From positions 248,001-312,000 of the forward strand of contig JARVKI010000038.1 of the NCBI GenBank assembly GCA_036674765.1: DNA of 64,000 nucleotides, given 5' to 3'. Source of the stretch: Seiridium cupressi (taxonomy: Eukaryota > Ascomycota > Sordariomycetes > Amphisphaeriales > Sporocadaceae). The first letter of the stretch is position 1; every line of letters begins with the position of its first letter. This document shows, in pieces, positions 1 to 64,000 of this stretch. A model generated the notes under the pieces. It was not told the origin of the DNA and made no database searches. It saw only the letters and a program-made list of their open reading frames with translations. Both the position numbers and the translations under genes were made by a program.

Positions 1-1028
1 AGAGGACGAATGGTGGTCTATCAACAATCGTTTTGGCAGCTAGGAATCGCCACCTCCATGTTTGTGAATATCTTGTAACTCAAGGGTGTCGAGTTTATCA
101 AGCCCTGCAGAAGGGTAACCCGACCTTGACAGCTCTGGGAGAGGCGATCAGATTATGTGACCTGGACTTTTTTTTCACAAACTTGTTGGTCTCACAACCA
201 AAGAAGAAACTCACACATTTATCCAAGGACCCCAGTTGAAAAGTCATATTACTGCAGCTATCGTCTCCGGTACACAGGAAATCATGGACCAACTCCGTTC
301 CTGGGAAACTACCCGACAGCAGCGGTTGGATCCAGTGGAGATTTTCGGTTCTGCTGTCGCTACTCGGGGAATTAACCGACGGGGCACCGACCTCTACGAG
401 CTTTTCTTCGCAGACTTAGAAGTTGGTGTCAAACTTGAGATCATTTCTGCGACTGACGTGAAGGGAGTAGCTCATGAGTCGATCAAACCAAGGAAGGATA
501 ACAACCTGCTTCATTATGCATGTTATTCTGGTAATGAGGCAGCCGTGGCTTTTTTCCTTCGAAACATGAACAAGGCCCAGCTAAACCATAAAAACAGCGA
601 GAAAAAAGCACCGCTGATCGTGGCTATGATCCAGAATTGTTGGGGGGGGGGCGGCGAGGCTATTGATAGAGAGCAATGCAGGGATTGACATCGCTGCAGT
701 CAGTCCAGCCGGGCGTAATGCACTTCACTTTATGTGCCGCCAACTCACAGGTGTCAACCATGACTTCGTGCTCGAGCTCCTCGACTCGGTTTTGGCTAAA
801 GCTCCGGATTTAGTCAACGTGCAGAACTCTGATGGGGCTACACCTCTGCATATAGCTGTGGATGTTGGCTTTGCAGAGGGCGTGTCAAAGCTTCTGGAAA
901 CCGGTATCTGCGATCTTTCACTAAAAGGCTCCAACGGAGATACTGTTTTGGATCTTGCGAACAAGAGCACACGGAGTGCTAAAGAAGAAATACTTACACT
1001 TCTTCATTTAGCCCAGTCAAAAAAATGA
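1..1028 (+). pseudogene. Ankyrin-repeat protein, 3' part, two frameshifts
   Basis: The coding sequence enters from the left edge and ends with TGA at 1026-1028. Ankyrin-type helices are visible (NLLHYACYSGNEAAVAFFL, RNALHFMCRQL, GATPLHIAVDVGFAEGVSKLL). Such repeats are protein-interaction surfaces; in fungi they often sit C-terminal in NACHT/STAND or F-box proteins, and the part that would name the protein lies outside the window. The reading frame changes twice. The first change is at a run of eight T (168-175): before it the frame reads ..CDLDFF, after it ..HKLVGLTTKEETHTFIQG. The second is at a run of ten G (642-651): before it ..IQNCW, after it AARLLIESNAGIDIAA. Single-base changes in the two runs would restore one frame. 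The gene is therefore either a recent pseudogene or carries homopolymer sequencing errors. No intron signal fits either change. Confidence 0.75.
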
Positions 1029-1317
1029 ACATGAGATTCCATTATTTTTGGATCAAAAGACGTTAAGCTTGCAAACTATAATGTTTAGTGATGGGTACGA
1101 GTTGTGTCTTTGTAGTATCTGGTGAAATTGGTCGTTTAAGCTTATTTCAAAGAAGACTCTTGCAATGGCCGCCCGCGTAAGATGATACCCGTAAAATTCG
1201 AATCTCTCATGTTCCACCAGCTCTTGCGATAGCAATACCGATACAGTCCAGAGCTTCTATTCCAAAGCCGGTACCAACCAAACGTCAGACAACACTGTCA
1301 TGCTTATTTTTTATTCC

Positions 1318-3677
1318 CTAAGTCGTAATGTACATCTTTGGAAACCCAATCACTTCCCATTCTCCCGTCTCGGTGTTCAGCGTGAGGTTAGTGGGGACTG
1401 TCTGGCCGCCCCGCAAAGCGCCAGCCTCTACCGAGCCGCCAGCAACAGGGCGCGATAAGCGGTTGTCGCCAGCCAGCACAGTGAAATTCGCCAGAGGCAG
1501 ATTCCAGGGGTTCCTTGACGCGACACTAGGAGACCCTGTCCATCGGTTAGCTCTGACGAGACTCTGAATATTGCGATATTTGCACGTACCGTAGAATTGA
1601 GCAGTGGCCTTGTCCGGAGTGAGGCTCAGCAGGAAGTAGCCGCGGTAATATCCATCTTGCCACTGTAACTCGGAGTTCCACTCGTCATTGATGCGTGCTT
1701 GAGCTGAGGCCCTGGTTGTGAGAATGTCACCACTGGCCCCTGAAGAAGTGACTGCTGTTCCGGCGAACTCGACTCCGATAGCGCCTGTACCAGTTCCATT
1801 GTCGTATGCCTCTGTACCGACCCAAGCCAGATCAGATACCTTGGAAGAATCATTAGCAAGATACATCTTTGGCGATCGCTCGATGATACTCACCCAGTTC
1901 TGATGACTATCGCCGGCCAGGAAGAGGTTGTTGCCGATCTCGTTGTCGTACAGATGTTTCAACGTACGATTTCTGTTTGCAGCATAGCCCTATCGCTTAT
2001 CAGTACCAAATACCGAGCGCGCTGGGATGTCCAAGTCGGTGCCTCACGTTCCAATTATCGCCATTCCAGCCAAACGATTCTCTGATTCGGGAGAAGATGA
2101 TTTGATCGCCAACCACTCTCCACGTGGCACCTCTCTCCGACGATGCTGTCAGTTGGTTGTAGAACCAGTGCTCCTGGTGCGAGCCCATCAAAGATCGAGA
2201 TGCATCGTCATGGATTAGGTCGATATACTCGTCATTCCAGTCTGATCGATTTTGTCAGTGAACCAGGATGGGATGGATAACCCCAAGTCTCCATACCGAG
2301 AGAAGTAATGCTTCGATCGTAATTACGAGTATCGAGGATGATGAGATCTGCCAATTTTCCCATCTGGAAAGTTCTCCATACGCGCAGATTATCGTCCAAA
2401 TCGATTTGTCTACATTTTCGTGTAAGGAAGCCGTTTCGCCTAGCGTTCACACATTACTCACCGTATCGGAATCCACTCAAAGTATGCTCTGACAGCGTTC
2501 ATCTTGCGTTGATCAACGCTGATCCCAGGGCCATCGTTTCGGAAAGACTCTTCGGTGTTGTTCAGGGCACTGAAGCCGTCTCTGTAGCCATTGTTGGCAA
2601 CCTCGTGATCATCCCAAGTCGGAATCCAGGCGAAGTTCTGCGTCAAGAGCAGGAGATCGGGATCGGTTCGGTACTTCGCCTTATCAGCAACTGTCTCTCA
2701 GCTAGTGAGTTTGCAGCACGCCTCACCTGTCCAATACGCGTCCTATAGTCCCACAAGCTGAACAGGAGGTTTGGAGGATTGTGAGCACGTTCTCCCTGGG
2801 CGGCATTTTCGTAGATGTAATCTCCAAGATGAATCTGGGCATGAAATCAGCTAATCTGGGAAAGTAAACTTAATATTAGAGGCACTTACCACATAATCGT
2901 GCTCATCCTTTCGGGCTGCGTTTCCGTAGACGTTGAAGTACCCGTTTGCTTCTCAGAGTTAGCGCATACGGCGGGGTTCAGTGTGACACTACATACGATA
3001 ATTCGAGCACGAGAACACAGCGAATTTAAGCTCCGACACATCAGCATCTTTGGCAGGAGAGGTCTTAGTACGCCCAATCGGGCTAGTGATGTTGGTGCCA
3101 CAGATGTTGAACTGATATGTGTACGTCGTGAAAGGCTGCAGGCCATCGGCTTCAACCTGGAGAAGGTCAGATGATGATCCAATTGCACTCAGAGTGACCA
3201 GCTTACCTTCACGGTGTAGTCGATATCGCTCGTGGTGTATGCTTGCCCCTGGGATACGACACTGGTGCTATTGGTAGGATATTTCGCATCGCTCGACTGG
3301 AAAACCTTCCACTCGACACAAATCGGATTGACGCTCGCTTTGATGTACTTCTCCGTTTCGTGATTGTAGAGGTCAACCGTACCCTCGACCGTGACATTGC
3401 TGGTGTCGGAATTCAGGCTGGGGGCAACTCGAGTCCACAGGATCACACTCTCCGGCCACGGGTCGCCAGACGCAACACCGTGAGTGAAGTTCAACTCGTC
3501 AGGTTGATAGGCCACCGAGTCTCGCTTGAAAGCACGCCTTGACACCTTCGGAACATCAATGCCCAGGTTGACATGACGTTTCGACGGGCTCTCATAGTTG
3601 AGGTTGCCATCGAACAAAGCGCTCACGATGGGGGTCAACAGGGCCCCCGCCACAAGGACTCTTGCTGATCCGTACAT
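1318..3677 (-). CDS. Secreted PhoD-like alkaline phosphatase/phosphodiesterase
   Basis: Model of eight exons: 3677-3207, 3156-2997, 2948-2890, 2834-2738, 2690-2462, 2409-2297, 2241-2048, 1989-1318. All introns are GT-AG and the exons sum to 664 codons plus stop. The protein starts with a signal peptide (MYGSARVLVAGALLTPIVSA). It then shows the PhoD N-terminal segment (FTHGVASGDPWPESVILWTR) and the metallophosphatase core: CSNYPNGYFNVYGNAARK, IHLGDYIYE, IPTWDDHEVANNGYRDG and LAGDSHQNWVS. PhoD enzymes hydrolyse phosphomonoesters and diesters outside the cell using Fe/Ca centres. The second and later exons join motifs split across introns, which supports the model. The intron at 2691-2737 (GTATTG...CAG) was preferred over a 32-nt alternative because it is of normal length and keeps frame. 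A TTG-started extension upstream of 3677 exists, but the ATG there gives the better signal peptide. Confidence 0.9.
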
Positions 3678-5736
3678 GATGCTCGAGGATGTTGTATCTT
3701 CCAACTACGAAAAAGACTATCGTCCGGTCGCCAGGAAGGCTTTTATTCTCCTCCTGCTGCAGCAAAGCGCAGCCTCCTGCGCGTCGCTATCCATCTAACA
3801 CTGGGCATTAGCGGGGCAACTCTGCCCGCATTCGTGATCGCGTCGACTGTAAGCCCTGTATGCACCCATGATGTCGTCAGCGGCCTCTGGCAGCGTAGTA
3901 TTTCGAAATCGCGCTGGAGACTCATTCAATGTAGCACGGTCTTGGCATACATATTCGGGGAATAACAAACGCCACCCAGCGCCCAATTACTGCTGCTTCT
4001 TATATGCACGCCCGCTATTAGTCGTCGAATGCATCATGAGAGGGAGAGGGAATCCCTGAGGGAACGTGTGACAGCGCCAGAGTCTGATTGGCGCATGCCA
4101 GCGAAAAACGTTAGGCGGGTTGGACCAACTATAGAACGATCGGCGTTGTGGGGCTCGGCGGACCCCCACTGAGGGATGTAGGTGAGTTAAGTCAAAGCTT
4201 CTTGCTTGTTTGCATTTACAGACTCGGGCATTGAAATGGTGTCCACCTTTCATTGAACCGCTCTCACATCCCCGCAAGCACCGACACCGGTGCTATGTTC
4301 GTGGATATAGATCCCTGGGGTAATTTGTATGCAAATTAATAACAGAACCGTTGTTTGCTGTGAAGTCATTGGTTAAGCCTTGATTACCTACGCATTGCCA
4401 TGAGTTACCCCTCCTCGATGCTCACCTGGCCCACAATTGTGTGTTCCTTTCCCAGAAAGACCAAAGACCATGTCGGATTTATTACTTGTACTTGCCAACC
4501 AGAGAGTACCTGTAGAGTTGCTGGTATCTGTTTTTCTTACAATAATCATTCCTATGGCACGCATAGATATTGGCAAGTTTGATGTGGTACTGTGTTAATG
4601 ACCTGCGTCAGACATGTGGGGCTTGCATCTTTGGCTATAAGTCGTCGCCTATATACATCACGCATCCCTAATCCCATATTAATCGTTTGCCAAAACAGCA
4701 CGTCCAGGTGAATTTCTCTTGCATTAATCGTCGAATAATTATCTTGTTTTGCGTGAATCACTAGGCTCTTCGTCTTTGTCGTCGATGACACTGTACTCAG
4801 TGCCTACCAGCGAATTGAGGCTACAAAGCAAAGGAAGAACCCACGAACTTCTCACACTTCCACAACACCAGCTATTCGGGTTGGATTGTAATCTATTGTT
4901 GTTTTGTCAAAATTTGCTCAAGACACGTCAAGTTGATGTCTCCGCTTCTCAGTTGCCGCGGCTCTCTGATTGGTATCGCCAGGTCGACCTAGCTAGATAT
5001 CGTTTTCCAGGGAGCCTAATCATTTCCAACCCTTGCGTCCCATTTTTTAAGAGAAGGCAGTAGCAAGAATCAGGAATCTTGTAAACTACCAACCGTCAGA
5101 CACATTGTTCTTTGCCCATTGTCTCGCTCCGCCTTGTAGTTCTAGTCTTCTGACCAAAGAGGGCAGCCATGGCATTCACCTGGAAGCAGAACGGTTATAG
5201 CTGGAGGTCTTGGCGATACTGTTGAGCTACCAAAGGACTTTTGAGAACATGGATCTGGGTAATTTTATACAGCAGGATGGAGTGTACTTGCTATCTAAGG
5301 GAGGAGTTTTGCTCATGACTATTGTCCTTGAGCTCTAAAAGAGGTTGGATCAGAACCGATATCATCGTAACAGATGAGGTTGTTAGTGAAGATCCAATAT
5401 TTTACGAAGGCAAAGGCTAGCTTTAGTTACCTAAAATAACAAATAAAAGCCAAAGCAAAACCAACTAGGGTACACTGTAGTTTAAGCGGTATAATAAACA
5501 CGGCAGAAAAGCTTTCCTGTATGACACAATCCGTATCGGTTGCTAGTCTCTGTGGCCAACCCAGCAATATCACTTGTGTTTCGCGCCTTCTGGATTCGTG
5601 TGCTTGCTTTGGAACTTGCACCTGTTTTCTTTCCGGGATTCATTCCACATCCCGAACAGAAATCTTCCAGCACGCCTGTACCCCCAACATCACCAAATCA
5701 TCATCCCCACTGTAGATTATTGACACCAATCCAGCC
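3678..5736. other. Intergenic region
   Basis: About 2 kb between the divergently transcribed phosphatase gene and the next gene. Short open frames exist on both strands, but none has protein-like composition or splice structure. It presumably holds both promoters. No RNA gene, repeat array or mobile element was recognised. Confidence 0.5.
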
Positions 5737-6977
5737 ATGGCTGCAGACGATGAGGTATGTACCATCGATACTCGAACATTCTGATGATTTCGCCACTAAC
5801 GTCGGACCAGAGAATGATGGACCTGGCGCTCCCTGCCACGGAAGCCGACCAGTTGACCCCACAAGAGGCCACCCTCTTCGCGGAGCCGGACTTCGTCGCC
5901 GTTCAAACGGCAATTCAGGACTACATCAAGGCCAAGATTCAGCACTGTAAGATCCTGCAGAAGGAGTTCATCGATGGTCGCCAGCCCGAGCAGAAAGGTC
6001 GAGTCGAGAATGCGGTTCGGGATGCCAAGACCCAAATCGTCCATCTCGACCAGAAGCTCCGTCGTGCTAAGATTGACATTGACAAACTACGAACCGATCT
6101 CTCAGAGTATCGAACCCTCGGTGTTCCCAAGTCCAAGGCCAACAGTTCTGGCGATCACAAGGGCGGCTCCATCCCGGAGTACGAGCTGCTTCTACTTGAA
6201 GGAACCCCGGTCATGCGAGTCTGGATTCTTAACGGCAGTCTGCGCACCCAGCTTCGTCAGCCCGATCAAGGCGACCTTGCTTCAGCCCAGCTGCATCCCA
6301 CCATCCTCACCAAGTGGGTTCCTTCCCCCCAGGGTGCTCCTCGCAAGACGTTTGTGCTACTGTCCACCGTTCGAACCCGCAACATCATCCTCTGCGCTTG
6401 TGATTACTTCCTGAAGAAAATCAACGAGTTCACAAAGAGCTACCTAGAAGAGCACCCCGAGTTGAAACAGCAGAACTTGCCCCTCCATTACAACAACTTT
6501 GTTGACAAGAGGGCCCTCGAAGATCCTCAGGCTCTCACGCGAACCGGCAACCTCGTCGACGTTCTCGTCTACCAGGAGGGACGCTTCAACCCCGAGAACA
6601 CCGACAGCATGTTGCTGATCGCCCAGAAACTGGCTGACGGCACGACCGAGTTTCGCGAGGTAGTCTCGGGTGACGTTTTCGAGTACGGCACATTCGGCAA
6701 GAACGACATCATCATCTGGCTCGACGAGACTACCCATCGCAATCTGTGGGCCTGGCACAAGGAGCTTATACAGGCCAACAAAGATACCAACGAAGCTCGA
6801 AAGCTGGCTGGCAAGGAGGAGAGAGCCAAGCAGGCAATGCGAGAGGAGGGAGATGGCATGGATGACGATTCCGAGGATGTAGATGGTTTGGCCAATGCTT
6901 TGGCCACGTCGACCGTGGGTGGCGTAAGCAAGAAGCGTCGCCGAAATGAGGAGGAGACGGATGCAGGTGGTGCTTGA
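5737..6977 (+). CDS. Conserved-type protein of unknown function, coiled coil plus C-terminal NLS
   Basis: Two exons: 5737-5754 (MAADDE) and 5811-6977, 394 aa. The 56-nt intron starts GTATGT, has CACTAAC near its end and closes with CAG; without it the long frame has no good start. Residues about 30-120 are charged and heptad-like (IQDYIKAKIQHCKILQKEF, then LDQKLRRAKIDIDKL), suggesting a coiled coil. The middle is globular. The C-terminus is acidic (GDGMDDDSEDVDG), followed by KKRRRNEEE, a likely nuclear localisation signal. I recognise no catalytic motif and do not assign a function. The gene at 16963-18104 has the same plan (tiny first exon, one intron, long second exon, acidic stretch then KKRRR) and weak sequence resemblance in the C-terminal half, so the two may be distant paralogues. 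Confidence 0.85.
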
Positions 6978-7200
6978 TTGCCCTAGACATGTTCAGGCTC
7001 ACCGCGAGGCCTCATGCCTTTTGGCATACACAAAAGGCATAAACTTGAGTAAAGAAATTCTTCATGGACCTTTTGACTAGAACGGACAGGAAAATCAAAC
7101 TTCTTTCGAGAAAAGCCCAAAGCCCAACTTCCTTTGAGGAAAATTAAAATTCTTTTGTTCATGAACTCTCATTGCTATTTCCAAAGCTTTCAACTATCTA

Positions 7201-8666
7201 TCAACCTGTCATTCTCCTGACATGCGTCCGATGATACGTTGGCTTCATCAACGGCAGCATCGGCAACTTGTCGTCTGAGGTATTGCTCGGCGGCGGCACA
7301 TTCCGGCCCTTCTCTAAATCTGCCAATTGTATGGCTATATGCTGCTGAGTGCTCGACAGGCTTGGGAGAACCATGCTTCGGGACCGACCGGTTGATATCG
7401 ACGACAGCTTTGGCGATAATATAGATGTCCTCCTGGGCCGTTCTTGACCATCCGGTATCCTGTGCCAGCGCTTTGGGACGAAGGTCGCGTACATATATTT
7501 TCTAAAGGGAGTCGTGGTACCGAAAACGATGAAGAGCAGATAGCTTGGTGCCGGACCCGGGAGAAAAAGTACCGTCGTCTCTTTCGCGCGCTCGACACTG
7601 TAATCTGGACTAGCGCTGACCGCGTCCTTGTTGCTATTCGACATCCCGGTAAATTGGAAAAGCATGTTGGTGAGCTCGAAGATACTGTCCCAAGTCAGTA
7701 TCGTAATGCATATAGATAGGCTCTACGACAACTAACCTCAGCACAATGAAGGCGACGGTGAACCGAGTCATCAGCCATCGATCGTAGATGCCACTTGACT
7801 TTTGCTGGTACGAAGAGGCCCGGTTGGGCAAACTCGAGTTGTTTGATGACGAGTTTCCATATTTGACACTCCACGTCACCAACTGTCTTCGACTCTGGAC
7901 ATATCTGGCCAAAATCCCCAGCATAAGGATAGCTCCGAACGCCAGACTGATCATCACTACAGCGGAATTATCAGCAAACGAAGATGTGCGCTTGAGCGCA
8001 AACACGTACAAACGAAGTTGGCAAGGAACATGAAGGCGCCAAGCGATTTCTGGATGGCCTTCACCTGGAGTAGGCAAATGGTCAAGATGGGCAAGGTGAA
8101 CGACACAATTTTCCCAACCGCGTTAATCCTGTCCAACAGAGTTCTTAGATGCGGTTTGGCCGACCACCCATAGACCGACTGGAGTAGAGCGAAAGCCCAG
8201 AAACAGACAAGCATGGCTGCCGACGAAAATGCGTGCTGCCCTGCGAAAAGGTGAGCGACAAGGTCCATCTTGTTGAGCCAGTGTGGACTCACTGAAATAC
8301 CAGAGCCCAAGGTCTACACCGACTGCACCATTCGAGATGATCATCTCCGGATTCTTGGGGTTGGCTTCTGCTGCTCGCCATTGCGCCGTCATCACATCCT
8401 GGAAGTCGACGTAGAAATGCAGTTGGGATGCGATACATGTTGCTGTGCTGAGGAAGAGAATGTAAGAGATTAACGCGATATCTGTAAAATCCTTATGATT
8501 AGCTGCCAAGACCCTGCCCGTTCCCTGGGTAGTACTGACAGCTAACGCGCTCCTGATGGCTCCATGTCAACCAGATTACCAGCCCATTCAGGATCAAAGC
8601 CAAGAACGAATAGACCAAGACACCAATCGCGGTGCCTACGACCTCAGAAGGTAGTTCTATGGCCAT
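7201..8666 (-). CDS. Multi-pass (about seven-TM) membrane protein, receptor-like
   Basis: Five exons: 8666-8547, 8491-8293, 8240-8010, 7956-7737, 7684-7201; 417 aa plus stop, all GT-AG. The N-terminus has a hydrophobic helix (GVLVYSFLALILNGLVIWLT). Further hydrophobic segments follow: ALISYILFLSTATCIA, AAMLVCFWAFALLQSVY, IVSFTLPILTICLL, MISLAFGAILMLGILA, FTVAFIVLRIFELTNMLF and YLLFIVFGTT. This is about seven membrane spans followed by a roughly 120-residue hydrophilic, Ser/Pro-rich C-terminal tail that is probably cytoplasmic. The layout resembles fungal seven-helix receptors, but no CFEM domain or family-specific motif is visible, so ligand and coupling are unknown. The exon-2 start at GAT (8491) was chosen because the alternative acceptor breaks the frame. 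Confidence 0.8.
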
Positions 8667-11163
8667 CTCATGCCATTTCTTCCCATGCGATCCAGACGGC
8701 TTGGTGGTAGATGCAAAGTTAACTGTTGGGAAACGGTCCGATTAATGGAATGGTATCAACAACTGGGCTTCAGGTCAGGCCATGCATGTGAGACAGGACC
8801 TCGGCCGCTTATATGAACTTGGTTCCTTGCCGACCCGGGTCCTGAAATTGACATTTCATCTCCGCATTGGCGTCACCCCATATCGCATAAAGTGGGTTGA
8901 GAATCTATACAGCTGAACTCGATCGCTTATTATTATGGATGGGCCAATCCACATTCATGCGCAACATGAACAGGAGAGCAGAAGAACAAGAGAGGCAGTG
9001 GATTGGCGCACCGCTGTTGGCCGTATATTGAGTCCCCGTAACATCCATAGTGGGGGCCCGGCCGCTCTTGTTACTGATCATGTATTGTTCGGGGGACGCT
9101 ACTGTAGCTGCAGATTGATTATGCGCGAAACGCGCGTGCGAGTTTCCTTCTTCCCGCATGCCAAGATCGCCATGTTTCTCGTGGTGCTTCTGTCCCGGCA
9201 GATGCCTGTCGCTGTCAGAAACTTGGACGCTGCATCGAGGTGAGCGGTCAGCTCAGTTGAACTCTATTTGACTGACTTGCATCTTCACAGCGCCCCGTGC
9301 GCAAGGAGGGGAGACAAACCCAATCCACAGAACATACATACACAGCACTCCGCCGGTGCCTCGAAGTGTAGAGGCCCGCTCCGACCTTTAGCTCCTCCAG
9401 AAGCATCGCGGTTTTGCAAGGATAACATATACAATGTAGTCGAGCCGGGGTATCTTCAGATGTGACAACCAATAGCGTCTGTACGCCTACTGCTTTCAGC
9501 TGTGCTGCCGGACGCCAACTAGCCAACCGGAAAACGGACACGCGAAAGCCTGGGTTTTGGTGTTGATTGGCCAATAGTCTTTGGGTGAGCCATCCCCAGC
9601 TTCCGGAAGCAGCCGTGAAACCCATCAGATGGCCCGCGGTGGAGAACTTGAACCCTTGCCAAGATCTTGAAAGACGGGCGTGCAGTCATGCAGACAAGAC
9701 AGCGAGCTGTGCGCACTGACTACACCATGCCGAGCTCTATACTCAGTAGGGAGAGAATGAGTGCAAAGCCTGGCCAGCCTGCATTGCCATTGCCGGCCGC
9801 GGGACGCGACAGGGAGGCTTTGCTTCCTGGTGGCACTTGACGGCCGGAACGCGCAACTCATCATTCTGAAGGCCACAGAGCTTAAACAGTACCCTCAGAT
9901 GCTCTAAAATAGAGAGGCTCCAGCAAACAGGTTTCCTGGGCCGCCGGGTACATGTAGGAAGTAACGTGAACGCTGCTGGGCCGTGGGGGGGTTACGTGGG
10001 ATCCCCCGTAGTCGCGGAATGATCTTGTTCGGGTATGTTCTCATTGACACCAGACTATCGGAGCAGAAATGTGGATGAGGACATTCTAAGGGAGACCGAT
10101 GCGACGTTCAGCGGCCGTGTTGGCATTGACCTCACTCATCGTCGGCGTGAACTGCCCATGTTGGTTCTTCGCAGAGCCAAACGTCGCCCGGCAGGAGGAA
10201 TCGCGTTCCTTCCCCAACAACATATTCTTGCTCTTGGAAGCTGGTGTAGAAAAGGCTGAGAGCTAAAGGGTAGTCTCCATTCTGGTCCTTTGAGGTGCTG
10301 AATTGCCGAAGTGGCCCTGGGTCTGAGAGCTAATGCACAACCGGAGATACATCCACTGCGCATACGCAGTATACTATGTGAACGTAGACGTGAAGAGTCC
10401 AAATGCTCCAGTTGGTGGGCAGAGGGGCATTTAGCGGAAGGAGCTTGATGCCCACTGTTCTTTCGGCCGAATCAGTAAGGTACCTTAATGTATTTATGGG
10501 GGCACTTTAACGCACAGACGTCGCCCGTGCGCTATCATACCTGATCCCGACTACCACGTAAGTAGAGTGTCCACGTCTGCCTGGGTGTCGCATTCGGACC
10601 TGATCCATGCTGCTTTAAGCCTGAGCCGCGCCGGGGATCGGTCTGAGCTATGCCTGATAAACACACATTCGAAAATAAACGACACTTAAAAACATCTAGA
10701 TATAAATGATAATTTTGACGTATAAAGTCGGATATACGATATCGCTATTGGTTTTGTGAAAGGTTGTATTTTCATCCCTACATAAAGCGAGTATTAGTAG
10801 TACCGCTTTCCCTCAAAACCAGTAAGAATGCACCCATTCTAACAGCACTGCCGTTGAAACTCCGATGTCATAAACAGCAGTGAGTGAGTAGTAGGTCATG
10901 TAGTCTAGAGGTTTTATTTGGTTATATTTGGTGTTCCCATCAACAATTCTCGTCTAATTATGGCCGAGCAGTTACAGTGGGGCGAAACGAGACGCTACCT
11001 TCAAGGCAGTCGTCAGGCCGCGCGGGGTCTTGCTTCAGGGGCAAACAAATCTTCGGGGAGTGAATGAGCATAGCCTCACGGCTCATTTGTCGCATTCGCC
11101 TTCGGTTGTGGCCAAGCTTTTCCGTTTCCTCTTCTTTCCATCCTGCCATTCGGATTAGGTTCC
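8667..11163. other. Intergenic region
   Basis: About 2.5 kb without a convincing gene. Open frames here (for example 9248-9625 minus) have no protein-like composition. It lies between the minus-strand membrane protein and the plus-strand HET gene and so must hold both promoters. From about 10.65 to 10.95 kb it is more AT-rich. No tRNA, repeat array or transposase relic was seen. Confidence 0.5.
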
Positions 11164-13137
11164 ATGTCTAGTGCCGTATTTAATAAAGTGCCGCTCGGTC
11201 GAAACAGCATTCGGCTTGTTCGTTTCGATTCTCGTTGCCAACACCAGCAGGCGTTATGTTACACCCTATTTTCAGTTTCACTAGACACGGCCCCTCACTT
11301 TGTTGCCTTATCGTATGTGTGGGGTAGTGAAGGGGACAAGCAAAGCGTCAAAATCAACGGCACAGATTTTCCAGTCACAGACAATCTCTTGAATGCCTTG
11401 GAAAGGCTTCAGTTGAGGGAAGATACCCAGACACTGTGGGTCGATCAGATATGCATCAATCAAAAGGATGACCATGAGAAGTCGGTGCAAGTTCCGCTAA
11501 TGGGGCAAATCTATTCTCAAGCAGATAAGACTGTGGCATGGCTGGGGCCAGGCTCCAACTCATCAGATCGAGCTTTACGATACTTTTACAACGCCGGCAG
11601 AGAATACCGAAAGAGCATTAAAGAAGCCCTTACTTCTCCCGTAAACCCCCTCCTTCATCTTTGCTTAGTTGTTGAGTCGCCAGATCTGGATGCCTATATT
11701 ACACGACATGCTCATATTCTCGATGCGTCATGGACAGGATTAATATCAACGACGAGTCCACATGACATTGGCGATCTCCTTAGCAATCCTTATTTCGAAC
11801 GAGGCTGGATTCAGCAAGAACTCTCCATTCCGAAGAATCTGGAGTTTCAATGCGGCACTAATATTCTCGACGCTAGCCTTTTGCTAGATGGATTCAGCCT
11901 GTTCCGAGCTCACGTAGCTCTCAGTCGGTACATCCTTCTGCGATTGCGCTCACAGCCCTTGCAGATGATCGATGAAACTGAACGGCATACCACAGACGAA
12001 GTTCGTGAAAGGATACTTACTGCTTCCACTCTGCGTCAGCAGTATCAATTAGGCAATAAAGCTAATCTCGGATGGTTATTAGAATATTGCAGCTCCACTG
12101 TCAAGTTCTCTCGGGCTAAGGATAATGTTTATGGATGGCTTGGTGTAGCCGCTGACGTAAACGAGCTTGGACTGCCTGTTGATTATTCCAAGACATGGGA
12201 AGAAATCTACACCATGGCAACAAGGAAAATCCTTGTTGGAGGGTATACTCGGATTCTCTATGGGGCTCGATGCACTGGAGAAAACTCCACGTTGCCTTCT
12301 TGGGTTCCAGATATACGATCCAAGGGAATTTCCAGTCTTGCGGGGTTACAAAGGACCTCTAAAACACCATTCCTTGCAAGCGGAGACACCAAATCAAAGC
12401 GTCCGTTAGACCATCAGGAATGCACATGGGACTCGCGGAGCTTAGAACGGCACGGGTGTATCTTGGACACTGTTTGCAAAGTTGGTCGAGAGTACGATGA
12501 GAGTCTTGGGAAGAATGTCTTTTTCAAGGGCTGGGAACTTGGCGCTCTTGGGCCCTGCGAAGACATCACGGCTTTTTGTCAGAAGTCAACCCTACGGGCA
12601 TACGAGAAAAGCTTCCAGAGAGATGCAGCGATTCGGCGGATCCCTGTGCTTGACCACTCGTTTGATGCAAGAACGCCTCGTGTCGTGCGAAGGCCAACGA
12701 CAGTCACTGCGGAGGTTTATGAAATTGTTCATCGACTTTGGAGGTCCTTTCGTATACTCGCGAATGTGGATAGCAAGGACAAGTCCACAAAAGTAGCTGA
12801 GCAGCTCGAATTAGAGAAAAAAAGGATCATCGACAGTATCCCAGATTCAGAGTTGGAGCAGGTGGCCAACTATATCTCCTCTCTCCGCTGGCTCCCGTCC
12901 CGACGACCGTTCTTGGGAGGTAATGGATTCGTTGGGTTAGGTCCTCAATCTATGCGTGTAGGAGACATCATTGTTATATTGACAGGAGTGGACGTTCCCT
13001 TCATTATAAGACCGTCGCCATCAAGAGAATATTCATCCAGACAATATGGATTAGTCGGCGAGGCTTATTGTGATGGGATTATGGATGGGGAGGCCTTACG
13101 TATGGGTTTGGCGCATCAAACTTTAATGCTTTCTTAG
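11164..13137 (+). CDS. HET-domain (heterokaryon incompatibility) protein
   Basis: Single-exon gene of 657 aa with no internal stop. Residues about 46-130 carry the HET signature in order: FVALSYVWG, then the VTDNLLNAL region, LWVDQICINQ and ADKTVAWLGP. HET proteins take part in non-self recognition when fungal cells fuse and can trigger cell death. HET domains are TIR-related and are common in accessory parts of filamentous ascomycete genomes, often in many copies. After the HET domain the protein continues with a long, mainly helical region without a second recognised domain, as is usual in this family. The start at 11164 is the first ATG of the frame and lies the expected distance before the domain. 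The lack of introns is normal for the family. Confidence 0.93.
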   Translation: MSSAVFNKVPLGRNSIRLVRFDSRCQHQQALCYTLFSVSLDTAPHFVALSYVWGSEGDKQSVKINGTDFPVTDNLLNALERLQLREDTQTLWVDQICINQKDDHEKSVQVPLMGQIYSQADKTVAWLGPGSNSSDRALRYFYNAGREYRKSIKEALTSPVNPLLHLCLVVESPDLDAYITRHAHILDASWTGLISTTSPHDIGDLLSNPYFERGWIQQELSIPKNLEFQCGTNILDASLLLDGFSLFRAHVALSRYILLRLRSQPLQMIDETERHTTDEVRERILTASTLRQQYQLGNKANLGWLLEYCSSTVKFSRAKDNVYGWLGVAADVNELGLPVDYSKTWEEIYTMATRKILVGGYTRILYGARCTGENSTLPSWVPDIRSKGISSLAGLQRTSKTPFLASGDTKSKRPLDHQECTWDSRSLERHGCILDTVCKVGREYDESLGKNVFFKGWELGALGPCEDITAFCQKSTLRAYEKSFQRDAAIRRIPVLDHSFDARTPRVVRRPTTVTAEVYEIVHRLWRSFRILANVDSKDKSTKVAEQLELEKKRIIDSIPDSELEQVANYISSLRWLPSRRPFLGGNGFVGLGPQSMRVGDIIVILTGVDVPFIIRPSPSREYSSRQYGLVGEAYCDGIMDGEALRMGLAHQTLMLS

Positions 13138-14426
13138 AGCGCCTATCCTTCCCAACCCTCCGGATTTTTACGGCACTCGAAATCGCATGATTGTTGATTG
13201 AGAGAGGGTAGATCACGTGGATTCGCATGTGATGCGCTGGTAAAGGGGAATGTATGCTGATGCGCGAGCCTGTAAGTTGTAGCTGGGCGCAGAAAACCAG
13301 TTAGTAACAAGCCCATATGTCTACTAGCCTAGCGCGTTACTGGCACACATGTGCACTAGTAGCATGTCTAAGTTTGTGCCAGTACGGAGTTGGCGCTAGT
13401 GACCAGCTTGCCCTTTCACCAGCCTGTCATGTTACTAACCCACATTGATACTGGTAACCCGCTCAGCTCCTCACTAGCATATATGTGTACTGGTAACATA
13501 AGAGTAGTGTCGACTCTGGGGCAGCACTAGCCCGATTACCTTGACCAGCGTATCGCTTCACTGGTAACGCTCCATACGTTAGGATAACGTACTTGTATAT
13601 CTAGCCATCGCCAGAGGAGCTTCCTAGTTTATGCTGTCTATAGACTCAAGGCAGTTGGCCGAAAACGCTTTGCTAACAAGAAGGGGACTTCTGCCCCCAG
13701 GTGAAAATAAGGCCATATGGCTATTCGGTTGCCTTCATTTAGCTAACTTCGAGATTTGAGCTACATTATCCGAACACCGACTGCTTCTCCTCAACATTCG
13801 CTTTCTCTGCGTAATTGTTTATAATCTGTTGTTGTTTCAAGTTCCCAAGGCACGTGGCTGGTAGATGACTGAGCCGAGCCTGAGTAAAAGCGGCATTGGC
13901 GCTAGTCCGGATGTGGCCAACAAAAAGCTGCTACGGACACCGTATTACCCCGTGCTAAGCTCAAGTGACCACTATCACAGTGAGATAGGATATCAGTCCA
14001 GCCCGGCGGACGTGGAAGGCACTTTGCTCAAATAACTAACGAGTGCGAATCATACTTCGCGTGAGTCTCTGGCCGATCAGCATTCACGGCGACTGTAATT
14101 CTCTAATTGACTGTAGTGGAAAGCGCAATAACTATGTAATTGGTCCTGGGTGTAGTGATGATGAACGATCAAACTACCGACCGCAGTTAGTATAATGAGC
14201 TAGCTAAACATTCGTATTAGAAATTAATACATGTAGCCACAAGTTGAGACGGAATGCTCTGGGCGTTTGTAAATCTCGCGTGCCTCCTGAGCCTGAGGGA
14301 TCCGCGTTACACAGTGACGCCGTTGAATCAGACTCCCTACATGTAAGGAGCGCAGGTGTTGAGCAATTGCTATCAATGCCGTGGTAGGTTTTCAGTATTG
14401 CAAAGTTACCCAAGTAGGCTTCGAAA
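13138..14426. other. Intergenic region with short motif cluster
   Basis: No gene recognised. Its left part (13290-13570) holds a cluster of short repeated words, listed separately. The rest has no structure I can name. Confidence 0.45.
13290..13570. repeat. Cluster of degenerate ACTGGTAAC / ACTAGC words
   Basis: ACTGGTAAC occurs exactly at 13450-13458, 13489-13497 and 13560-13568. Around these are many variants (GTTACTGGC, GTTACTAACC, CCAGTTAGTAAC) and ACTAGC/CTAGT words in both orientations. The spacing is irregular (39 and 71 nt), so this is not a simple tandem array. It may be a decayed satellite, a transposon end or a chance-rich stretch. Confidence 0.4.
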
Positions 14427-14825
14427 TCAGAGACAGATGGCCTTCCCACCGCAGAGGAAGTCTACTTCAGTTTGCTTGATATCCCATCGCAGGGCATCGA
14501 ATACTGGGTTCACCATGAGCGCCAATCGTCGTAGCCACATCACGTCCTTCGAGCTAGTGGTGTTTCTCAACTCTTGGATAGTAGATCGGCCGTAGATACG
14601 GAAATGGTTCCTTGATACGTGATCTAGGTACGAGGCACGAGAGCTGCTGGTCTGGTCGAACCAGTAGATAGTTACGGGCTGGCTCTCTGTGTCATTCCCG
14701 TATAGAACGATTTGCATTTGGAGGAACTCTCCAAGTACCTCTTCTTGTATTTCAACATACTTGGTGATGTTTCGGTCCAGATTCATGGTGACCAGGTACA
14801 GTACCACGCATGGAGGGGACACCAC
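14427..14825 (-). CDS. Hypothetical ORF, possibly one exon of a larger gene
   Basis: A 132-codon open frame with protein-like composition (..MNLDRNITKYVEIQEEVLGEF.., then ..SRNHFRIYGRSTIQELRNTT..). It probably continues upstream through an intron into a frame around 15020-15130. A GTGATC donor and a CCAG acceptor near 14838 would keep frame, but the donor is weak. No family recognised. It may be a gene fragment. Confidence 0.35.
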   Translation of the reverse strand: MVSPPCVVLYLVTMNLDRNITKYVEIQEEVLGEFLQMQIVLYGNDTESQPVTIYWFDQTSSSRASYLDHVSRNHFRIYGRSTIQELRNTTSSKDVMWLRRLALMVNPVFDALRWDIKQTEVDFLCGGKAICL

Positions 14826-14991
14826 CTCGATGACTGGAAGCAGTCATCTGAAAATGCTTCATTTTGGGTCCACCTACGTTGCTAGTGGCCCTCAAATTTT
14901 CCAGTTCACCTGCTCAAGTACAACTTTTGTTCTTGTCTTTGGCTTCCCTATCATCCCTTTGAAATGCTAAGACATAAACTGCCACTAAGAA

Positions 14992-15204
14992 ATGACAAAC
15001 GTGGAGATCACCAGTCAGCTCCCATTGCTCGACGTCAAAGATGGGACGAAGAGTTTTGTTTACTCCGAAGCAACTACAAAGGAGTTTCTCGCAGGTTCGT
15101 GAATCACCGGTTGCTGATTGGGGCAGAATCACGGACTAGAAACTTCCGTATCACTCTGTTCGCACACTCACGAATCTTTAATCGTTTCAGCCTTTGGAGT
15201 CTAA
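14992..15204 (+). CDS. Possible very small two-exon gene or 5' exon relic
   Basis: ATG at 14992 opens a 34-codon frame with good composition (MTNVEITSQLPLLDVKDGTK then SFVYSEATTKEFLA). A GTTCGT donor at 15095 and a TTTCAG acceptor ending at 15190 would join it to a short second exon ending in TAA at 15204, giving 38 aa. It lies on the strand opposite the weaker minus-strand ORF, so at most one of the two is likely real. Function unknown. Confidence 0.25.
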
Positions 15205-15309
15205 AGTTCCTGACAAGATAGCACGCAGCGGCCGTGCCACTGCTGAGAAATCAGACTGCCGGCATAGAGACGGACAACTGCCTGTCTCATCGTGTTGTCA
15301 AACACAGCC

Positions 15310-15603
15310 ATGGACCATAGAACGGAACTGGAGGTGCTGCAACGATACATGAACGAAGTGGCTGTTCGGCGTTTGGAAGAAGACTATAATCGCCGCATAT
15401 TGAGAGAGCTCGTCCACGACTACCACTTGATAGCTTTCAACACCAACAAGTGGTCAATTGATGACATACCATGGTGGGCCAGGGCGAAGTCCCACAAGAA
15501 GGAGCTTCAAAGGAAGACGAATCGCGCGATGACTCGGGAAGAAGTTGCTCGTTTCCAAGGTCTGTTGCCCTTGAGGAAAACACTACTTGCGTTGTCCTAC
15601 TGA
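15310..15603 (+). CDS. Small hypothetical protein
   Basis: A 97-codon frame from ATG 15310 to TGA 15603. It is charged and helical at the start (MDHRTELEVLQRYMNEVAVR then RLEEDYNRRILRELVHDYHL) and has a Trp-rich segment (KWSIDDIPWWARAKSH). The composition is protein-like, but no family is recognised. An overlapping +1 frame runs on to 16067 and is Ser/Thr/Pro-rich, so the gene may extend by an intron that I cannot place. Confidence 0.4.
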   Translation: MDHRTELEVLQRYMNEVAVRRLEEDYNRRILRELVHDYHLIAFNTNKWSIDDIPWWARAKSHKKELQRKTNRAMTREEVARFQGLLPLRKTLLALSY

Positions 15604-16962
15604 CCAGAACCATAGCCACGGTAGCTATTCCTGGCTGGTCGGGCCCCATCTCCTCCCTCTCGGCAATCAACTCGCCTCAACATCATCTTCTTTCTCAACC
15701 TGGCTCACATTTGGCCGCCGACAAAGCAGCCAATCACGATCAACGCGTACATACAACACCAGCGCCTCCGATTATACCGACTTCCCCAGTCCAACCTTCC
15801 ACGCCGGCCCAACTCAAGTCAAGAAATGCTGAAGACCTGTCTCGATGCGGCACCGAGTCGACCGGTGATACCTCCCCAAGCCCCTCTGGATCAACCGCAG
15901 GGGGGGAGCATACGCAGAGCACAACCCCCACTAGCCATGAGTGTCGGATGACTGATACCGCAACATCGTCAGCCTGTGTACGTCAGAAGATGAACCAGAT
16001 ACCTTTAAAAGGACTTCCAGATGGTGTCTCACGAAGAAGGGATTCGCTACCTTGCCTCTCGGATTGATACTCTGTAGTGGGCCGAGCATTGCTGGAGCGG
16101 GCTTTTTGGACTCTTGGGAAGAATAGCTTTGCGGTGTTCACGGCATTCTACAGACCAAAGTAGAACAGAGCCTCAGAGCACCGGATCGTATGGATCTATT
16201 GTTTTGGCATCACCTACACATGAGTGGAGGGCGAAGGAGGCGTGCCATTGAAGTACTGATGGTCATAACTACCACTGGAGGAATTCCATGGGAGAATCGA
16301 GAAATCAAGCATACCTCCATCAGTTAGTTCTCTTGGATCGGGTGTGTTCTTGGACTTTGCAGGTAGAGGATAACAAGAAAGCTCAATACACATGTACTAG
16401 ATCATAACTTACGTGGCTTGGTTGTCAAGAGGATGTGAATTTGCAGTGTGTCTGTTATGACAGGTTCATCTGTTGAGAAATATGTCGTAACGGTCTTGTC
16501 AAGTGAGTTGTACAGGTGGTGGTCCCTGGGCAACAACAGAGAGGCAAACTGACCTGTTGCTGTCGGCGGCTGGCATTCATCCCACTAACCACCCAACAAC
16601 AAAATATATCGGCAACCTTTGCATCGTTTTGATCGCGCCACCTACCGCCCACCTACCACTTAATATAAAGCATCGACGATTTTCACATTTTCTTCCATCC
16701 CAAGAATCACCCAATGACAAGAAACGCTGACGACCTTCAAGTCCTCTCCATTCCACCCACCATCCACCAACAAAGGGCATCGACGACCTTCACATCTTTT
16801 TAGTCCCTACCACTGCCTGCCTCCTACAATAATTTATCGTCTATTTTCACATCTTCTTGAACCCCATCCATCATCAAACAGCAAAACATCGACAGTTCTC
16901 ACATCGTCGACAAATCCCCACCGTTCACCTCATTTTCCTTGGGAGGAGTTACGCATCCGAAG
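15604..16962. other. Intergenic region and 5' leader of the next gene
   Basis: The last 450 bases (about 16500-16960) are rich in CATC, CCACC and CATCGAC words, several times in the context CATCGACGA(C/T)TTTCACAT or close variants. This looks like a pyrimidine-rich fungal 5' leader with a diverged internal repeat. Nothing else recognised. Confidence 0.4.
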
Positions 16963-18104
16963 ATGGACGTTTCTATGGATGATCAAGTCCTCACGTCAAC
17001 CGATGATAATGACACATCCGATTGTTGCCCTGCTTCAACTTCCTCTTCCCTGGTGCCTCGTCCCACCTCTCTGGTAGGTCACTGCCCGTCGACTCAGACA
17101 AATGAAGCTAATTGTATCAGAATCCCATCCAGAGGATGGACCTTAAGTGCTTGGCAGTCTTGCGCGCACTCAAGGAAATGCAAACGATGGCTCTTGAGGT
17201 CCTCAATGAGCATGATCCAGGCGTCGACAATTCTAGTGGCGCACCCAACACTTCTTTGTATGATATGGGACCAGCCTACAAGATGCAGCTAGGCATGTTG
17301 AGCAAGACAATCTTCCTATACAAAGCAGCCTTCATTCGCAAATGTAACGAGGTGACATTCCCCAAGGAGCCAGACTTTTCTGTCTTTTTCAGAGGTACAG
17401 GTCGTTTCGCATGCAAGCTTCTTTGGAAGGGCGATCATCATCGGACAATGGGCGATCCTACGAGAATGCGTCGAAAACGCAACAACCGGGAATACGAAGT
17501 TCTCGGGTTCGCAAACACCGACAACAATCTCGACATACTCGAACGTACGATGGTCTTTCTCAACAAGTACAAGAATCTTCGTCTACAAGATTACAAGAAG
17601 TCTCATCCCCAGATCCCTTTCAGCAAGCTGGAACGACATCTTCAGGCGTGGGAGTCTGCCACACCGGCACCCGTGGCACCCTCTCAATACCGGAGGATGA
17701 TTGATTCTACATGGTGTGGCAAAGACAAGGTCTTTAAAAGGACTGCGGACAGCATCTTCCTTCTGATTGCAATTCCGGACACAACGACTGGGCAAGGTGG
17801 ATACGAATACCATGACCCTGTCGTCGACAAAATCGTGGAAGCAAGTTCCGTTTCCAAGGACGATTTAGTCCTCTACGCCACAGACTACTGTATGCAACGT
17901 ATCCAGGTGATACTCGGCCATCAAAACGACGCGCGCCAGAAGAGGGAATCGGCCAAGGAGGCCGGCAAGCCGGTGCCTTCTGACCAGTCGGTGGAGGAGG
18001 TGACAGCACGATTGATGGAAGCTCAGCTGGATGACTTGGATGTCGATGGCGAGGAGCAGCTGGAGCCAGTCAAGAAGCGACGAAGAGAAGACACTGACAG
18101 CTGA
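16963..18104 (+). CDS. Unknown nuclear-looking protein, possible paralogue of 5737-6977
   Basis: Two exons: 16963-17073 (37 codons, Ser/Asp-rich) and 17121-18104, 364 aa in total. The intron starts GTAGGT and ends TATCAG; it restores the frame from MDVSMDDQV.. into NPIQRMDLKCLAVLRALKEM. No catalytic or DNA-binding motif is recognised. The C-terminus is acidic (LDDLDVDGEEQLE) followed by KKRRREDTDS, a likely nuclear localisation signal. Several stretches resemble the 5.7-kb gene in order: a hydrophobic LLIA strand after a Ser, an acidic/Val-rich segment, then (K/S)(N/D)D(I/L)(I/V), and the acidic-KKRRR end. Homology is an inference from reading, not from an alignment score. Confidence 0.8.
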
Positions 18105-18180
18105 GCGTGGCTATTGTCAATGCGGTTCGTGATCGGCAAAATAACATCGCAATTGGCTACTTGCAAGGGAAGCGTGGGGT

Positions 18181-18270
18181 TCGCACTACAGTAGGCGCAC
18201 TACAGTAGGTGCAGGGTACCTTAGAGTGGCTAGACTAGTAGACAGTAGACAATAGACGATAGACTACATT
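18181..18270. repeat. Short imperfect direct repeats
   Basis: GCACTACAGTAGG occurs twice near 18184-18210. It is followed by a run of AGTAGAC / AATAGAC / GATAGAC units at about 18235-18265. This is a small low-complexity patch in the 3' flank of the preceding gene. Confidence 0.6.
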
Positions 18271-18741
18271 GTAAAATATGCCATTTTATGACATCCCACA
18301 GACGGGGAAAATACTACCAGGAACTGACTGCGTTACCAAGAGATTCGCGATTGCTCTTGGCGATTGTCTTGCTCGAAATTGACCTTCATAGATGCCTACG
18401 ACAGGGAGTAACGCCAATGTCCATAAGCATTATGACGTCGTCTACCGGCAGGCGCGGATCCAATGAGGAAGGTGAGCAGCCCCAATTTCGCATCTAAAGT
18501 CCACAGCTCGCAGGAACAACGACATGCTACAATGCCTCGCGAACGGCGATCGTTGCAGGCAGCTGCGAAACAAGTCTTTTACGCGAAAGAAAGTAAGTGC
18601 CGTGTCGCCATGACTGCAGGAGCAACGTCTGCTGCGGGGTTGGCTTGGCCCCTTATACATATGGGATACACATCATCCAGAGCGCCTCAGTGGTCCTAGG
18701 AGCTGTCATGAGTCCGTTATAACCTTCGAGAAATTCTTGTA

Positions 18742-20961
18742 ATGCATAGCTTAAAATACATCGGCGCTCTCGCGCTTTTTGCGACAAGCACCACTGCTTG
18801 CGTGCATCAACGCCGTGAAGTCAACCACCATGTCAAACGACAGAGCACTCCACCAACGCCTCTAACGCCGGACGAGCAAACACTGGTCGGCTCCGTCTCA
18901 ACGACGACTCTGGACCAGTGGTCGTACTATTACACACATGGCGCACACCTTGCTGGGAGAAATCTGAGCATGGCTCAATGGACAGCCGACAGATGGACAG
19001 AGAGCGGTCTGAACACCACCATCATTCCATACGATGTTTTCATCAACTACCCTATAAGCAAGTCTTTGAGTTTGACATACTCCAACGGCAGCACTTTCCA
19101 GCCTCTCTTGGAGGAGGCCGTGCTCGCCGTGGACGAGACGACTAGCTACCCCGACAGAATCCCCACCTTCAACGGATATTCGGCCAGCGGCAATGTGACG
19201 GCCGAGTACGTCTACATCGGCCGTGGTCAGCAGGTAGACTTCGACCGGCTGATTGCGCTTGGTGTGCCCCTGCAAGGCAAGATCGCTATCTCGCGGTATG
19301 GCGGACCATTCCGCGGGTTGAAGGTGAAGAATGCGCAGGAGAACGGTATGCTAGGCGTCATTCTGTTTACGGACACGGCGGACGATGGCGAAATTACCGA
19401 AGCAAACGGCTACGCTGCTTATCCGGATGGGCCGGCAAGGAACCCAACTTCAGTCCAACGCGGTAGTGTGGAGTTCCTGTCCATCTATCCTGGAGACCCG
19501 ACCACGCCTGGCTACGCATCCAAAGAAGGAGTTCCACGCACCGACGGGTCCGCTGTTCTGCCCACTATCCCATCTATTCCTATCTCATGGGTAGATGCGA
19601 AGCCAATTCTAGCAGCGCTTGACGGGTTCGGAACAGATGGAGCTCAAGTGAACCGCTCAGGATGGGTTGGTGCGCTCAATGTGTCATACTCGACCGGTCC
19701 TGCTCCCGTTGTACAGCTCAGCCTTAGCAATTTGATGAATGACACCATCACCCCAATTTGGGATGTAATCGGTGTCATAAACGGGACGAATGAGGACGAA
19801 ACCATAGTCATTGGCAACCATCGAGACGCTTGGATCGTCGGCGGCGCTGCAGACCCTAACTCCGGAACAGCCATTATTGTCGAGCTCGCGAAGTCATTCG
19901 GGCAGCTACTCAAACAAGGGTGGAAGCCCAAGCGCAGCATTGTCCTTGCGTCCTGGGATGGTGAAGAGTACGGAACCGTTGGATCCACCGAGTTCGTCGA
20001 GGAATTCGTTCCTTGGTTGAATGAAACAGCAGTCACGTACCTGAACGTCGACATTGGAGCTTCTGGACCTCATGTCTACTTTGATGCGAGTCCCGAAATC
20101 CATCAAGTCGTACAAGATACTATGAAGAAGATACTGTGGTTGGACGGTAATCGAACAATGTACGACCAATGGTACGAGGATGTGGATGGACGAATAGGAG
20201 TTCTGGGAAGCGGTAGCGACTATACTGCTTTTGTGCACAAGGGTATTGGATCAGTGAGTCACCCATTCGAACTTCTCTCACACATGGAACATTGACCGAG
20301 TCACAGCTTGACATTGGTGCTAGTGGGTTTGATCAAGATCCAATCTACCATTATCACAGCAACTACGACTCATACCATTGGATGACCAACTTCGGCGATC
20401 CGGCCTTCCTCGCGCACAAGTCTATGACCCAGTTCATGTCCCTCTTGGCCTACACGCTGGCCGATGCTGACCTGATCCCCTTCAATCTAACCAACTACGC
20501 CATCCAGATGGATAGCTACTACGACGACCTCCAGGGAACCATCAACGAGACGTCTACCACACTCGACACAAATCCCCTCCGCGCTGCCATCGACTACTTC
20601 GCGCAGAGTGCCCTCCAGCTAGAACAGCAGGCTACCGAGGCGTTGAGCGGTAATGACACGGCTCAGCTGACAATCGTGAACCACAAGTACCGAGACTTCC
20701 AGCGTGGCTTCGTATCTCAGGGCGGGCTACCCGGACGCGAGTTTTTCAAGCATCTCATCTTCGCGCCGGGGCTAGACACTGGTATGTCAGCTCTACTACA
20801 TCCATTATAGCTACAGACACTAACAATTCACAGGGTACGCAGCTGTCACTTTCCCTGGGATCACGGAAGCTGTACAGGCAGGCAACTTTTCCACTGCTTC
20901 AGAGTTCGTCACCAGAACTGCAGCTGCGATCACTGTTGCCGCGGATATCATTAACATGTAG
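18742..20961 (+). CDS. Secreted M28 metallopeptidase, glutamate carboxypeptidase II-like
   Basis: Three exons: 18742-20253, 20307-20781, 20834-20961; 704 aa. The introns are 53 and 52 nt with GTGAGT/GTATGT donors, and the second has CACTAAC. A signal peptide opens the protein (MHSLKYIGALALFATSTTA). A PA domain occupies the first half (YVYIGRGQQVDFDRL, GKIAISRYGG, GVILFTD). The zinc-peptidase core carries both-metal ligands in the expected order: H360 and D371 (GNHRDAWIVGGAADPNSG), E408-E409 (SWDGEEYG), D437 (LNVDIGASG) and H521 (YHYHSNYDSYHW). The C-terminal helical dimerisation-like region follows. The family removes C-terminal acidic residues from peptides. A secreted or vacuolar role in peptide use is likely. 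Many N-glycosylation sites fit secretion. Confidence 0.93.
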
Positions 20962-21173
20962 TGCTGATAGACAAGGTTGGACTTTATGAAGAAGGATCAG
21001 TCAGGTTCAGTCTACCATGGAATATTGACGTAAATCGATCGCTTCAAGCAAGAAAATACCAAGCTAATAGAATCGATTAATCAAAGAAAGGGTATATGTT
21101 TACATAAAGTCTATGTCTCAAGTCCGAAACTCCTATGCAATGCCAAGTCTATTCAGCCTTCTTACGACGGCAG
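20962..21173. other. Short convergent intergenic region
   Basis: About 210 bases between the stop codons of the peptidase (+) and the MFS transporter (-). AT-rich, and it presumably holds both polyadenylation regions. Confidence 0.5.
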
Positions 21174-22837
21174 TCACTGGTCTTGCTCCAACCTCGCTTT
21201 TTCTTTCTCCTTTTCATCCGCAGTCATTTCCGCGGCCGCCTCCCCCAGATTAATCGTAGCATTCAATGATAATGCCACACCAGCGAGACCGACTGCTACC
21301 CAGAAGCCGATCTGGTATTGCTCGCGTAGACTGATGTTCTCCTCTCCGCGGTAATCCACGGTAGTCGAAACAGCCAGCTCGCCAATACCCAACCAGAACG
21401 CCATGCCGAGGTACAAGAGGCTGTTGATCAAGGCACCCGCTGTGGCTTGTAGTCGGCAAGGCATCGCTGTGGTGATGAAGACATTGGTTACGTTGTACAG
21501 GATGTCGACGCCAATCGTGCCGCAGATCATAGCCGGGAATACGTACGCCCAGTACAGATGTGATAGTGACGGTTCTCCGGACTCTGACTGCGGTGGCATG
21601 AGAGCGAAGAGTAGAACCGAAATCAAGTACCCGAGCCCGGAGATAATCAAGAGAATACGACCGGAAAGAAGATGCAAGACCAGACCGCCCATGATGGCGA
21701 GGAACATGCCGCCGACTGCTAATGGTGTAAACCAAGCGGCCGTTTGAAGAGGAGTGGTTTTCAGAACGGTTTGAAGTCTATCAATATCGTTAGTTATCAT
21801 GTAGAAGTTACAAGTCGTCCGCCGAAGACTTACTGGTAACTAGAGTAGAACAGGAACAGCGCAAAGGCGCCATAAGAGCAGAACATGGACGCCGCAAGAC
21901 GCTTCATGTACTTTGGCCGGAACAGCTCACCAGGCAGCAGGGGCTGAGAAGCCACCCAGCCCTCGATGTACACGGCGATGCCAAGAAGAACTACCCCGAC
22001 CACGAACGTTGCAATGATATAGGGGGTCTTCCAGCCATTCGGCGCATGGCTGCCATCCGTCAAGGCATACACCATGAGTACGAGGCCCGGCACAATAGTC
22101 GCCACGCCTAGCCAGTCCATGCGCACACTCGGGTCGCCGTCGCCCAGATGTCTCGGAATGGCGAGAAAGCCGATCACGGTGTTGACGAAGACGAGCATGG
22201 TCCCGATGTAGAAGAACCACCTCCAGTCCAGCAGCTGTCCGGTCACGGCGCCGAGGAAGATGCCGATGTAGAAGCCGATGCAGGCCATGGCGCCGTAGAA
22301 GCTGAAGACCATGTTTTTTCGCGGCCCGGGCCGGTAGAGCGTGCCCAGGAGCGAGATGCCGGCGGGCAGAAACGCACTGGATCCGAGGCCCTGCATGGCG
22401 CGACACACGATCAGCATGGTGGGGTCCTGGCTGAAGCCCGCGACGAGGGACCATATCGTGAGCCACACGTGGCCGAGCAGGAAGATGACCCGTCCGCCGT
22501 ACTGGTCACATAACCGGCCAAAGGGGAGTAGTAGTGCTGCAGTCGTGAGGTTGATAGCCTCTGCGGGCCACGTCCGTTGGGCAGCGGGGATGTTGATCTC
22601 ATCGGCGATGGTCGGGAGGACGATGTTGAAGCCGCTGATGAAGTACTCGCTCATCATCATGGACACGATGACTGTGATGACGAAGAAGGTCTCGGTCGAC
22701 GCCTTTGCGAATGCCGCGGGCCGCTGGCGTCCAAGCCGTTCAATGTCGGCCTTCGTGAGTGCTTCCGGCACGTCATTGTCGTACGCTCCGCTTCCCGGGG
22801 TCCTGGTGCCTTCACCGTCTACCATCATAGTTTCCAT
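21174..22837 (-). CDS. MFS transporter, multidrug/DHA2-like
   Basis: Two exons: 22837-21834 and 21777-21174, 535 aa. The 56-nt intron starts GTAAGT, has AACTAAC and ends GATAG; it rejoins FYSSYQ to LQTVLKTTPLQTAAWF. The N-terminal 50 residues are cytoplasmic. About fourteen hydrophobic helices follow. The motif-A-like loop is visible (FGRLCDQYGGR), then RAMQGLGSSAFLPAGISLLG, as in drug:H+ antiporters of the DHA2 type. The substrate cannot be read from the sequence. It shares an 896-bp divergent promoter with the Zn2Cys6 regulator at 23734, an arrangement often seen for a transporter and its specific regulator. Confidence 0.92.
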
Positions 22838-23733
22838 TGTCTGAATTTATACCCGTATCATTTCAAACTGAAAGGTTGAATTACTTGCGCCCAAATCTAA
22901 TACTCCCTCCTCCTCCAGCTGCATATTTATAAGTCCCGCCATCATGATGCATATGTGATTCCCAGTTTTTATACGTCCAAGCATGTGGAGGCGATTGGTA
23001 AGGAGACTGGGGATCAAAAGTGGATTATGGAAAAGTTATCCGAGTCAACTATGTACGCATTGCAGGACTGTGCCCTGATCGAGTAAAGTGCGGATCTGCC
23101 AAAAGACCGTTGAAGGATCTAGACTGGTACGTTAGGGCACGAGATGCCCTGGCGCATTACAAACACAGTATCAACGACACATGCGTCAACGCTTGATGAC
23201 CGGTTTCTACTGGAACAGCGGCAATTAGTTCCGAGGAGCGGCTGGTTTTGTCGTCGGTAGGGCTCAGATCTCCGGACAGCGCTAGGGAGGGAGACCCAGC
23301 AAAATATGCAGCACCTGTCTCTTGGCTTCCGAATTGGGCAAGGCCGATTCCGGGCACGAAGGCTTGACATTACTAGACATTACGTTACCTAACCCTGTTG
23401 CCCCTAATGAATCGCTGGTCATGAGCAACTCAGTCTTAAGCTTAACTGCTCGCGGGTTCGTCATCCAAGTCAAGCATTGACTGTACCTCTACTACTCAAT
23501 CAGGAAGCCAAGCCACCTCTGCCGCATACGCGTAGACATCTAGGACTTTGATTCACCACGCAAGTCGGCAGATTCGTCCGCATCAATGCCTCCCTGCGGT
23601 TTTCTGGTCGCTGCTTCCACGGATTTCGGGTGACTGCTTAGTGATCCTCAGAAGACTTGGAATACCTGTCGGACTGTCGACTCGATCTTGGAAGGTTGAC
23701 GGTCAAGCTTGACTTGCCGGGGTTGCCGGGGTT
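22838..23733. promoter_or_regulatory. Shared divergent promoter, MFS transporter / Zn2Cys6 regulator
   Basis: 896 bases between two start codons pointing apart. No coding signal on either strand. Binding sites for a Zn2Cys6 protein (CGG/CCG half-sites) would be expected; GC-rich CCGG/CGG words occur near both ends, but I cannot single out an operator. Confidence 0.45.
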
Positions 23734-25573
23734 ATGGCTACGTCCAAGGCCTGCCACAACTGCCGGAAACGACGCCTTCGCTGTGATCGGTCCGTCCCCA
23801 CTTGTAACAAATGTACGGCAACGGGCCAAGAGTGTCAAGGGTACGGAAAAGCGTACCGATGGACCAACTCCGTAGCTTCTCGGGGTCGAATGGCCGGGAA
23901 GAGCTCCTTCAGTCCGACTTCAGCCGACGCAGCCCACCCCGAAAGGCAACCCGTCCCCGTGGCCCTTATCAGGGACCGGCAGAGTCGGGCTGCAGCCGGA
24001 AGGGCGTCAAGCAGTGAGATGCCGATAGTTCTGCTGGACCCATCATTTCAACACATGAGTAGTACCTCCAGATTCTATCTCAACTATTGTAAGTCAGCAC
24101 AGCTTCTTACCCTCATCCATGGTGTACCAATACCCTGCAGTTTCCACTCGAATGTGCCCGGAGCTCGTCACGCATGATTCCGTACGGTTGAATGGCAACC
24201 CCTTTCGAGAACTCATCGCAATGTCGACATCCTATTCGTTCCTGGAAAGCATCCTTGTTGCCTCCTCTGCGATGCATTATTCGAATCTCATGCGTCGCAC
24301 GTCTCATGACTGGCCAGGCTCGTCAAAGGCAGCTGTCGATGCGCTGGTGGAAGCCCTACATGCACGCCATGACGCGATCAAGGGTGTCCAAACGGTACTC
24401 GCAAGACACAAAGCATCTGCCAATAATACAAGGACCTCCGATGAGAAGGATGCATTACTAGCTACAATCCTTTTCTTCATCAACTTCGCTCTGATAGACT
24501 CCGGAAAAGGGGGCTGGAGGGCCCACATGAGGGCGGCGAGAAATCTTATTGCTGCCCAGGCATCGAATTTCGTCATCTTGCCGAATAAAATCCAGGAAGA
24601 CGCAGACGCTGAACATTCCGTCCTCGCAATATCGAGCTTGCACATTCGGAGAACTGTTATCTCACGAGATCTACAGCAAAACACTTCTCTGATACGTCCA
24701 CAGAATCCGATCGGCATCCGTGACTATATCGCCTCGGACTCAGTGGCATATTATATATGGGGCACGACCCTAGACGCACTTTCGAACTCGGCTGCAGGCA
24801 CTCCGGGCACCAGCATCGTCGATTCCGATGAGATTCGATACATCATCGATCGAACAGAAGCTAACAGCTACCATAGCTGCCCGGCACAATTGCTCCTTCT
24901 CATCTTGCGAATATCCCGACTGGCGCAGCGTATAAGCGTGATTGGAAATGCGCCTGTGTCCGACCCAGAGATGAGCTTATTCGTTGATTACCTGGAAGAA
25001 GCTCAGAACTTCAATCCTGCGGAGTGGGCTATCAGGGTCTCGACGGCCAATGCTTATGTTAGAGAGGTGGATGAGTTGGAAATACAGATGCGGACGTATA
25101 TTGCCGCCGCCTACCGGGCTTCAGTCTGTCTGTATGTGTTGCTAGCGGCCCCTGGTCTGCGACAGTACATGGAACGGCACTCCTCAGTGCCAGGAGACAC
25201 GATGAACCTATCAACACTGCCGACAACCGAAGATCTTACGAAGGAGATTCTGTCCCAGCTGATGTTGATCCCTAGCACATACCCTCTATTCAAGTATACC
25301 ACCTGGCCTGTGTTCATGACCGGGGTAGAGGCCGTGGCGCCGGAGAGGAGATCTTGGATAATCCAACGTCTCAGCGCCATGTGGGAACTGTGTCCGTGGG
25401 GCATGATGAAATCGGCCATGGAGACGTTGACGGAAATATGGCAGTTGCGGGACGGTCTCAGTGTCTCGACATCTGATGACGATGCCATAGCCGGCGGTTC
25501 CATCGCTGACATGACGGATCGAAATTGGCTCATCCACCTGAGGAACATGGGCTCCAACCTCTTGATCGTCTAA
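23734..25573 (+). CDS. Zn(II)2Cys6 transcription factor
   Basis: Two exons: 23734-24088 and 24141-25573, 595 aa. The 52-nt intron (GTAAGT...CTGCAG) joins FYLNY to FSTRMCPELV. The binuclear zinc cluster is at the very start: C7-x2-C10-x6-C17-x6-C24-x2-C27-x6-C34 in ACHNCRKRRLRCDRSVPTC and what follows, the classical fungal spacing. The next hundred residues are a Ser/Arg-rich linker. The rest is a helical regulatory region of the fungal-specific type (PFRELIAMSTSYSFLESILV, then DALLATILFFINFALIDSGK). It is divergently paired with the MFS gene and may regulate it; this is inference from position only. Confidence 0.93.
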
Positions 25574-25702
25574 GAAATCTGGCACAGAAAAAACAGATGA
25601 GACAGGACTTTTGAGCGCTTGTTCGCTCCCTCCCCGTGTTCCTTCCCCCCACGTTAGCGATGATACATGCAGTCAGCATCGAAATGGGCCAAAAAGAAAC
25701 AC

Positions 25703-25707
25703 AAAAA
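25703..25707 (-). terminator. Pol III terminator of tRNA-Arg
   Basis: Five T on the transcribed-sense (minus) strand, two bases past the tRNA discriminator base; a second T run follows. Confidence 0.7.
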
Positions 25708-25709
25708 TG

Positions 25710-25794
25710 CATCGCTCCTCGGACTCGAACCGAGAATCTCTCGCTTATCTAATCGACTAGGAGGCGAGCGAGTTAACCATTTCTCTAGAGCGAC
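25710..25794 (-). tRNA. tRNA-Arg(CCT) with canonical intron
   Basis: Read on the minus strand. Acceptor stem GTCGCTC pairs with GAGCGAT (one G-T at the first pair). The D arm is GAG/CTC. The anticodon stem is CTCGC/GCGAG with loop CTCCTA..A, so the anticodon is CCT and reads AGG codons. The T arm is CTCGG-TTCGAGT-CCGAG. About 12 nt follow position 37, the standard place for nuclear tRNA introns. Discriminator base G. Box B (GGTTCGAGTCC) is perfect. Unlike the two tRNA-Pro genes in this window, it has no second insertion. Confidence 0.93.
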
Positions 25795-26291
25795 ATTGAG
25801 TTTGGATTTCTTTCCATTAAGCCATCGAGTCAGCAGCTGGCGATGTGATGTTGAGAGGACTAGTGGCAATAGCAACCTTTCAAGCGGCAGCGTGGTTGCA
25901 ATGAGCTGGTAACAAGTTGAGGCAGTTACCCTCTTGATGAGTCAGTTCTCGCAAACAGCAAAGTTTCTGAAGCGTTTCTGCAGCGGCCAGGCGTCCAGGC
26001 AGTCGCGTGGGAGCGGGAACCGCCTCACTGATGCAGTTCCCCGCTGAGCACATATGCGCCGCGGCTGCCGCTGTTGGCCGATCAAAAGAGGCTATCTCAT
26101 ATTAGCACATTTCGATATTGATAAGAGACTGTAGTGAAATGATGAATCCTTTTATCGTGTATTGAAGTGGCTTGTCCAGGCAAATACATTCAATTATCAA
26201 GTAATGGCTGTGCATAAAATTGTTTTAAAGGTGTGCATTACGCCATGGAGGAAATCATTACACAGCTGGTTCATTACAAAGATCGTTCTGT
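25795..26291. other. Intergenic region
   Basis: About 500 bases upstream of the tRNA and downstream of a doubtful minus-strand gene. Nothing recognised. Confidence 0.4.
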
Positions 26292-26714
26292 TTATGTTTC
26301 AGCTGATGACCGCTCTGCCTCCTCGGGCGTAGATATGCTCATGTCGTATGAGTGTTTTTCCATTTCTTGAGCGGGGCCACGGGTCTCAGCAAACGCTTCG
26401 ATTAATTCATACCAACCAATTGGGATTGCAGTGCTTGGTGATGAATCTGCATCGCAGAATTCTTCTATTGATTGGGGAAACATCTCGCACTGTCACAGTT
26501 CCAAGGAAAGGCTACACTGCCCGGGCTACCTGGAGCGTCTCAGTTGCTCGTGCCATGGACTCGGTTGCGTCCGTAGATGCATGAAACTCTTCATTCAGGT
26601 ATGCGATCCTGTGGAAGTCGGACATCGAATTCAGCGTGAAGCGTTCATCGTATGTTACACCGTATATCAAGATGGACGCGACGCCGAGACGGCCGACAGG
26701 TTGGCAACATGAGC
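26292..26714 (-). CDS. Possible small gene or 3' gene fragment
   Basis: Two exon-like blocks, 26714-26530 and 26489-26292, join across a 40-nt GT-AG gap in one frame (..ATESMARATETLQ to CEMFPQSIEEFC..). The product has good composition (RLGVASILIYGVTYDERFTL) and ends SAET-stop. The 5' end begins at a CCACAG acceptor, so an upstream exon is needed; a block around 26790-26825 could fit, but the start is not found. The 40-nt intron is at the short end for ascomycetes. No family recognised. It may be a decayed gene. Confidence 0.35.
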
Positions 26715-28044
26715 CTGTGGTGAAGCCATCTCATCGTCAATGCATGCAAGTTTCAACGTTCTCGTTCAAAAAAACTCGTACTGACCACAAGGTTCGACGC
26801 TGGAGTCATTGATAAAGACCGAGGGTTTTCACGCGTTTCCAAACACTACCTCATTGATGCAACGTGCACCATCTGGCTATTGATGCATAAGAACTCCGAG
26901 AGCCCGTAATGATTTTTTCCTCAAAGCTTTGGCCACAGCTTTTGTGCTATGTTATCGATATCTCGAGCTGCCTTTAATAGTATCTCTAGGCCAACTAACG
27001 TAACGTTACTCTAAGCCTCACGGAAATTCAGTTGAGTTTGCGTTTGGTCTGCTGACTTCGTTGGTGTTATGATAGTGCTGTTATAATTTGTTACTGTCAA
27101 TCCACTTCGATCGAAAGCAAGTATCACTTTGACTTTGTTCATGCTTCCGAATTGATCGAGCGGCAGCTTTATGTAGGAGGATGGTCGTCATATTAATCAT
27201 TCTGCAACCACATCATAAAGATGCAGCAAGGGTATCTCTGATAAGAGGGCCCTCCGCCATCTGTATATTGAATGACCATAACCATCAATTCCCGAAAGCA
27301 GGTCGGCAGAACGCAGGCAAATGCTTAGAACCCGGACCGTAGTGTATAGCGCTCATCTACAATAAACAAGGGTGGTATCAAAAATTCCCGTCTACAGTGT
27401 GCCTTCCCATGGTGAACACCTCGTAAAATAGTAAATAAAAATTCAGATGTACCGCCGCCGTCCCCTCCGGCCTCGATATCCCCAAGACTGCCGTAGATAT
27501 CCGTGACATGGTTCCATTCAAGATCTCCGGGTCTCATACATTCGAAAGACGAAGCTTCTTGGCGCCATGAATTAAACTGGTTTGCCGAGGTTCGTCGTAG
27601 CGGCCCCGGCCTAAGCCATTGGTAAAGATCAACGTCCAAGTAATGAGAGCATGGGCTGTTGATGGTGGGTATAAATAGGATTAAGACAGGTCTCTCTACA
27701 TGGTCTTGACCCGTCTTCCATGTAAACAAGGCGAAAAGAAACCGGCTATTAACTCCATGCGAAAGCCGATGATGGTATCAAAAGAGCGCCCGCTGGGTCG
27801 CAGATAAAGACAAAATCAACGCCGAAAGTGCAGTGTCGTGATTGATGAGCATCGCCCTGATATTCAAAATAAATAAAGGAGCTTGTCCCCACGCCACCTT
27901 TCTGGCGAAAAAGATGGACCATGTTTTGCTGAGCTTCACATTGGGATGGTGAGGTGTATTTCTCGAATGCCAGCCTCTGAGAGCATATCGCAAGTGTCGA
28001 ATAGCGCCGTCGAAGAGAACGAGGAGCTCAAATGCGGAAAGCGA
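26715..28044. other. Intergenic region and areA 3' region
   Basis: About 1.3 kb. It holds a 134-codon minus-strand frame (27325-27729) without convincing composition. The right end must contain the areA 3' untranslated region. Nothing else seen. Confidence 0.4.
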
Positions 28045-31000
28045 TCAAAGACTCATGGTGAGCCATTCCCATTCTTGGGGCCCGGCACCGGCACCAGGTG
28101 CCATCATTCCATTCGGCGGAACACCGGGCATCCCCATCATGCCTGGTGGCATCATTGGTCGCTGCGTCATCCCGAACCCATTGGTCAGGGCGACACTGCC
28201 CGGATTAAGCATCCCGCCCATAAACCCACTTGCCGAACTGACAGATCGTGCCCCCTCGTTTGAGCCGGTGGAGTTTGCAGGACTATCGATATCCATGCCC
28301 CCGCTCAGCTCGTTGGACCCGGCGCTCTTGCTGCTGCGTCGCTGTCGTTTAGAGGAACCTGACGAGCCCACGTTGCGAGTTAGTGAAGCAGCGCCGGGCC
28401 CAGGGGTATTCTTTGCCGGAGCGGCCGCGATGGGAATCACACCCTTCCCACCTACAGCACCTGACGTGGAGCCTGCATAACTCGTTGGTGTGCTACCTGC
28501 CGTGTTACCACCAGACGCACCAGCACCACCGCTTGCGGGGCTCTCGCCCTCGTTGGCGCTACCAGCACGAGTTGCAGACGGCGGAGTGGTGGCTTGAGAA
28601 GTGCTGGTCGTCGTAGAGATTCCCAATGTCGAGTTCTTGCGCGAAGCTGGTCCAGATGCTGAGCCTGATGCATTTTTCTTGGATCTTGTGCTCGTCCCGC
28701 CAACGGGAAGATTGGCACCGGACCCCCGGTTTCGCTTCTTGATAACATCCGTCTTCAAACTCAACGGTCGGACAACGCCATGTAGCTTGAGGAATAGACC
28801 ACATGCATTGCACAGTGGTTGGCCTTCGGGGTTTCGGCGCCACAGCGGTGTGGTCTGTGTGAAGCAATTTGTGCAAGTCGTCGGTGCGTTGCCATCGGTT
28901 TGGCTTCCTGCGGCACCCTGTAAGTTGCTTGTAGAACCCTGCTTCGAGCCAAGCGGGGAAGTCGGTCGGCTTGGGGCGACTGATGAAAAACCAGAAGCAT
29001 TTCCAGCGGCATCTGCAGGTGGAGAATTGGGGTTGGACTGGGCCAGCCTGTCGAACGGGTTCCCGCGGCCGGCCATGTTTACGCCAGGTGTGGAGGCATT
29101 TCGTGGAATTTTGGATCGTCTGTCACCTGATCTGAACGACTGAGATCGCGGCAAGCTGCCCGAACCATCCCAATCACCATTTGCATCAACGTAATCAGTA
29201 GTGGTACCACCGATTGTGACCTGCTTTCGAGGAGGACCACCAGGATACCGTGCAGCTTGGGTGCTGAATTGCCCAGGCAGTGAAGCGTCCCAGCCAAGCG
29301 CACCGGGGTTGTTGATTTCCATGCCGGCGTCGTCCATGGACGGGGAGAAGCCATGGTGAACACCGAGGTTGCGATCCGGAAACGAGCCACCCTCGTCTTC
29401 GTTATCTGATTCGGCGCCAAAACTGAACATGTTCTGCTCCATCATGCCTACTCCCGGAGAGCGAGCCGGATGATCCTCGTGGAACACCTGAGTTGGATCT
29501 ACGTGACCAAAGCTGTTGGTTGGCGCAAAGGAAGACGATGCATCCGGAGCACTCGAGCCCTGTGGGAACATTTGATTGCCATTTCCATGATACATGAACT
29601 GTTGGACCATCTGGCTTCCATTGTGGCCTTGGCCGTGGTGGAATGCCTGCTGTGCTTGATGGCGCATGTCCATGGACCCGAAGAACATGTTCTCGTTCTC
29701 AGGCATTGGGTGAGGAGTACTCGCAGTGGACTGATAAGCAGATGCGGGTGGAGAGTAGAAGTCATGGGCGTTCATTGAGCCCTGACCCATTCCAGATTGG
29801 TTATACATGGTCTGGAATGAATTATGCGTGACCATCGGTGATGTCGATGGCGAGAATGAAAAGTTCTGTTGAAATGGCCCGGCGGAGGTGATAATGGGGT
29901 CATGCTCCATCTGGAAGGTGTCCAGCGGAAATGGGACACCAGGGTGATGTGAGGCGTGGGCGGCGCCAGTTGAGTGAGAATGGTCTAGAGAATACTCATG
30001 AATGTCGGCGTCGGCATCCAAATCATTGGCAGCCAGATTGCTGCTAGTCGCAGGGACTTGAGGAGAGAACTCGGCGGGACGCTTGAGGTTGCGAGTCTTA
30101 ATTGGAGATTAGTTATCAGTTCGGTTAAGATAAGGTGGCGATCGTTTTTGGAAATAGCATTGCAGCGCAGCGGTAGGGCCCATGCAGGTGCAGAACGGGG
30201 AGCATGTAAATGTACTTACGCGGCGGTCATCTATACTAGTCTTGCGGTGATGTCGATTGACATAGCCGAATTCGTCCTCATGCCCGCGGTGTGGAGGCAC
30301 AGGAACAGATTGCGGAACAAAGTGCTGCTGCTGCGAGGCCTTGCGGGATTTGATGGGGATAGCAGCAGCTGTTGCATGAGCCGCCTTGTCGTCTGGCAGC
30401 TTGAATGTCTCCGGCGAGGCAGGGTCTGCCGGCAAGCCCGCCGGAGTCGACACATTCTCACTGAAAATGAAGTCATCGAGGTTCATGGGGTCGGACTGTG
30501 CAACATTCTGGTCCGATGTTTTTCTAAGCTGGGCAATTCCACTGGGAGCATTGCTTGCCGTATTTTTCGCCGCCTCTCGCTGACTGCACGGGATATTAGA
30601 AGACTCGCAGTGTGTGTCCGGTCCGGAAACAACATACCGAGCCATTTCCTCCTCCTGTTGTTGTTTTCGCAGTCTCATGTGCATCATGCGCCACGTCAGG
30701 TTTTCCATGCGCTCCTGGCTGGGTAGGTTCTGCTTCGTTTTGCTGAAAAAGCGCCAAATCTGAGTGGCTAGCGGGTCGATCTGCTGCATCTGCTCCAGAG
30801 TCTGGTCCTTCACTGCCGCCGCATCATCGTGCCATGTCGGGAATATGGAGGAGCCGAGCAGGTCTTGGTGCGCAGAATCGGCGTGGTGGGAGAGTTCCAG
30901 GTTGAGCTCCTGCAGTCGCAGGTCGCCGGGGCTGGTGTCGCTGGTGCCGTTGGAGGCGCCGTTGGCTGTGTCTGTGCCTGTCGCTGGGCGATCGTCCTCT

Positions 31001-31128
31001 GACCCGGCGGAAGACGCAAAGGGCCTTCGAGGGAAGCGGTAGTCGTGTTCTGTGGCAGTGGGATTCATCGCTGTTGAGGGATTCGCAGTTGTCAAGGGCA
31101 GAGCTTCGCTGGCTGCCATGTCGTACAT
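28045..31128 (-). CDS. areA: AreA/NIT2 GATA factor, global nitrogen regulator
   Basis: Two exons: 31128-30220 and 30096-28045, 986 aa. The intron starts GTAAGT and ends ATTAAG, with an ACTAAT branch word; an alternative acceptor 15 nt downstream also keeps frame. The N-terminal region contains the conserved block [19 protein letters not shown] followed by [18 protein letters not shown]. The single GATA finger is C711-x2-C714-x17-C732-x2-C735 ([20 protein letters not shown]), followed by the basic tail [13 protein letters not shown]. The extreme C-terminus is EWEWLTMSL, which in AreA/NIT2 takes part in NmrA binding. AreA activates genes for secondary nitrogen sources when ammonium and glutamine are scarce. 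The Ser/Gly/Ala-rich linkers are typical. Start chosen at the first ATG; three residues later there is another. Confidence 0.96.
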
Positions 31129-34100
31129 ATGAAATCGGAAACTGAGACCGGCTGACCTCCCCTCGTGTGCGACCGGAGGTTTTGGGTGCGTGCTACGACC
31201 TGGGCGTGGACCTGGACCTGGACTGGGACTTGGTGCCGTTCCAGCTTCCCCACGTCACAAGCTTCTTTTCTGGCTGACAACCACTTCGTCGTGCTGCCGC
31301 TGTCAATTGCAAATTTCGGATTTGAACTCTAATTCTGCGCGTGTCCGGACTGCGAGGGAATCCTGCTCAATACATGTCTGCAGGCTCACCAATGACGACG
31401 GGCTGAGTGACTGACTGACTGACTTGGAAGGAGAAGGCCGACTTGGTTCCTCCACGACCCGAGAGGCAAGCAATTGCTTTTTCGCCCTAGCCGGCGCGAG
31501 AATCGGATGGGGAAGAGTGATGTAGGTAGGATCTGGTCGTCACTGGTCACTGGTCGCTGCACCGGCCCAGGGTGGAGGGCAGAGCAGCAGCCCTCTTCCA
31601 ATGGCGGGCGACGCATCTCGGCCTGGGCACCGTAGCGGAGTGGGTTGATGCTGGGAACTGTTTCTACGCTACGCTGGTGAATGCTGCCACTTGCTGATGC
31701 TGCCCATGCTGGCCCCGTCTCCGTCCAAAGCCAAGTACCGCTACGTACCCCTCCGCCGACGCGCGAGCGTGCGGGCCTGTGTGAATGTGGATGTCGATGG
31801 AGCGGCTGTGATCCATGTCCCTGTCCATGTTCGAGTGGGAGGTTCGGCCAATCCCACGGCGACTCCTCACCTGTCCCCTGCACTCGAGTCTTTTGCATCG
31901 CACCCAAATTTGCAGCACTCGCCCAGCCGAAGCGAGTGTGGACTGACCCACGAAATTACATACCTACATAGTATAATTGCTACTATGTAAAGTTCGTGGT
32001 GGGGGACGGGCTGTCGTTCTCTGTCCGCCTCTCCATCACTGCCGTTGCTGCTGAAGTGCGCACTCCTGTCATGCAAAGCACGTACGTAGCAAGCACCATA
32101 CATACATACATACCATGGGTGTTTGTATCTGCTTCTACCAAGATTTGAGAAGGGTGAATGAAGGAAACACAGCGCCGTGGGGGAATTCAGGTAGCATTCA
32201 GTCCGTCCATGGTTGTTCTACTTCTCGTGTTGTAAACTTGCAAACCTTGTGACTTGCCGATCGCAACGGCAAAACTCTGCTGTAGGGACAAATCGCATGT
32301 GCCTCACACGAGTAAGGTCAATAAAGGCGACTGCTTGCTGCATGCACCAGCGGGCCAAAAGGGCAGGAACGGAGAAGAGTGTGAGCGCGAGTTCCAAGGT
32401 GAGGACGACCCATGCCTGCGCCAGCTCGTGAGAATGGAGCAGCTACTGCGAGCAGAACGCCATATATTGTCTGCGTCCCGACTATGTCCGACCCTGCCCG
32501 TTATTCGTAGTCCTCCGCACAGTAGTTGCCGCAAGCACGGGTCAAGCAGCCCCCCTGCCCCCCAGGAACATCCAATCAGCCCCATCATAATCAGTCAGTC
32601 CATTTGTTGTCGCGTGCAAGAGGCTGAAGGGAGTGCATGGGACGTCTGTGAGAACAGTTGACGGGCTTCAATAGAGCCTGCAAGTGGTTCAGCAGGTAGT
32701 TACTATGTAGAGGCTAGCGGAGAGGGGCCAGTGCGTGTGGATCTGACCTGCCATATGGCCGGAGTTTTCCTGCAGCATCTCGGCCAAGACAATGGACTGC
32801 AGGCGCCGGTTTCTCGCCGGTCCCTTGACAAGATCCTTCATGTCAGGCTGAACCTTTGCTCGCTAGCACGGAACTTGGTCTTCAAACTCATCATATCCGA
32901 GAAAACTCATCACATCCGAGAGTCTGAGCCGAACTGCCTTGCGCCGTTCGAGACCCCTTGCTTCTGGAGTCTATGGGTGGCTGAAGAATAGAGGGCCTCT
33001 CAAAACAATGCCTCGGCTCTCCTTCCGGGCAACCTGAAATGAGGAGTTAGGGCGTAGGATCTGTCTAGTAGCATCCAAGGCCCAGTATAACATCGTCATT
33101 GCTCTTCCCTTGTGTATTAGAATTACGGAGCTTGGTAGTCTGTAGCCCTACCCGGGAATATCGAGCCTTTGGAGGGCCATCGGGAGAACCACGACGTGGT
33201 TTAGTGGTAATGACGACGACGCAGTCTAGTGATATACTATGCCAGTAGTGCAACTAGGCAAGCAAGCTATGTTCAGCTTTTCAATATACGTTGAAATAAG
33301 GTCAACCCTTTACGACTCGCGACTAGAGGGTTGTCATCCCCATGCCAGAACAAGACGGTTGACACGGTTGACACGGTTGACTGGTCCATGAAGCCTGGGA
33401 CTACTCGACTCGTGCACGGTCGCTACTATAGACGCCCGAAATGAGATATTGTCCTCTGGTCATAGCTTCACCATGTTTTCCGATGATCTGATTCCTAGTC
33501 AAGACCGTTTCGCCTTGAGTTCGCATCTCCCATCTTGCTGCCATGGAAGATCTTTGTGGCTGGAGCAGTCGAATCGGTTCAAATTCAACTCCAGCTGCAA
33601 GATGCGAAACTGCATGTTGGTGGATACACGGGGCCGACGAAGGCCCTTCTCGCAGCTGCGGCACACGAGCCATGGTCCCCGGTCTCTTGAACCTAGACAT
33701 CCCACGTTCACCAAATAGCCACGGTGGGAATCCAAGTGGTGAACCGGGGAACGCCATGTCATTTCGACCAGGCTGTAAGCGGCAATTGCCGGAAAAACTC
33801 AATTCCCTCGAATTCGACCGACGGAAAGCTTGGGTGTCGGTGTTTGCACCTCCAAGCTTTAGTATTGTGCCTCGAACCGCCGGTGGCCGTATCGAGGTTC
33901 TCGAAGGGCTACGGAAGCACCGCTTTCGCTAGCTACAGCCTATGGGACGAGCAGCGTGGCCTTCGCGCGAGTGATGCATCGTGCCTTGCTTGTACCGGCT
34001 GGGGACCCACTCGCTTTTCTTGTGGTGCATTGTACTCTCAACGGCGCAGCAGCGAGGTTTGAGGGTCCCTCTCTGCCCACAGGCGGGAGCTACTAACCGC

Positions 34101-34132
34101 ACGGGCTCTGCGAACTCCATGATCCCACAGCT
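31129..34132. promoter_or_regulatory. areA upstream region and following gene-poor stretch
   Basis: The first 900 bases are probably the areA promoter and long leader; they include a TGAC tandem run (about 31406-31422). Further right are a CATA tandem run (about 32098-32113) and three copies of ACGGTTGAC (33355-33381). Open frames on both strands are GC-driven and not protein-like. No RNA gene or transposon recognised. Confidence 0.4.
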
Positions 34133-35317
34133 ATGTATACTCAATCAAAGACAGATTTTCACAGATTGATCGTAAATCCCGGCGCTGGATGCCCAGCTCC
34201 TCATCTCGTTAACCCCATTCTCCGCCGGCACCCACAGCCAGGGCGCCTCCGTGGATGGCAAATGGCAGGATTAGCCAGGCTTGGGCCAGTCTGTTGCAAG
34301 CTCCCGTCCCCGTTTGGCCCCGTCAGCCTCGCCAAAGAGGAGATAATACCGACACCCAAGTGCCTTAAGTGGCAACTGTGGGTATGGCATACCCAAATGA
34401 AATTTCCCTCGCTCGAATGCTGTACGACGTATGTATGTAGGGCCGAACAACCAGATGGCTGGAGTAGGGTCCCTGGGATTGAAAGCCAACGTAACCCGCC
34501 TAACCGAAGACGGTGCTTCTGCACCGTACGACACGCGGGAGGAGGACGGCGGGCCACTACCGTCGAGGCTCCTCAACTCAGCAGTGAGGTCTCCGTCACC
34601 CAGCAGCAGCACATTCAATCACAAGCGTTCACTGGGTACCCAGAATATATTAGTCCCCCATTATGCAGCATCGACCTCGTCAACCTGAGGGGTTGCAGTT
34701 GCACCGCCGGCGAACAGCTCCCGAAGTTGATCAAGAGGTCGGCGTCTCACTGGCAGATCTTGCTTGCAGGGGGTTCGAGACCATGCTCCCAGGCAGGGTC
34801 CAAAGTCGGAAACCCACTTCGATCCCCAAGCTCGCCATTCGTTTTCATATCGGCGTACCTCGAGGTATCGCTACCTGCAAGTCATTGCACAAGCCAGGAT
34901 CTACCCCTGCCCGAGCATGGAGCTCATCAAGAATGGGAGTGGACCCCCACTCAGTCAACCGCAACCGCATTTCAACCACTTGCGCCTGATTCGAAGAAGG
35001 GATACTGCTCTAGGTGCATACCCGGAGGGAAAGAGAGCTCGACACACGTTCTCTTGTCACGACCACGAGACCCCAACACGGCCGTTACCTGGGGGTTTGG
35101 TCAGCACGATTCATCCGTTCATGGACCGATGTCAACTGGCGACTCACGGATCACAAGCCATTCTTCAACCGCCGGCAAGTCCCTCGAAACAGCCTTGCCG
35201 GCGCAAACGCGAAGGACGCGGCGGGCTTGTCTAACCTGCTCTTGGCTTAGAGCTCTACTGCCGGGGACCCCTAGCTGCCGAAGGGTGGGAGTCAATCGAC
35301 AATTGGGCGATGTGTAG
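34133..35317 (+). other. Unusually long open frame of doubtful coding status
   Basis: A 394-codon frame without a stop. Its translation is rich in Ser, Arg, Pro, His, Cys and Trp, has no recognised motif and does not read like a folded protein. Other frames on both strands are also unusually open here (156 codons on plus, 118 on minus), so stop-poor base composition is the simplest explanation. Listed because its length is hard to get by chance. Confidence 0.2.
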
Positions 35318-36077
35318 GATTTCAAAGTGTCCGTGCTCTGTTCCTAGAAACTCGAGTTCATGTCGCGAGGTTTTGCGAGGTGCGGCGCACCGACGCACAT
35401 CATAGGAATATTCTCAAGCTTGACTCACGAGCATGGCTTGAGTACTTGGGCAGAGTGAGTCGCTTTCTCCGCTAAATCGATATACTTCGCGAACACCAGG
35501 CTTCAGGCCATATGTCAAACCCGCCAATAGAGCCTTGGTCCCGGCGCTGGTCTCAAATTGCCGGGTCGTTGTGTGGTCAAGCGAAACGCACCCACCACTG
35601 CCGGCCAGGCTTGTCTAGTGTGTAGGCCCCCCGCTCACCATGACGACAACTAATCCCACGCCTTCGCCCATGTCTATTAGGATTGACAAGGCATTGACAA
35701 GCTGTGTCGAGATAAGGCCTGTTTCGGCTAGCTTTTGCTCCAAACAATAACATTGTCAAGATGATACAGCATTTCTCTCAACTTCGCTGGATTTAGGGTC
35801 TAACTTGGCCAGACTAAACCCGGGCGTAGGGCTTGAACAACACGAAGAGTCTAGGCTAATTAAGTGTCAACTTGTAGTTGCCGGCCAATTATAGGCAATC
35901 TATTTGCAGTCGCATGGGCCCCTGTCTCGTTAAGACTATAACTTTTGGGTTCCAGGCTCACGTGGCTTTATTGTCACCCTGCTACCCATCGGGAAACATG
36001 CCTCTAGTCAGGCTGCAATTCCACGACCCGCCATTCCCAAGATCCAATACTGCATAGCCTGGTAAAATGATTAACTT
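35318..36077. other. Intergenic region
   Basis: About 760 bases. No gene, RNA or repeat recognised. Confidence 0.4.
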
Positions 36078-36800
36078 TCAGTCTGCAAGCATGTTGCTTG
36101 TTGGGACTCGCATGGTGAACTTGTAGCCATCTTCTCGTTCAATGAACAATGCTTCACTGGTACAAACATCCAAAGCTCCATGCAATATATTGACAACAAT
36201 GGCTTTGGCTATGTAACACCGAAGCGTGCGGGAAACTGCAGGACCCTGAAGATCATTCCCGCCCACTTCTTCTGAACCGGCTTTGCGGTTCCTAACTTCC
36301 TCGAGCTTAACTTTCGACAGCAGTAATAAGCTGAGACTTTCCCGGGAAAGCAAGTAGCCAAGTCCACAAAGTGGTCTATGCCACCGGATCAGTTATCAAG
36401 ACAGAGCCTAGTAGCTTTCTCGGCCGGCACTCGCCATCTAACGTTCCGTGGTGCTATGGAGTTTCTGTTGGCGGCCGACGTCGTTAGCAGCAGCACCTGT
36501 ATTGGTCCCCAATAAGCCGGGGCGCATAGACGGCAGACGGGTGTTACTATATCTCAATAGCGTCGCACCTCCTGGTAGTATCTCGCCGAGGATCCCAACA
36601 TCACGGTCAGCCGAGTCATGCTCGCAGATCGACAACCAACCAAGCAGTCTGTGAGTAAGCCGTCCCAGAGAGCTGGTCGCGATTACGATTACCGATCAAG
36701 TTTCCTAGCCAAGTTGTTCTGAAATGCACAGCCGCATCAACCGCAGAGAGCCCGAGGCTACCAATGGGATCGCCAGCATCCTGAAGCGTACCAACCAAAG
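36078..36800 (-). pseudogene. Decayed coding relic, unknown family
   Basis: Three minus-strand frames in series have protein-like segments: SLGLSAVDAAVHFRTTWLGN (about 36798-36616), DVGILGEILPGGATLLRYSN (36635-36438) and CYIAKAIVVNILHGALDVCT (36353-36078). They are separated by frame changes and stops. They may be remains of one gene. No family can be named and the reading is tentative. Confidence 0.25.
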
Positions 36801-37860
36801 AAATGACTATCCACGGCGAACTAACTCGAATTCGCTAGGTTGGTGTCTCGCAGCGATCGAGTTGTGGTTCGAAACCACAGAACTGGGCGGCTGGATATTT
36901 AGTTGGCCTATTGAAACGCGCAAGCCTGCGAGCTAATCACTTACGACGACACTAAACAGCACTTACCCGCCTAGACTCAAATAGCCTCTAGCTCATGGCA
37001 GGGACCCGGGCTCGGAAGAAACGGTAAAAGTGAGGCCAGGCTCGTGAACGGGCACGCAACTTGCAGCTGAGCAGCTGCGACACTATGCAAGCCATAGTAA
37101 AAAATACCGCGGAGATGATGAGGATGAAAACTCCTTCTTCCCTCGCCGAAAACAATGGTCTGGACCGCCATGACTGGATTGCATACATGCATCCATGCGC
37201 GCCCGAGGACATCTGCAAGCCGGAGGGCCTGAGGACTGCGATCACCGGCCATACCATGCGGCTGCACTTAAACGGTCACGGAGGCAGTTTCCCAATGCAG
37301 CCCTAGTTACGCATGACCAATACTGTGTCGTAGAGTTGAAACCTCTCGGTGTGGGGGTTCCATCAAGCGTCGCGCATGGGTCCTCCAGGGGGTCCAGGCC
37401 AGGTGCGGGGGTCTTCGGGGCGTCGCGGGCAGGCAGTGGCAGGTAACCACGGGCTTCGTGTTGGGTGGGCGTGGGAGAGATCTCGGAGCAGATCTTCGCG
37501 CCCACGCTGGCTGAGGTCATCCCACAACCCTCGAGCGCTACTCCAAGATGGAAGCTGCCCTTGCTCATACCGTTTGATGGACATGCGATGAGCATGAGAT
37601 GCCTGCTGTCTTTGACCTCGTCTCGGTTGTTCTCGGCAGTCCAGTTCGGGATATCCTCTCTCTTATGCGCCACGTGAGCTGTTCCCCCCTCATCGTATTG
37701 CGTGTTTGCTCGGCCATTCCCGTCTCTCGTAGTCGACATACAATGCTGACTTCCGTGGTGACACTGATGACTGCAATCCTCTGATAATCTGGGGGGCCCG
37801 CCGTGTTTTGTACAACACTCTGACAACTGACGTGCTTCGTTATCTTCAGCTTGGCCAGCC
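36801..37860. other. Intergenic region
   Basis: About 1 kb. A 227-codon minus-strand frame (37242-37925) overlaps open frames on the other strand and has no protein-like composition. Nothing supported. Confidence 0.35.
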
Positions 37861-38384
37861 TTACCCCAGCTCGCTGCAGAAAGCGGCAGGTGCCACGTTT
37901 GTGATAGCGAGCGCAGAGATAACAAAGTATTGGCTAAAAATCACCTCTGAAGCATCCAAAGAGATGAGTTGTTCATCCTTATCAGATAGAACCACAAGTC
38001 CTGTTGGGATGTAAACTTCAAGCCCAGGCACTGATGATCCTTGGTGTTCTGAATGAGTAATGTCCACTTCTTGGTACTGGCATTCGGTTGTGTCCGTCAC
38101 GCCCCGAACTCTTTCGGATCGGTCTTGACGAGCCGGTCATCTAGCGGTAACCATCCGCCGCCGAAGCGCCGTTTGAACGTGCTGTTGTTATCTGCCCTCG
38201 TAGATCCAAAGGGGCACGCGACTCTCAATCGCAAGTTACAGATCTGACTCGAAACGGTAGGTTCACTCATGAGGCTCTCTTCTCCGTCGGGTAGCCACAG
38301 CCAAACGCCTCTTATCGCTTGTGCAATCACTAGCTTATCTCGCGCCATGATTGTGACATTTCTTTTGTCTAATCCCAAAGTCAA
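37861..38384 (-). pseudogene. Hypothetical protein, one frameshift
   Basis: Two adjoining frames of good composition. The first starts at ATG 38384 (or 38348) and reads ..VIAQAIRGVWLWLPDGEESL.. to ..LVKTDPKEFG. The second reads VTDTTECQYQEVDITHSEHQ.. to ..AFCSELG-stop at 37861. They meet at a run of four C (four G in sense) at about 38102-38105, where one extra base would join them into about 170 aa. Either a sequencing error, a pseudogene, or an unseen intron. No family recognised. Confidence 0.4.
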
Positions 38385-38794
38385 TTAATCCCTTAAGTAC
38401 TCGAGGGTGGCTTCTTCTGCCTTTGGTTGTTTCTCTTGTTCTGTTTGGTTTCGACCAAATACATCATTCGACCTAGAATCGACTCTGGAGAAGGCACTGC
38501 AGGGAGGACTACACATGACCGTCCGGGCATTGATACCACCCTGACATTATGTCACTTGCCTCCGACTACACCATGGCTCGCTTGGTTGATCGAATGCGGC
38601 ATAAAAGCCGCATTCAAAGAGATGGCCTTTGTTGTCGCCATTGTCGTTGATTGTCGCCTTGTCTTTCAACTCCTTTGACCATCGACAAGAGGTGGAACTG
38701 GAACAGAGTATACGAAGAGAGCCCACCATGGCGGTACACGTCACGATGGGTAACTACGTGGTAACCATGTCTGGCCGACGAAACGACGCCGAGA

Positions 38795-40751
38795 ATGCCT
38801 TATCTACCGGACGATTTCAGGACGAAACGATTCTGCCTCCAAGCTATGCTCTGGAGTCGACTGCTGTTCACGGCCCATACTCGACAGACTAGATCTGCCG
38901 TTGGACCACCTGTCAAACGTGACGGCCCTGTCAAGAGAGATGACTTTACCACCCGTACCGTCACACTTTCGATCGCGTACAAACCAACGTTGGCGCCAGG
39001 GGATGCAAACTACGAGTTGTTGGGATGTTACGGACACACTGGCATGGATGCTGCAGGGGCTCATCCCTTCGGGAAAGAAGCAGACTTCGCGTCGCCATCT
39101 TCAGTCAACACCACGAAGCTTACGGTATACGCCTGTCTCGATGGATGCATGGGGCTCAGCCCACCCAATGGCTCAGGTGATCATTTCAAATATGCAGGAG
39201 TGAAGAATGGAAGGTAAGCGGCCTTGGTGTGCTGGAAAACTAGAACTACTTTGCTGATCCGGGTCATCAGTGAATGCTTTTGTGGGCTTGAGGTAGCCTC
39301 TGGTGCAACAAAACTTGACGCGGAAAATTGTACTACCCCATGCTCGGGCGACTCGAAGGCTGCATGTGGAGGAAGTGAGAATCTTGCCGTCTATAAATAC
39401 ATCCCCGATTCAAAGAAAGGGGGTAGCGTCAGAGACGTCGTCCGCGACCTCGACAACTACCCACAATGGTAACCAGCTCATTGACAGCACACTCCCACCA
39501 ACAGTTTCGACAACATCACTACCCGACCAGAAAACCCCTGCTTCTACCGTCGCTATAGCTGCTGTGACCGGCTCACTTTCTGGCGCCGTGCTCTTAGCTG
39601 GGATCTTGTTCTTCTTCAGTCGATGGCAAAGAGAGAATAAGAATATACAAGATGCCCACGTCAACGCCATGCTGTCCAAGCATGAACACAACACCGAGCC
39701 CAAGGGAAAGCCACCACTGGGTATCCTAGCTACCAATGCAAACGTTCATGACGACATCCATCTAACAATCCAGGGAGGCCTTGTCCCAACGACGCCCGCA
39801 CTAGAAAGGGGACCCAAGCGGATGACCAACTTCCCGAATACGCCGATTCAGGGTGGCGGACAGACTGAGAATAGGGATAGCTTGTATACCAACCTGATGG
39901 ACGAGGTGCGTGGCCCGCCCAAAACCAGATCCGAAGGCAACAGCTCATCAGTCCAGTGGCGCACGGTCGACCACAGCGGCGGCGCGGTTCCACCATCACC
40001 GCGCGTTGCGAGCCCACCACCCTCGGCAGGTGTCCAGGGACTAGGCGACCGAGCATGGCATCGAAGACGCCTCTCGACTCCATTCACTCCGCCCAACGTA
40101 CCGCTGCCACCAGATCCGCCGCCGATGTTGAATAGAGGTGCTGGCCGAGGCCGAGGACGAGGACAAGGACAAGGTGGAGGAATACCAAGTCGACCGCCCC
40201 GGCGTGGCAGCGTGGCTACCTTTGAAGCGGGAGGCAACACACCTATTCAGAGCCCCTCAGCAACGAGCTTCTCGACCAAGAGCACCGAGGGTGTGAAGCC
40301 AGTTGCGCCGTTGAAACTGCGCAGACTCGGGGCCGAATCTTCGCTGAATATACAGACAAGCACAACGCCAGCGAAGCCCAGTTCTATTGGGCGGAATTTG
40401 ACCGGCAATCGGGGTCAAATCAGCGCAGCGGAGGAGAGGCAGCCGGCAGTTCCGTTTTTACCACCCGTCAGGAGGGCCGATACGTTGAACTTCGACAGTC
40501 CGGTCTTGCCGCCGCTGGAACCTGGCGAAAGGTTCAACTTCGATTCGAGGGCGTGGAAGGATTTGCCGAATACACCAGTTGAAGTAAGGACGGCTCCTCA
40601 AGCTCCACTCGGGAGGCCGCAAGAGAACAAGGCGTCGAAGACGGAAGCCAGGAGGGAGGTCAATGAGGATGGAGTCAGTCCCGCGTCGACGACCACTGTC
40701 GGGACGAGTATTTTGGATAGTCCGACAATACTGGATTGGGCTGCGAGATGA
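38795..40751 (+). CDS. WSC-domain single-pass membrane protein
   Basis: Model: exons 38795-39213, 39271-39422 and 39505-40751; 605 aa. The first intron (GTAAGC...ATCAG) rejoins the WSC domain between NGS and ECFCGLEVASG. The WSC domain (LLGCYGHTGMD through CSGDSKAACGG) carries the usual cysteines and binds carbohydrate in cell-wall sensors. A Ser/Thr-rich stretch, one transmembrane helix (STVAIAAVTGSLSGAVLLAG) and a long Pro/Arg/Gly-rich cytoplasmic tail follow. KR sites before the domain may be Kex2 processing sites. The start is uncertain and no strong signal peptide is seen, so an upstream exon may be missing. The second intron has a weak GTAGCG donor; removing one G from the G5 run at 39419-39423 would also join the frames. 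Confidence 0.75.
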
Positions 40752-41931
40752 CCCGGGAGTACGAAAGTCTTTGGAGATGAGTCCGGATGGCAGCCAGGTT
40801 GGTGGAATTTGTGGCTGGTTAGTTCGTGGTACATATTATGAGCTTGATAGCATTGATACCCAGGAGTTATGATAATGATATTCTGATCATGGAGTCACGC
40901 TATTGATCCTCTGCTGCCTCGATGTCATGGGAATGCGTGTTGTTTTTACTGATTTCAAGATTGAGCCAACACGAAATATTTCATAGTAGAGATAAATCGG
41001 CTTCTTCTCATCATGATTCGTGACATGGCACTCACGGCGTTTAGTCTGGTACATTTGAGCGGTTTGACCGCTACGGTTTCATTCTGAAAGCCTTGGAGAT
41101 GTATATACATGGCTAAGTATCATAGGATAGCTACGCCATCACTTTCGTTGCATCACTATCATCCTTTCATACTCGAAATGAATCCAGTTGTAGCATGGTT
41201 TGATATGATATCAGTTCTGAAATCGTCTTTCGTTTTCATACCAGGCTGATGACACAATACATGACATGGCCTCGGGTACTCCTTTATTTGTGGGAGTGGC
41301 ACAAGCGAACTACTGTTTCTCACAGGATCCATATATACGAAGGGCTGCCTGGTATTTCGGGCATATTAGCAACATATACAGCAAGTATCTACGGGTAACG
41401 ACTCGGTGACATTGAATGGCAAGGAGTGAAATACGCCAATATACATCTTTTACTCATAAGGCATTGGCTGGTCATTAGCACATACGCGATCGTGAATGGT
41501 AAGTCTCGTTCCTCTATGATTACATGCCATCGTAGTCAGTCTCGTGGATATAGCTCCCGTCACCGGTCTCTCGATTGGCCTTCTCCAAAGATGTATTGAA
41601 ACCAAATTCGTCCAAACAGCTGGAAGAGTTCCGTCACAACAATCTATATCTCCACTCCGATGGTGATTGCAGAGCAGACTGACTCCTCAAGTTTTCTAGA
41701 GGACACCCCAATCGGTTCACGATACTAAAAGCGACTGGGTAGCTCTAACACTAGGCTACTGTGGACAAGACGACATGGGCAGTTCTATGGAATCATATTT
41801 GGTTTCTCATAGCTGGGGCTCGAACGGGTAATTGGGCCCATGTAATTTGCGGGAGAAGCGTCATTCCAACAGATCAGCCATGTCCAAACGTTATTTTCAT
41901 GCTTGTCGTAAGCTTAGAGTGGAATAGTATC
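40752..41931. other. Intergenic region
   Basis: About 1.2 kb, AT-richer than its surroundings. No coding or RNA signal recognised. Confidence 0.45.
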
Positions 41932-42067
41932 CTATAGTTTCTTGGTCGGACTATCCGCTTTCCCTGCTTGTATGCGAGCTTCGCCTTCCTCCAATTCCTC
42001 TCGAATCTCCTCCCTTGCTGGAATCCGAGGCTTCAACTTTGCCTTTGTCTTCTTCTTGGTACCTAGC
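41932..42067 (-). CDS. C-terminal exon of a small basic protein
   Basis: Minus-strand frame ending in TAG at 41932-41934. It encodes a lysine/glutamate-rich tail (GTKKKTKAKLKPRIPAREEI, then REELEEGEARIQAGKADSPT) that reads as real coding sequence. A CCAG acceptor at 42068-42069 can open the exon; the same frame is open a little further up and a TAG lies before that, so at least one intron is needed. The upstream exon is not placed. No family recognised. Confidence 0.45.
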
Positions 42068-43976
42068 CTGGCCGGGTAGGGCGACCTTAGCTAGCGAGCG
42101 CCCGATATTATCGGTTCCCTTTTACCGCCCTTTGCAACTTGACAGCAACATATTAAAACATGAGCTACAAGAGCACCTCTCCCATACATCGATGATAGAG
42201 CATAACTACCTTCTAGATTGTAAACGGAACACAGGGAAAAGAGTGGACTTGAACCGATCGCAAAAAAGAAAGTATACGATCACAGGAGGAATCGAACCAC
42301 CCTGCCAAGCCAAGACGGCAGTTTTATTTGGTTGGCAACTACCAGTTTGACCAATTCGGAAATCATCTCGTTGATATAGTTACAGTCTCTTGTTGGGGAT
42401 GATGATCAGTGTCGCTCGTCGCTCGTCGCTCGTTAGTCCGTCTTGCTCTGCGCGTCTCGAATATCCACTTTTATGCCGGGTGACTCACGCGGCGGCCAAC
42501 CAGTCCCATATCCAAGGGTCAGCAAGCTCGAGCCTAAAGTGTAGCTGGAGATACGTGGAAATACACGACGCATTAATAAGACATAATGTCGGGTCAGATT
42601 ATCCCGCCGGACGTTGAAGCTCATGGGGGCGAACCTTTGACGACCATGTCGCCTACGGGAAAGATCATCCGTCCTGAGACCTGAGATCGTTTACAGCGTG
42701 CGATAAAAAAAGTAGTGGCAACTGTTGCTTGGCATTTGGCCTTGACTAGAGATCAGATTCGAAGAGATAGCTGATAGACTTGTAAGCTCGATAATATGCT
42801 TCAATAACAATGAAAAAGAAAGAGAAAATTCTTAATATTGAACATTTCAGACAAGCGGACGAGTCTTATGCAATTCAGTCAGTATACTGAAAGGTCGTCG
42901 CAGGGACAGAAACTCTATCTGTTTCGAAGGAGGCGCCGAAGCTGGCGGAACGGTAATATCTCCAAACCTTGTTCACACGCCAATATGGGAGTTATTTCAA
43001 TACAGCGATGAATCCTTTGTGTGAAACGATCCTCAGAGCAGGGAATATTTTGGAGCTCAGAGCGGCGGCGATGCTAATCCCAAAGGGCAGCGGGTAGCAC
43101 AGCTGACTATATTGTTAGCCACATCAATGAGTTTGTGCATTTACCACATTGGACAGGCGTTGTACCAAGCCTGGACAGTGCGAGATTCATGTGGAAGAGG
43201 TGAGAGCAGTCACTTTCCAACTTCTGGATCTCACTCCAGCCCAGATCACTTCCTTCATGCTAGGCAGGATGGTAGCGAATCTGACTGGCGGTCATGTCTG
43301 AGTAGAGCTTCTTTCAAGACGAGGCGGATGATTGACACCAAAAAAATATCGGGAAGGACTGCAGAAGTGAAGAAGTATTTTCTTTATTCAAGTGGCGGCT
43401 GGAACTTGGACCGCATGAATACCCAGCAGTATAAACATCCAACATAGCAAGGTATGTGTATAGTGGCCGGTACAGTAACATCGCCATGGCCACCTCTGGC
43501 TACCCACTTCGAAAGAGAGATCGTGCGGACTTGTTTCTTGAAAGTCACTTCTAATCGGACTGTTCGGATTTTTAAGATTAGATGAAGAGGACAACTGGTT
43601 GCCCCTGCTCATGTTACTCATTCACTCATCACGACTTGGCCAAAGAGGACAAATACCAGAGACATATTTCTATTCCCTGGCTGTTTTGCCGCCGCCATGC
43701 CAGACGGTTATCTGCAATGTACAGACGGATGCTGGAAAGATGTGAATGACCAAAGCCTAAAAGACACGAATGACTCCATAGAAAGCATCCATCCCTTTCC
43801 GTGTTTCATGAACCTTTCATTCCCAAACGTAAACAGGCCAGATGTAATGGTCAGTCATATGAACTGAGGTGGACGCTCAGGGCGAGAGGCCGTGGGGACT
43901 CAAGCCCGTCCATCGCCTTCCATTCCCCTACACATGGCATCGGCTGCCCTCCTCGAAACCGCTCAGAACGATACGC
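42068..43976. other. Intergenic region
   Basis: About 1.9 kb. It contains three tandem copies of CGCTCGT (42413-42433) and a tRNA-like but non-folding stretch on the minus strand near 42281-42367. Open frames are short. No supported gene apart from a possible upstream exon of the basic protein. Confidence 0.4.
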
Positions 43977-44647
43977 TTAAGAGCCGGGGTTGGGGTTCAT
44001 CTGTTAATTTGTCAATGAATTATCTCGACGAAGCATGCCGCTAAAAAGTACCTTTCTCTTGCCACCGGTGAGGGTGACGTTGACAAAACGGCGGGTGTAT
44101 ACGAGTCTCTTCTTGGCACGGCCCTTGGGGGTCTTGGCCTTCTCTTGGGGTTCGACTGCAGCACACAGCGTTAGTTCCGCTCATATCCAGAGTGCTCGTG
44201 CCAGTTGTCCGCGCTCCTGCTATAGTTGAGACGGCTTGGAAGCGAGGCCCATAGCTCACTGGAGCCTGAGTATCCGGTATCGCTGAGATGGCACTGAGTC
44301 GCCTAGAAGACACGAAATGATGCTGTTGAAGCAGCCCGTTGAAGAGTCGCTTTGTTTTATGTCGCTGGTGTGGCGAATCCCAATTCGAATATGGATTCCA
44401 TTTGAAGATTCCGTCCGGGGGCCGTTCAGCCGACTTTCAACTGCGTTCGACAGGGCATCCGCATCTCTAGTCGACGATACCGAATACTCGTGGGCTTGAT
44501 GTTTCGAGGAGGCGAGTTTTACGAACCTTTGGGAGTCTGCGACTTGACCTTACCCGCACGAGCGAGCGAACCGTGACTGCAGTAATCCGTTAGCTACCAG
44601 GCCGTAGGTTCGATGAGAGGCGAGGGCAATGCGTACACTTTACCCAT
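43977..44647 (-). CDS. RPS30: 40S ribosomal protein S30 (eS30)
   Basis: Four exons: 44647-44637 (11 nt), 44576-44527, 44155-44052 and 44000-43977 (24 nt); 62 aa. The product reads [20 protein letters not shown], then [20 protein letters not shown], then [20 protein letters not shown] and GS, the fungal S30 sequence over its full length. S30 is a basic protein of the small ribosomal subunit. As in other fungi there is no ubiquitin-like fusion. All introns are GT-AG, and the first has GCTAAC. Intron 2 is long (371 nt); I looked for snoRNA boxes in it and found no convincing C/D pair. The 11-nt first exon means ATG GGT AAA GT is split from the rest, typical of ribosomal protein genes with an intron right after the start. 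Confidence 0.96.
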
Positions 44648-45428
44648 ATTGATGGATGTGTGTTGACTTGTCGATGAACGATGGTCGATGAGGTGGTTGT
44701 TGCGAAGGAGAAGTTGTCGCAAGGTCGGGGTTGGCGGATGATGACTGGAGTGGGATTCGCTACAGGTGATTTTTGACGTGGGCAAAGGCAAATGTGGAAT
44801 TGTGGGAGTGGAGTCAGAGTTTGATGTCTAGTCTTGGCGCAAGTTTCCGTCTAAGTGAATAAATTGGTGAAGCTATTCTTGTAGTGGGCCTCAGACAGCT
44901 CTCAAAAATTGCCACTCGCCCGACAGCCGACATTAGCATAACATTGCTGAGCTCCAGGAACCAGTTCAGCACTTCAGGGTTGGGCGAATGCTGCTACTAT
45001 TCTGCAAAATGGCCTGCGATATGCTCAAGCCCTCGCAGGTAAGGCTCTCTGTAGCTGGGCATACTCTCACAGGCTCGTTTCCCGGTGGCTCAGGTCTCGT
45101 GACTTCCTAAAGAATGTCGCAATCATGGATTTTGAGCCGGAAGGTTCCGTTCCACTCGGCGCTAAGCTGTTTTTAGCCACGCAGTCGTCTCATGATGCAG
45201 GCCAAACGCCGGCCGAGGACGGATCTGATAAACATCCTCGGGCCATCAATTGGATCTGATAAACAACTTCAACCCTATTGTTCTGGGCCATTTACTACAT
45301 CTGTCATCAAGTTGTGGTCTGTTTCTAGGGACTTCTAACCTGCTCCTGTGCAAGAGGGGTAATCCCGCATCGTTTGTTGAAACACTGATCTGTGACCTCG
45401 GACCATTTGATACCCACATACCGCCAAC
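44648..45428. promoter_or_regulatory. Divergent promoter region, RPS30 / CREG-like gene
   Basis: 780 bases between two divergent start codons. No coding signal. No named element identified. Confidence 0.45.
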
Positions 45429-46292
45429 ATGAAGCTCTCACAGGCACTCCCGCTCGCCGCATTCGTCGGCATCGGTTTGGCTGAGCCTATGGGCGAACCT
45501 CAATACGTATTTTCCATGCCGGAAGAAGCTTCCGCTTCTCTTTACAAGATCCCGACACCATACGAATCTGCAGTTCAAGGCCGCAGGATTCTGGCGTTAA
45601 CGCCTAATGGCGTCCTCTCTACCGTCTTCCCGGAGTCGTCCAAATCAACCGTGAACTCTAATGAGGACGGGGTCTCGACTCAGGAGAATCGCCCCGCCGG
45701 TCTAGGCGGCCTGCCCGTCGGCCTGATGGACTACATAGCCGACTGTGAAGAGGACGGCAACCCCACGATCCTGGCCATCGGTATCGCAACTTCTTTCAAG
45801 AATGTTGCCGCCGGTTCGAACATCAGCTTAGCCATTCAATGGACGCCCCCCTATCCGCCAGCTAAGCGCATCAGATCTGCGGATTGCGGTATCGTGGACC
45901 GGTTCCTTAACAAATGCCAACCGGACAGTGACGACGACGATTCGGAGAGCAAGGAGCCGGTCCCATACTCCGCTGCCAACCTCCCGCGCTTCTCCATCAT
46001 CGGATACTTAGAGAAGCTTCCAGTAACGGCCAGCCTGTCATCCTGCTTCGTCAAAGCGCACCCGGATGCCAAGTACTGGCTGCCCGGAAACAGGATCCAC
46101 GAGGCCGAGTTCGTGCGATTGGTAGTGCAACAGATTTACTGGATCGGCGGATTTGGAGACCGTGCGTACATTGGCTGGCTGAATCCTGAGGATTGGAAGA
46201 ACATCACAAGGGAAGAGTGGGAAAGCGTCAAGCTTCCGGGAGAGAAGAAGGGCTGGAAGGAATGGAGTATGGATTCCTGGCAGGAACTATAA
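45429..46292 (+). CDS. Secreted CREG-like FMN-binding split-barrel protein
   Basis: Single exon, 287 aa. A signal peptide (MKLSQALPLAAFVGIGLAEP) precedes the domain. The body matches the fungal pyridoxamine-phosphate-oxidase-like/CREG family: IPTPYESAVQGRRILALTPN, GVLSTVFPESS, GGLPVGLMDYIADCEEDGNP, SLAIQWTPPYPPAKRI, FVKAHPDAKYWLPGNRIHEA and LVVQQIYWIGGFGDRAYIGW. CREG proteins have the PNPOx fold but usually lack oxidase activity; in animals CREG is a secreted, lysosomal glycoprotein. The role in fungi is not settled. An acidic insert (DSDDDDSESKE) is present between strands. The frame is complete and intact. Confidence 0.9.
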   Translation: MKLSQALPLAAFVGIGLAEPMGEPQYVFSMPEEASASLYKIPTPYESAVQGRRILALTPNGVLSTVFPESSKSTVNSNEDGVSTQENRPAGLGGLPVGLMDYIADCEEDGNPTILAIGIATSFKNVAAGSNISLAIQWTPPYPPAKRIRSADCGIVDRFLNKCQPDSDDDDSESKEPVPYSAANLPRFSIIGYLEKLPVTASLSSCFVKAHPDAKYWLPGNRIHEAEFVRLVVQQIYWIGGFGDRAYIGWLNPEDWKNITREEWESVKLPGEKKGWKEWSMDSWQEL

Positions 46293-46679
46293 GTCTCTGG
46301 AGGCATGGTAGCATGGTAAGGCATCTGTTGGGTAGCGGAGTTCGCTACATGATACGGTACCGTATTGACTAGAGCTGGACAGAATGTATATCTGTATTTA
46401 CATTTTGATTTCGCATTAGGATAATAAAACTTGTGCTTTGCACCTTCTCTCAAAGATGCCTCAATGACTTGAAATCAATGAACATTTTCGGTCGCATCTT
46501 TCATTTTCCAACGACTTGCTATGGAACCCAATCCTGGACATTGCTTTTTATATCTGTCGTAGACTCCAATCATCCAGTACAGCACAGAGCTTGCAATGCA
46601 CAGTACGCAGGCAATCTATGCTATAGCTTATATATGAAACTAACAAACTCAGATCCTTGGGATTCTATAGTGTTACCGT
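46293..46679. other. Intergenic region
   Basis: About 390 bases between the CREG-like gene and an ABC transporter relic. Nothing recognised. Confidence 0.45.
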
Positions 46680-48066
46680 GGCCATCCATTGGACACTTCA
46701 ACGCGCCAATGACTGCCCGATAACCATTTGGTAGTACAAACCCCTTTCCTAACCAGTTGCTTATAGTCCCCAACCTCTGCAATACGGCCTGGAGAAAGCA
46801 CAAAGATTACATCAGCGCCCTTAATGGTTGACAGCCGAAGCGCAGCAGCCACAGTCGTCCGCTTTTTTTTCGTTGCCCTTTGCTGTAGCGTCTAGAGCCG
46901 CCTGCACCACTCTCTCAGATTCAGTATCGAGACTCGACGTAGCTTCGTCGAGCAGCAACAGCCGCGGCTTCGTGATCAGTGCGCGCTGCCCGCCGGAGAA
47001 CTAAAGCCCTTGCGAGCCACACGACGTGGTTTTGCCGCATCCAGAAGCGCCGTCGAATGTGACGAACTGACCAGGCTGTATTGAGAGCGAGATACTCTTC
47101 AGTACGCTAATGGCCGGTTGGCGTGGGTATGCAAACTCCAGGACCTTGCATTCCACTGTCACTGCTCCATCGTGATCACTTTTCTCGTTCTCAGGAAAGC
47201 AGTTGTCCTTGGTGTCATTTGAGATTTGATTTCTCAGGCTGAAGATAAAATTCGCCGCTCCCTGAGCCTGAGTGAGGCTGGAAGTATATGTGAAGAGACT
47301 GGCAGCAGCTTCACCCGAGAAGATCACGGCGATAAAGACAGTATGGAATTGCTGCGAGGTGTACTCTCCAGGGGCAACCAAGCAGCCTCCATACCAGAAT
47401 CAGAGTGCCAAGACGAGGAAGGAAATAGACTGATTGAGGGGGTACCAAAAAATGGTGCTTCACAAGGCTCTTTACAGATGCTTTGGCTATGAACCGTAGA
47501 CTCTCCTCGTACTTGGTCAAGATTTCGCGCTCGAGCGCCAGCGATGCTACGGTACGGATAGCCCAACCCGCCTCAGAAGCGATGCCGGCGCTATTGACGA
47601 AGCGGAGCGGCGTATCATCATCGAGCTTGAATTCAAGGCGCATTCGGACGTAGCCCGAGGCAACGAGCAGTGGCAAGGCACCAAAGGTCAGCAGGAGGCC
47701 TAACCTCCAACCGTATGCCATGGCTAGCGCACAGCTGGAAATCAAATTCACAATAATAGTGAGGATCAAGGCGATGTTGGAACACAACAAGACTTGAAGC
47801 GCCGCCGGTTCGTTAACAACCTCTAGACCAGCGTGCCGGTCGTGCTGTTGGGATCATCGGAGAAGGTCATGTCTTGCTGCAGAATGCTGTTGAAAATTTC
47901 GAGTCGATAAGACCTCAGAAGCTTTTGGGAAACGACTGATGACATCCAGCCTATCGCGGCATATGCGACTAGGTTTTCCAGTGCCACGATAAAGAACATG
48001 AGAGCGTAGAAGTCTCCGCGTCGAAGCTGGTCATCTCCTTCGAGGCCGAAGGCGTCAACGCAATAT
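46680..48066 (-). pseudogene. ABC (ABCB-type) multidrug transporter, C-terminal half, decayed
   Basis: Reading down the minus strand: second membrane domain (LVAYAAIGWMSSVVSQKLLR, ..FNSILQQDMTFSDDPNSTTG, ..AMAYGWRLGLLLTFGALPLL, EREILTKYEESLRF), then the nucleotide-binding domain (VLKSISLSIQPGQFVTFDGA, SGCGKTT), and the signature/Walker B ([26 protein letters not shown]), ending in the switch region ([20 protein letters not shown]). Lesions: a frame change with an in-frame TAG after TGTLV (about 47823), another near 47450, a deletion that joins Walker A almost directly to the signature (about 60 residues missing), and a frame change at an A8 run (about 46866-46873). The N-terminal half of the transporter is absent. 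Clearly not functional. Confidence 0.88.
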
Positions 48067-48474
48067 CTATCAAAATAATTTAAATTATTAACTATAACTA
48101 AGAAGTTTCAATTGTTGCAAACATCATTTCAAACTGCGGTACACGTTTTCTATTTATGATAAGCTCTTTTTTCCCTCTTTAAAAGAACGTTTATCATCGT
48201 GTCCAAAATGCAACGATCTCGTTGAAGTCTTTAGTTGTTAAGCTTTTTACGTCTCGATCCTGTTTAGTAATATCCTTTCTCAATCGACTAGCAGTCTTGA
48301 AAGCAATAGAAGCTTTTTAGACTTGCCCGTCGCCAGAAATAACTTTCCCTTAAGGAAAGTAGTTCGAGCAATCTCGTTCTTGTGCCCACTCGGATCAACA
48401 GACCATGTGTCCAGCGCGCTGTTAATCATAGAGCTGAGAGAGGTTAAAGATATTCGACTGCTTGGTTAAAGGTA
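48067..48474. other. AT-rich spacer
   Basis: About 400 bases, notably AT-rich at its left end. No gene recognised. It lies where the missing half of the ABC transporter would be expected. Confidence 0.45.
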
Positions 48475-48990
48475 GGAGCACTTATATCGCTTCTTCGCTT
48501 CGACCGAGGCGGACAAGGTGCTCGGCAATCTAGTAGGCGACTCTCGCAGTGTAGACATCTCTCTCACCCACGGTTCGGCGCATGTGACGCCATGCTCTGT
48601 CATGGTACTCAAAACTCTCGTCCCATTGGTCCTGCGCAGCACGGAGGCTGCCAAGTGCAGAAAGAATGAGCCCGGTCTTCACGGATTCGCTATCATCCTT
48701 GCCCAGAGCCTTTTCTCTTCCTGCCAAACTGTCCACTAGAAGCGTATCACACTCTTCGAGCTTACCCTGTGCAAGCAGAGCCCAGCTGAGTGTGGCCTCA
48801 CCCGCCCGGGGAATACAGTTGTCGATAGCCTTGAGAATCCGTAGTGCATGTTTCAGGTCGGCTTCTCCCAGAAAACTGCATCAAAGGCAGCTGGGAGAGA
48901 TTGATGATGGCTGGGCCGAGAGTATCGTGAGTTTGGAAGACTTTGACTACACTAACTATGGCTTTCATATTCCGCCCTAAATATATTTCG
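48475..48990 (-). pseudogene. TPR-protein fragment, decayed
   Basis: Minus-strand coding relic. It reads ALRILKAIDNCIPRAGEATL, then ..LLVDSLAGREKALGKDDSES, ALGSLRAAQDQWDESFEYHD, RAWRHMRRTVGERDVYTARV and, after an in-frame TAG (48533-48535), IAEHLVRLGRSEEAI. This is the C-terminal tetratricopeptide region common in fungal MYND/TPR and NB-ARC-TPR proteins. A further frame change lies near 48875. No start and no complete domain, so it is a fragment. Confidence 0.65.
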
Positions 48991-49253
48991 AAGGACGACA
49001 GTCCTAATTCATTCTGAAGTTGAGGTGGGTTTGTGGTGTGCGATGGACGTGATTGAACAAAACTATAGTACAAGCCAGCCTACACGCAGTGATATGCGGT
49101 TATGGAGGTGCGGGGTTAGAAACCTGGGATCCATGGGACTTTTTTATGACCAATCTCTTAGTTGCTTGAGTTGCAAGAAGCGTCTTTGTTTCAGTTATTT
49201 GGCTCCGGGTCCTGAATTGGTGTAGTGTCCTAGCATTAGTAGACTTCACAGCC
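48991..49253. other. Intergenic region
   Basis: Short spacer holding the promoter of the pfkB-family gene. Nothing recognised. Confidence 0.4.
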
Positions 49254-50504
49254 ATGAGACACTTCGTCAGGGTCGGAAACTGTTGCCTCGATACCATCCT
49301 GACGTAAGATATACCCGAAACGTGCATTTGTCCTCGTTCCTTAGCTGATACCAAACAGCGTTCCGCACTTTGTCGTGGAGGATGATAAGTTGAGCGCGTC
49401 CAATGTCACGAGAAGAAGGGGAGGAAGCAGCCCAAACACAACCGACGTCCTTGAACAACTTGTTAGTAGCGACGACAAGACAAAGGCAAATATCGGCTTG
49501 AACCTTGTTGCGGTTCTCCCTGACAGCTCATCGCCAGCAGTACAAGAGATACGCCGATCGCTAGGCCCTGGTGTGTCTACTGCAAATTGCATCTATCGCC
49601 ATGAATGTGATGAGCCTGCATCAAGCTACATCATTAAGAACTTGGCAACCGATTCCAGAACGATCATCAGTTACAATACCCTACCAGATATGAAGTTCGA
49701 GGAATTCACTCAGATCACCAAATCCTTCGGCAGAGAGGCAACCTGGTATCACTTTGAGGTGAGTCCCTCCTCCTCGATGAGTAACGTTCAACGAGTCCTA
49801 ATCAGGACAGGGTCGCATTCCAGCGGTCACAATGGATTGCATCCGACATGTGCGAAGGTCGGCACCAGATGTCAGGGTCAGCGTGGAGATCGAGAAGTTT
49901 CCACGGCAAGGGCTACAAGAGCTTGTCCCTGAAGCTGATGTAGTATTTTACTCCAAAACATGGGCCATAGTAAGTAGGCGTGATTTGTCGCTACTGATAT
50001 TCTTAGAATGAGCTGAAGTGTTCTTACGAGATGCTTCTCAATGAACAGGGAAACGGATACAAGAGCCCCGAGGCTTGTCTCCGAGAACAAGCAAAACTCA
50101 CTCCTAACGCGTAAGCTCATGCTCTGCGTGTTTCGTCTATCCGCCTGCATAGACTTATTAACGTGTACCAGCCTCTTCCTCTGCTGTACCTGGGTGGCAC
50201 AAGGTGCCTCGGCTTTCGAGCCTACAACCGGGGCTTATGTCCACAGGATGCATGGGTGTTGAAGGATTCTTCGGTCATCGAGTGAGTAACAAGGCTCCAC
50301 ATCACTCTCATCATAACAGAACCTGACTCTGGTAGTACTATTGGCGCAGGTGACATTTTCATTGCTGGGATGCTCTACTCGTATCTTGCTCATCAGCAAG
50401 ACTGGCCATTGCCCCAGAAACTTGAATTCGCCAGCGAGCTTGCAGGGCGCAAAGTGATCCAGGAAGGGGTTTCCGGGCTCGGACGGCTGATGCGTAGCGA
50501 GTAA
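49254..50504 (+). pseudogene. pfkB-family sugar kinase (ketohexokinase-like), one frameshift
   Basis: Six exons: 49254-49303, 49359-49758, 49811-49969, 50049-50110, 50172-50281 and 50336-50504, all GT-AG. The product begins with VGNCCLDTILTVPHFVVEDD and RRRGGSSPNTTDVLEQL. It continues with EPASSYIIKNLATDSRTIIS, ATWYHFEGRIPAV and ADVVFYSKTWA, and ends with the catalytic DTIGAGDIFIAGMLYSYLAH and ELAGRKVIQEGVSGLGRLM. This is a complete ribokinase-fold kinase that should phosphorylate a sugar with ATP. Exon 5 is one base short: the frame changes at GG 50246-50247, between AYVHR and AWVLKDSSVID. One extra base would restore about 300 aa. Otherwise intact, so either a very young pseudogene or a base-calling error. 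Confidence 0.82.
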
Positions 50505-50640
50505 AAGAACGAGTGGCTACAAGAGTCATATAGGCGCGTTCATGCGCTATATGCCACGACTCTTTCAGTAGAAGTCTGTATGCCTTACCGAAATCTCGTG
50601 CTTTGACAGATGGTCTGCTAGGATTTAAGGTTCTGGGCCA

Positions 50641-50990
50641 TGGCGAAGCTACATCGTGTTTGCAAAGTCCTCCATCAAGTTGCCGTGCTGTATATTGAGA
50701 CAGAGGACAGACAAGACGAAGACCCGGATATGAGCATGGTAGAAAGCGATTTTGACTTGTACCTGTCCCAGCTGGGCTTTATCGCCCGTCAGCACTATCC
50801 AGGCGATGGTACAGCCCTTGGTAGCGAGTTTGGACGAGGAATGTCTCTCCAGTAAGTCGAACAGCGCACTTGGGATATTGGTTGTCAGGAAATAGGCACG
50901 TTATGGGATTGGTGGAGGAGGATCATCCACTAGAGGTTTCTCTGGCGGCATGGCCACCAACAGGTCTATCGTAGAGTCCTGGTGAATGAT
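50641..50990 (+). pseudogene. Fragment resembling the C-terminus of a fungal transcription factor
   Basis: A 71-codon frame from ATG 50641 (RVCKVLHQVAVLYIETEDRQ .. DFDLYLSQLGFIARQHYPG). A GTAAGT donor at its end can join it to a block reading HVMGLVEEDHPLEVSLAAWP. Such ends (KVLHQ.. FDMYLSQLG.. GLLEED) occur at the C-termini of fungal-specific transcription factors. There is no DNA-binding domain nearby, so it is at best a remnant. Confidence 0.35.
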
Positions 50991-51608
50991 ATCCTGTGGT
51001 GTCTCAATCGCTTTCCAGTGAAAGTGACGATGAATGAATACAGTGAATGGAGAGAGGTCGAATACTGCTAATTTTCAGTCTTCAGTCTTCGCATATGATA
51101 TCAGCCTTTCGCGAAACTATCAAGTGCCGACAAACGTGGAGTGTAAAGCGGCTGAAATCCAAAGCACCCGATCGAGTCAAAGAGCTGCAGAAAGCGGGCG
51201 ACAAGGCCATGTGATGTACGCTCTTCATACTGTACAGGCCTTCCGCACCGAAATCAATCCCCGTGCATTTACAGATAATCTACATCCTCGTCGACGTCGT
51301 TTCGCAAGACACGGCGGTGATTAATCACGCTATCATCATAGGTAGCCTGCCAGAGCCAAATCTCATCAACAGCTTATACCACAACTACCGGCATCCTTTC
51401 TGCATCAACAGAAATCACGATTACACAACGTTTCAAGCCAGCCACCATCCCCATCAACCCCCAAATGGCATCATCGCGTGCAAAGACACAGACCGACCTC
51501 CCTAATCCGTCCACTTGAGTCACGCCGGTCCTCGTGGCCCACCCGAGAACATGAGCCCACCACACGACCCAGGATTATATTCTACGTTTAATCCTTCTTC
51601 TTCAACAA
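50991..51608. other. Intergenic region
   Basis: About 600 bases upstream of tRNA-Pro. Nothing coding. TTCAACAA (51601-51608) lies directly before the tRNA and is also found upstream of the second tRNA-Pro (61552-61559). Confidence 0.45.
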
Positions 51609-51757
51609 GCGCTGTTGGTCTAGCGGTATGATTGTAAGCCGAATAACCACTCATTGTTCCACTCGAATAACTTACTAACAAAGTCTTCAATAGCTCGCTT
51701 AGGGTCCACCCTAATCACTCTTGCGAGAGGTCCCCGGTTCGATCCCGGGATAGCGCC
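51609..51757 (+). tRNA. tRNA-Pro(AGG) with two introns, one spliceosomal-like
   Basis: Exons 51609-51633, 51694-51704 and 51722-51757 give a 72-nt tRNA. The acceptor is GCGCTGT/ATAGCGC (all seven paired, one G-T). The D arm is GTCT-AGCGGTA-TGAT, as in other fungal tRNA-Pro. The anticodon stem is CTCGC/GCGAG with loop TTAGGG..T, anticodon AGG. The T arm is CCCGG-TTCGATC-CCGGG, discriminator C. Box A (TGGTCTAGCGG) and box B (GGTTCGATCCC) are intact. Intron 2 (51705-51721, 17 nt) is at the standard 37/38 site, and its ACCCTAA can pair with the TTAGGGT of the anticodon loop, as usual. Intron 1 (51634-51693, 60 nt) is at 26/27, a place where nuclear tRNAs do not normally have introns. It starts GTAAGC, has TACTAAC and ends TAG. 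Confidence 0.92.
51634..51693 (+). other. Spliceosomal-type intron inside tRNA-Pro (copy 1)
   Basis: 60 nt between tRNA positions 26 and 27. Donor GTAAGC, branch word TACTAAC at 51673-51679, acceptor TAG at 51691-51693; the branch A is 15 nt before the end. It lies between box A and box B. These signals match protein-gene introns in this window (for example CACTAAC in 5755-5810 and 20782-20833) and no bulge-helix-bulge context is apparent at its ends. Confidence 0.85.
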
Positions 51758-51773
51758 TAACGTTATCAAACCA

Positions 51774-51779
51774 TTTTTT
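51774..51779 (+). terminator. Pol III terminator of tRNA-Pro copy 1
   Basis: Run of six T, 17 bases past the discriminator base; another T run follows. Confidence 0.75.
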
Positions 51780-52972
51780 GCATTTTTGCTGACTTTTGCT
51801 TCACTTTTGGTTGGTGTCATCAATTGGGGTACGGGGTGTAAGCGTTGGCTATTACGTATGTGGGGCTGGCAGTGGCACTAGATTATCGCGATTAGGGTTT
51901 GGCTCATCGTCGCCGTTGGGATCCGGCATCTAATAGAAGAAGAGACCTTGATGTTGAGTTCATGAACATGCAACCTCTATGGACGATACGGGCTACATGA
52001 ATAAGAACGAAACACTTACGTGAATGCCGTGGTGTTTCAAGTGCTGACCTGTACGGCGACATGTGTAACAATGTTACTTTTGCCACATCGGGAAGGAGTC
52101 ACTTGAGCCGCTCATCACAGCCAATGCCGTGACAGCATGCTGGGAGCTTACGTGCGCTCTGCCATTGGCTCGGTCGACCCAATTAGGAATTCAATTAGGA
52201 TCGGGCCTCAATTCCGAGAAGAGCAATGTGGCTGGCTCTTACATATGGTCGATGTAGGTCTGGGCCGTGTACATTGTAGACGCCAACACAAGGTGCTCCG
52301 ATGGAGAGCTGTCGTAGCGTACGCTCAACGCAATCCGATATATCAATCTGGGACTATGAATGCATGCTGATTGATTTACTTTTATCAAAGGCAAACTCAG
52401 AATGCCGTCCGCTCGTCTTTTGAGTGTAGTTGATCTTCTGATAATTGAATCTAGAGCCCAAATAATTCCTAGTCTGGAGCGGGATTGAGAGACTGTCTGT
52501 GCCATTTATTCTCTTCGTTCTCGTCTATTACCTACACCGTACCGCTGACGACGATTTACGTGCGACAAAAAACGAAATACTGCCCACTGAAAAGACTCTC
52601 CTCGCATTTACTCAACATGAGGACCGCGGACTGATTGCATCTATGGCGAGACTTTGGTGCGCGGCTTATAGGTAGATAGCGCTTAAGTTAGGGAGGCTAG
52701 CGAGGTGAAGCTACAGCACTGCACGCTGGAGCAGCCGCTATTTCATACCTTTCATACCACGCCTTGAGACGCCTAACCATGCGTACCAATTCAAACGAGT
52801 TTGATGGCTGCAGCTTTCTCTCGCACGCCGCTGAGCTGCGATAGATCGAGCGAGACCGTTTCACAGAAGCAAGGAGGCAACTTGAGTACATCATGAATTC
52901 GTTGCTCATAGGATTGCCGGATCTGGTTGGTCAATTGGCTGCGAACTCGACCTTGCTCTACCAAGCCTAACT
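51780..52972. other. Intergenic region
   Basis: About 1.2 kb. Overlapping short minus-strand frames at 52690-52990 are charged, but no single one is convincing. No RNA gene or repeat recognised. Confidence 0.4.
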
Positions 52973-54271
52973 CTAGGCGTCCGTCCATCGTATGTGATCA
53001 CCTCTCTCTATACCATCTACCCATGCATTCACCTTATTCAGAAAAAACCCCGCGCTGCATTGCAAGAGCGCTTCAAAGAAGTCGACTTGAAGATAGCTCT
53101 CCTCAAGCGGCCAGTCCGGCCAGAGCTCCCTCATTCTCGACGAATAGACTTTCCGCAGCTGCGTCACTTCGTACTCCATTAAATGTATTCAGTAGAGCTG
53201 ATCTTTACCCTCGTTGTCTAAGTCTCCATCATTCCTCGGGGTTGCAGACTCCAGGGGCGATTCATCCTTGTATTCATCCCGCTTCGGCTCGTCCTCCCGG
53301 CTCTCTTCGGTGAGAAACTTGGGCATCCTGGTAGTCATCCATAATGGTAGTGCTGAGACGCATTCCCAGTCCACAACTGCTGTGATCTTTCCTTCGTCAT
53401 CTACTAGGATGTTGTTTAGGTTAAGGTCATCGTGATAGAGGACCGTCGCCTCTGCACATTCGTGTGGTGAGGAAAAGAATTTAGGGAGTATGGAAAGCAG
53501 TCTTTGGGCGGCGACCTGAATTTCCTCGGCGTCTTCTCTGTCATCTTCATCTTCCGCCTTCTCGATAGCTAACGTCTGCTCCCGAATGATAATATTGAGT
53601 TCTGAACTCAACCAGTCGAAGCTGGAGCGGAAGGGACCTCGCGGAATATCGTATTGAAGGTGGTCTCCCATGAAGAATTCGGCAGATACGAGTTGACCTG
53701 GAATAGCTGTTGTCGGAAATCCCTCGGGGATTTCCTCCCTGTTCTTCAAGTCTAGAGTCCCTAGGTTTTGGAACGTAGAATCATGGCGGCCATGACGGAA
53801 TAGATCTGCCTGAATTTCCGCCAGACGTGTTGTCATTTCTACCTTCTGCTCCATTGACATGGTGCGCCACCGACTATTCGCTGAGCATCCCGCCATAAGT
53901 TCCATCAATATCCATTCGAACCCAATCTCGTTATCACTGCTGTCCTCGAAAGCAACGACTTTTGGAACCGGAACTTTGGTGTTCTCACACACCCACCGCA
54001 ACGTGGCCACCTCACCACGAGTCTTGTCGTGAGGATGAACCGGTAACGTGACTCGCATCAGCAATGACCGATCGCCATAGACGACCAAGACGAGTTTGTT
54101 GAAGGCGCCGGCGGCGTAGAAGGAGACATCACAGGGATCTGTCAGAGCGGCGTTTAGATGCTGGCAGCATGCGCTTTCCATCGCCGCAATTGCCGGTTCG
54201 CGTGTCCAGCGGGGTACGGGACCGAATAGATTTTCTTCCCATGCCAGCCCATCTTGTTTGTCTCGTGGCAT
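52973..54271 (-). pseudogene. APH-family phosphotransferase with a nonsense codon
   Basis: Intron-free minus-strand frame from ATG 54271, broken only by TGA at 53189-53191, then continuing to TAG at 52973. Aminoglycoside-phosphotransferase fold: FYAAGAFNKLVLVVYGDRSL (nucleotide-binding region), RGEVATLRWVCENTKVPVPK, GFEWILMELM, the catalytic VLYHDDLNLNNILVDDEG and ITAVVDWECVSALP. After the stop the family-typical tail continues in the same frame (IHLMEYEVTQLRKVYSSRMR, then ELWPDWPLEESYLQVDFFEA). Relatives have a Trp at the stop position, so TGG changed to TGA. The catalytic part is complete, so a truncated 360-aa enzyme might still be made. Fungal members of this family are numerous and their substrates are mostly unknown. 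Confidence 0.85.
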
Positions 54272-54734
54272 CTTGGATTTCGATTGCGATGGTCGCCGTT
54301 GTCATAAGGTGAGGGCTGGTATGGAGTGCGAAAGTGGGGACTCATGGTCAGAGCAAATGGCGATTCTTATCCAGTCGTACCATTAAGCGGCGAAAGATCG
54401 GACCCGACATTACATTGTATTATCTTGGGTACTTCTGATATCCCATTTTCACCCACGGTAGGTCCCAAGGTCCGCCCTCGAGGGTCCAAGTTTCTATTTG
54501 TCCAGAGCGCTCTCCCTGGGCAACCCCGTGGGCGCCCCTCACAAGGCCAAAGCCATCACTTGGCTGCGCTTCAGCACCCAGGGTTATACACAGTGCAACA
54601 TTACAGTATTGCACCTTGCCCCTCTGTTTGCTTCGCCTTGGCCAATTCAACTCCTTCTGTACCCGAGAGTTTGATCCTGAGCCATTTTGTTCAAAAGCGC
54701 GCAACCCCAGCTAACATCACAACATTCCATCGCC
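54272..54734. promoter_or_regulatory. Divergent spacer between two phosphotransferase genes
   Basis: 460 bases between divergent starts (54271 minus, 54735 plus). No coding signal and no named element. Confidence 0.4.
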
Positions 54735-56200
54735 ATGTCGTTAGTGGAAGAGGTTCTCCACGTGATGACCCCTGCGGAATGGGGCAAACCAATCGAAGTA
54801 GACGCCAAATGGACCGAATTTACAGATGAGAACGTAAAGGCCACTAAGTGTTGTGTTATTGCTTTACCGCGCCACTTGGCTACCCAGAGGTGTTCAATTA
54901 CTGATATGGAAGCGGGAAACAGAAATTGGGCCTGGCAGTGAGGTGGAGGGTATAGTCCCTCACGCGGCCAGCTATTGGACTCGGACCGCGAAAATATCAG
55001 CACGCAAACAAGACGGATCTGCCACTTCCTACTTTATAAAGGTATCGTACTTGGCAACACTTCGGGGGCCGTTTACAAGAAGCCCGGAGTTTATTGACCA
55101 AATGGCTCGACTAGGTATCGCAGGGCGAAAATGGGCGAAAATGGGCGAAATATGGCCGTAGGGGAATACGCTTCCATGGTAGCGCTGTACAAGACTCTGC
55201 CTAAATTTGTACCTCAACATATCGGCTGTGGCTCGTATGCTTCCGACCCTAATATTCATTTCTTCATCTGCGAGTTCATCTAGATGACGGACGATATACC
55301 AGAGGTTCAGGCCTTCGTTCAATTGCTCGCAGAGCTCCACACCAAAGGCGTTTCTCCAAACGGCAAGTATGGGTTCGGCGTGCACACCTACAGGGGAACC
55401 ATCCCTCAGTATACGGACTGGCATGATACTTGGGAAGAAGCCTTTCACCACTCTATGAAATGGTTTGTTTACGCCGAAGAGAAATCACAAGGACCCGACA
55501 ACGAGATGCGAGAGCTGTGCCAAGGCCTATTCGACAAGGTGATCCCTCGGCTGCTCCGTCCACTGGAGACTGGGGGACGGCAGATACAGCCGCGTCTCAT
55601 CCACGGTGACATCTGGTCAGGTAACACTTCGACTAATGTCGAGACGAACACACCCATCATCTATGACGGCGCCTGTCTCTACGCACACCATGAGAGTACG
55701 TCTTGCATGCACTGCACCATCTTTATGGTCCACGCGAGCGAGAGGCTGACCGCAGGCAGTGGAAATGGCTGCTTGGCGACCGGTACGCCACCTGCTCGGG
55801 AGGCAGTACATGAAGGCGTATTTCGATTACTTCCCAATCTCAGCGCCAGAGGAAGATTTCGATGACCGTAACTTGTTATACTATCTGTAAGTGCACTTCT
55901 ATCTCGTCGTCGTAGAACTCCAGACTACCACTAATGGCCGAAAAAGCCGCTGGGATATCAAGAGCTCTGCTCTGTTCTCGGGAAATTTGCGGTATCGAAA
56001 CATGTACGTGTGCATTTCTGGGAGTCTATGAAGTGAGATGCTAACGGTTCAGAAGGGCCAAAGAAACCATGAGGACCTTGATTGCTAAATATCCGGATGG
56101 ATACGAAGGCTGGGCCAAGAAAAAGGGAGAGGTGCCGGTTCAACGGGTGTATTCGCCAACGTCGTACCACTTTTTGAGTCATGACGACGCCAGGCTTTGA
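54735..56200 (+). pseudogene. Fructosamine-kinase-family protein, decayed
   Basis: Starts MSLVEEVLHVMTPAEWGKPI at 54735 and ends HDDARL-stop at 56200. Recognisable parts in order: ASYWTRTAKISARKQDGSAT and SYFIK; MAVGEYASMVALYKTLPKFV; PNIHFFICEFI; FVQLLAELHTKGVSPNGKYG; LIHGDIWSGN (catalytic HGD..N); PIIYDGACLYAHHE; AYFDYFPISAPEEDFDDRNL; RWDIKSSALFSGNLRYRN. This is the order of fructosamine/ketosamine-3-kinase-like proteins, which phosphorylate glycated amines. Lesions: three copies of a 10-bp unit (GGGCGAAAAT, 55123-55152), where two copies would keep frame; an in-frame TAG at 55281-55283 (CEFI-stop-MTDD); and an unresolved N-terminal stretch at 54840-54955. The later introns are normal GT-AG and in phase. 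Not functional as read. Confidence 0.82.
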
Positions 56201-56219
56201 ACGCTGTCAAGCCAAGAGA

Positions 56220-57039
56220 TTACCCCTTGGAAGGGAACCCCATGCCTATTAGCACCGCCGGTTCGGCAATGTCATGGTGCGCGTAACTCAATATTCCTAT
56301 GGCACCTGGTTCCATCATCATTGTGAGAGGGAAGCCGATGTCGTACTCCAGCCATCTCTTCGTAAAGGCGCGCAGAATATGGCCATGGGCAACCACGAGG
56401 ACGTCGGGTGCATCGCCCCCATGCATGAAGGGCTCCTGTATCTTCTTGATGTTCCCAATGAGTCGATCGAGCCTCTCCTTGACCTGATCGGGTAGCCTGT
56501 AATAAGAATGTCAACAACAAAGTATACTCAACTTGTGCTGTCCAGTGTAGGACTCACTCTCCGCCTTCGCAGCCCTCCACCCAGATATTCCACTTCGGCA
56601 ATCCCCTCCCCTCTCGTGAAGCTTTGATCTCTGCAGGTGTCTTGCCCTCGTAAGTGCCACAGTCCCATTCTGCAATGTCCTCGGTTAGACTGAGTTTGTT
56701 CTCTGCCTTCAGCTTGTCTTTCGCCTCTTCACCCAGTAGCAGGTCGAGAGTGACCACTGCTCTCTGAAGAGGGCTGCAGAAGACATGCGCAAGCTTGGAG
56801 GGGTCAATCAGTTTCCCCGGCCCAACGAGCATCTCACCAGTGCCTCTGCTCTGCTTCACACCATTTTCTGTAAGCGGGATATCTGTGCTGCCTGTGCATT
56901 GGCCAGAAATTGTCCATTCAGTTTCACCTTAGGTAAGAGGTCAGTCATAGTCTTTCGCGATAAAACCTTCTGCGGTGGTTTTTATCCTACCATGGCGGGC
57001 GATAAAGACCCGAGGTGTTGTTGCATTCTGATCGGACAT
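56220..57039 (-). CDS. Histidine phosphatase, SHB17-like (sedoheptulose bisphosphatase family)
   Basis: Three exons: 57039-56991, 56927-56558 and 56496-56220; 231 aa. The first intron splits the catalytic motif: RHG is in exon 1 and E in exon 2, giving TPRVFIARHGETEWTISGQC. Then come TGSTDIPLTENGVKQSRGTG, FCSPLQRAVVTLDLLL, EWDCGTYEGKTPAEI, the second catalytic histidine in VLVVAHGHILRAF, and EPGAIGILSY. This is the yeast Shb17 type of phosphoglycerate-mutase-like phosphatase, which acts on sedoheptulose-1,7-bisphosphate in riboneogenesis. Exact substrate is inferred from family. The gene is intact amid broken neighbours, and its stop lies 20 bases from the end of the convergent fructosamine-kinase relic. 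Confidence 0.9.
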
Positions 57040-58593
57040 TTTGAACGTCTTAGTTGAATTTTGGCTTGATTGGAAGCAACAATAACGATGACTACGATAC
57101 TGTCGGTTTCAGAGGAAGTAGAAGAGAAAAACATCACGTTGATACAGGCAGACCAGTGTTATCTCATGCAGCTCCGGCCACACAGTGTGCGGCATTTCTG
57201 CCCCACCAACGCGCAAGGCGGGGCATGTTGGCCAAGGGCAATTCTCGATCTTCAATCTGCCATTGCCAATACCATCGCACCTCTAATATGCAAGCCATAT
57301 TTTCGCCTGCTCTTAGGCCTTTCTATGAACTTAGTGACTGAATCCGTCCACTTGGATGAGGCGAACAGCCACACCTGGTTTCGTGCGTAACAAGGCCACG
57401 TTTTGATCTATCGTCAGCGCTATATTCTCATTCAACAGTGCTGAAGATACTGTTTAGTTGACATTCAGACATCATATAGGACCGTTACACCCGTAGTCAC
57501 TACTCGCCTAAAGCCTATCTGGTGTTTTAAGTAATCGACGGTACATGTCTGTGAACGTGGAACAAGTGGGATTTCGTAGGAGTTAGCATCGCATTCTTGT
57601 GAGAACGAATCGATCTATACATCAGCATCTTCATTCTACAATAAGCGATGACGGTAAAGATATGGCTGCTCAAATTTCGGACTTATCGCAAATGACGCTA
57701 GATGGTAGCAACTTGGCATATGGCGAGATATTCGAATCGCAATACGATGAATGGCTTTACCCAGAGAGAGCTCGATCACATTCGTGTATCAGCCACCTAG
57801 TAATCTAGTCAAGTTTCAGATTCTCGATTCCACTGTCACTAGTCCACACGCCTAGGGTTGATGCAAGAGGCGCATCCTTTTACACGCATCAATGGATACG
57901 GGAAATGCAATTATATGAGTCAAATTCCACCTAAGTTTTTCGGATTTACCACAGACATCCTAGAATTAAGAGCGGGGATATCAACAATGGAATCCCCGTT
58001 GAAAAATGCGATTTTTCATTAATAGGAAGTGGTTATGGGCATGTGCCTTAATGTACTAATTTCACTCCTAGGGATCTGATATTCTGCGGGTGGCGGTAGC
58101 CCATGACAACATTGAAGGTACGCTTACAAGACACACCACCGCGGTAGGCCGAGTTAACCATCCAAAAGTCAAACAGTCATAATTTTGAAAACATTCGACA
58201 TAATGGAATATAAACCCGCACAATCTCTATAATCACTTAGATCTGTTAGATGGCTAACGACATCCTCACTTTTCGGGAGTATCGCTTACGTCTGGACACA
58301 ATAGGAGGCGAGTGCTCAGGGCGGGAAGTTCTAACGAGGCTCGCAAGGGAAAACATGATGTTACGAGAGAAATTGAGGAGGGACAGCTTTTCGTAAAAGA
58401 ACAGTGTGAAGTTCATTATGATAATTTCAACGATTAAACCTCACCTGTCTGAAATCTGCCTTTGTCATACTTCGCTTGGTGCCACAACCAGACACCGCCA
58501 CGACTCCGCCACAATACAGCTTTACATATATACCCTCAAAAATGTCCTATTCAAATGATGAACTTGTCAACTTGGTCTCTCCAGCTATCCATC
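57040..58593. other. Intergenic region
   Basis: About 1.55 kb. Small open frames (57070-57390, 57599-57808, plus) have partly protein-like stretches but no family, start context or splice support. AT-rich from 57850 to 58450. No RNA gene recognised. Confidence 0.4.
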
Positions 58594-60587
58594 ATGGCCG
58601 AGATTATCGGCGTTATAGCTGCTATAGGCGCACTAACAGAATTCGGCTTCAAACTGTCTCTCAAACTCTTCACCTATAGTCAAGCTATCTTGACAGCCGA
58701 CCAGACAGCTCGAGACATATCAAACGAGGTTTCGCTTACATCAACGGTGTTGCAGCAACTTTCCTCTACTCTCAAGCATGATCGTCAAATTGCCTCGGAT
58801 ATAGCGTTGAACGTTATACACGAGATTTTGAAAGACTGCGATACTGTATTCCAAGAGCTCGACGGGGTCTTGGAACCGGTCTTGTCAAAGCTCAACGGCC
58901 AGGGGCCTAGTAACGTCGGCAAGAGAGTAGAGAGATTCGTTTGGCCGTTAAAGCAATCCAAAGTTGACGCTTTGAAGGAGAGACTAGATAGGCTGAAACT
59001 AAGCTTGACTTTGATGCTACAAGTCCTCAGTCATGCTAGAGATATTGCCAACCAGTAAGTGCCTCCTATCCTGGCAACAGGATCTATTCTGCATAACGAG
59101 CCTGTAAAGCTAACCCCATAAAAGGGAGGTTGCCGCATCATCACTGTCCTCACAACAGCATGTCATCGCACGTCTCGCACGTCTAGAGAGTCAGATGAAG
59201 GTAGACCATTTGGAATTGGACGGTACAGCATCGACCAGCTCAGTGTCATCAACAATACAATCAACTACTTCAGGAGTCCCCGTTATCACACAGAAACAAA
59301 AAAATGATTATATCTCATTTACAATAGATGATAAGCAAATGCTTGAAACTGTCAGTCCACAGGGTCAGATATCAGATCAGCATCAGAGTGGACCGTCACG
59401 ATCTGTCAAAAGAGCCCCAGAAGCGGAGTTATTCCAATACTCAAGTGATCACTGCTTTGACACAAAATCCTACTACAAGAAACTTCGCTGGATTGCGACC
59501 TGCGTATAAGGGAAGTGAGAATTCCCAAGTAGGCAATGACCGGTCTCATTCTATTTTGGGAGAAACCGCTCACGAAAGGTTTACTCCCGTCCCCGCAACC
59601 ATAAGAACGGCGCCAAATTCAGCCATGAGGTCTTTGAAAGGATCAGGAACCAAGGATTCAGAAACAAGTGATCCAGTCTTGACAGAGCTCAGCCTATGTC
59701 TCCAGGTACTCGATGATTTCATGGCCCTTCAAACCGAACACAAAAAGCTAGGCAGGGACGGCGAGTGTGTTCAACTGACGAAACTCATCTTTGATGTTCT
59801 TTACTGCACGGAACGACGACAAATCTTATTGGAAGGAGGAAGAGAAGATACTGCAACAAACCTGCAGGCGGCAAAGAACCTTGCAAGTCGGATCGGCAGA
59901 ATAGTACCAGAATTGATGATCAGCACCGAAACCCCAGTTGATCATAGCTTGGGTGCGAAGGACGACAGTCCCGGACTCGGGAAACACGTGCTTCTAAACC
60001 ATCCCGGCATCAAAGTTCGAAAAAGAGATTGGCCTGTTGCAGTTCTCAATAATCTAAGGGACTACATCAAACCACCGTCCCGTAAGCCCGTCGACCGCCA
60101 GGAATCCCAACCAGAACCAAACATTCCCTCTCACGCCATTCCAGTGCAATCATACAGTAGTAAGACAGAGGACCCACAGAGGCCACAACAGAAGTTTCAA
60201 GGATCTATTATTAAACGCGAATCATCATTTGACAGCAATACTTTGGACTTAAGGCCCCGAATGTCCAGGTATAACCTCCATCCTCCTGATAACAAAACAA
60301 GTTCGCCACAATTGTCATTGGGTGCCCAACACGGCATTGGCTCAATGCCCACTCCTGCGGGACCCACCCCTGATCTCTTCTCAAGTGATCAGTCACCAAC
60401 GATGGTGGTTGATTATAGACTCCAATCATTACCCTCGACGCCGGACTCAGACGATATATACTGCTGTCGGCTCCCCCTGCCCACTATCAGTAGACTGGGA
60501 GGCGTTTCTATTATAGAAGGCCAGAGCTTAGCGGATGATGCCATTGTGCAGGAGCTTTTGAAACGGTGGACGACTGTAAATTTATAG
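58594..60587 (+). pseudogene. HeLo-like / STAND-type N-terminal-domain protein, one frameshift
   Basis: Exon 1 is 58594-59054, then an intron at 59055-59124 (GTAAGT...GCTAACC...AAAG), then exon 2 to 60587. The N-terminus (MAEIIGVIAAIGALTEFGFK, then ..SNEVSLTSTVLQQLSSTLK) is the helical domain found at the start of many fungal STAND and azaphilone-cluster-L-like proteins, thought to act in membrane-linked non-self signalling. The C-terminal part (NPTTRNFAGLRPAYKGSENS, ..IVQELLKRWTTVNL) is typical of the same group without a NACHT module. Exon 2 changes frame at AA 59443-59444: before it ..AELFQYS, after it VITALTQNPTTRN. Removing one A would give a full-length protein. Start chosen at ATG 58594 because the domain begins there; the frame is open further upstream. 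Confidence 0.78.
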
Positions 60588-61568
60588 GTATAATTAACAT
60601 CACCCTCTAGTTATTAGCTGGCACCACACGAGAGAAAAAGGACTTCTATGTGGTATCTCTTGATTTCGTCCAAAAGGAACACAAGTATACAACGTTAAAA
60701 TCTCGTGAATAGAAACTATGGAACTCTGGATGACAATATAGGCGAACCTTATCAAGGATCTATCAGTTCCTTGAGACCTACATGGAAGTATTAGTGCGCT
60801 CCTAAGCCTATTCAGAAGCCTTATCATACTCCATTCTCAAGAGCTTGGGGATGGTGCAGTGGCAGTACTCCTTTCAGCCAGTCTTGACGTCTTGCAATGC
60901 TTGAATCACTGCATCCTTGGTTCATTACCATCACATCAGAAGTTCAGTGTAGGCTTAGTGTCCAAAGTTATCTATAGTCCCGATCTGTTCCGACCAGATG
61001 GGATGATGACGCATGACGTATCTGTTGACATTGTGCAATTTTCCAGATCATCTAGCGATATGTAAGAAATTGAATGTGATAACTTTGGTCATGCTTGACT
61101 GCTTTTCCAAGTACGATATGTTGACTTTGTCTCTACGGGGCTGTCACGATTATATCGTCTTCTACGCACGCCTAATAAGAGAGCCAGGACACATTTCCTC
61201 CAATCTCTAATCCAACAGTCAACTAGACATCAAGAACTTAGCTTCGTCACGTTGCTACTCATCGTCTGAACCTATGTCGTCTACTCTGCATCAAGTAGGA
61301 GTAGTTGATATCCACTCTTATATAGTCCTTTTGCTCATCCTTCGCTTGACCATCTGACCCATCCGGCGTTATGAACGTGACTGACAGGTCTCAAGGACTT
61401 CAAGCTCGAGTGACTCATCTAATAGTGACGCGAAGTCTATCTCCTATAGTCTATAAGTCTAGGAGTATAGTAAGTCCGAGATCGGCTAGACCTCGTCGCC
61501 GACCAGAAGACAAGGCTCCTCTCCTTCATCTATAGACATGGAAGGCAAATTTTCAACAACAAAATGTA
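60588..61568. other. Intergenic region
   Basis: About 1 kb. No supported gene. The last 200 bases hold many CTATAG/TCTATA words. TTCAACAA at 61552-61559 precedes the tRNA. Confidence 0.45.
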
Positions 61569-61712
61569 GCCCGGATGGTCTAGCGGTATGATTGTAAGCA
61601 AATTCCCCTGTCAGTTCTCCATCGAAACCTGATACTAACAAGTCACAGCGCGCTTAGGGCTCACCCTAAACAAGCTTGCGCGAGGTCCCCGGTTCAATCC
61701 CGGGTTCGGGCC
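61569..61712 (+). tRNA. tRNA-Pro(AGG) with two introns, one spliceosomal-like (copy 2)
   Basis: Exons 61569-61593, 61649-61659 and 61677-61712 give a 72-nt tRNA. The acceptor is GCCCGGA/TTCGGGC, fully paired yet different from copy 1 at three pairs. The D arm is identical to copy 1. The anticodon stem is CGCGC/GCGCG, also different and paired; the loop is TTAGGG..T, anticodon AGG. The T arm is CCCGG-TTCAATC-CCGGG, discriminator C. Boxes A and B are intact. Intron 2 (61660-61676) is 17 nt at 37/38 and again contains ACCCTAA complementary to the loop. Intron 1 (61594-61648) is 55 nt at 26/27 with GTAAGC, TACTAAC and CAG. Without removal of intron 1 the anticodon stem is displaced by 55 nt from the D arm. 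Confidence 0.92.
61594..61648 (+). other. Spliceosomal-type intron inside tRNA-Pro (copy 2)
   Basis: 55 nt at the same tRNA position (26/27) as copy 1. Donor GTAAGC, TACTAAC at 61633-61639, acceptor CAG at 61646-61648; the branch A is 10 nt before the end. The body differs from copy 1 except for the splice signals, a TCGAA word and ACTAACAA(A)GTC. Confidence 0.85.
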
Positions 61713-61737
61713 TGACACTTTTGGCCGATGCTGTATA

Positions 61738-61744
61738 TTTTTTT
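61738..61744 (+). terminator. Pol III terminator of tRNA-Pro copy 2
   Basis: Run of seven T, 25 bases past the tRNA; a weaker T4 lies at 61719-61722. Confidence 0.7.
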
Positions 61745-62149
61745 CACGGTGGTTTTTATAATTTTGGACATATTTTAAATCGCTTGATTGACGTTGTCGG
61801 TTTAGTCCGTTTTGGTGGTCATATTCTAGTTGATCTGTGGCCCCATTCTATGTAGCATTAGTAGGGCTATTGTGGACCCGTAGACCAGCAATCTCGTCTC
61901 CTCTGTGTATGATGGCTACGTGTGATAGGAGGGAGTTGGCGCGCAAAATATTTATGAATCTAGGAGAAATCTATGTAAAGTTGATGAATAGCGTCTCCAT
62001 TATCAGCCATGGTCGGACCGCAGAGCATTGTCATCCTGGCACCGGTGAACAGGCACTTCTACGCATTGGGCACGATAGTGAATGGGCTCCAATGCTGCGG
62101 CGAGGTCCAAAGTGTCGAATTCGCTATTGCTAGCCTAACTAAATTCAGG
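61745..62149. other. Intergenic region
   Basis: About 400 bases. Nothing recognised. Confidence 0.4.
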
Positions 62150-63220
62150 TAATCAACATCCACCCGGATAGATCCGGAAGGCCAATTCGTTCATGGCGAC
62201 TCCTTTCCTCATCAATCAGTTACGAACACTCTGTAGTTGATGTCGCATTCAACAAGAAACCAGGATATCTCCAGTGTCAATTACCGTTTCCCCTTCAATA
62301 GTATGAGCGAAAATTATGAGACAATATACCAAAACTGGTGAGTACTCGCGACATTCATCGAGCCGTAGCCTAGGAGAGAGCATCCTTCCTAGCAGTTCTT
62401 AAATTCGACGACTATTCAAGAACATATCCATTGCCCAATTTTAACACGTGTCTAGATATCACTCAGGATCCATGTATGCCCCAGTATGACTGTAGCTCGC
62501 CTTCCTCAAGCCTTGTTATACCCCGATCTACCACTCGAAGACCATGTTCCAGTGGTTTGATATGGTATTCAGCTAACCACCCCCGAGCCTCTCTCAGCTC
62601 GATAATAACCTGGTCCAGGATGATCATGGATATAAGTTATTTGACAAGCGTTGCCCAACTTTGTGCTCAAATGCAAGAATCCTAGCGCAGCGCAGTCCCG
62701 GCGGCTGCTTCTGGTTATCCATACGGCTATCTTCGAGAGGAGTGTCCCGTGACATATTGAAACCTGAGCCACGCTGCCTCAATCAAGACCGAGCTTTCCG
62801 GCGTTCTATTCCGATCTCGACTGAGTTAGACCCAAGACTGGCCTCATTACACCCTGCGGTCACCCTTTCGCTGCCAGGACATCCACATTTGTCGCTTACC
62901 AGATACATTGAAATTGGAACACACCTTCCGTGGAATGACCCTTGCGGTTGAAACTTGTGGTAATCTGAACGCTATTGGCGTTTTGACTTTTATAAAGCCC
63001 ACGACTTGGCTGCCCATTGCCGGTATCAGCTCCACATCGACGATCTCGTAGAACTGGGCGCAGAAGCGAGTTGTACTACGCGGCTAAATGAAGTTTTCGA
63101 GAATAAGTGGCTACGGTATACGATTGAGAAGCATACCAGAGCATACCACAATCCAGACCGCGTGTCCTTTCTAGAACATCATTCAGACGAGTCTAAGCAG
63201 ATATCCAGTCGCATGTGATA
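62150..63220 (+). pseudogene. Degraded coding relics, unknown family
   Basis: Several protein-like blocks on the plus strand are broken by frame changes and stops: YEHSVVDVAFNKKPGYLQCQ then LPFP; after a C4 run (about 62289-62292) FNSMSENYETIYQNW; LSQLDNNLVQDDHGYKLFDK at about 62595-62655; and HIDDLVELGAEASCTTRLNE then VFENKWLRYTIEKHT at about 63020-63150. They may belong to one decayed gene. I cannot name the family. Confidence 0.3.
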
Positions 63221-64000
63221 ATTCTGAAGGCCAGAGTCCACAAGTCAATCACTAAACTCTCCGCTTAAGCTGCCCATCACGAGATTGCAGGAGCTTTCTT
63301 GAAGCGCTACATTACCATGTTTCAGCTTTGGATTGAATATTTCGGGAAACACTGAACTTCGCTGGATCAAATCAGATCCCCAGCGTCTTTCCCGCGACAA
63401 GCCCCTCATTGAGACATCGGAGACTTCTTGACAAAGCACAACCTCTAAATCTCAATGGTCGTGCACGCAACTCATCGAAATATGGTGTTCTACATAGTGA
63501 CATGAATTATCAAAATAGGTCCTCAGGTTACGCAGCCGCTTTTGCTAAATACCTTATGGAAGTTGTGACCTCAGACCCTAATGATGATGCAGACGCATGG
63601 AGAAATTCGTTGTTGTAACTGGAGGAATCGAACTCAACAGCGGCGCTAGGCCCAAGGTGTTGAATAGATGTGTTGAACGGATAAAAGAACCGTGAAGGCT
63701 GTACTAGTTCTTCTAGCATTCTGCGCTTAACTTGTAGTGGTAAGAGGACGCACCCTGCACAAGTACGGCTGTCTGCGGGCACCAGCCTTGTATCTGAGGG
63801 TAATATGGCCGGGAGATCAGACCAGGTCCAGCCCTACGGACCGTGTGTTGGTAACTACCATAAACCAAATCAAGAAGCTAAGATAAGAGGGAAAGCTTAT
63901 CTAATCCCGTGATTTGGAGCAGAAATTGGCCAGAATTCAAAGTTGTTCACGGAGATTGAATCTTAACCGTACCAAGATGACCAGTGTACCTGCATCATCT
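63221..64000. other. Region at right edge
   Basis: Short frames only (for example AAAFAKYLMEVVTSDPNDDA at about 63530-63600). No supported gene; a gene continuing past the window edge cannot be excluded. Confidence 0.3.

Follow-up and report, generated by a model that had tools for sequence, protein, structure and literature searches.

In a filamentous ascomycete, at least seven nuclear tRNA genes carry, besides the ordinary 37/38 tRNA intron, a second insert with the ends and branch-site motif of an mRNA intron, and these inserts are very probably U2-type spliceosomal introns lying within functional tRNA genes. The elements directly observed are the exact boundaries of the inserts, the intact mature tRNAs that remain when they are removed, the splice signals, the constraint on the genes, the recurrence of the arrangement and an intron of the same kind in the U6 snRNA gene. 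From these we infer that the inserts are removed in vivo by the spliceosome and that the resulting tRNAs are charged and used.

Structure of the doubly interrupted tRNA-Pro(AGG) gene

The genome analysed comprises 45.36 Mb in 228 contigs, and the HET, Fungal_trans_2 and GATA domains of its proteins (Pfam) point to a filamentous ascomycete. The window, the whole 64,000-nt stretch of DNA under study, forms part of contig C38, and all comparisons were made within this one genome. The tRNA-Pro(AGG) gene at 51609-51757 is interrupted twice, by 60 nt and by 17 nt, and is reduced to 72 nt when both interruptions are taken out. Its 5' exon (51609..51633, + strand), which comprises the 5' strand of the acceptor stem, the D arm, nucleotide 26 and the A box, is identical to those of paralogues on C59 and C16, and is followed at position 26/27 by the 60-nt mRNA-type intron (51634..51693, + strand; GTAAGC...TACTAAC...AATAG), the predicted branch A of which lies 15 nt 5' of the 3' splice site. 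The middle exon (51694..51704, + strand) contains the 5' strand of the anticodon stem and the loop with the anticodon AGG, and is separated by an ordinary 17-nt 37/38 tRNA intron (51705..51721, + strand; TCCACCCTAATCACTCT), in which ACCCTAA is complementary to the anticodon-loop TTAGGGT, from the 3' exon (51722..51757, + strand), comprising the 3' strand of the anticodon stem, the variable loop, the T arm with the B box and the 3' strand of the acceptor stem. A T6 run, the likely Pol III terminator, is found 16 nt past the end of the tRNA (51774..51779, + strand).

An intronless-at-26/27 Pro(AGG) paralogue (L008; C16:21630-21718, - strand), which retains a 37/38 intron of like kind (ARAGORN), lacks exactly these 60 nt and reads GATT/CTCG across the empty site (here and below the slash marks the junction), so that the boundaries of the insert are established independently of any motif. 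The earlier note had placed an insert with GTAAGC, TACTAAC and a terminal AG at 26/27 and had held that its removal restores the tRNA exactly; the first statement is correct to the base and the second is borne out by the paralogue. The 72-nt tRNA with an ordinary 17-nt 37/38 intron that it described is likewise recovered: ARAGORN calls tRNA-Pro(AGG) with the 17-nt intron once the 60 nt are excised, whereas the unspliced gene is mis-called as Val with a 76-nt 'intron' when introns are allowed. Neither Rfam at its gathering threshold nor ARAGORN without introns reports the window gene; the intronless paralogue is missed by both as well, and the insert is therefore not the sole cause. The only window tRNA reported by Rfam and by ARAGORN without introns is a tRNA-Arg(CCT) at 25709-25794 (- strand).

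Interrupted genes of four isotypes and their empty-site paralogues

The phenomenon extends beyond the single gene of the earlier note. Among the 87 nuclear tRNA-like places listed, at least seven genes with an mRNA-type insert were found, representing four isotypes and three insert positions: three Pro(AGG) genes at 26/27, two Phe(GAA) genes at 30/31, and one Met and one Lys(TTT) gene at 46/47. A DNA search of the genome with the whole window gene (Pro1) yielded three further Pro(AGG) genes, namely the intronless copy on C16, a gene with a 59-nt insert in the same place (Pro2; C59:114257-114404), and a second window gene with a different acceptor stem and both introns (Pro3; 61569..61712, + strand), the mRNA-type intron of which occupies 55 nt at 26/27 (61594..61648, + strand; GTAAGC...TACTAAC...CACAG). 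Pro3 is located 10 kb from the first window gene and is unreported by Rfam or by ARAGORN without introns.

The tRNA-Met(CAT) gene (C13:124207-124363), found by tRNA covariance search, combines a 37/38 intron with a 52-nt insert (GTTCGT...TACTAAC...AATAG) placed after AAGG at 46/47, where two paralogues (L109 and L110) read AAGG/TCG uninterrupted. The tRNA-Lys(TTT) gene (C26:60226-60383) was a partial match in the same search and a whole match in Rfam at E 0.01; its 59-nt insert at 46/47 (GTAAGC...GACTAAC...TTCAG) was bounded by comparison with Lys(CTT) genes. Two tRNA-Phe(GAA) genes, found by pattern search (C28:413189-413334 and C50:189348-189493), each contain a 55-nt insert (GTGAGT...ACTAAC...AG) at 30/31, inside the anticodon stem, and a third Phe gene with the same exons (L124; C9:176481-176572) is without it, its empty site reading CCAG/ACTG. 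The single mismatch in the Phe acceptor stem is common to this intronless paralogue. Overall, the insert is carried by three of the four Pro(AGG) genes found and by two of the three Phe genes found with that body, and a 37/38 intron is present in all seven genes (ARAGORN for Pro; by eye for Phe, Met and Lys).

Once the inserts are removed, ARAGORN calls Pro(AGG) for the three Pro genes and also calls tRNAs for the two Phe genes and the Met and Lys genes, mis-typed as Tyr, Tyr, His and Glu, respectively. This mis-typing is attributed to the 37/38 intron register, and these four genes were typed from their intronless paralogues and the Lys(CTT) genes. Rfam at E 0.01 matched the Met and Lys genes and left unmatched the Pro and Phe genes given to it and the intronless L008; since the latter is missed as well, the silence of Rfam on Pro says nothing about the insert. 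With introns allowed, ARAGORN typed the intronless Pro gene correctly and mis-typed or missed the interrupted ones. Genes of this kind are thus easily overlooked.

The 87 places were compiled by hand, three of their coordinates are approximate and one (L068) represents a T arm only. For ten of the 87 the sole evidence is a DNA match of 74-102 bases, a span too short to include a second insert. As 63 of 1321 candidates of the tRNA search were scored and 100 of 396 matches to the B-box pattern were listed, the true number of tRNA-like places is greater than 87. A tRNA-like locus with approximately 85 extra bases and repeated GTTGGACTTCG (L079; C2:634383-634539) was excluded from the count; a single-excision search there gave eight solutions with four of five anticodon-arm pairs, none of them GT-AG, and a search for a GT-AG excision together with a 37/38 excision gave none; no excision tried restored the anticodon arm. 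Inspection by eye of L122 (C85:47133), L118 (C46:5110) and L116 (C40:96501) revealed no mRNA-type insert, the last being an ordinary Ile gene with a 37/38 intron. A tRNA-Glu(CTC)-like locus (L059; C39:322765-322836) has a poorly paired anticodon stem and is perhaps a pseudogene. One 22-base word spanning exon and intron had no match in the genome_contigs and viral_contigs collections, neither of which is a fungal genome collection.

Splice signals of the inserts

All seven inserts, 52-60 nt in length, follow the pattern GT...ACTAAC...AG; their branch A precedes the 3' end by 10-15 nt, and their donors are GTAAGC (four), GTGAGT (two) and GTTCGT (one, Met). The GT-AG ends of the Pro, Phe and Met inserts are bounded by empty-site paralogues, the Met and Lys junctions being shiftable by one base with the product unchanged, so that GT-AG picked the register in these two. 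The ACTAAC motif occurs in all five introns that were found without a motif search (Met, Lys, U6, Pro2 and Pro3), of which Met, Lys and U6 came from covariance models and Pro2 and Pro3 from similarity to the window gene and so are not independent of it; both Phe genes were found by the ACTAAC motif itself, which also helped to draw attention to the window gene. Among 511,548 window segments of 52, 55, 59 or 60 nt on both strands, 1,850 begin with GT and end with AG, and six also have ACTAAC near the end (1.2e-5). Raw counts of the patterns were lower than those of reversed-pattern controls (12 vs 35, 14 vs 63 and 37 vs 124), and the identification of the inserts therefore rests on tRNA structure.

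A heuristic search for mRNA introns in the window returned 17 candidates, eight of them scoring 6 or more, and these likely mRNA introns resemble the tRNA inserts in length and donors. The donors of the eight best are GTAAGT, GTGAGT, GTACGT, GTAAGC, GTAGGT and GTACGA; the weak Met donor, GTTCGT, is absent among them. The branch site is looser in the likely mRNA introns, with ACTAAC in one of the eight best-scoring candidates. The inserts of Met and Lys and the U6 intron are preceded by AAGG and those of Phe by CAG, both resembling proto-splice sites, while the Pro inserts follow GATT, which is no proto-splice site. Insertion after AAGG or CAG suggests that the Met, Lys, U6 and Phe introns may have been gained at proto-splice sites, for example by reverse splicing, an origin that the Pro sites do not fit.

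Constraint on the genes and alternative explanations

Signs of selection were sought in diverged pairs of interrupted paralogues, with p values that assume independent alignment columns and exon identities that gene conversion between copies may have raised: Pro1 and Pro2 differ at 0 of 72 mature sites vs 15 of 62 insert columns (Fisher p 3e-6) and the two Phe genes at 0 of 72 vs 6 of 55 (p 0.006), while within the insert Pro1 and Pro2 differ at 0 of 14 splice-signal sites vs 15 of 48 other columns (p 0.014) and Pro1 and Pro3 at 0 of 14 vs 21 of 48 (p 0.001). All seven interrupted genes have A and B boxes, and in each a run of T4-T6 begins 5-16 nt downstream.

These observations bear on the possibility that the interrupted genes are pseudogenes, in which an intron has entered dispensable tRNA copies that are dead or retained by chance. 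A review (PMC4090602) notes that unusual insertions in eukaryotic tRNA genes mostly affect a single gene out of a large synonymous set, and that these are presumed pseudogenes. Intact intronless copies for Pro, Phe and Met exist in the same genome, and, as six of the seven interrupted genes have an intronless synonymous copy, a dead interrupted gene would be tolerated. Such an explanation is nevertheless unlikely, given that the mature parts are identical between paralogues whose inserts drift around preserved splice signals, that the promoter boxes and T-runs are intact, and that the insert occurs in most of the Pro(AGG) and Phe genes found and in the only Lys(TTT) gene found with a Lys-like body.

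The inserts might, alternatively, be tRNA introns at odd positions that the splicing endonuclease cuts through a bulge-helix-bulge, as in archaea and red algae, and the nearby positions 25/26, 30/31 and 45/46 are indeed used in archaea (PMC4090602). A relaxed bulge-helix-bulge was found at the exact junctions of none of the seven inserts; with a slack of +-2 nt it was found in two of seven (Pro1 and Pro2), in 449 of 2000 random junctions and in 15 of 26 ordinary 37/38 introns. The inserts thus come close to the rate of random sites, but with so few of the positive controls detected the power of the test is modest. A fixed-register form of the test did not separate the inserts from the 37/38 introns. 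Endonuclease cleavage would also leave the conserved GT, ACTAAC and AG unexplained, and it is a very improbable explanation. Equally improbable is inefficient removal of the inserts, or removal only from Pol II read-through, with the genes serving as regulatory or silent RNAs: the unspliced 149-nt window RNA does keep its acceptor, anticodon and T stems in the predicted minimum-energy fold, but the T-runs close downstream, the intact internal promoter boxes and the constraint on the mature tRNA argue against it.

The U6 intron and comparison with known systems

The U6 snRNA gene of the same genome (L107; C33:71722) contains a 50-nt intron (C33:71786-71835; AAGG/GTAAGC..TACTAAC..CTAAG/ATGACACGC), and two U6-like copies (L106 and L108) are uninterrupted and degenerate. 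The precedent to which the earlier note had appealed, mRNA-type introns in fungal U6 genes, is thereby present in this very genome, and the shared signals make it a model for the spliceosome acting on RNA made by Pol III. The tRNA inserts resemble fungal U6 introns in occupying a Pol III gene and in being short GT-AG introns with a strong branch site; they differ in that the hosts are tRNAs of four isotypes, interrupted at three positions and containing a second, endonuclease-type intron. The spliceosomal introns of fungal U3 snoRNA also differ in their host; a U3 covariance search of the genome gave no match, but its controls gave none either, so that it carries no weight. Nuclear rRNA genes of some fungi contain mRNA-type introns, which are likewise spliceosomal and in a non-mRNA host, but that host is a Pol I gene and not a tRNA.

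Canonical 37/38 introns, one of which accompanies each of the seven inserts, are cut by the endonuclease, occupy another position and are without GT-AG or branch-site signals. In archaea, Cyanidioschyzon and nucleomorphs, too, tRNA introns lie away from 37/38, in some genes in twos or threes, but the non-canonical introns of archaea and C. merolae are ascribed to the splicing endonuclease. For those of nucleomorphs a review of tRNA introns gives no known mode of splicing and, in the available part, describes no mRNA splice signals; its main text contains no word beginning 'spliceosom' (PMC4090602). Among small structured RNAs, frequent interruption is stated to have been known for U3 and U6 only (PMC5832005), and the available part of PMC11782384 names no spliceosomal intron in a tRNA. 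The earlier note knew of no described case, and none was found among the literature matches listed, which consisted of titles and the starts of abstracts and were drawn mostly from non-subscription full text. On this comparison the intron type is rated as known and the host gene class, tRNA, as apparently new.

Proposed maturation and the decoding of AAA

The claim of the earlier note that a nuclear tRNA requires both splicing machineries is supported, as far as sequence analysis can carry it, by the empty site, the intact tRNA with its T-run, the kept signals, the recurrence and the U6 intron. In the proposed pathway, Pol III, directed by the internal A and B boxes and stopping at the T-run, would transcribe the whole gene into a single precursor that contains both introns. 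Within the nucleus the spliceosome would excise the GT-AG intron of 52-60 nt, after which the tRNA splicing endonuclease and a ligase would remove the 37/38 intron to give a standard tRNA. The order of steps is modelled on yeast, in which the tRNA splicing endonuclease works outside the nucleus. The spliceosomal step probably comes first, as the endonuclease needs a folded anticodon stem; the GT-AG intron splits this stem in Phe and abuts it in Pro. Pol III transcripts are without the cap, which helps in the recruitment of U1, but its absence is no bar to splicing, as the U6 gene shows.

The pattern AGAGCGNNNGACTTTTA has one exact match, the interrupted Lys(TTT) gene on C26, and ten places with one mismatch, of which six are Lys(CTT) genes and the other four lie on C46, C11, C58 and C87; among the places read, which include the one of these four on C46, the sole Lys(TTT) gene found with a Lys-like body carries the insert. 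A further locus (L043; C41:354628-354718) is called Lys(TTT) by ARAGORN, but its body is Asn/Arg-like and not that of a Lys tRNA. Six Pfam-supported reading frames in the window use 30 AAA and 56 AAG codons. A CUU anticodon cannot read AAA, so that, with AAA in use, removal of the Lys intron would be vital if there is no other Lys(UUU) gene. The C26 gene is likely to be the only one, and its splicing is thus likely essential. It is somewhat more probable than not that AAA decoding depends on the spliceosome in this fungus, that several of its tRNAs need both machineries and that introns have colonised tRNA genes repeatedly.

The introns of tRNAs and of mRNAs are the textbook pair of separate splicing worlds. 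A tRNA passing through both would mean that tRNA precursors made by Pol III, which have no cap, can be spliced by the spliceosome, and the empty sites within the same genome point to apparently recent intron gains. If tRNAs are spliced by both machineries, translation capacity would be coupled to splicing, and pre-mRNA splicing would directly serve the tRNA pool.
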